Assembly (NCBI GenBank): GCA_023257795.1
Contig: JALRBL010000042.1
Coordinates: 1 to 41,759, forward strand
DNA from: Gammaproteobacteria bacterium
GTDB lineage: Bacteria > Pseudomonadota > Gammaproteobacteria > Magnimaribacterales > D2472
Length of the DNA stretch: 41,759 nt
Direction: 5' to 3'
The notes beneath the pieces are model-generated. The model made no database searches. It was not told the DNA's origin and saw only the letters and a program-made list of their open reading frames with translations. This document shows, in pieces, positions 1 through 41,759 of the stretch; position 1 is the first letter of the stretch, and the number at the start of each line of letters is the position of its first letter. The translations under genes and the position numbers were made by a program.

Positions 1-126
1 AATAGGTTCTGACAGACAGGTCATCATTGCCACTTACATATTCGGTTGCAATGGCAAATTTCAGAAAAGCATCTTCGGGCTTTTGAGTTTCCCATTCCTT
101 AAGTTTTTCTAATCGTTGAATGTTCA
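1..126 (-). CDS. N-terminus of a small TPR-like protein (partial, runs off the window edge)
   Basis: Reverse complement of 126..1 reads MNIQRLEKLKEWETQKPEDAFLKFAIATEYVSGNDDLSVRTY, resembling the start of short TPR proteins; open to the window edge. Confidence 0.5.
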
Positions 127-151
127 TGGTTAACTGCTGTGCTGTTATTAC

Positions 152-1249
152 TCAATCCTGATGTAATCTATAATGCTTTCCTTTCCCGACTTCAAAAATG
201 GGATTTGCAATAACTCTACTTAATCGAGCAGTATCTAGAAGACCTTCTTCTAAATTGAAATCCCAGCTTCGTTTCTGTTTGGATTGCAGGATTCTTTGCA
301 ATCTATTTGCCATTTTTCCAATGGTGTTTTCATGAGGCTTTACTAAGTTATCGAGTTGATCTCTTAATCTTTTTATTTCTTCATCAGGTGCAAGGTCTTT
401 AGCTAAAATCATTTCATCAAATTCTTTGGTAAAAACAGCGTAGGGTATTATTTGATCGGTTTTTGGTTGAAGAGGGCTAAAGGATTCTTCAGGGGTTTCT
501 GAAGTAGTTTCTACCTCAACTTGCTCTACTTGTTCTGCTTCCGTAATTTCGATAGAAGTATCGCCATCATGACTTATTTCTACAGGCAGTTCTGAGGCTG
601 AAGCAGAAATATCATCGCTTGGTTCATTTTGTTCTTCGGGGTTGATCTCTTCCTGTATTTCCGAGGTCTCTTCTTGATTACCGGAAAAAGCATTTAATCC
701 CAAAGCATCGATCATCTCTAATGCATATTCTTGGAATAATTTTTGATCTTCACTGGCTGTTAGAAGTCGCTCAACAATATCGGATACTTTGTCTAACTCA
801 GCAACGATTTTAATATTGTAAATTTGCATCCCAGATTTTTTTCTTAAAAAATAGGGAATATTTTGTACTAGCTGATTTGATGGATTGCTCTCAAGTTCTT
901 CATTGCATCTATTTTCGATGTTTTCTTTCATCCCTTGATATTCTCTTGAAGCCAAAATATCGATGCGTGAAATTTCCAGAGCATCAAAAAGCTGCCTAGC
1001 TTCATGGGTTAGCTGCGGAGAAGCTAATTCTCTATGTTTTAGCTGCCAAAATACTTGCTGATCAATCTGGCTGCGCCAAGCTCCTATCTTTTTTTTACTG
1101 CGTGGCGGAGAGGTTACCGCAATGGAGCCTTGGATTGGTTTATGGCTTTGGATTACCCTATGGATTTTAAGGCCAGGATCTTGTGTGAGTGTTTTTGCTA
1201 ATGCGCTGTTAGCAGATTCAAGGGATTCTCTTTTTTTATTCCATCCCAC
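152..1249 (-). CDS. cobT: CobT-like protein (cobaltochelatase CobT N-terminal and middle region), lacking the C-terminal VWA domain
   Basis: Acidic middle region followed by YAVFTKEFDE..NRLQRILQSKQKRSWDFNLEEGLLDTARLSRVIANP, a CobT signature; stops right after it. Downstream of cobS on the same strand. Confidence 0.75.
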   Translation of the reverse strand: MGWNKKRESLESANSALAKTLTQDPGLKIHRVIQSHKPIQGSIAVTSPPRSKKKIGAWRSQIDQQVFWQLKHRELASPQLTHEARQLFDALEISRIDILASREYQGMKENIENRCNEELESNPSNQLVQNIPYFLRKKSGMQIYNIKIVAELDKVSDIVERLLTASEDQKLFQEYALEMIDALGLNAFSGNQEETSEIQEEINPEEQNEPSDDISASASELPVEISHDGDTSIEITEAEQVEQVEVETTSETPEESFSPLQPKTDQIIPYAVFTKEFDEMILAKDLAPDEEIKRLRDQLDNLVKPHENTIGKMANRLQRILQSKQKRSWDFNLEEGLLDTARLSRVIANPIFEVGKGKHYRLHQD

Positions 1250-1255
1250 AATATG

Positions 1256-2218
1256 CTATTGCCTATTTTCTTTACTTCCAAAACATCTTTGAAAATATTC
1301 TTCAACAATTGGTTTTTCTCCATCATCGCATTTATTCAAAAAAGAGAGAGCAAAGGAATGTGTTATATCATTAAAGATAGAATAATTTTGCGCCCAACTA
1401 AGGACTGTTCTTGGAGACATTACTGTTGAAATATCTCCGTTTGCAAAACCTTTTCTAGTTAAGCTGGCAACTTGTATCATTTGCTTGATAAGCATTTTTT
1501 CTTCTTTGGTTTTGAAAGCCGTCTTGCCAGAGATAATTTTTTCTTCTTGATCACTTTCAAGGTAATTAAGGGTTGTAAGAATGTGCCATCTGTCTAGCTG
1601 TCCTTGGTTAATTTGTTGGGTTCCGTGATAAAGACCAGTCATATCTCCTAAGCCAACAGTATTTGTAGTTGCAAATAGCCTAAATGCAGGATTTGGATGG
1701 ATAACTTTATTTTGATCTAGCATTGTCAACTTTCCATCTACTTCCAAGATTCTTTGAATAACAAACATTACATCCGGTCTGCCAGCATCATATTCGTCAA
1801 ATACTAGAGCTACAGGATTTTGAATGGCCCAAGGGAGCAGGCCTTCTTGAAAGGTTGTGATTTGTTTGTCATCTTTAAGAGTAATAATATCCTTACCAAG
1901 CAAGTCAATTCTGCTGATGTGACTATCCAAATTGATCCTAACCATGGGCCAATTTAGTCTTGCAGCAATTTGCTCAAGATGAGTTGATTTTCCTGTTCCA
2001 TGCATTCCTTGCACCATTACTCTTTTATTGAACATAAAGCCCGCAAGTATTGCTTCAGTGGTTGATTTATCAAATACATAGGAGGGGTCTATGTTTGGTA
2101 CCCACTCAGAAGTTTCCTTAAAACCTTTGACCTCAAACGATGTATCAATACCAAATACTTTTTTAGTATCAATGATTTCTTTTGTCAGCTTTAAATCGCT
2201 TAAGTTTTTTGAGTTCAT
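1256..2218 (-). CDS. cobS: AAA+ ATPase, cobaltochelatase subunit CobS-like
   Basis: Walker A GMHGTGKST, Walker B ALVFDEYDAGRPDVMFVIQRILE, NTVGLGDMTGLYHGTQQINQGQLDRW typical of CobS. Confidence 0.88.
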   Translation of the reverse strand: MNSKNLSDLKLTKEIIDTKKVFGIDTSFEVKGFKETSEWVPNIDPSYVFDKSTTEAILAGFMFNKRVMVQGMHGTGKSTHLEQIAARLNWPMVRINLDSHISRIDLLGKDIITLKDDKQITTFQEGLLPWAIQNPVALVFDEYDAGRPDVMFVIQRILEVDGKLTMLDQNKVIHPNPAFRLFATTNTVGLGDMTGLYHGTQQINQGQLDRWHILTTLNYLESDQEEKIISGKTAFKTKEEKMLIKQMIQVASLTRKGFANGDISTVMSPRTVLSWAQNYSIFNDITHSFALSFLNKCDDGEKPIVEEYFQRCFGSKENRQ

Positions 2219-2326
2219 ATACTTATAATTAGATGGCTATCCTAACGCTTGAATAAGGAAACTTCTAGCAAAATTGGGAAATATTGAGTTAAAAGCACTG
2301 CAACTCATGGCATACTTACCGTCGCA

Positions 2327-3186
2327 ATGAATCAGGCATTAGAGAACACCCTCGCACTATTCAAGCTCGAACAAGTAGATCGAGATATTTTTTCTTGGAG
2401 TGGTAAAAGTACCGGATTTCAAAGAATTTTTGGCGGACAAGTCATGGCCCAAACTTTGATTGCTGCTTATCAAACCCTTGAAGACAATAAAAGAATAGCT
2501 CATTCATTCCATTCATATTTTCTAAGACCCGGAGATTTGAATAAGAAAATAGTATTTGACGTTGATCGCATACGAGATGGGAAGAGTTTTAATACCAGGA
2601 GAGTCCGAGCCATCCAGAATGGGGAGGCAATTTTTAATTGCTCTATTTCATTTCAGAAACCCGAAAAAGGCCTCTCTCATCAGATCAAACTTGATAAGGT
2701 TCCTGGCCCAGATGGATTAAAAAGCGAATGGGAACTCAGATACCAAGAAAGAAAGAAAATTTCTAAAAAATTTCTTCCTATGTGGTTAAGAGAAAGAGAG
2801 ATTGAAATGCGTCAGGTTAACCCACAAGATTTACTTAATCCTGTAAAAGGTGATCCCGAAAGATTCGTTTGGATGAAACCAGCTGGTCTCCTTCCAAAGG
2901 ATCTGAAAATCCATCAAGCATTGCTTTTATACGTTTCAGATATGGGATTACTGGGAACAGCCACTCAGCCGCATGGATTAAATTTTATGAGTAGAAAATT
3001 CCAGTCTGCAAGTCTTGATCATGCTATGTGGTTCCATTCAAATATTAATTTTAACGACTGGATTTTATATAAAATTGAGAGCCCAATTTCTGGAAATGCT
3101 CGAGGCTTTTCTAGGGGATCCCTGTATAGCAAGAGAGGCAAACTGGTTGCATCCACTGCTCAAGAGGGTCTGATGAGAATTTGGGA

Positions 3187-3190
<4 letters not shown>
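2327..3190 (+). CDS. tesB: acyl-CoA thioesterase II
   Basis: FGGQVMAQTLIAA, HSFHSYFLRPGD, SLDHAMWFH, GFSRGSLYSKRGKLVASTAQEGLMR typical of TesB. Confidence 0.9.
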
Positions 3191-5913
<2,723 letters not shown>

Positions 5914-5932
5914 TTCTTAATTTATTTCACCT

Positions 5933-8900
5933 ATGAAAAGAGTAAATTTAGGGATTTATGACCCTAATCTAGAAAAAGATAACTGTGGTTTTGGTTTGAT
6001 CGTTCAGAAGGATGGCATGCGATCAAGAGAACTAGTTCTAAGATCAATTGAAGGTCTAATAAACATGACTCACAGAGGGGCGGTTGGTTCTGATGCTAAA
6101 ACTGGGGATGGATGTGGTTATTTATTTGATATAAACCATGATTTTTTTAGATATGAGGCCAAGAAACTAACAGGAACTGAGTTACCAAAAGTTTTTGCGA
6201 TTGCGCAAATCTTTCACCAAAAACCACTCGCAGATTATCTTGAAATCATCACAAGCACCATAGAATCATTTGATTTAGAATTATCACTTGAAAGGAAAGT
6301 TCCAACAGATGATTCGGTCTTAGGAGAAATAGCCTTTAAACTTAAGCCCCAAATATCCCAACTTTTTATCACTTCAAAAGATAAGGATCTTAATCAACAA
6401 AAGTTTGAAGCGTCTCTTTTTGAAGCAAGAAAATTAATCGAGAATATTTTCGACCAGGAAGAGGATTTCTATATTTGTAGCATGTCTTCTCAAACCATTG
6501 TTTACAAGGGTCTTATGATGCCAGCTGCAATTAAAGAGTTTTATTTAGATATTGCCAGCAAGCATTTTATTTCCAAGCTATGCCTGTTTCATCAACGTTT
6601 TTCTACAAACACTAGTCCAAAATGGCATTTGGCTCAGCCTTTTAGAATGCTTGCACATAATGGCGAAATTAATGCAATCAAAGGAAATAGAAATTGGGCT
6701 AGATCACGCAAAGGAAAATTTGCATCACCGCTGCTTAACAACATTAAAAAATATAAAAATCTAGTTAATGAAACCGGATCTGATTCATCCGCCTTGGACA
6801 ATATGCTCGAGTTATTGTCAAAGGGAGGCGTTAGTATTTTTAGAGCTCTGAGAATGGTTATCCCTCCTGCTTGGCAGAATATCCATATTCAGGATCCTGA
6901 AATTAGAGCTTTTCATGAATTCAACTCAATGCATATGGAGGCTTGGGATGGTCCAGCAGGTTTAATTTTATCGGATGGTCGTTGGGCCATTTGTGCCCTT
7001 GATAGGAATGGTTTAAGACCAGCAAGATATCAAATAACTGATTCTGGCTTTGTGACTATTGCTTCAGAAATTGGAATAGATCGAGTGGCAGATGAAACTA
7101 TTATTTCCGAGGGAAGAGTTAGTGCTGGAGGCATCTTCGCAGTTGATACAACATCAGGAAAAATTATTAGTGAACGTGACATAGATCTGGAGCTATCTCA
7201 AGAATTTCCATTTAGAAAATGGCTGAAAGAATCTGCAACTTATTTAGAGAGCAATCTTTCGCAGTCTTCTTCTGCAAGAATCAAGGCTATTAGCAAAGAA
7301 GATCTTCTGATCGCGTCAAAATTTTTCTTACTTTACACTGAAGAGCGCAACAGCGTCATTAGACCGTTGGCTGAAGATTCTTCAGAGGGCACAGGATCAA
7401 TGGGAGATGATACTGCTCTTGCAGCCTTGAGTAGTCAACCCAGACCTCTTTACGACTACTTTAGACAACAGTTTGCCCAAGTAACAAATCCTCCAATTGA
7501 TCCCATCAGAGAGACATCAGTTATGTCCCTAGAGACATGTTTTGGACCAGAACAAAATATATTTGAACAATCATCAAATCATGCAAAGAGAATTGTTACG
7601 ACTTCTCCGGTCCTTTCTTTCAAGAAGCTTAATAGGCTTCTCACCAATAAGATATTCAGGGTTAAAGAGTTTGAATTATTTTATTCAGAAACCAAAGATT
7701 TAAAATCTGCTCTTAAAGAGCTTATTGCTGATGTTACCAGTGCAGTAAGAGATGGAAATCAAATTATCCACCTTAAAGAAAGCCTTCCTCCTAGAGGATT
7801 ATCTAGTATGCATGCTTTAATGGCAGTGGGTGCAATTCATCAGGCATTAGTTAAAAATGCCCTAAGAGCTGATGCAAATATTGTCATAAGCACTGGCTCA
7901 GCAAGAGACACGCATCAAATTGCTTGCTTGATAAGTTATGGTGCAACAGCAGTGTATCCGTGGCTTGCTTTCCAAACCATCATGGATCTAACTCAAAAGA
8001 AAGAACTAGCAGGCAGTCCTACTGAAAATTGTGCTAAATACAGAAAGGGAATTAATAAAGGTTTGTTTAAAATTATTTCCAAACTGGGGATCTCAACTAT
8101 TTCAAGCTACAGAGGATCTCAGTTGCATGAAATTGTTGGGCTTGGTGAAGAGATTACAGATTTTTGTTTTACCGGATCCACTTCAAATATTGGAGGATTA
8201 ACTTTTCAAGAGCTTGAGAACTTTTCAAAAAATAACTTAAGCTTCGCACGATCAAATCTTACTCAAATAAGACCGGGTGGATTAATAAAGTATGTGCATG
8301 GTGGCGAATATCATGCCTATAACCCTGAGGTTGTGAGAGAGCTACAGGATGCCGTGAAGTATAACGATCAAGAAGCATTTAAAAAATTTAGCTCACTCGT
8401 AAATAATCGAAGACCTTCTATGTTGAGAGACCTGTTAGAACTGCAGCATGGTAACTCCCCAATATCCCTTGATAGGGTAGAAACTAAAGATACTATTTTA
8501 AAAAGATTTGATTCTGCGGGAATGAGTTTGGGAGCTCTCTCACCAGAGGCTCATGAAACACTCGCAGAAGCAATGAATGCCTTGGGTGCTAGATCTAACT
8601 CTGGTGAAGGAGGTGAAGCAAAATCTCGATATGGAACTCAAAAAACATCAAAGATTAAACAAATTGCATCAGGCAGGTTTGGTGTAACTCCTGAGTATCT
8701 TATTAATGCTGATGTTCTTCAGATCAAAATAGCCCAGGGCGCAAAGCCTGGTGAGGGAGGGCAGCTTCCTGGAACCAAGGTCAATAAGCTCATAGCGAAT
8801 TTGAGATACTCAATGCCAGGCATAACACTTATTTCTCCACCGCCACATCATGATATCTATTCTATAGAGGATCTAGCGCAATTAATTTTTGATTTAAAAC

Positions 8901-10378
8901 AAATTAATCCCAATGCTTTGGTATCAGTCAAATTAGTTTCAGAGCCGGGAGTTGGAACCATTGCAGTAGGAGTTGCTAAAGCATATGCAGATCTTATTAC
9001 TATTTCAGGCAATGATGGTGGAACTGGTGCAAGCCCAATTTCATCAATAAGACATGCTGGATCCCCATGGGAGCTCGGCTTAGCAGAAACGCATCAAGCG
9101 TTGCAGTTTTCTGGCCTAAGACATCTTGTTAGAGTTCAAGCTGATGGAGGATTAAAAACAGGACTTGATGTTATCAAGGCTGCAATTTTAGGAGCAGAGT
9201 CATTTGGCTTTGGAACAGCTCCCATGATTGCTATGGGATGCAAGTATCTGAGGATTTGTCATCTAAATAATTGTGCTACAGGGGTTGCCACACAGAAAGA
9301 TTTCCTCATTGATCGTCATTTTGTAGGCACCAAGGAACGCGTAATGAATTATTTTAATTTTGTGGCAGAAGATGTTAGAAAAATTCTTGCTGAGCTTGGT
9401 GTAAAAGAGCTAAAAGACATCATAGGCAAAACTGAATACCTAAAAGATATTTCAAACAACTTTACAGAATCTAAAAGCATAAATCTTGAAAAAATACTTT
9501 TCTCTTATCAAGAAAAAAATGTGCCTAATTTTTGTATGGTTGATAAAAATAAACCTTGGGATAAAGCAAAACTGTCTAAGAAAATATACAAAGAATTTGC
9601 AAGCTCCATCAAGGAAGATTCTGATAACACTATAGCACTAGAGATTACCAATACTGATAGATCTGTCGGTGCAAATATTTCTGGTCTTATAGCAGAACTT
9701 TATGGCGAAAATGGCAAGAAATCGACTCACCAAATTAATTTAACAGGTTGCGCTGGTCAAAGTCTAGGAGTATGGAACGCACATGGTTTAAATATTAAGC
9801 TTTTAGGAAAAGCCAATGACTTTGTTGGGAAAGGAATGAATGGTGGCAAAATTACGATCGCTCCACGTCTTTCTAAACAAAAAGAATTAATCAGCCCTCT
9901 ATTGATAGGCAACACAGCATTGTATGGTGCCACGGGAGGAGAATTATTTGTCGCTGGAAAAGTAGGGGAAAGATTTGGGGTACGAAACTCAGGGGCTACG
10001 GCAGTTATAGAAGGCGCTGGAGATCATTGTTGTGAATACATGACTGGAGGTAACGTCACAATACTTGGTGCCGTTGGGTACAACTTTGCCGCCGGTATGA
10101 CAGGAGGCTTTGCATACGTCTTAGATATGGAGAGAGAGTTTTTTGACAGATGCAATCGAGAGCTAGTTAACTTAGAGAGGGTAGTTGGTGAAGAGATGCA
10201 AGGCCACAGAGAATACCTACGAGGTCAAATCAAAAAGCATGTGAAGGAAACAAATAGCCCCCTTGGTAAACATATTCTAGATGAGTTTGATAGGTATGAG
10301 CCATATTTTTGGCTAGTCTCACCCGCTGCCTTAAAGGTCAAAGATTTGTTAAAAGCAACGACTGCCAATGCCGCCTAG
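5933..10378 (+). CDS. gltB: glutamate synthase large subunit
   Basis: 1481 aa; DNCGFGLIV N-terminal amidotransferase, LCLFHQRFSTNTSPKW, SNSGEGGEAKSRYG, GNDGGTGASPISSIRHAGSPWELGLAE, C-terminal GXG domain. Confidence 0.97.
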   Translation: MKRVNLGIYDPNLEKDNCGFGLIVQKDGMRSRELVLRSIEGLINMTHRGAVGSDAKTGDGCGYLFDINHDFFRYEAKKLTGTELPKVFAIAQIFHQKPLADYLEIITSTIESFDLELSLERKVPTDDSVLGEIAFKLKPQISQLFITSKDKDLNQQKFEASLFEARKLIENIFDQEEDFYICSMSSQTIVYKGLMMPAAIKEFYLDIASKHFISKLCLFHQRFSTNTSPKWHLAQPFRMLAHNGEINAIKGNRNWARSRKGKFASPLLNNIKKYKNLVNETGSDSSALDNMLELLSKGGVSIFRALRMVIPPAWQNIHIQDPEIRAFHEFNSMHMEAWDGPAGLILSDGRWAICALDRNGLRPARYQITDSGFVTIASEIGIDRVADETIISEGRVSAGGIFAVDTTSGKIISERDIDLELSQEFPFRKWLKESATYLESNLSQSSSARIKAISKEDLLIASKFFLLYTEERNSVIRPLAEDSSEGTGSMGDDTALAALSSQPRPLYDYFRQQFAQVTNPPIDPIRETSVMSLETCFGPEQNIFEQSSNHAKRIVTTSPVLSFKKLNRLLTNKIFRVKEFELFYSETKDLKSALKELIADVTSAVRDGNQIIHLKESLPPRGLSSMHALMAVGAIHQALVKNALRADANIVISTGSARDTHQIACLISYGATAVYPWLAFQTIMDLTQKKELAGSPTENCAKYRKGINKGLFKIISKLGISTISSYRGSQLHEIVGLGEEITDFCFTGSTSNIGGLTFQELENFSKNNLSFARSNLTQIRPGGLIKYVHGGEYHAYNPEVVRELQDAVKYNDQEAFKKFSSLVNNRRPSMLRDLLELQHGNSPISLDRVETKDTILKRFDSAGMSLGALSPEAHETLAEAMNALGARSNSGEGGEAKSRYGTQKTSKIKQIASGRFGVTPEYLINADVLQIKIAQGAKPGEGGQLPGTKVNKLIANLRYSMPGITLISPPPHHDIYSIEDLAQLIFDLKQINPNALVSVKLVSEPGVGTIAVGVAKAYADLITISGNDGGTGASPISSIRHAGSPWELGLAETHQALQFSGLRHLVRVQADGGLKTGLDVIKAAILGAESFGFGTAPMIAMGCKYLRICHLNNCATGVATQKDFLIDRHFVGTKERVMNYFNFVAEDVRKILAELGVKELKDIIGKTEYLKDISNNFTESKSINLEKILFSYQEKNVPNFCMVDKNKPWDKAKLSKKIYKEFASSIKEDSDNTIALEITNTDRSVGANISGLIAELYGENGKKSTHQINLTGCAGQSLGVWNAHGLNIKLLGKANDFVGKGMNGGKITIAPRLSKQKELISPLLIGNTALYGATGGELFVAGKVGERFGVRNSGATAVIEGAGDHCCEYMTGGNVTILGAVGYNFAAGMTGGFAYVLDMEREFFDRCNRELVNLERVVGEEMQGHREYLRGQIKKHVKETNSPLGKHILDEFDRYEPYFWLVSPAALKVKDLLKATTANAA

Positions 10379-10379
10379 A

Positions 10380-11444
10380 TTAAAAAAACTTTTTTAAGCT
10401 ATTTATATTTTTTATCGGCACCATTTCACAGCTTCCAATTTTATTAAGCTGGACCAGGTTTACTGTATTGGCTGAATTCTTTTTATCAATTTTTATGAAT
10501 GGTTTGAGTTTTTCAAAAGTAATATTTAACTTACACTCAAACCCATATGTTTTTAGAATTTCTTTAACAAAATCATAATCATCTTGACAGAGATTCAGAG
10601 TTTTTAAACTCATTTTTGCTTCATAATCCATTCCATACGCCACAGCCTCGCCATGCAATAGCTTTGACTTAAAGGCATGCTCAAGCGCATGTCCTATCGT
10701 GTGGCCAAAATTTAGAAAAGCGCGGATACCTTGTTCTTTGTGATCTCTAGTTACAATTTTTGCTTTAATATTTATAGATTTTGTAATTATGTGTCTTAGG
10801 TAATCGCTATCTCTTTTAAGGATATTTTTACTATGCTGCAAAAGATAGTTCCCAAACGCTCTATCAGCAATAAGAGCATGTTTAATTATCTCTGCAAGAC
10901 CTGATTTATATTCCCTCTCGCCTAAAGAATCTAAGAAATTGGTATCAATCAATACTCCTTTAGGATTGTAAAATGATCCGACTAAATTCTTACCAGACGA
11001 GAGGTTGATAGCAGTTTTGCCGCCGATCGATGAGTCAACTTGTGAGAGTAATGTAGTTGGTACTTGAATATAACTGATACCTCTCATGTAAGTACTTGCA
11101 ACAAAGCCACCCAAATCTCCAACTACTCCTCCACCACAAGCAACGATTCCATCAGATCTCAAAAAACTATTTTTGCTTAAAAAATTATGAATGTTTTCAA
11201 AGTTTCTAATCGACTTTGACTGTTCACCAGGAGTGATTGCATAATTGTAGACTTTTGCTCCTAATGAATTTAATTGTTTTTTGATGAGTGCAATCTTTTT
11301 GATAGGAACATTTTTATCAAATAAAAGTAATATTTTTTGTTCTTTGGTGATAAATTTCTGAAAATTTTTCTTTGAGCATACTTCTTTTCCGATTAGAACA
11401 TCGTATTTCTCATTTCTTTTTCCAACAGATATTTTAGTGATCAT
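10380..11444 (-). CDS. aroB: 3-dehydroquinate synthase
   Basis: GGGVVGDLGGFVASTYMRGISYIQVPTTLLSQVDSSIGGKTAIN; NFGHTIGHALE. Confidence 0.96.
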   Translation of the reverse strand: MITKISVGKRNEKYDVLIGKEVCSKKNFQKFITKEQKILLLFDKNVPIKKIALIKKQLNSLGAKVYNYAITPGEQSKSIRNFENIHNFLSKNSFLRSDGIVACGGGVVGDLGGFVASTYMRGISYIQVPTTLLSQVDSSIGGKTAINLSSGKNLVGSFYNPKGVLIDTNFLDSLGEREYKSGLAEIIKHALIADRAFGNYLLQHSKNILKRDSDYLRHIITKSINIKAKIVTRDHKEQGIRAFLNFGHTIGHALEHAFKSKLLHGEAVAYGMDYEAKMSLKTLNLCQDDYDFVKEILKTYGFECKLNITFEKLKPFIKIDKKNSANTVNLVQLNKIGSCEMVPIKNINSLKKFF

Positions 11445-11940
11445 GACGCAGTAGACTTTTTAAACGTTGCAGCACTTCCCTTTGAGACAAACCGCTCGTA
11501 TCAACAATATGATTTGCAACATTTCTATATAAAGGATCTCTTACTTCCCTCATTTTTAACAATGTATTATATACATCGCCCTGATTGAGCAATGGTCTTT
11601 TAGAGCTTTTTTTGACTCTTTTTAGTTGTTCATCAAGGTTTACATCAAGAAAAATTGAATAATTTTTTGATAGGATAGTTTGATTATCTTGATCACTTAT
11701 AATACCGGCACCAGTAGAGATAACACAATTATCTTTTTTAGAAAGTAATCCTAGTGCGTCACATTCAAGTTTTCTAAACCGCTTCTCTCCCTCTAAAAAA
11801 ATTTGAGTGATCGATTGTTTTTGTATATCTTCAATCCACTGATCTACATCGTACCAATCTAAATGCAGATCTTTTGCTAGTTTCCGGCCCAAAGTAGTCT
11901 TCCCCGACCCCGTTGGACCAATAATAAAAATTCTCATCAA
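11434..11940 (-). CDS. aroK: shikimate kinase
   Basis: IIGPTGSGKTTLGRKLA P-loop, FRKLECDAL, VISTGAG, RPLL; upstream of and overlapping aroB. Confidence 0.93.
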   Translation of the reverse strand: MMRIFIIGPTGSGKTTLGRKLAKDLHLDWYDVDQWIEDIQKQSITQIFLEGEKRFRKLECDALGLLSKKDNCVISTGAGIISDQDNQTILSKNYSIFLDVNLDEQLKRVKKSSKRPLLNQGDVYNTLLKMREVRDPLYRNVANHIVDTSGLSQREVLQRLKSLLRHDH

Positions 11941-11997
11941 TTTAATTTTATCATTTAAAGCTTATTGATTATTTCGTAATATGGCTAGAATTATCAA

Positions 11998-14406
11998 ATG
12001 ATACGCCTAATACAATTATTTCTGACGCTTGGAGTAGTGAGCACCATTGCAGCTATTGCGATCATCATAGGCGGGTATCTCTTCTTCAAACCTAGTTTGC
12101 CAAAAATTGAGTTGGTAGATGAGAATACTTTGATCTCACCTGTTCAAATCTTTTCATCAGATAACGTCTTATTGGCAGAGTTTGGAGAGCAAAAAAGAAG
12201 AACTCTTTTGTTTGAAGAAATACCACCTAATGTAAAAAATGCTTTTTTGGCAGCAGAAGACGATTCTTTTTTTCAGCATCAAGGATTTAGGCTTCTTTCT
12301 TTTGCAAGAGCCCTGCTTCAAATTATCCAGCAAGGAGAAATTGTGAGTGGTGGTGGCACCATAACAATGCAGGTAGTAAGGGGGTACTTACTGAGCAGAG
12401 ACCAAAACGTTATTAGAAAGCTCAAAGAAATTTATCTTGCATTTGAACTTGAAAGCATGGCGTCTAAAGAAGAGATCTTCGAGCTATACATCAATACCTT
12501 TTTCTTCGGCAATCGGTCGTATGGTATTGAGGCAGCTGCACAAACATATTTTTCTAAATCAGTTAGTGAATTAACTTTGGCAGAGGCAGCAATTATTGCA
12601 GGAACTGCTCAGCGACCCTCTGATGTTAATCCGCTTCGCGCCCCAGAAAGATCTCTTGCAAGAAGGAATTGGATTTTAAAAAGAATGTATAACTTGGGGT
12701 ATATAGGTAAAGGTGAATACTTGCTGGCAAAGCTTGAACCTTTATCTATAACACAAGATATTTTTAACTATGAAGTTGATGCAAGATATTTTGCAGAGAC
12801 CATTCGTCAATCTCTCATCGATGAGTATGGTCTAAAGGTTTACAAAGAAGGATGGAAAGTAATTTCTACCCTTGATAGCGAGCTTCAGGCCAATGCTCTT
12901 GAATCACTAAAAAATAACATGCTGGCATATGATAAAAGGCATGGCTGGCGAGAGACCAAAAACATCAGCAATTTATTGGATAGAGATAATTTTGTTGATA
13001 TTGCTGCTGGAAGACTAGAGTCACTCTTCATCGGTCTCGATAAAGACTCGGAGCAAGGTTCCTCTGATTCAATGATTTCTAACATTAGAAATGAATTCGA
13101 TGCAATGCACGGATTTGATGATTTTTATAAAGCAATAGTAGTGGATATCAAACCAACTCGTGTGCTTCTTTTGCAAGAAAATCTTGAAATAAAAACTATG
13201 AATTGGAATGAATCTTATCAATGGGCTAGGAAAAGGATTGCAATTGATTCCTTTGGACCAAGGCCTCAGAATTTTTATGATATTTTGAACTTAGGCGATC
13301 TTATTTTTTACAAATGGGAAAACGGAGAAATCATCTTAGAGCAGATGCCAAGTGCTGAAACGGCTTTCGTATCACTAGAGCCACAATCTGGGGCAATTAA
13401 AACTTACATAGGCGGAGTTAACTTTTCAAGAAGTAATTTTGATCGCGTAAAAATATCTTATCCGCAGACAGGTTCCAGTTTTAAGCCATTTGTCTATGCA
13501 GCAGCTTTTAATGCTGGTTATACAGGCTCATCTATTATTAATGATGCGCCTATTATCTTCGAAGATGCAAATCTGGAAACCTATTGGAGACCGGAGAATT
13601 ACACTAGAAAGTTTTATGGAGATACTCGATTAAGAGAAGCGCTCATTCAATCAATCAATATTGTTACGATAAAACTCTTGAGAGAGATTGGGGTTGAAGA
13701 AACTAGAAAGTTTTTAAGCTCAATGGGGTTCAATCTAAATAGGCTTAATCCTGATTTATCTCTAGCATTGGGCTCTTCAAGCTTTTCCCCTCTTGAGATG
13801 ACAAGAGCTTATAGTTTGATTGCTAACCTAGGAAGACCAGTTAACCCCTATTTTATTGAAAGGATAGAAGACAGAAATGGGAATATCATTTTTGATCACA
13901 AGCAAGATTTGAAAGAAAAAGTAGAACTAATTTTTCCTTGGATCGATTTTGCTGAAAACAGAGATAATCCTTTCTCTGTATTACCAGCCCTGGAAGATTC
14001 TTCAATTGACCCTAGAGTATTGTTTATGGTGAAGGATATTTTGCAAGAAGCTCTGCAAAGAGGGGTTTCAGGTAGAAAAACTAAGATTCTTGATAGAAAA
14101 GATATTGGAGGTAAGACGGGAACCACGAACGATGCAATTTCCACTTGGTTCTCAGGTTTTTCTGAAGAATTAGTGACAACAATATGGGTTGGCACAGATG
14201 ATTTTTCTTCACTTGGCAAGAATGAATTTGGATCTTCAATAGCTCTACCAATATGGGTTGAATTCATGGAAAACTCTCTAGCAAAAATTCCAGAAAAAGC
14301 GCCTAAGACTCCTGAAGGAGTTATCTATAGAAGAGTTCACAAAGAAACAGGCCTTCCAACCAGGGACTCATCTGAAAAATCTTATTTTGAAATCTTTTTA
14401 GATTAG
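11998..14406 (+). CDS. mrcA: penicillin-binding protein 1A (bifunctional transglycosylase/transpeptidase)
   Basis: AAEDDSFFQHQG, GGGTITMQVVRGYLLS, transpeptidase TGSSFKPFVYAAA and GGKTGTTND. Confidence 0.93.
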   Translation: MIRLIQLFLTLGVVSTIAAIAIIIGGYLFFKPSLPKIELVDENTLISPVQIFSSDNVLLAEFGEQKRRTLLFEEIPPNVKNAFLAAEDDSFFQHQGFRLLSFARALLQIIQQGEIVSGGGTITMQVVRGYLLSRDQNVIRKLKEIYLAFELESMASKEEIFELYINTFFFGNRSYGIEAAAQTYFSKSVSELTLAEAAIIAGTAQRPSDVNPLRAPERSLARRNWILKRMYNLGYIGKGEYLLAKLEPLSITQDIFNYEVDARYFAETIRQSLIDEYGLKVYKEGWKVISTLDSELQANALESLKNNMLAYDKRHGWRETKNISNLLDRDNFVDIAAGRLESLFIGLDKDSEQGSSDSMISNIRNEFDAMHGFDDFYKAIVVDIKPTRVLLLQENLEIKTMNWNESYQWARKRIAIDSFGPRPQNFYDILNLGDLIFYKWENGEIILEQMPSAETAFVSLEPQSGAIKTYIGGVNFSRSNFDRVKISYPQTGSSFKPFVYAAAFNAGYTGSSIINDAPIIFEDANLETYWRPENYTRKFYGDTRLREALIQSINIVTIKLLREIGVEETRKFLSSMGFNLNRLNPDLSLALGSSSFSPLEMTRAYSLIANLGRPVNPYFIERIEDRNGNIIFDHKQDLKEKVELIFPWIDFAENRDNPFSVLPALEDSSIDPRVLFMVKDILQEALQRGVSGRKTKILDRKDIGGKTGTTNDAISTWFSGFSEELVTTIWVGTDDFSSLGKNEFGSSIALPIWVEFMENSLAKIPEKAPKTPEGVIYRRVHKETGLPTRDSSEKSYFEIFLD

Positions 14407-14976
14407 CTATTTAAAAATACTGGCTTGCATTCCTTCCCAGTAGTTATCTAGGTAAGAAGAGGGCATATCTTTTAATGATCCTCTCAGGAATCTAGCAATC
14501 ACTCCTTCAAGGTTTGTGGTAAATATTTGTGCTCCAATAGCAGGCGTAAGAATCAGTAGTTTTGGTTCATTCTGAAGAATTTGTTTAATATTGAGTTCGT
14601 ATCTATCAAAAAATTGATTTACTTTTTCTTCAACATTTTTTTCATCCGGTGATAAGGCTTCTCTCGAGAGTATTCTGCTAAAACCTTTATTTTTTTCGAT
14701 AAAAACAACTGAAAAATAAAAGATATTTTTTAGCTTTTCATGAATCGAAAGCTTTTCTTCTTTTTTAATCTGATTGAGTTTGTCAAAAATAGTAGAATCA
14801 CAAAATTCAAATAACTCCTGAAAGATCATTCTTTTGCTTGGGAAGTGTCTGTAAAGAGCGGCTTCAGTTATGCCTGATTCTCTTGCAAGTAAAGCAGTGG
14901 TGATTTTTTTAGTATTACTCGTCTCTAATAATTTAAGCAGAGTTTGCAAGATTAAATCCTTTCTTCTTTCTTTCAT
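14407..14976 (-). CDS. slmA: TetR-family nucleoid occlusion factor SlmA
   Basis: ITTALLARESGITEAALYRHFPSKRMIFQELFEF plus FSRILSREAL and EGVIARFLRGSLKDMPSSYLDNYWEGMQ, SlmA-like. Confidence 0.8.
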   Translation of the reverse strand: MKERRKDLILQTLLKLLETSNTKKITTALLARESGITEAALYRHFPSKRMIFQELFEFCDSTIFDKLNQIKKEEKLSIHEKLKNIFYFSVVFIEKNKGFSRILSREALSPDEKNVEEKVNQFFDRYELNIKQILQNEPKLLILTPAIGAQIFTTNLEGVIARFLRGSLKDMPSSYLDNYWEGMQASIFK

Positions 14977-14979
14977 ATC

Positions 14980-16344
14980 TTAGGATAAATTTAACTCCAA
15001 ATTTGGCCTTACTATCGATAATTGTGCAAGAAAATTATCTTTGATTTCATCTAATCTTGCTTGAGAAATTGCTTCAAATCTTAAAACTAATTTTGGTGTA
15101 GTATTGGATGCTCGCAAAAGCCCCCAGCCATCTTTAAAGTCGACCCGTAAACCATCAATTGTATTTATCAAACCATCTTCAAATACTGCTGATTCCTTAA
15201 AATCATTGATGATATGAAATTTATCGCTTTCTTCGACATTGATATTTAGTTCAGGTGTGGAATGAGTTTTGGGATAAGCATCAATGATTTCACTTAATGG
15301 TCTTTTTGAGTTAGCCAAAATCTCTAAAAGCCTTACTCCTGAATAGTGACCATCATCAAATCCATACCAGGTATCGTTAAAGAATATGTGTCCGCTCATT
15401 TCCCCAGCAAGCAGGGCTTTCGTCTCTTTGAGTTTATTTTTGATATGGAAGTGTCCTGTCGGAGACATGATTGGGTTGCCCCCATTCTCAGTAATTATTT
15501 TTGCCAAGTTATTGGTGCACTTAACATCAAAGATAATATCTCCCTTCTGTTGTTTTAAAATATGTTCCGCAAAGAGCATCATTAACTTGTCTGGAAAAAT
15601 TGGATTTCCCAAATTATCAACTACGCCTAATCTATCTCCATCTCCATCAAAGGCTAAGCCAATATCTGCTTTTTCATTGATCAAGCAATCTATCAGGTCT
15701 TTTAGATTATCTATTTTCCCTGGATCTGGATGGTGATTAGGGAAGTTACCATCTACTTCAGAAAACAACTCAATAACCTCGCAACCAAGAGCATTAAATA
15801 GTTTTGGGGCTACTGCGCCTGCAGCTCCATTACCTGAGTCTATGACTACTTTAAGAATGCTAAAGTCTGCCTTTACTTTGGCAATTACCTCATCAATATA
15901 ATTCTCTATGAAAGAATGATTACTAACGTTGCTTCCTATTCTTTTGTTTTCGAACTTTAAATTAATAAGTTGTTTAAGTTCTTCTCCAGCAACAGGTTTA
16001 TCATTTATTACAGTTTTAAAGCCATTATGGTTTTTTGGGTTATGGCTACCTGTAATCATAACGCCACTTTTAGAAGAGATTTTTTTGGCTGCAAAGTACA
16101 GGAGAGGGCTTGTCACCAATCCAATGTTTATAGTATTGATGCCCTTACTATTTAGATATTGGATAAATTTTTCTTGAATGTATGGACCTGAAAGCCTGCC
16201 GTCTCTTCCAATAGCTAATGTATCAACGTTTTCTTGATGGCACTTGACGGCAATCCCATGCGCAATCTTTTCTAGCGCCTCATCGGACAGGTCATCAGGA
16301 AAGACGCCTCTAATATCGTATTCTCTAAATATTGATAAATTCAT
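14980..16344 (-). CDS. algC: phosphomannomutase/phosphoglucomutase
   Basis: FREYDIRGV, MITGSHNPKNHNGFK active serine, LAFDGDGDRLGVVD, AGEMSGHIFFND. Confidence 0.9.
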   Translation of the reverse strand: MNLSIFREYDIRGVFPDDLSDEALEKIAHGIAVKCHQENVDTLAIGRDGRLSGPYIQEKFIQYLNSKGINTINIGLVTSPLLYFAAKKISSKSGVMITGSHNPKNHNGFKTVINDKPVAGEELKQLINLKFENKRIGSNVSNHSFIENYIDEVIAKVKADFSILKVVIDSGNGAAGAVAPKLFNALGCEVIELFSEVDGNFPNHHPDPGKIDNLKDLIDCLINEKADIGLAFDGDGDRLGVVDNLGNPIFPDKLMMLFAEHILKQQKGDIIFDVKCTNNLAKIITENGGNPIMSPTGHFHIKNKLKETKALLAGEMSGHIFFNDTWYGFDDGHYSGVRLLEILANSKRPLSEIIDAYPKTHSTPELNINVEESDKFHIINDFKESAVFEDGLINTIDGLRVDFKDGWGLLRASNTTPKLVLRFEAISQARLDEIKDNFLAQLSIVRPNLELNLS

Positions 16345-16397
16345 AACCTATGCATGTATATTTTATAATGATTTGACATAATAGCTCAGGTTTAATC

Positions 16398-17321
16398 ATG
16401 TTTCTAAATACAGACTCAAAATTCATTTGGCTTAACGGCAACTTTTCACCATGGGATGAAAGCAAAGTTCATATGCTCACACATACGCTTCATTATGGTA
16501 TGGGAGTTTTTGAAGGTGTAAGAGCTTATTCGGACAGCAATGGAAAGGGAAGCATCTTTAGACTGCAGGATCATACCAAGAGATTATTTGATGCAGCTCA
16601 GAAGATTGACTTAAAAATTCCTTTTTCTATGGACGAGATTAATCAAGCGCAAATAGAAACTTTAAAGAAAAATAGTCTCTCGGAAGGCTATATCCGCCCC
16701 TTGGTATTTTTAGGCAACGAATCGATGGGACTAAGAGCTAGAGATTTATCAGTCAATGTTGCAATAGCTTGTTGGGAGTGGCCTTCTTATATGGATCCTG
16801 AAAAAAAAGCTCAAGGAATCGATATTATCAAGTCCCCTTTTAATCAATATGAAAATCCTCTTTATTCAAACAATAAAATTATTGGCACTTACATAAATTC
16901 AATTATGGCCCTGCATGATGCCTTAAGAAAAGGAGCAGATGAAGCATTGCTTCTTGATAAGCATGGAAATATTTCTGAAGGAAGTGGAGAAAATCTTTTT
17001 ATTGTTAAAAACAATTGCTTGCTGACGCCAAGTGCAGAATATTGCCTTAATGGAATCACAAGGCAAAGTATCTTTGAGATATCTAAATCTTTAGAGCTTG
17101 AAATTAACGAGGTTGTTTTAAGCCTTGATGATCTTAAAAATGCTGATGAGGCTTTTTTTACAGGCACGGCAGTAGAAGTCATGCCAATTAGATCTATTGA
17201 TGCGCATGTGATTGGCAGTGGTAAAAGAGGTCCTGTAACCGAAATACTTCAATCTAAATATAGTCAAATAGTTCGAGGAGAGAGCCGAGCTTTTTCTCAT
17301 TGGCTAACAAATATCATTTAA
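16398..17321 (+). CDS. ilvE: branched-chain amino acid aminotransferase
   Basis: HTLHYGMGVFEGVRAY, YIRPLVFLG, SEGSGENLFIVKN, EAFFTGTAVEVMPI. Confidence 0.95.
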   Translation: MFLNTDSKFIWLNGNFSPWDESKVHMLTHTLHYGMGVFEGVRAYSDSNGKGSIFRLQDHTKRLFDAAQKIDLKIPFSMDEINQAQIETLKKNSLSEGYIRPLVFLGNESMGLRARDLSVNVAIACWEWPSYMDPEKKAQGIDIIKSPFNQYENPLYSNNKIIGTYINSIMALHDALRKGADEALLLDKHGNISEGSGENLFIVKNNCLLTPSAEYCLNGITRQSIFEISKSLELEINEVVLSLDDLKNADEAFFTGTAVEVMPIRSIDAHVIGSGKRGPVTEILQSKYSQIVRGESRAFSHWLTNII

Positions 17322-17324
17322 GTT

Positions 17325-18569
17325 TTGAAAAAACTTACTATTGGAATACTAAGCTATAGGAGCGCTCCATTTAGCGGCGGTCAAGGTATTTATGTTGCAG
17401 AGATTTCAAGGCTTTTGAGGGATCTTGGGCACAAAATAACGGTAATTTCTGGCCCCCCTTATCCACATCTTGATACTGGAATAAATCTCATCAAACTCCC
17501 CGGCCTTAATTTATTTTCCACATTTAATTTTCGTGATAGGTTAAAGAAATTCCTAAAAAAGAATCCAAAATCTTTGGATGATTATTATGAATTCTTTGTG
17601 GCTTTGATTGGTGGATTTCCTGAAATGAGAACCTTTGGCAATAGAGCGCATAAGTTTATAAAACCCGGTGATTTTGATGTGCTAATTGATAATCAAAGTC
17701 TTGCCTTCGGTTTAGTAGCAATTCAAAAACATACTCCAATTCTCACTGTTATACATCATCCAATATCCAAAGATAGGCACTTCGAATTATTTTTTTCAAA
17801 AAGCACGATTCGAAGATTTTTTATCAAGCGTTGGTATGGTTTTTTACCTATGCAAAAAAGGGTTGCTAAACAAATGGAGCAAATCTTAACTCCCTCAATG
17901 AATTCACGAAGAGATATTTGCGATGATTTTGGAGTTAAGGAATCCAAAATATCAGTGATTCATAATGGTATTGATAGCTCAGTTTTTAGCCCTTTAAATG
18001 ATAGAAAAGATTTTAGTAATAATTTCCGAATTATTACGACCGCAAGCGCAGATGTTCCTTTAAAAGGATTGAGCTTTACAATCAAAGCCATCGATCTATT
18101 AAGAGAAAGATTTCCAAAAATACATTTAACAGTAATCGGTCAGCCAAAAAGCGGAGGATATACCGAAAGATTGATAGATGAATTAAACATTTCAGACTTT
18201 ATTTCATTTAAAACCAACCTAACTAAAGATGAAATCGTATTTGAGTATGCTTGCAGCTCAATTGCTGTCGTAAGTTCACTCTACGAAGGCTTTGGTTTTC
18301 CTGTTGGCGAGGCAATGGCATGCAACGTTCCATTGGTTGCAACCAATGTTGCATCTATCCCAGAGATTACTTCAACATTTGCAACTTTAATCAATTCAGA
18401 ATCTTCATCAAAGATTGCAGAGGCAATAGAAGAAATATTTTCAGATTACTCTTTTTTCCAACAAAGAGCATTTCAAGGAATGATGCATATCAAAGAAAAT
18501 TTTAATTGGGCAAAAATTGCTATTGACTATGAGGATTTACTCTATCGAGTTATTAACCAAAGATGCTGA
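17325..18569 (+). CDS. glycosyltransferase family 4 (TTG start)
   Basis: SYRSAPFSGGQGIYVAEISRLLRDLGHKITVISG, VIHNGIDSSVF, SSLYEGFGFPVGEAMACNVPLVATNVASIPEI. Confidence 0.9.
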   Translation: MKKLTIGILSYRSAPFSGGQGIYVAEISRLLRDLGHKITVISGPPYPHLDTGINLIKLPGLNLFSTFNFRDRLKKFLKKNPKSLDDYYEFFVALIGGFPEMRTFGNRAHKFIKPGDFDVLIDNQSLAFGLVAIQKHTPILTVIHHPISKDRHFELFFSKSTIRRFFIKRWYGFLPMQKRVAKQMEQILTPSMNSRRDICDDFGVKESKISVIHNGIDSSVFSPLNDRKDFSNNFRIITTASADVPLKGLSFTIKAIDLLRERFPKIHLTVIGQPKSGGYTERLIDELNISDFISFKTNLTKDEIVFEYACSSIAVVSSLYEGFGFPVGEAMACNVPLVATNVASIPEITSTFATLINSESSSKIAEAIEEIFSDYSFFQQRAFQGMMHIKENFNWAKIAIDYEDLLYRVINQRC

Positions 18570-19273
18570 CTTTTGAATTAGATAAAATTTATCTTTCCAC
18601 CAATAAACCTAAGATCTTAGATATTGGTTGTGGTGAGGGTAGACATATTTTTGGCTGCATGACTCAGTTTGCAAACGCGAGGATTTTTGGAGTCGATATG
18701 CACTTAGATTCTTTGATGAAGTGTGTTGAAGGACAGTCATTTTTTGAGGGACACAACAATTGCAAAAATGCTTATTTTCAGTCTTCCGTTTACGACTTAC
18801 CCTTTAGAGAGAAATCGTTTGATTTAATCATTTGCTCAGAAGTGATGGAACATCTTGATGATTACAACAAGGCATTTGAAATAATACACACCTTACTCAA
18901 GGATGACGGAATTCTCCTCATCAGCGTTCCATCGTACTTACCTGAAAAGCTTTGCTGGCTCTTATCTCGTCAGTATCCAAAGACACCCGGTGGGCACGTA
19001 AGAATTTTTACCAAATCGATTCTCAGAGAAGATTTTGCAAGCCACGGTTTTAAAATACAAAGCACAAAAAGATTTCATGCATTCCATTCTCCATACTGGT
19101 GGCTGAGGTGCTTATTTTGGGAAAGTCAGGATTCAAATTTTTTTGTAAAACAATACAAGAAGTTTCTTGAATACCAGATTTTAAATGAAACAAAATTGCT
19201 TGATGCATTTGAAGCCTTCCTTAATCCATTTCTGGGTAAAAGCATTTCATTTGTCCTCACAAAAAAATTATGA
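18563..19273 (+). CDS. class I SAM-dependent methyltransferase
   Basis: ILDIGCGEGRHIFG, FGVDMHLDSL, DLPFREKSFDLIICSEVMEHLDDYNKAFEII; 7-bp overlap with the upstream GT. Confidence 0.9.
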   Translation: MLTFELDKIYLSTNKPKILDIGCGEGRHIFGCMTQFANARIFGVDMHLDSLMKCVEGQSFFEGHNNCKNAYFQSSVYDLPFREKSFDLIICSEVMEHLDDYNKAFEIIHTLLKDDGILLISVPSYLPEKLCWLLSRQYPKTPGGHVRIFTKSILREDFASHGFKIQSTKRFHAFHSPYWWLRCLFWESQDSNFFVKQYKKFLEYQILNETKLLDAFEAFLNPFLGKSISFVLTKKL

Positions 19274-20307
19274 AATTAGCAAAGCAATTTACAAATGAAA
19301 AGGTTGCTGATTTAGCATTGTCTCTAGGTAAATTTCTTCTCAAAAAACAAGCAAATGATGGCAGCCTTTTAAGCAAGGATGATGGGACTCATGATCCATG
19401 GGATCATTTAGAGGCCGTTATAGGTCTTATTATTGCAAAAGAGTTTGATGCTGCAAAACTTGGATTGCAATGGATGATATCTAATCAAAATACTGATGGG
19501 AGCTGGTATAACACCTACAAAAAATCTAGGCCAGTTCAAAAAAATAAGCAAAGCAATCATGCTGCCTATCTTGCAACAGCTTCTTATTATTATTATTTGG
19601 CAACTGGAGATAGGGAGTATATTGAAGAAATATATCCCACCATTAAAAATGGGTTTTCCTTTTTGCGATCTATGCAGGCATCCTCTGGGGCATTTGCATG
19701 GAGCATTGATGAGGAGGGGTGCCTCGCAGATGATTATTTAATTGCAGGCAATAGCTCAATTTTTAAAAGTCTCGAGTGTCTCTTCCATCTTGCAAAAATA
19801 TTAAAGGACAAGACAACACAAGAACAATGCATTCGTTTGCGAGAAGGTATTCAGAGAGCATTTAGGAATGTCAAAGATAATTTCGATTTAACGATTGATA
19901 GAAGTCGTTTCTCAATGGATTTTTATTATCCAGCTCTTTGCGGCGTTCCTTTTGATAAAGATTTATTTTTTACTTCACTGAATTCCTTTTATGTTGAAGG
20001 CATTGGAATAAAATGCGTGATTGAAGAGCCTTGGGTTACTGTTGCCGAATCTTGCGAATGCGCACTTGCTTTGCTCAAAATTGGATATGCTGATAAAGCT
20101 AAGAAACTCTTACAAGAAGTTTATGAAATTAGCGATCAAAATAATATCCCTTTTATGGGTTGGCAATACAAGGAAGAAATTTTTTGGCCCGAGGAGCAAC
20201 CTACCTGGACGGCAGGGGCAATGCTCATACTTTTAGATGCTCTGTTCAAACTAACAGGAGCGAGTAATCTATTTTTGGATTCGATTACCTCTGAAGACAA
20301 ACAATAG
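19270..20307 (+). CDS. alpha/alpha-toroid (prenyltransferase/squalene-cyclase-like or six-hairpin) protein of unknown function
   Basis: LALSLGKFLLKKQANDGSLL, LQWMISNQNTDGSWYNTY, FLRSMQASSGAFAWS repeats; ATGA overlap with the upstream methyltransferase. Confidence 0.7.
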   Translation: MKLAKQFTNEKVADLALSLGKFLLKKQANDGSLLSKDDGTHDPWDHLEAVIGLIIAKEFDAAKLGLQWMISNQNTDGSWYNTYKKSRPVQKNKQSNHAAYLATASYYYYLATGDREYIEEIYPTIKNGFSFLRSMQASSGAFAWSIDEEGCLADDYLIAGNSSIFKSLECLFHLAKILKDKTTQEQCIRLREGIQRAFRNVKDNFDLTIDRSRFSMDFYYPALCGVPFDKDLFFTSLNSFYVEGIGIKCVIEEPWVTVAESCECALALLKIGYADKAKKLLQEVYEISDQNNIPFMGWQYKEEIFWPEEQPTWTAGAMLILLDALFKLTGASNLFLDSITSEDKQ

Positions 20308-20893
20308 TGTCTTCTCTATCAATAATTTGATAGCCATCCTCAATTGATTTTTGCATAACTTTATAGGGGGCAAGCCCGCCTAAGTTGGGATCCTCATATA
20401 TGTCGTGAAAAACCAACACACCACCTTTGATAATTTTTTGATTCCAAGATGTATAGTCATTAAGCGCTGTCTCATACGCATGACCTCCATCTATGAATAG
20501 TAGTCCGAGTGTTTGTTGCCATGCTTGTGCAATAGTTTGTGATTTACCAATTAAAGGAATGATTTTGTGCCCAAAGTTATTGGCTGCCAAATTTTTCATA
20601 AGAATTGGCAAGGTATTAATTGCATTTAATTTTTTATCAAATATTTCTGGATCAAAGTACTCCTGGTTCGTTTGATGCTCTTCGGAACCTGAGTGATGAT
20701 CAAGGGTAAAGATTTTTTGATGCGATTCTTTAAGTGCAAATGCAAGCAAGTGAGCTGATTTACCACAAAAGGAGCCTATTTCTAGAGCTGGAGCAGACTC
20801 GCAATAAGTTTTGCACCACCTCATCAAAGCCAGGCCCTCATGCTTTGGCATGAAACCTTTTAGAGCAAAGATCTTCTCAAGCTCTTTACTCAT
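20285..20893 (-). CDS. class I SAM-dependent methyltransferase (Methyltransf_24 type); likely ATG start at 20893
   Basis: ALEIGSFCGKSAHLLAFAL, FTLDHHSGSEEHQ, LLFIDGGHAYETALNDY, GGVLVFHDIYEDP. The listed ORF extends to 20974 but ATG 20893 overlaps the upstream gene by only 8 bp. Confidence 0.85.
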   Translation of the reverse strand: MSKELEKIFALKGFMPKHEGLALMRWCKTYCESAPALEIGSFCGKSAHLLAFALKESHQKIFTLDHHSGSEEHQTNQEYFDPEIFDKKLNAINTLPILMKNLAANNFGHKIIPLIGKSQTIAQAWQQTLGLLFIDGGHAYETALNDYTSWNQKIIKGGVLVFHDIYEDPNLGGLAPYKVMQKSIEDGYQIIDREDTIVCLQR

Positions 20894-21716
20894 AAAATTT
20901 CTTTCCCAGAGATGACTTAAATCTCCTGTGTTGCCAAAGATATTCTTCAGGTTTTTTCTTAATCGAATCTTCAATCAATCTAGTAATTGCTCTCTCCGAA
21001 AAATCATTTTTGCATTCTGTTATTTCAAGATTAAGCAGATGATTGTCCATCCAAGAATCTAAGAAATATACGCGACAATTAGTCAATCTCTGCAGTCGTT
21101 CAACCGTATTTATAGTGAAGCATTCAATTCCAAAAAAATTCGATAGCTCAGCATTTGTTTTTCCGTAATCTTGATCAATAGCGTACATAACAAACTCTTT
21201 TTGAGAGAGAAGTTTGACTAACTTTCTAACTTCTTTTCGATCAATTGTGCCTTTCAGAGACTTTAGTCTTCCTGAATCTTGGAGTTTGTTGATTGCTCTA
21301 TTGTTGTGATTTCTTCCCATGCCAAAAACTGACAAATGCATACCCAATATTCTTGCATCGAGCTCCAAGTGGAGGGAGTGTTTAAAAATGATAAGCCCTC
21401 CGCTCGGGCTATTAATTAGAGGATCCAAACCATGGATAACATGCGGTATTGTGCTTCTTATTTTGTCATTGGACCAAAACCATGCAATTGCTGTGTTGAA
21501 TAGAGACCTACCCATATGACCACAATTGTTAACCAGTATGCCATTGTTAGATTTTTGATTGTTTTCAGGAAAACATATTTCGATATTCTTTCTGGCGTAG
21601 CGAACTCTTTTTCCATTTAAAACGAGTGCAATCTTCCCAAATAATTTACCTAATATTTCCTGCAAGGGTTGCGGGAGGAGCGATAGAATTCTTAATATTT
21701 GTATGACAATAATCAT
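20886..21716 (-). CDS. LpxL/HtrB-family lipid A (lysophospholipid) acyltransferase
   Basis: GLIIFKHSLHLELDAR with HX4E motif, YAIDQDYGKTNAELSNFFGI, EYLWQHRRFK. Confidence 0.85.
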   Translation of the reverse strand: MIIVIQILRILSLLPQPLQEILGKLFGKIALVLNGKRVRYARKNIEICFPENNQKSNNGILVNNCGHMGRSLFNTAIAWFWSNDKIRSTIPHVIHGLDPLINSPSGGLIIFKHSLHLELDARILGMHLSVFGMGRNHNNRAINKLQDSGRLKSLKGTIDRKEVRKLVKLLSQKEFVMYAIDQDYGKTNAELSNFFGIECFTINTVERLQRLTNCRVYFLDSWMDNHLLNLEITECKNDFSERAITRLIEDSIKKKPEEYLWQHRRFKSSLGKKFYE

Positions 21717-21759
21717 TTTTTTGCAGACTATAATAGCTTTAATCTAAAAAATTTAATAA

Positions 21760-23315
<1,556 letters not shown>

Positions 23316-23324
23316 AGCTACCCA

Positions 23325-24227
23325 ATGAAGATAGTTATCCTCACAGGACCCACTGCGTCAGGTAAGACTAGGGTTGCTGCACATTTAACAGATAAACACC
23401 CCAATCTTTTTCAGATCATTAGTGTAGATTCCGTAATGGTTTATAAAGAGTGTAATGTTGGCTCTGGCAAACCCACGCCCAAAGAACTCAAAAAATACCC
23501 TCACGATCTGATCAATCATCTGTCTTTACCAAATATATTTACAGCATATGATTTTTTAAAAGAGTCACATACCATTCTCGATGCTTGCAAAAGAAACAAT
23601 AAAATTCCTCTTTTTGTTGGGGGCAGCATGATGTATTTAAACACCCTCAAAAATGGTCTAAATAGAACTGCCAATGCAAATCAAGATCTCAGAGAGGCGC
23701 TACTCGCAGAAGAAAAAGAAAGTCCAGGAATTCTCCATAAAAAATTAACTAGGCTGAACTCGAATATTGCAGAGCGACTAGCATCCAATGATTTAGTTAG
23801 GTTGATCAGAGCAATAGAGCAAATACAATCTTCATCCACTGGAGAAGAAATCAATGGAATTAATACTTCTGGATTGATTGAATTGGCTCTATTCCCAGAG
23901 GATAGGGAGTTGCTGCATACCATGATAGAAAATAGGCAGCATCAAATAGTAGGCAATGGGTTGCTCGATGAATGCAAGAATATTCAGATCAATTTTGATT
24001 TACCGAAGCACCATCCAATTAATAAGGCAGTAAATTACAAGCAAGGTTTCGATGTTTTGAATAATAGGATTTCGCATAAAGAATTATTTCAAAAATCATT
24101 AATCGCAACGCGACAACTTGCTAAAAAACAATTAACTTGGATTCGCTCCTGGCAGAAAATCAAGCTCTTTGATTTAAACTCAGGCAATAAAGCAATTCGC
24201 TATATAGAGAAATCACTAGAAATATAA
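23325..24227 (+). CDS. miaA: tRNA dimethylallyltransferase
   Basis: LTGPTASGKTRVA, ISVDSVMVYKECNVGSGKPT, PLFVGGSMMYLNTLKNGL, ATRQLAKKQLTWIRSW. Confidence 0.95.
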   Translation: MKIVILTGPTASGKTRVAAHLTDKHPNLFQIISVDSVMVYKECNVGSGKPTPKELKKYPHDLINHLSLPNIFTAYDFLKESHTILDACKRNNKIPLFVGGSMMYLNTLKNGLNRTANANQDLREALLAEEKESPGILHKKLTRLNSNIAERLASNDLVRLIRAIEQIQSSSTGEEINGINTSGLIELALFPEDRELLHTMIENRQHQIVGNGLLDECKNIQINFDLPKHHPINKAVNYKQGFDVLNNRISHKELFQKSLIATRQLAKKQLTWIRSWQKIKLFDLNSGNKAIRYIEKSLEI

Positions 24228-24289
24228 CAAAAACTATTTAATTATTAACAAAAGACCCTATATTAAAGGTAAACAAATAAGGATTTTTA

Positions 24290-25321
24290 ATGAATTGGGA
24301 TAATAACCAAGACCCCTGGGGGAAAAAGAACCAAGACCCGCTTGATTTTGATGATCTGATGAAGAAATTTATGGCTGCATTTTCAGGCAAGTCTGGAGGC
24401 AATGGTGCCAATCCATCCAGCGGAATGAAAATCCCAACAGGGAAACTGATAACCTATTTCTTAATTGGTGCGCTTGTGATCTATGCATCTATGTGCGTTT
24501 ATCAGGTTGATACATCTGAAAGAGCTGTCATCTTGAGGCTTGGAAAATACTATCAAGAAACTGGCGAGGGTCTAAATTTTATGATCGCTGGTATCGATGA
24601 AAAATTTCAAGAAGATATCACCGTTACAAGACGTTTTTCTCAGACTGCAAACATGCTTACCAAGGATGAGAACCTTGTCGATGTAACTGTTTCTGTTCAA
24701 TACAGAATTAAATCTCTAAAAGATTTCGTTTTGAATGTTAAGGATCCTGAAGCTTCTCTTAGGGAGGCTACAGAAAGCGCCTTGCGACACGTTGTAGGGG
24801 ACAATACTCTTGAAGAGACTTTAACAACCGGAAGAGAAGTTTTAGCTCAAAATGTCCAAACAAGATTACAGAATTATTTAGATGTCTATGGAACTGGCTT
24901 AAACGTGCAACAGGTGAATATTGAAAAAACCGATCCACCTGCGGCGGTTAAAGATGCATTTGATGATGTGGTTGCTGCCAGAGAAGATAAAGTTCGTTTG
25001 CAAAATGAAGCAGAAAGGTATGCTCTGTCCATAGTCCCTGAAGCAAGAGGGCAGGCAATTGCTAGAATTCAAGATGCTGAGGGTTATCAGGCAGAGGTCA
25101 TTGCAAATGCTGAAGGTGAAGTAGTCAGATTTGAAAAACTTTTAACTGAATACAAAAAAGCTCCTAAAGTAACCAGAGATAGATTGTATCTTGATGCTAT
25201 GCAGAGCGTACTTTCAAATTCAACCAAAATAATGGTGGATGTAGAAGGAGGCAACAATCTGCTTTACCTCCCACTAGATAAGATTATGGAACAAAATAAA
25301 AAACAAGAGGACAAGGATTAA
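24290..25321 (+). CDS. hflK: FtsH protease modulator HflK
   Basis: N-terminal PWG-rich region, TM segment, SPFH domain DTSERAVILRLGKYY..VQQVNIEKTDPPAAVKDAFDDVVAAREDK. Confidence 0.93.
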   Translation: MNWDNNQDPWGKKNQDPLDFDDLMKKFMAAFSGKSGGNGANPSSGMKIPTGKLITYFLIGALVIYASMCVYQVDTSERAVILRLGKYYQETGEGLNFMIAGIDEKFQEDITVTRRFSQTANMLTKDENLVDVTVSVQYRIKSLKDFVLNVKDPEASLREATESALRHVVGDNTLEETLTTGREVLAQNVQTRLQNYLDVYGTGLNVQQVNIEKTDPPAAVKDAFDDVVAAREDKVRLQNEAERYALSIVPEARGQAIARIQDAEGYQAEVIANAEGEVVRFEKLLTEYKKAPKVTRDRLYLDAMQSVLSNSTKIMVDVEGGNNLLYLPLDKIMEQNKKQEDKD

Positions 25322-25322
25322 C

Positions 25323-26195
25323 ATGAGCAGAAGTTTTAATTTATTAGTGCTAGCAGGTCTGCTTATTGGACTCATTATTAACAGCTTTTATATCGTAAAT
25401 GAGAAAGAAAAAGCTATTGTCTTTCAATTTGGAGAAGCTATTAATCCAAATGTTTCGGTTGGAATTCACTTTAAACTTCCAGTCATTCAGAACGTTAAAA
25501 AATTCGATGCACGCCTGCAAACACTTGATGAGGAACCCGCGAGAATCCTAACGGTTGAAAGTAAATACTTGATGGTTGATTCTTTTGTTAAATATAAAAT
25601 TATTGATGTCCTTACCTTTTATAAAGCTACCAGCGGAAGTTTTTTAAACTTAAATAATTTACTTGCTCAAAGAACAGAATTTGAACTTAAGAATCAGTTT
25701 GGTAAGAGAACCGTTACCGAGTTAGTTTCTGGTGAACGAGATGACCTCATGAGGACCATGCGTGCCAATTTAGGCACTTCCGTTTCTGATTTAGGTATTG
25801 AAGTGATTGATTTTAGGGTCAAGCAGATCGATCTCCCACCTGAGTTAAGCAATTCAGTGTATCAAAGAATGAGGACAGAAAGAAACAGACTTGCTGAAGA
25901 GCTGAGGTCTCAGGGCAAAGAGCTCTCAAATGAAATCCGCTCCAAAGCGGATAAACAAAAAGTGATTATTCTTGCGGATGCTTATAAAGAAGCTGAGCAA
26001 ATTAGAGGAGAGGGCGATGCCCAAGCAGCAGCAATATATGCAAACGCATTCTCCAAGGATCCTGAATTTTATGAATTTACCAGAAGCATCAAAGGCTATA
26101 CCTCTACTTTTAATGAGAAGTCAGATGTCATGCTTATTGATCCTAAATCAGATTATTTCAAATATTTGAATAAATCTGATGGTTCCAAACCCTAA
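25323..26195 (+). CDS. hflC: FtsH protease modulator HflC
   Basis: SPFH protein EKEKAIVFQFGEAI..IDFRVKQIDLPPELSNSVYQRMRTERNRLAEELRSQG; follows hflK by 1 bp. Confidence 0.93.
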   Translation: MSRSFNLLVLAGLLIGLIINSFYIVNEKEKAIVFQFGEAINPNVSVGIHFKLPVIQNVKKFDARLQTLDEEPARILTVESKYLMVDSFVKYKIIDVLTFYKATSGSFLNLNNLLAQRTEFELKNQFGKRTVTELVSGERDDLMRTMRANLGTSVSDLGIEVIDFRVKQIDLPPELSNSVYQRMRTERNRLAEELRSQGKELSNEIRSKADKQKVIILADAYKEAEQIRGEGDAQAAAIYANAFSKDPEFYEFTRSIKGYTSTFNEKSDVMLIDPKSDYFKYLNKSDGSKP

Positions 26196-26199
26196 TTAG

Positions 26200-27417
<1,218 letters not shown>

Positions 27418-27424
27418 GATATAT

Positions 27425-27453
27425 TTGCTTGCATTCCGCGGTAGCGTTATAGT
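27425..27453 (+). promoter_or_regulatory. candidate sigma70-like promoter for the DUF3604 gene
   Basis: TTGCTT (27425-27430), 17-bp spacer, TATAGT (27448-27453), followed by GGGAGAG upstream of the TTG start. Confidence 0.35.
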
Positions 27454-27485
27454 TTTCTAACGTTTCTATTGGTTGGGAGAGCGAA

Positions 27486-29711
27486 TTGAAAAAAATCATC
27501 ATTTCTTTTTTATTAGTAGCTGTTTTTTTTACAGCTTTTTTCTTATTTTTTGGAATCACCAAGCAGTTAGGACGACTTGAAGGTCCAGGAGTCATTGAGG
27601 GTCCTAAGGTCCCTGATACGGTAATTCAGGCACGCACAAACAGGATTGAGAGCGTCAAAGAAAGTCTTAATGTAGAAAATGATAAGCAAATTCTTTTTGG
27701 GGATTTACACGTTCATACAACCTATTCAACAGATGCGTTTATGTGGTCCTTGCCCTATTTAAATGGCACTGGTGCATCACCACTGGCTGATGCTTGCGAT
27801 TATGCAAGATTTTGCTCGGCATTAGATTTTTGGTCTATCAACGATCATGCAGAAGCAAGCACACCCAGAAAATGGCTAGATACCAAAGAGAGCATTAGAC
27901 AATGCAATGCTCTGAGCGAAGGCTCGGATGATTTGGTAAGTTTTTTAGGTTACGAGTGGACCCAAGTCTCGCAGGAACCTGAAGAACATTATGGGCATAA
28001 GAATGTAATCTTTTTAGAAACAGATGAGGATGTGGTTCCTCCTAGGGTTATTGGCTCTACCGGCGCAGCTCCGCTTGTGATGCGACTTGGTCTACCATGG
28101 ACATTATCAACGCTCCCTGCTTTTTTAGACTTAGAAAATAGAGACAGGTTTTTTGCTTTTGATAAATTTTTTGAAGAAATTAAAGAAACGCCTTTGTGCG
28201 ATAGAGAAACTCCTTCAAGAGACTTACCGATCAATTGTGCAGAACAGGCTGCGGATCCCAATGAACTTTTTTCCCGTCTAAAAGAATGGGATGCGAACTA
28301 TATGGTAATTCCTCACGGAACCACTTGGGGCTTTTATACTCCTCCAAGTTCTGATTGGAGAAAACAACTAGAAAATGCTCATGATCCCTCATCTCAATTT
28401 CTTATTGAGATATTTTCTGGGCATGGAAATTCTGAAGAATACCGAACCTGGAATGATGTAGGCATCACTGACAATGGGAATCTCTTTTGTCCTGAACCCA
28501 CTGCAGATTTTATTCCAACTTGTCATAAAGCTGGTGAGATCATGGCAAATCGATGTGAGGATAGTGGTTTAGATGCAGAAACGTGTTCTGGCTTGGTTAT
28601 GCAAGTGAGAGAAAATGCTGTAAACATGGGAGCCGGCGCATTTCTTGCGGTTAGAGAAACCGATGCCAATGAGTTTTTAAATGCCGGTCAATGCAACGAT
28701 TGTTACTTGCCCGCTTTTAACTACCGACCATTGGGCTCAGTGCAATATATTATGGCGATGACTGATTTCTCAGATCCTGAGAATCCACAACGATTTAATT
28801 TTGGGTTTATTGGATCAAGCGATAATCATGGTGCCCGCCCAGGCACAGGCTTTAAAGACACCAACAGAAAATATGAGACCGAAGCAGCAGGTTTTTCAGA
28901 CCCACTCATGGAGCGTCTCTCCAATTCAAGGAGTCCCAAAGGAGAGCTTGAGCCTTTCTTTGCAGGGCTCAATCAAAATATTTCTTCCATCATAGATCTC
29001 AACTTTGTGGTAGATGCAGAAAGACAATCTGCTTACTTTATGACCGGTGGATTGGTAGCCGTGCATTCTGATTCCAGATCAAGAGAAGATATTTGGAACT
29101 CGATGGAAACCAAAGAAGTTTATGCAACCTCAGGTTCAAGAATTTTACTATGGTTTGATGCAGCTCATAATCAAAACTCTTACCATATGGGCTCAGAGAT
29201 AGTAGCAAATGAATCCCCAGTCTTTACCGTAAAAGCCGCAGGTTCTTTCAAGCAAAAGCCCGGTTGCCCAGAATACAGCACGAATGCTCTAAGTCAGAAA
29301 CGTCTTGAGGAAATTTGTAATTCTGAGTGCTATAACCCATCCGATGAGAGAAAACTAATTAATCGGATCGAAGTAGTCAAAATTTTGCCTCAACAGTATC
29401 CTAACGAGCCAATAGAAAACTTAGTCATTGATACTTGGAAGACCTTTGATTGCAACAGCACCGAGTGTGAAATTTCTTTTACAGATGAAGAGTACTCAGT
29501 TGGTAGTAGGGATGCTATTTACTATGTAAGAGCTATTGAAGAACCATCCTTGGCTTATTCTGCTGATCCGTTGCAGTGCGAATTTGACGAAAACGGTGTC
29601 TGTGTGAAGACCAATATTTGTAGAGAGGGATTAGGCAAAGAAGGAGATTGTTTGGCAATGAACGAAGAAAGAGCTTGGTCTAGCCCAATCTTTGTAAATC
29701 ATGGTCGCTAG
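27486..29711 (+). CDS. DUF3604 family secreted/membrane-anchored protein (PHP-like metal motif), TTG start
   Basis: N-terminal hydrophobic segment, then FGDLHVHTTYSTDAFMWSLP, DFWSINDHAE, LGYEWTQ, FGFIGSSDNHGARPGTGFK, RSREDIWNSMETKEVYATSGSRILLWFD, characteristic of DUF3604. Confidence 0.88.
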   Translation: MKKIIISFLLVAVFFTAFFLFFGITKQLGRLEGPGVIEGPKVPDTVIQARTNRIESVKESLNVENDKQILFGDLHVHTTYSTDAFMWSLPYLNGTGASPLADACDYARFCSALDFWSINDHAEASTPRKWLDTKESIRQCNALSEGSDDLVSFLGYEWTQVSQEPEEHYGHKNVIFLETDEDVVPPRVIGSTGAAPLVMRLGLPWTLSTLPAFLDLENRDRFFAFDKFFEEIKETPLCDRETPSRDLPINCAEQAADPNELFSRLKEWDANYMVIPHGTTWGFYTPPSSDWRKQLENAHDPSSQFLIEIFSGHGNSEEYRTWNDVGITDNGNLFCPEPTADFIPTCHKAGEIMANRCEDSGLDAETCSGLVMQVRENAVNMGAGAFLAVRETDANEFLNAGQCNDCYLPAFNYRPLGSVQYIMAMTDFSDPENPQRFNFGFIGSSDNHGARPGTGFKDTNRKYETEAAGFSDPLMERLSNSRSPKGELEPFFAGLNQNISSIIDLNFVVDAERQSAYFMTGGLVAVHSDSRSREDIWNSMETKEVYATSGSRILLWFDAAHNQNSYHMGSEIVANESPVFTVKAAGSFKQKPGCPEYSTNALSQKRLEEICNSECYNPSDERKLINRIEVVKILPQQYPNEPIENLVIDTWKTFDCNSTECEISFTDEEYSVGSRDAIYYVRAIEEPSLAYSADPLQCEFDENGVCVKTNICREGLGKEGDCLAMNEERAWSSPIFVNHGR

Positions 29712-30109
29712 ACCTTATCCAAAAAGGCATTAATTAGTTTGTAGGCGTTAGGGCTTGAGAACTTATGCGCAAGCCTGATCGCTTCATCAATAATTACTGG
29801 CTTATCCAAGGTTCCCATAGATATTTCATTGAGGCCAAACTGAATGATGGCTTTGTCCATTTGGTTAAGATCTTTTGGGTTTTCGGTATTTTTTTCAATC
29901 GTTTGGTTCAGTTGGTTTAAGTTAGGCAATAATGATTCCAAGGATTTTTTAAAATAATTAAAATCCATCTTGTCAGGTCTATTTTCTTTAAAAAACTGCT
30001 CACATAATTCTTCTAAACTTGTCTCACTTAAATTCAGTTGATAAATAGCCTGAACCAAACACTCCCTGGTTTTTAGTTGAGATTTAAATTTAGCGAGATT
30101 CTTAGCCAT
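29708..30109 (-). CDS. nusB: transcription antitermination factor NusB
   Basis: RECLVQAIYQLNLS, MDKAIIQFGLNEI, PVIIDEAIRLAHKFSSPNAYKLINAFLDKV. Confidence 0.92.
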   Translation of the reverse strand: MAKNLAKFKSQLKTRECLVQAIYQLNLSETSLEELCEQFFKENRPDKMDFNYFKKSLESLLPNLNQLNQTIEKNTENPKDLNQMDKAIIQFGLNEISMGTLDKPVIIDEAIRLAHKFSSPNAYKLINAFLDKV

Positions 30110-30560
30110 CTAACTGTTTGATAGTATGCAAAAGAGTAAAGGCGAGTTCTCTGCCTTTATTTAGCTTGGCTGGGTTTGCTCTTTCTTCAGCTTGCTCAAG
30201 GGTAAGGGTTGCAAGAATACCCATCGTGACAGGGACGTTTGATTGAAGATTTAGCTGCATTAATCCTTGAGTTGCTGATTCGGCAATCAGCTCAAAATGA
30301 TAGGTATCGCCTTTGATAACAGTTCCTAATGCAAGCACTCCGTTGCAGCTACGTTGAAGTTTTTTAGATGCCTGAACTAGCTCCCAAGCACCAACTACCT
30401 CAGCATGAACAATAGTTTGTATTCCACAATCAGAGAAGTATTGTTCTGCTGATTGTTGGAGCATGGATACAAGCCCTTTATTCCAAAGCGTTGTAACAAT
30501 ACCTATTTTTAATTCGCCACAGCCCTCTAGAATCGGAATTTGTATTGCATCGCTACTCAT
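30102..30560 (-). CDS. ribH: 6,7-dimethyl-8-ribityllumazine synthase
   Basis: VVGAWELVQASKKL, VLALGTVIKGDTYHFELIAESATQGLMQLNL, VPVTMGILATLTLEQAEER. Confidence 0.95.
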   Translation of the reverse strand: MSSDAIQIPILEGCGELKIGIVTTLWNKGLVSMLQQSAEQYFSDCGIQTIVHAEVVGAWELVQASKKLQRSCNGVLALGTVIKGDTYHFELIAESATQGLMQLNLQSNVPVTMGILATLTLEQAEERANPAKLNKGRELAFTLLHTIKQLDG

Positions 30561-31633
30561 GATTCAAATCCAACGATTTCCAAATCGTACCCACCTAGTG
30601 AAGGATATTTCATAGGCGTGGCCAAGAGTCTAATTTTTTTCAAACCAAGTTCACTCAGTATTTGAGATCCAATACCTATCGTTTTAGTCTCAGGTGCCAC
30701 ACTTGCTTTAGACCCTGTGAGATCATTTAATTGACTGAGGGTATCTTGGGGATTGCCAATAAGTAACATTACCCCACAATCTTCTTTTGCAATTCTGGTT
30801 AAGCCCTCTTGAAAGTTTATCCTTGATCCAAATCCTTCTAAACCAATCATATCGTGCAATAAATTTTGGACATGCACTCGCACAAGTGGGGCTTCCGCTT
30901 TTTTTGGATCTCCATGAACCAAAGCAATATGTAATCTATCAAAGATAGAATCTCTCCAAGCTGTTACTTGGAAGGATTTATTTCCAATAATTTTTTCTCC
31001 TTCAAATTCCTTGGTAACTGATTTTTCTTTCATAGCTCGGTATTGAATAAGATCTTCGATAGTTCCAATTTTTAGCTCATGCGTTTTAGCAAAACTCATC
31101 AACTCATCTCTGCGAGCCATGGTGCCATCGTCGTTCATGATTTCACATATCACGCCTGCTGGTTCCAGTCTTGCCAATCTTGCTAAGTCGCAAGCAGCTT
31201 CCGTATGCCCAGCTCTGCTAAGCACGCCACCTGGAGCAGCTCTAAGAGGAAAAACGTGTCCGGGTTGCACAATATCTTGAGGCTTGGCATCCCTTGCAGC
31301 TGCAGTAGCGATAGTATGGGCTCTATCAGCAGCAGAAATACCAGTAGTAATTCCTTCAGCGGCTTCAATTGAAACAGTAAAGGCAGTGCCATTCTTCGTC
31401 CTGTTTAAGTTGGTCATCATGGGCAAGTTCAGCGCATCACATTTTTCTGGTGACATTGCCAAGCAAATAAGACCTTTACCATGCGAGGCCATGAAATTGA
31501 CCTGTTGGGAGGAGATGGTTTGGGCAGCGCATATTAAATCTCCCTCATTTTCTCTGTCCTCATCATCCACAAGCACAACCATCTTGCCAGCAGCAATGTC
31601 TGCAATTAAAGAATCTGTTGAATCAAATTTCAT
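30557..31633 (-). CDS. ribB: 3,4-dihydroxy-2-butanone 4-phosphate synthase fused to a degenerate GTP cyclohydrolase II-like domain (RibBX type)
   Basis: VVLVDDEDRENEGDLICAA, RAGHTEAACDLARLA. The C-terminal domain (LVRVHVQNLLHDMIG...) lacks the Cys zinc ligands of RibA. Confidence 0.92.
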   Translation of the reverse strand: MKFDSTDSLIADIAAGKMVVLVDDEDRENEGDLICAAQTISSQQVNFMASHGKGLICLAMSPEKCDALNLPMMTNLNRTKNGTAFTVSIEAAEGITTGISAADRAHTIATAAARDAKPQDIVQPGHVFPLRAAPGGVLSRAGHTEAACDLARLARLEPAGVICEIMNDDGTMARRDELMSFAKTHELKIGTIEDLIQYRAMKEKSVTKEFEGEKIIGNKSFQVTAWRDSIFDRLHIALVHGDPKKAEAPLVRVHVQNLLHDMIGLEGFGSRINFQEGLTRIAKEDCGVMLLIGNPQDTLSQLNDLTGSKASVAPETKTIGIGSQILSELGLKKIRLLATPMKYPSLGGYDLEIVGFES

Positions 31634-31640
31634 AGGGTCA

Positions 31641-32735
31641 TTAAATTTTGAACGTAGATTTTATATCAGAGCCAATTTTTTCGCTTGTAACTAATGTAAG
31701 TCTTTTTAAATAATTTTCAAAATCTACGCTTGATTGCATAGGTGGCAGCCCATCCTTAAGACAAGTATTGGATCTGAATACGATCAATTCATCAATTAGA
31801 TTGTGTTTTTGAAAGAGCTGAAACATAACTTGGCCTGGTTCAACCAAAATGCTTGATATCTTTTGAGCAAGGAGCTTTTTCAATAAGTCATGAAGAAATG
31901 GCTTGCCAATTTTTTCGATCACTAGGTTTTCGATATTTTCTTTTACAGGAACTAAGATCTTTTTATTGGATACAAAAATAATTCGAGAATAGCTACCCAT
32001 TAAGTTTTTAAGCTGAGTTTTAGATGGATTGCGATTGGTCAGAATAATCTTTACGGGCTGATCAGAATTTTTAATTTTTTGATTTTTTATATGCAAACTT
32101 GGTTGATCAATTCGAAGGGTATTGCCTCCAATTAAAATAGCTCTGTGTTTTTTTCTGATGCTTTGGACATTGCTGCGGCTTTTCGCTCCTGAAATGAAAT
32201 GTTGTTTTGTAGCCTTGGTAGGTGCTAAAAAACCATCGCTTGAAACAGCAATCTTGACACTAATAAATGGCCTTTTTTTAAGTTGGTTGACGGCAAAGAT
32301 TTTTAATAAGGTTTGGCATTCATCTTTAAAGATTGAAGGCTCCACAGTAACACCTTTTGATTTAAGCTGTCGCAACCCTTTGCCAAAAATTTTGGGATTA
32401 GGATCTTTGGCACCATAAGTAACTTTTGAAATTTCATACTCAAGTATTTTATTTGTACAAGGAGGAGTGTTGTTCGTAATCGAGCAGGGCTCGAGCGTAA
32501 CGAACATGTGAGATCTACGAAGAAGTTTTTTACCATTCTCTATCCCAAATTTTTTTAAGCAATCATTAATGGCATTTACCTCGGCATGATGCGACCCATA
32601 CATTTTATGCCACCCGGATCCAATTATTTCTTCGCCCTTAACTATCACGCAGCCCACCATAGGATTTGGTTGCACGGATAACTCTCCTTTTTTGGCCAAC
32701 TCAATGGCGGTGAGCATGTGTTTAGAAGTATTCAC
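31641..32735 (-). CDS. ribD: bifunctional pyrimidine deaminase/reductase RibD
   Basis: [65 protein letters not shown]. Confidence 0.93.
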
Positions 32736-33202
32736 TTCTTGTTAGTATTTTTTTCAGAGGAAAGTGAGGAGATTTCTTGAGCAAATTCTTCAATATCTTG
32801 AAAGTCACGGTACACAGATGCAAATCTTACATAGGCTACTTGATCGACGGTCTTTAGGGAGGCCATGACAACTTCACCTATGGTTCTAGATGAGATCTCT
32901 CGTTCCCCCAGCTGGCGGATGGTATTAATAATTTTGCTAAAGAGAGCATCCATATCTTCTGTAGATAAGGGTCTTTTCTCTAATGCTCTTTGCATGCCAG
33001 CTTTAAGCTTAGTTCCATTAAAGGGCTGTCTTTCACCATCGCTCTTAATAACTCGGGGAAGTGCTAGGTCCGGACTTTCAAAAGTGGTGAATCTTCCTTG
33101 GCATGTCTCACACTCTCGTCTTCTTCTAACCTGCGTTCCATCTGCAACCTGCCTAGAGTCAATCACCTTCGTATCTTGAGCTTGGCAGAATGGACAAAAC
33201 AT
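32732..33202 (-). CDS. nrdR: transcriptional repressor NrdR
   Basis: [42 protein letters not shown] zinc finger plus ATP-cone. Confidence 0.97.
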
Positions 33203-34476
33203 TATTTATAGACTGGAAAACTGTGGCAAAGCTGCAAGACAGCTTCTTTGGTATCGGCAATAACTTTAGCATCGTTTGAATTGTTCACAATGTCAGTAAT
33301 CCAGTTCGAAAGAGCATGAATTTCATCTTTTGAAAAACCACGGGTCGTGACGGCCGGTGTTCCCAATCTAATACCTGAGGTAACAAAAGGTGATTGAGGA
33401 TCGTTGGGAACTGCATTTTTATTCACGGTTATGTTCGCACTTCCCAATGCATGCTCAATTTCTTTTCCAGTTAACCCTTTTGAGCGCAGGTCCATAAGCA
33501 CGATGTGGTTTTCTGTTTTACCAGTAACAACATCTATTCCTGACTCGATTAAATTTTTGCAAAGCAACTTAGCATTATCAATGACTTTTTGAGAGTACTC
33601 TTTAAAAGCGGGCTCTAAGGCTTCCTTGAAGCAAACTGCTTTAGCAGCTATGACATGCATAAGGGGGCCGCCTTGCGAACCCGGAAAAACAGCTGAATTT
33701 AGTTTTTTCTCTAGTTCAGGATTTTCTTTTGCCAGGATAATTCCAGATCTAGGACCCCGTAAAGTTTTATGGGTGGTTGAGGTAACTACGTCTGCAAAAG
33801 GAACGGGTGATGGATAGAGTCCAGCTGCAACTAAACCAGAGACATGCGCCATATCCACTAAGAAATAAGCACCCACTTCATCTGAAATTTCTCTAAAAAT
33901 ACTCCAGTCAACAATTCCAGAGAATGCCGAGAAGCCAGCAATGATCATTTTAGGTGAGTGTTGTTTGGCTAAATCTCTTACTTGGTCGTAATCGATATCA
34001 TGTGTTTCAGGGTGGAGCCCATACTGATAGGCTGTATAGTTTCTTCCGCTAAAATTTACTTTAGCGCCATGGGTCAAGTGCCCACCGTGATCTAGGCTCA
34101 TTCCAAGGATCGCATCGTTTGGTTGGAGCATTGCTAAAAATGCAGCAGCGTTTGCAGAAGAACCAGAATGAGGTTGAACGTTGGCATAGTCTGCTTTAAA
34201 AAGTTTCTTGGCCCTTTCAATTGCAAGATCTTCTGCGATATCGACATACTCACATCCACCGTAATATCGCTTAAAAGGATATCCCTCGGCATATTTATTT
34301 GTTAGTAAACTCCCTTGTGCCTCAAGCACTCTTTTGGAGGCATAGTTCTCAGAGGCGATAAGCTCGATATGATCCTCTTGACGCGAACTCTCTTTTTGCA
34401 TTGCATCCCACAAATCTGGGTCATAATCTGCAATGGTGCCTGCATCAAAGAAGATAGAATCTTTGTAATTTGACAA
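33202..34476 (-). CDS. glyA: serine hydroxymethyltransferase
   Basis: [66 protein letters not shown]. Confidence 0.97.
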
Positions 34477-34527
34477 TTTTTTTACTCCAAATAAGTTATT
34501 AGTGGTAGGTTAATAATCTTAACTCAT

Positions 34528-35184
34528 CTAGGGTCTTTTGTGTCGAAAAGGTCTTTTTCTACCGGGGTTAATGCCTGTGCAAATCTCACATTCCATCCCA
34601 TGACATTTTGTTGCCTGACAGAAGGCTCTTCCCCAAAAAATTATCTGCAAGTGAAGTTTGTTCCATCGTTCGGGTAGGAAATGTTTTTTTAAATCTCTCT
34701 CAGTCTGAACCACGCTTTTTCCATTGGTGAGTTTCCATCTTTGAGCAAGTCGATGAATATGAGTATCCACGGGGAAAGACGGCACTCCAAAAGCTTGGCT
34801 CATCACAACCGAAGCAGTTTTATGGCCAACTCCCGGGAGCTTTTCCAAAGCTTTTATGTCTTCTGGAACTTCTCCTGCAAAATTATTGACTAGTATCGAA
34901 GATAGTTCCTTGATGGCTTTAGATTTTTGTGGGCCTAATCCACAAGGCTTAATGATTGAGTAAATTTTGTCTTGAGCTATTTTTGACATTGCAAATGGAT
35001 TATCTGCCAGCGCAAATAATTTTGGTGTCACTTGATTTACTCTCTCATCAGTGCATTGAGCTGACAGCAAGACTGCGATCAACAATGTAAAAGGGTCTTG
35101 GTGATTAAGCGGAACAGGCGGGTTTGGAAAAAATTTATCCAAGCACTTTTGTATATGATTGATTCGTTCTTTGAGTGTTAGCAC
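34528..35184 (-). CDS. nth: endonuclease III
   Basis: LIAVLLSAQCTDERVNQVTP, LEKLPGVGHKTASVVMSQAFGVPSFPVDTHIHRLAQRW; variant Cys cluster at C-terminus. Confidence 0.93.
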   Translation of the reverse strand: MLTLKERINHIQKCLDKFFPNPPVPLNHQDPFTLLIAVLLSAQCTDERVNQVTPKLFALADNPFAMSKIAQDKIYSIIKPCGLGPQKSKAIKELSSILVNNFAGEVPEDIKALEKLPGVGHKTASVVMSQAFGVPSFPVDTHIHRLAQRWKLTNGKSVVQTERDLKKHFLPERWNKLHLQIIFWGRAFCQATKCHGMECEICTGINPGRKRPFRHKRP

Positions 35185-35209
35185 TGCTTACATTAGTATC
35201 TTAAATTAT

Positions 35210-35239
35210 TTGCTCTGTTTTCCATAATCAGTATATTAT
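35210..35239 (+). promoter_or_regulatory. candidate sigma70-like promoter for the TonB-dependent receptor
   Basis: TTGCTC (35210-35215), 18-bp spacer, TATTAT (35234-35239). Confidence 0.35.
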
Positions 35240-35259
35240 AGGTTTACTAATAGCACTCT

Positions 35260-38187
35260 ATGAGGGGGAATCGTATGTTTATTAGATTATTTAGTACCAT
35301 TACGCTTGGACTATCTGTTTTCTCGTTTAATGTGTTTGCTCAAGAAGAATCTGAGTACACTGGAAGAACGGTTGAAGAGGTGGTAACCACAGCAACAAGA
35401 CAAGAATCATCACTTCAAGATACAGCGATCACAGTAACCGCGATTACTGGCGATGGTCTTGAGGCAAGGCAAATTGAAAATGCTGAAGATCTTCAGTTTG
35501 CAGTACCTACCTTGGGTTTCCAGAAAGGAGCTTATTCTGGCTCTGGAATGACATTAAGGGGTATCGGTAACTTCTGCGTGGGTAACTCATGTAGTGACGC
35601 GCTAGGAGTTTTCTGGAATGGACAAGTTGCATCGACTTCTGCCCTTTATGAGGCTGAGCTTTTTGATATCGAAAGGGTTGAAGTATTGCGTGGACCGCAA
35701 GGAACACTGTTTGGTGATGGAACAACAGCTGGTGTTATTCAGATCATTACTCAAAAACCAGGGGATGAATTTGGCGGCTATGTAAAGGCTGATCTTGGAG
35801 ATTACAATTCCATGAGAATGTCCGCAGCTGTAGATCTTCCTTTGAGTGAAAAACTTAGATCCAGAATAGCTGTTGCGTCTCTCAAAAGAGATGGTTTTGT
35901 AACGAATTCATACAACGGTGATGAGCTTGATGATAGAAATACTCAAGCTGCAAGATTAACATTTGAGTACGATTTCTCTGACGACACAGTAATGACTTTC
36001 GTATACGAGCATACCAATGCTGACGATAATAGGTTGCGAGCCGCTAGACAGTACTGTAAGTCGCATGAAATTTTTGGATGTAGTCCTTTAGAATCTGGCA
36101 TGGATGCTGTATTTTCAGCTGGTGGTTATGGGCATTGGGTTGCATATCTGCAACAGCAACAAACTGGTTTGAATTACACAGATGCTAGAAATAACCCTTC
36201 ATCTAGCATCAGAAGTGTCGATCTAGATTACACACCTTGGCACACAGCTACAAACACCAACGCGTTGTTTCAAATTGAGACCAATCTTACAGACAATGTG
36301 AAGATGGACTTCTCATATGCTTACAGCACCAGAGACTATGAAGACTCAGCTGACTATGATCATTCTGTTTCTGTTGTACCTTACGCTATTGGTCCTATAA
36401 CTACATGGCAACATTGGGATAGAGAGTCTCAAAAAGGACCCCTAGTAGGAACAAAAACCTATGCGTCCAATGGAACGATTGATTATGCAGCAACAGAATC
36501 CGAATGGGCTCAAACTGAAGCAAGATTCTACTCAGACTTTGATGGTAATCTTAACTTTTCTGCTGGGATTTTTTACATTGAAGGACAATCACAAGTTGAC
36601 TATGACTTAGCAGCTCCCTACATGAACTATTGGGGCGACACTTCTAATGGACCAATTTGTGCGATTTTCTCATACTCTTGTGGATATGGTGGAACGCCTT
36701 TTTGGGGAACTTGGTTCCAATCATTGCCTGCTGGACAAGCTTCTGCAGCTCAACTTATTGCGGCAGGCCTATTGCCTCCAGCTTCTGCAGGTGGATATGT
36801 TCTTAAATACGCTACCGATAAAGCTGTTGCTACAGCACAAGGTGCTTGCGCTGTTGGTGCAGGCCCATGTGGACCATTACCAGCTTGGCAGCAAATGTAT
36901 AACAATGATTCAAATGTAACCAGAAATACCCTAGGTGTTTATGGAGAGCTCTATTGGGACATTTCTGAGAAAACCACGCTTACTTTAGGTATTAGAAATT
37001 CTGAATATGAAGTTATTAATCACACCTATGTTGCTTTAATGGACTTACAAGGCGATGCTGCTGGCGTTTATAACGCACCAAGGCCTGCACCTATTGCAAG
37101 ACCTTTTGAAGCATCTAAAAATACTTTTAAATTGGGCTTTGATCATCAATATAGCGACGATCATTTGATTTATGGAACTATTACATCTGGATTTAAGCCA
37201 GGTGGATCCAACCCAACAAGTGGCGATGGTGTTCCTACTACTTTTGGAGCTGAAGAAGCTAATGTAATTGAGTTAGGTTTAAAGAGCACCTATCTTGATG
37301 GCAGATTGCAGGTTAACTCATCAGTATATTTTAATGAGTACAATGGTCTTCAAGTATCTAAAATTGTAAAAAGAGGTTCTGTTAATGAAAACTCTGATGC
37401 TGAAATCTCAGGATTTGAAACTGAATTCCAGTTTTTCTTGTCTGACAAATGGTTGCTTGATGGTTACTTTGCATGGACAGATGCCAAATTTACAAGATTT
37501 GAATCAGTCGATCCTCTTAATCCTGGAGCAGCAACTGCATTTCTACCTAACCAATCTATTTTTGATCCAATAGGTGGAACTGCAACAGGGTTCTTCAGTG
37601 ACTTTGGTCAATTTGGTCCTTTGTGTGCGGCTGGAGTTGTGACAGATGTTGGCTTATGTACACTAGCTGCGTATGCTGCTAATCCACTATTTGGCGCGTT
37701 GGTTAAATATCAGCTTACAGATACTGGTATTACTTATAAGTCATTTGGACCACTTTGTACTCAGCCGTTCTTTGGTTTAGATAGTACTACTGCTCCATGT
37801 CCTGCTACAGATGGTGTTGTTCAAGACTTATCTGGAAATCGATTACCACTTTCTGCTGAAACCAACTATAGACTTGGTCTTTCAAGATTTGTTGATACTA
37901 CAGCTGGAACTTGGGTGGCCAGAGTTGATTACACATACAGAGGAGACACTTACTCTGATCCTTTCAATAGAGAATTTGATAAGGTTCCAGAATTAGATTA
38001 TCTAGACTTCTCTCTAAGATTTACTTCTAAAGATGAGTCATGGTATGTAGGAGCTTACGCAAGAAACCTTACTGATGAAGATCATGTATATGCTTATTAT
38101 CGATCAGATCCAACTATTGGAGGGTTTGCAAACGGTGTAGCAATTGATCCTAAGATCGTCGGTATTAATTTTGGAGTAAATTTCTAA
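35260..38187 (+). CDS. TonB-dependent receptor (ATG 35275 is the more likely start)
   Basis: Signal peptide, TonB-box-like EEVVTTATRQESSLQDTAITVTAIT, plug GPQGTLFGDGTTAGVIQIITQKP, C-terminal aromatic beta-strand VGINFGVNF. GAGGGGG sits just upstream of ATG 35275. Confidence 0.95.
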   Translation: MRGNRMFIRLFSTITLGLSVFSFNVFAQEESEYTGRTVEEVVTTATRQESSLQDTAITVTAITGDGLEARQIENAEDLQFAVPTLGFQKGAYSGSGMTLRGIGNFCVGNSCSDALGVFWNGQVASTSALYEAELFDIERVEVLRGPQGTLFGDGTTAGVIQIITQKPGDEFGGYVKADLGDYNSMRMSAAVDLPLSEKLRSRIAVASLKRDGFVTNSYNGDELDDRNTQAARLTFEYDFSDDTVMTFVYEHTNADDNRLRAARQYCKSHEIFGCSPLESGMDAVFSAGGYGHWVAYLQQQQTGLNYTDARNNPSSSIRSVDLDYTPWHTATNTNALFQIETNLTDNVKMDFSYAYSTRDYEDSADYDHSVSVVPYAIGPITTWQHWDRESQKGPLVGTKTYASNGTIDYAATESEWAQTEARFYSDFDGNLNFSAGIFYIEGQSQVDYDLAAPYMNYWGDTSNGPICAIFSYSCGYGGTPFWGTWFQSLPAGQASAAQLIAAGLLPPASAGGYVLKYATDKAVATAQGACAVGAGPCGPLPAWQQMYNNDSNVTRNTLGVYGELYWDISEKTTLTLGIRNSEYEVINHTYVALMDLQGDAAGVYNAPRPAPIARPFEASKNTFKLGFDHQYSDDHLIYGTITSGFKPGGSNPTSGDGVPTTFGAEEANVIELGLKSTYLDGRLQVNSSVYFNEYNGLQVSKIVKRGSVNENSDAEISGFETEFQFFLSDKWLLDGYFAWTDAKFTRFESVDPLNPGAATAFLPNQSIFDPIGGTATGFFSDFGQFGPLCAAGVVTDVGLCTLAAYAANPLFGALVKYQLTDTGITYKSFGPLCTQPFFGLDSTTAPCPATDGVVQDLSGNRLPLSAETNYRLGLSRFVDTTAGTWVARVDYTYRGDTYSDPFNREFDKVPELDYLDFSLRFTSKDESWYVGAYARNLTDEDHVYAYYRSDPTIGGFANGVAIDPKIVGINFGVNF

Positions 38188-38204
38188 TTAATCCACACTG
38201 AGTT

Positions 38205-38232
38205 AAAAGCCCAGCCTTTGCTGGGCTTTTTT
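38205..38232 (+). terminator. rho-independent terminator after the TonB receptor gene
   Basis: AAAAGCCCAGC-CTTT-GCTGGGCTTTTTT: GC-rich perfect stem with tetraloop and U-tract. Confidence 0.9.
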
Positions 38233-38237
38233 ATGCA

Positions 38238-38546
38238 ATGAAAAAACAAATAGAGAAAATCTTACTTAAACTCAAAGAAGCTTTTAAAGAGGAGTCCGAG
38301 GATAACTTTGAAATGCTGAGCACCTATTTTCTTTGGATTGAAGGCAAGGCCACCGATGAGGATCTGGATAGAGCCAATGAGCAGCTAAAAGAAATCTTCA
38401 AAAATTTAGGTCTTGGGATTTTCTTAATATTGCCCTTTAGCCCTGTAACCATTCCATTTATTTTCAAATTAGCAAAAGATAGAAATATCAATCTCATTCC
38501 CAAATGGTATAAAACTTTTAGCAAGGAAGACGATAGAGTAGAATAG
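38238..38546 (+). CDS. small protein with LETM1-like segment
   Basis: LKEIFKNLGLGIFLILPFSPVTIPFIFKLAKDRNINLIPKWYK resembles the LETM1-like hydrophobic segment plus 'I-x-L/I-P' tail; single ORF between terminator and thiolase. Confidence 0.55.
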   Translation: MKKQIEKILLKLKEAFKEESEDNFEMLSTYFLWIEGKATDEDLDRANEQLKEIFKNLGLGIFLILPFSPVTIPFIFKLAKDRNINLIPKWYKTFSKEDDRVE

Positions 38547-38565
38547 TCCTTTGTTAAAAAAACTA

Positions 38566-38584
38566 TTGGCATCAAATATGCCAA
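38566..38584. promoter_or_regulatory. inverted repeat TTGGCAT-N5-ATGCCAA, candidate operator upstream of the thiolase gene
   Basis: Perfect 7-bp arms, 5-bp spacer, 18 bp upstream of ATG 38603; not followed by a U-tract. Confidence 0.4.
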
Positions 38585-38602
38585 ATTCTTTGGAGAAGAT
38601 TC

Positions 38603-39796
38603 ATGAAAAATGCAGTAATCGTTGATAGCGTTAGAACTGGTTTAGCAAAGTCTCATCGTGGCGGTTTTAACATCACTAGACCCGATGACATGACTGCCCA
38701 TATTATTAATGCCTTATTGGATAGAAATCCTAACTTGCCTCCTGCAGCGGTTGAGGATGTGATTCTAGGGTGCGGTAACCCCGAAGGTCCGCAGGGGCAT
38801 AATATTGGCAGAAACGCTGCCGTATTATCCAATCTTCCTATTACTGCTGGTGGCACTACAGTAAATAGATACTGCTCATCAGGTCTCCAAACAATTGCAA
38901 TGGCAGCATCTCAAATTATGGCAGGCTGTTATGACACCATTATTGCAGGCGGGGTTGAGCAAATCTCAATGATTTCAGGTAAAACCAATATGGATGGATT
39001 CGTGAATCAAAAATTAGCAGAGTCTGTTCCAGGTATCTATTATCCCATGGGCATAACTGCGGAAACGGTTGCAAAAAGATATAACGTCTCCAGAGAAGCT
39101 CAAGACGAGTACGCATTGAGCAGCCAACAAAGAACAGCCGCCGCTCAAGAAGCAGGACTTTTTAAAGATGAGATAGTGCCAATGGCAACCAAGATGCTGT
39201 TAGTGAATAAAGAGACTGGCGATTCAAAAGAAATTGATTACGTTGTTGAAAAAGATGAGTGCAATCGACCAGAGACAACAGCAGAAGGACTTGCATCGTT
39301 GAAGCCAGTCTTTGATCCAGAAAATGGATCAGTAACTGCTGGTAATTCATCCCAGTTATCGGATGGCTCTTCTGTTACTTTGGTAATGAGTGAAGAGAAA
39401 GCTTTGGAACTAGGCTTACAACCAATTGCCTACTTTAGAGGTTTTACTACTATGGGTTGTGAACCTGATGAAATGGGAATAGGACCGGTATTTTCTGTGC
39501 CAAAACTATTAGCAAGATATAACCTTTCAGTTTCTGATATTGATCTTTGGGAATTGAATGAAGCCTTTGCCGTTCAGGTTGTCTATTGCAGAGATAAGCT
39601 TGGCATTTCCTCTGATAAGTTAAATGTTAATGGTGGATCAATCTCCATAGGACATCCATTTGGAATGACCGGCTCAAGACAAGTTGGCCATATTACCAGA
39701 GAGCTTGTCAGACAAGATAAGCAATTTGGAATTGTAACAATGTGTGTCGGTGGTGGTATGGGTGCCACAGGACTATTTGAACGATATCCTTCTTAA
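38603..39796 (+). CDS. acetyl-CoA acyltransferase (thiolase)
   Basis: GGTTVNRYCSSGLQTIAMAASQI, WELNEAFAVQVV, NVNGGSISIGHPFGMTGSRQVGH, TMCVGGGMGATGLFE; GGAGAAG Shine-Dalgarno. Confidence 0.94.
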   Translation: MKNAVIVDSVRTGLAKSHRGGFNITRPDDMTAHIINALLDRNPNLPPAAVEDVILGCGNPEGPQGHNIGRNAAVLSNLPITAGGTTVNRYCSSGLQTIAMAASQIMAGCYDTIIAGGVEQISMISGKTNMDGFVNQKLAESVPGIYYPMGITAETVAKRYNVSREAQDEYALSSQQRTAAAQEAGLFKDEIVPMATKMLLVNKETGDSKEIDYVVEKDECNRPETTAEGLASLKPVFDPENGSVTAGNSSQLSDGSSVTLVMSEEKALELGLQPIAYFRGFTTMGCEPDEMGIGPVFSVPKLLARYNLSVSDIDLWELNEAFAVQVVYCRDKLGISSDKLNVNGGSISIGHPFGMTGSRQVGHITRELVRQDKQFGIVTMCVGGGMGATGLFERYPS

Positions 39797-40703
39797 TATT
39801 AACGAATTCACTGCAATCAAGAAGTACCTATCTAATATAGGTGCTTCTTATGCTTCCCATATTTCTACCAATGTTGGCGATGATTGCGCAGTCTATCAAT
39901 CTTCCTGTCATCAATTGATTTCAACCGATGTTGCAGTTGAGGGAGTGCACTTTCCAAAAAACCTTCCAGCTGAATTTATTGCCAGAAGAGCCGTTGCATC
40001 TGCATTAAGCGATATTGCAGCGATGGGTGGATCGCTTGAGGGGTTTACCTTGGGTCTATCCATATCAAAGACGGATCATCAATGGCTAGCTGGGCTCAGA
40101 AAGGGCCTTCAATACATAGCCAGGAAATATCAAGTACCGCTAATTGGCGGGGATGTTGTTAAGGGTCCAACCCAGCTCTCTGTTACTGCCATAGGCTCTT
40201 CGAAAAAATCTCCTATCTTAAGAAGTGGCGCTAAACAAAATGATATTGTCTGTATTTCTGGAAAACTGGGTGGCAGTTTTCTAGGGTATAAAGCTTATCT
40301 AGAGAATAATTGCCACTCAGCAGCCTCCAAAAGATATCTATCTCCAGAAGCAAGAATTCAATACGGCAAGTGTTGCTCTGATTATGTAAATTCTATGATT
40401 GATATTTCTGATGGCATCTTTCAAGACTTGTCGCATCTCACAAATTCATCAAGGGTTGGCGCAAGAATTGATTTTAAGGCTATTCCTTTTCTTTCCAATG
40501 ATTACGCAAAAGAAATTATTAAGTTTGGCGATGATTATGAACTACTTTTTACGGTGAGCCCAAAGAAAATACATCAATTGGAAATGCATTTAGCAAACCA
40601 TCGAATGAAGCTATTTAGGATTGGAGTGATAGACGGTAAAAAAACAATCATTGATAATTTACCATCTAAAATAACCACTAAAGGCTGGGATCATTTTGCA
40701 TGA
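39777..40703 (+). CDS. thiL: thiamine-monophosphate kinase (likely TTG start at 39777; listed ORF begins at 39744)
   Basis: NVGDDCAVY, STDVAVEGVHFPK, SALSDIAAMGG, IGGDVVKGPTQLSVTAIGS, MIDISDGIFQDLSHL. Confidence 0.9.
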   Translation: MNDILLNINEFTAIKKYLSNIGASYASHISTNVGDDCAVYQSSCHQLISTDVAVEGVHFPKNLPAEFIARRAVASALSDIAAMGGSLEGFTLGLSISKTDHQWLAGLRKGLQYIARKYQVPLIGGDVVKGPTQLSVTAIGSSKKSPILRSGAKQNDIVCISGKLGGSFLGYKAYLENNCHSAASKRYLSPEARIQYGKCCSDYVNSMIDISDGIFQDLSHLTNSSRVGARIDFKAIPFLSNDYAKEIIKFGDDYELLFTVSPKKIHQLEMHLANHRMKLFRIGVIDGKKTIIDNLPSKITTKGWDHFA

Positions 40704-41164
40704 CAATTTTATTTAATACTCTCATAAAGATTTTAGCGAGTATGGGAGGGATTGGTTATATCAAATTGGCTCCTGGCACCCTTGCAAGTCTAGCCACATT
40801 AGTTCTTTTCGTTAGCATTAATCCCTTTAGTGCGGGGATATGGTTTGTGCTCATTCCGGTCTTGATATTCTCCTGGGGAATATGCGCTTTTGCAGAGAAG
40901 ATTTATGAAGGACATGATAACTCTCGAATCGTTATAGATGAATTTGCAGGCTTGCTAGTTTGTTTTGCATGCATAGATTTTGATTTTGTAACGCTTGTTT
41001 TTGGTTTTATCCTCTTTAGAACCTTTGATATTGCAAAGCCTTGGCCAATCAGTTTTATTGATAGAAATATAAAGGGTGGGTTTGGCGTTTTATTGGATGA
41101 TCTAGTAGCTGGGCTTTTATCAGGTGCTATAATTGCTGGCTTAAAAATTCTAGTATTAACATGA
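40700..41164 (+). CDS. pgpA: phosphatidylglycerophosphatase A
   Basis: LASMGGIGYIKLAPGTLASLATL, VIDEFAGLLVCF, FRTFDIAKPWPISFIDRNIKGGFGVLLDDLVAGLLSG. Confidence 0.93.
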   Translation: MTILFNTLIKILASMGGIGYIKLAPGTLASLATLVLFVSINPFSAGIWFVLIPVLIFSWGICAFAEKIYEGHDNSRIVIDEFAGLLVCFACIDFDFVTLVFGFILFRTFDIAKPWPISFIDRNIKGGFGVLLDDLVAGLLSGAIIAGLKILVLT

Positions 41165-41745
41165 CCCAATGCCAATTTATTACCGAGGCCAGTTTACCAA
41201 CTGAGTTTGGTGAGTTTCGTTTGCATGCATTTGAAGAAACTAATGGGAAAGAGCATTTAGCGATTGTATTTGGCAATGTTAACAATCAAGAAAATGTTTT
41301 GTGCAGATTGCATTCAGAATGTTTGACAGGTGATGCTCTTTTTAGTGCTCGATGCGACTGTGGGCCACAACTAAAGGCTGCGTTCAAGAATATAGCTGAA
41401 AATGGCTCAGGCATTTTGCTTTATTTAAGACAAGAAGGTCGCGGTATTGGTCTTGTTAACAAAATTAGGGCTTATGCACTTCAGGATTTAGGAAAAGATA
41501 CAGTTGAAGCAAATGAAGCGCTTGGCTTTGATGCAGATTTACGTTCCTATGACATTTGTTTTGATATGCTTTCTCATTTTGGCATTACCTCAGTAGATTT
41601 GTTAACCAATAACCCTAAAAAAGTAGAAGCTTTAGAAAATGCTGGAGTATCAGTAAATAAAAGGATGCCACTCCACGAGGGTGTGAACGAAACAAATCAA
41701 TCGTACATCGATACTAAGAAATCAAAGCTTGGTCATTTAGATTAA
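41161..41745 (+). CDS. ribA: GTP cyclohydrolase II
   Basis: LCRLHSECLTGDALFSARCDCGPQL zinc site, LLYLRQEGRGIGLVNKIRAYALQD, LLTNNPKKVEAL. Confidence 0.96.
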   Translation: MTQCQFITEASLPTEFGEFRLHAFEETNGKEHLAIVFGNVNNQENVLCRLHSECLTGDALFSARCDCGPQLKAAFKNIAENGSGILLYLRQEGRGIGLVNKIRAYALQDLGKDTVEANEALGFDADLRSYDICFDMLSHFGITSVDLLTNNPKKVEALENAGVSVNKRMPLHEGVNETNQSYIDTKKSKLGHLD

Positions 41746-41759
41746 CTCTGCAACCAATC

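Follow-up and report, generated by a model that had tools for sequence, protein, structure and literature searches.

The locus lies in a window of 41,759 nucleotides (the whole stretch of DNA analyzed) from a bacterium of the SAR86 order (Magnimaribacterales in PMC11582366) and is composed of four contiguous genes. The first one (17325..18569, + strand, TTG start) codes for a ManT homolog of 414 aa, an alpha-(1->4)-mannosyltransferase-like protein of the GT4 family. It is followed on the same strand by a meT3 homolog (18563..19273), coding for a putative 3-O-methyltransferase of 236 aa, and by an mmpH homolog (19270..20307), whose 345 aa product is an alpha-toroid resembling the (alpha/alpha)6 endo-alpha-1,4-mannosidase that hydrolyzes methylmannose polysaccharide (MMP). 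The fourth gene, a meT1 homolog on the opposite strand (20285..20893), codes for a 1-O-methyltransferase-like protein of the Methyltransf_24 family (202 aa when read from the ATG at 20893). Overlaps of 7 bp (manT/meT3), 4 bp (meT3/mmpH, as ATGA) and 23 bp (mmpH/meT1, tail-to-tail) join the four genes, and on all these coordinates and overlaps the initial annotation of the four ORFs was confirmed. The ORF finder places the meT1 start at a TTG (position 20974), but the likely start is the ATG at 20893, the boundary chosen in that annotation, because most SAR86 MeT1 homologs are about 200 aa long and this ATG overlaps the stop codon of the adjacent lpxL gene.

The module is split between two orientations. 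ilvE (16398..17321, + strand; NCBIfam TIGR01122, over its cut-off) is located directly upstream and co-oriented, with the TTG of manT 3 bases past its stop, so that ilvE, manT, meT3 and mmpH read rightward with 3-base spacing or overlaps, and meT1 reads leftward behind an lpxL-like acyltransferase gene (20886..21716, − strand), whose stop overlaps the meT1 start. Both ilvE and lpxL are neighbors outside the module. On the far side of ilvE there is a phosphoglucomutase/phosphomannomutase gene (14980..16344, − strand) of the PgmG-like type (NCBIfam NF046027, 459 bits, under the cut-off of 600), a possible supplier of mannose-1-phosphate for the module. The flanking genes provide an internal control: conservation of ilvE, lpxL and the phosphomannomutase gene beside the module was found inside SAR86 only.

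General family models left these genes without specific names: Pfam recognizes GT4 domains in the first product, Methyltransf_23/11 in the second and Methyltransf_24 in the fourth, and finds nothing over its cut-off in the toroid, for which the best model is the squalene cyclase C-terminal domain (17.5 bits against a cut-off of 26.1). Comparison with solved structures was far more specific. The top PDB match of the GT4 protein is 7QSG (phmmer E-value 1.3e-72, with the runner-up at merely 9e-13), which we take to be the ManT of Mycolicibacterium hassiacum; the crystal structure of this ManT has been described (PMC9883506). Identity between both proteins is 37%, and residues Gly15, His142, Lys240, Glu313 and Glu321 of ManT correspond here to G18, H144, K247, E321 and E329, which are invariant in 92 of 92 sequences. 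The guanine-contacting Asp293 is replaced by Lys301 at a position that varies widely, including in carriers of the module that also have ManC.

The toroid matches PDB 7QSJ (phmmer E-value 7e-48), which according to its entry is the methylmannose polysaccharide hydrolase MmpH from M. hassiacum. Its AlphaFold model (pLDDT 94.9) superimposes on this crystal structure with a TM score of 0.89-0.90 and an rmsd of 1.5-1.7 A, and the following hits in the fold search are other (alpha/alpha)6 enzymes, with TM scores of about 0.6-0.74 and deviations over 4 A. MmpH residues D47, D50, E262, E265 and W315 align with D42, D45, E260, E263 and W313, all of them kept in 40 of 40 SAR86 sequences, as are the equivalents of Met215 and Tyr219. 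Alanine mutants in Asp47, Asp50 or Glu262 of MmpH lose most or all activity (PMC9883506). The GH15 and GH125 glycosidases have the same class of fold and, according to the MmpH paper (PMC9883506), a common catalytic base, although the toroid sequence falls under the cut-offs of both families and no GH15 or GH125 entry was recognized among its 50 best fold matches.

With regard to the two methyltransferases, the Methyltransf_24 protein matches PDB 6G7D, 6G80 and 6H40 (phmmer E-value 5.4e-42), of which 6G7D and 6H40 are presumably the MeT1 structures of the 2019 MeT1 paper, and its DHH.GSEE.Q motif, already pointed out in the initial annotation, is invariant in 87 of 87 MeT1 sequences, that of M. 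hassiacum included. No close solved relative of the meT3 product was found in the PDB sequence search. This protein has homologs encoded at the equivalent position of the clusters from Streptomyces, Blastococcus and Aeromicrobium, a position that pmeT3 occupies in mycobacteria, and the solved folds nearest to its AlphaFold model (pLDDT 95.9) are AtmM and RebM, which we take to be sugar O-methyltransferases from indolocarbazole (glycoside) pathways. The 3-O-methyltransferase activity of pMeT3 is putative in mycobacteria as well (PMC9883506).

In M. hassiacum, manT, pmeT3, mmpH and meT1 are the consecutive genes MHAS_04402 to MHAS_04405 (PMC9883506), and the order in the window is the same. It is therefore very probable that the four genes are the SAR86 version of the actinobacterial MMP cluster and that they make a short cytosolic polymer of alpha-1,4-linked, 3-O-methylated hexose, most likely mannose. 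This identification is based on crystallized MMP enzymes being by far the best PDB match for three of the four proteins, on the shared gene order together with the conservation of the catalytic residues probed by mutation in the mycobacterial enzymes, on the close fit of the toroid model to MmpH in comparison with the next folds, and on the recurrence of the gene block inside and outside SAR86. The proteins, first described as a module of unknown function, are thus homologs of a characterized cluster. We infer the activities of the SAR86 enzymes, their product, the use of mannose as donor sugar and the physiological role by analogy with mycobacteria.

The likeness to the mycobacterial cluster (Maranha et al. 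2023, PMC9883506) extends to the four families, their order, the catalytic residues of ManT and MmpH and the MmpH fold. In contrast, the SAR86 proteins share only 31-40% identity with the M. hassiacum enzymes, the host is a Gram-negative bacterium whose genome measures 1.2 Mb, meT1 reads in the opposite direction to the other three genes and overlaps lpxL, most SAR86 genomes lack the classical genes for GDP-mannose supply, and the distribution of the module, instead of being scattered, is almost universal within the order. The MMP authors called clusters at more than 50% identity and 70% coverage (PMC9883506), an identity threshold that the proteins of the window do not reach but which served for screening within actinobacteria and is not a functional definition. 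Streptomyces clusters have a manT-meT3-mmpH block with meT1 encoded on the other strand at a distance of a few kb (loci L155, L156, L161, L169 and L171), and S. griseus produces an acetylated MMP (PMC9883506). An acetyltransferase gene follows mmpH in Cellvibrionales, Desulfobacterota and others, whereas none is found beside the SAR86 module. The 6-O-methylglucose lipopolysaccharide (MGLP) is another polymethylated polysaccharide of the cytosol for which binding of acyl chains has been proposed, but it is based on glucose and made by other enzymes, whose genes were not seen in the SAR86 module.

Within the order, 58 of 61 relatives carry MmpH, with four families and 18 genera represented. MeT1 was detected in 173 of 203 genomes; among those with a completeness of 90% or more, the count is 39 of 40. 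Synteny of the whole set of four genes is kept in nearly all of the 55 loci examined. manT, meT3 and mmpH are together and co-oriented in 25/25 named SAR86 loci and in 55/63 other loci, and meT1 lies within the examined stretch in 25/25 and 47/63 of them, respectively, counts in which some loci stop at contig edges. Of the 47 loci outside SAR86 with meT1, 46 have it on the opposite strand. Beyond the order, occurrence is sporadic, with 5 non-SAR86 carriers among 369 gammaproteobacterial genomes, 4 among 399 genomes of the phylum, and 16 among 190 genomes in the class of genome G715. The module is present in other Gammaproteobacteria, Alphaproteobacteria, Desulfobacterota, Actinomycetota and one haloarchaeon; the carriers among the matches listed include Haliea, Microbulbifer, Simiduia, Parvibaculum, Smithella, Streptomyces, Blastococcus, Aeromicrobium and Natrinema gari, the haloarchaeon, in which meT1 was not seen within the examined stretch. 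The spread into Actinomycetota and Halobacteria comes from a scan of named contigs, the best 80 loci, biased toward sequences near the window; the nearest matches in it were SAR86 contigs. The block thus recurs across phyla, which argues against a chance arrangement and bears out both the cross-phylum module first suspected and its co-location in actinobacterial genomes. A search of plasmids returned a single distant match, in Nonomuraea.

In a tree of the four proteins (quick method, LG model, midpoint rooting, with unreliable long branches for L086-L088), all SAR86 sequences are on one side of a branch with 100% support and M. hassiacum falls within one actinobacterial clade. The tree does not give a sure sister group of SAR86, and neither the root nor the direction was inferred from it; the separation of SAR86 is compatible with a single ancient acquisition or inheritance and vertical descent thereafter within the order.

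The main weakness of the MMP interpretation is the GDP-mannose supply, which is unexplained because ManC/AlgA and type I ManA are mostly absent. No match to ManC/AlgA (TIGR01479) was obtained in the source genome (86% complete), strong matches (over about 180 bits) are present in 6 of 33 SAR86 genomes versus 15 of 20 other carriers of the module, and in 20 SAR86 genomes nothing exceeded the cut-off for type I ManA. Surveys with PF00483, TIGR01479 and TIGR00218 uncovered no route to GDP-mannose common to all genomes. Two other enzymes could supply NDP-mannose: a short MurU-like nucleotidyltransferase, present in 12 of 12 genomes of the PF00483 survey, under the MurU cut-off in the two tested and adjoining an APH-type kinase gene in the loci read; and a fusion of a cytidylyltransferase with a PMI-cupin domain, found in the four genomes inspected, which is probably the source of the C-terminal TIGR01479 matches elsewhere. 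The presence of these two enzymes, the lack of classical ManC and ManA in most near-complete SAR86 genomes and the replacement of Asp293 in ManT would also fit an MMP-like polymer built with the same logic from another hexose or donor, or from GDP-mannose made by an unrecognized enzyme, so that the product would be a 3-O-methylated alpha-1,4 chain but not exactly MMP. This is improbable, if worth bearing in mind, since the co-conservation with the mycobacterial set extends to MmpH, MeT1 and MeT3, Asp293 varies also in carriers that have ManC, the PgmG-like phosphomannomutase gene adjoins the module, and GDP-mannose pyrophosphorylase may be the very activity of the MurU-like enzyme.

The initial annotation, which pointed out the placement of the module beside lpxL-like and waaA genes, proposed instead that it probably makes or modifies a glycolipid or glycoconjugate; at the cell surface, the module would then make or decorate a lipopolysaccharide (LPS), an O-antigen or a glycolipid. 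lpxL and waaA do flank the module in SAR86 families f1 and f4, waaA is near 8 non-SAR86 loci, rfbA/B or HldE-like genes are close to it in some Halieaceae and relatives, and a 3-O-methylmannose O-antigen from Oligotropha is cited in PMC9883506. But this placement is not intrinsic to the module, since lpxL, like ilvE and the phosphomannomutase gene, is absent from the neighbors that are common outside SAR86, and waaA recurs only at those 8 loci. None of the four proteins has a signal peptide or a membrane segment by hydropathy, which favors a cytosolic polysaccharide over LPS decoration, and the four genes include no flippase, polymerase or export gene; moreover, the nearest characterized enzymes act on a cytosolic polymer (PMC9883506). 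With the adjacency to lpxL confined to SAR86 and export genes absent, a surface glycoconjugate is very unlikely to be the product. Still further from probable, and already contradicted, is a terpenoid or prenyltransferase pathway in which the toroid would be a squalene-hopene-cyclase-like enzyme: its weak matches to SQHop_cyclase_C and to TIGR cyclase models are all under the cut-offs, its translation contains no DxDD, and both its fold and its catalytic acids are those of MmpH, as anticipated by the suggestion that it may be a glycan-acting six-hairpin enzyme and not a prenyltransferase.

The mycobacterial MmpH cleaves mature MMP, releasing defined oligomannosides that ManT then extends, the new units are methylated by a 3-O-methyltransferase, probably pMeT3, and MeT1 caps the free reducing ends (PMC9883506). 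Given the conserved parts, the same self-recycling cycle is the best explanation for the MMP-type module in SAR86. If the SAR86 enzymes behave like those of M. hassiacum and M. smegmatis, ManT would extend oligomannosides from activated mannose, MeT3 would methylate O-3 of the chain, MeT1 would cap its reducing end through 1-O-methylation, and MmpH would cleave mature chains internally, giving primers for new ones. Mycobacteria from which mmpH was deleted contain no MMP and grow more slowly at 15 C, and MMP has been proposed to bind acyl-CoA and to act on fatty-acid metabolism (PMC9883506). Carried over to SAR86, the role of the polymer might be the binding of long-chain acyl-CoA and growth in cold water, and a role in acyl-CoA or lipid metabolism is compatible and attractive, because SAR86 has been described as beta-oxidation-centered (PMC11582366) and MMP is a proposed acyl-CoA binder. 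The role proposed in mycobacteria need not apply unchanged, since the FAS-I domain model has no match in the source genome, where the MMP-type set is nonetheless present. A bolder and rather doubtful proposal is that the activated sugar comes from a non-classical supply (through the MurU-like or the cytidylyltransferase-cupin enzyme), that SAR86 builds a methylated alpha-1,4-hexose polymer from it, and that this polymer serves as a core acyl-CoA carrier for fatty-acid oxidation in cold water; if true, the MMP system would exist here as a variant, with another donor and in a new physiological setting.

The MMP pathway has so far been described only in actinobacteria, and its product is treated as a mycobacterial or actinobacterial polysaccharide. 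In the open literature (subscription papers being outside the search), the MmpH/ManT paper was the sole one found on the MMP system, and no paper combining "methylmannose" and "Gammaproteobacteria" was found; the former does not mention proteobacteria, and its cluster screen covered actinobacteria only (PMC9883506). The SAR86 module brings no new mechanism but places a known pathway in a core position where it was not expected, and its recognition gives names to four genes. The presence of the complete set, in the same order and near-universally, in a group that ranks with the most abundant and most streamlined of the ocean suggests that this polymer matters outside mycobacteria, and the SAR86 isolate HIMB1674 provides a cultured organism in which the purpose of MMP could be tested in a small Gram-negative genome.

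Four SAR86 genomes encode a protein of about 258 aa in which a cytidylyltransferase-like domain is fused to a mannose-6-phosphate-isomerase-type cupin (comparison loci L211:1662-2438, L212:2080-2853, L213:2131-2901 and L214:2014-2787), and a profile search found C-terminal matches to the ManC/AlgA model TIGR01479, like those of the fusion, in many further SAR86 genomes. This fusion is a candidate donor-sugar enzyme. In a further gene run conserved in SAR86, genes for a MurU-like nucleotidyltransferase and a ribulose-phosphate-epimerase-like protein come after the gene for an APH-type kinase (L178:545-2163, from contig C6 of genome G000; further loci L190, L197, L198 and L204-L206). Because the NagZ step of MurNAc recycling has been reported to be largely absent from SAR86, the kinase and MurU-like pair may serve a role other than this recycling. 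A 'glucoamylase (sga1)' has also been reported for most SAR86 genomes (PMC11582366), and it could be the MmpH homologue under a general annotation.

Outside SAR86, the contig of locus L136, labelled SAR324, carries the module and falls among gammaproteobacterial sequences in the tree, reflecting either lateral transfer or a mis-binned contig. The module neighbourhood in 14 non-SAR86 loci includes a gene for a hexapeptide-type sugar O-acetyltransferase, which overlaps the mmpH stop in L140 (L140:7918-8631) and has equivalents in L089, L116, L119, L136, L139, L145, L152, L153, L157, L160, L165, L166 and L168. Acetylated MMP is known from S. griseus (PMC9883506), so by analogy acetylated versions of this polysaccharide may be produced in the phyla of these loci.
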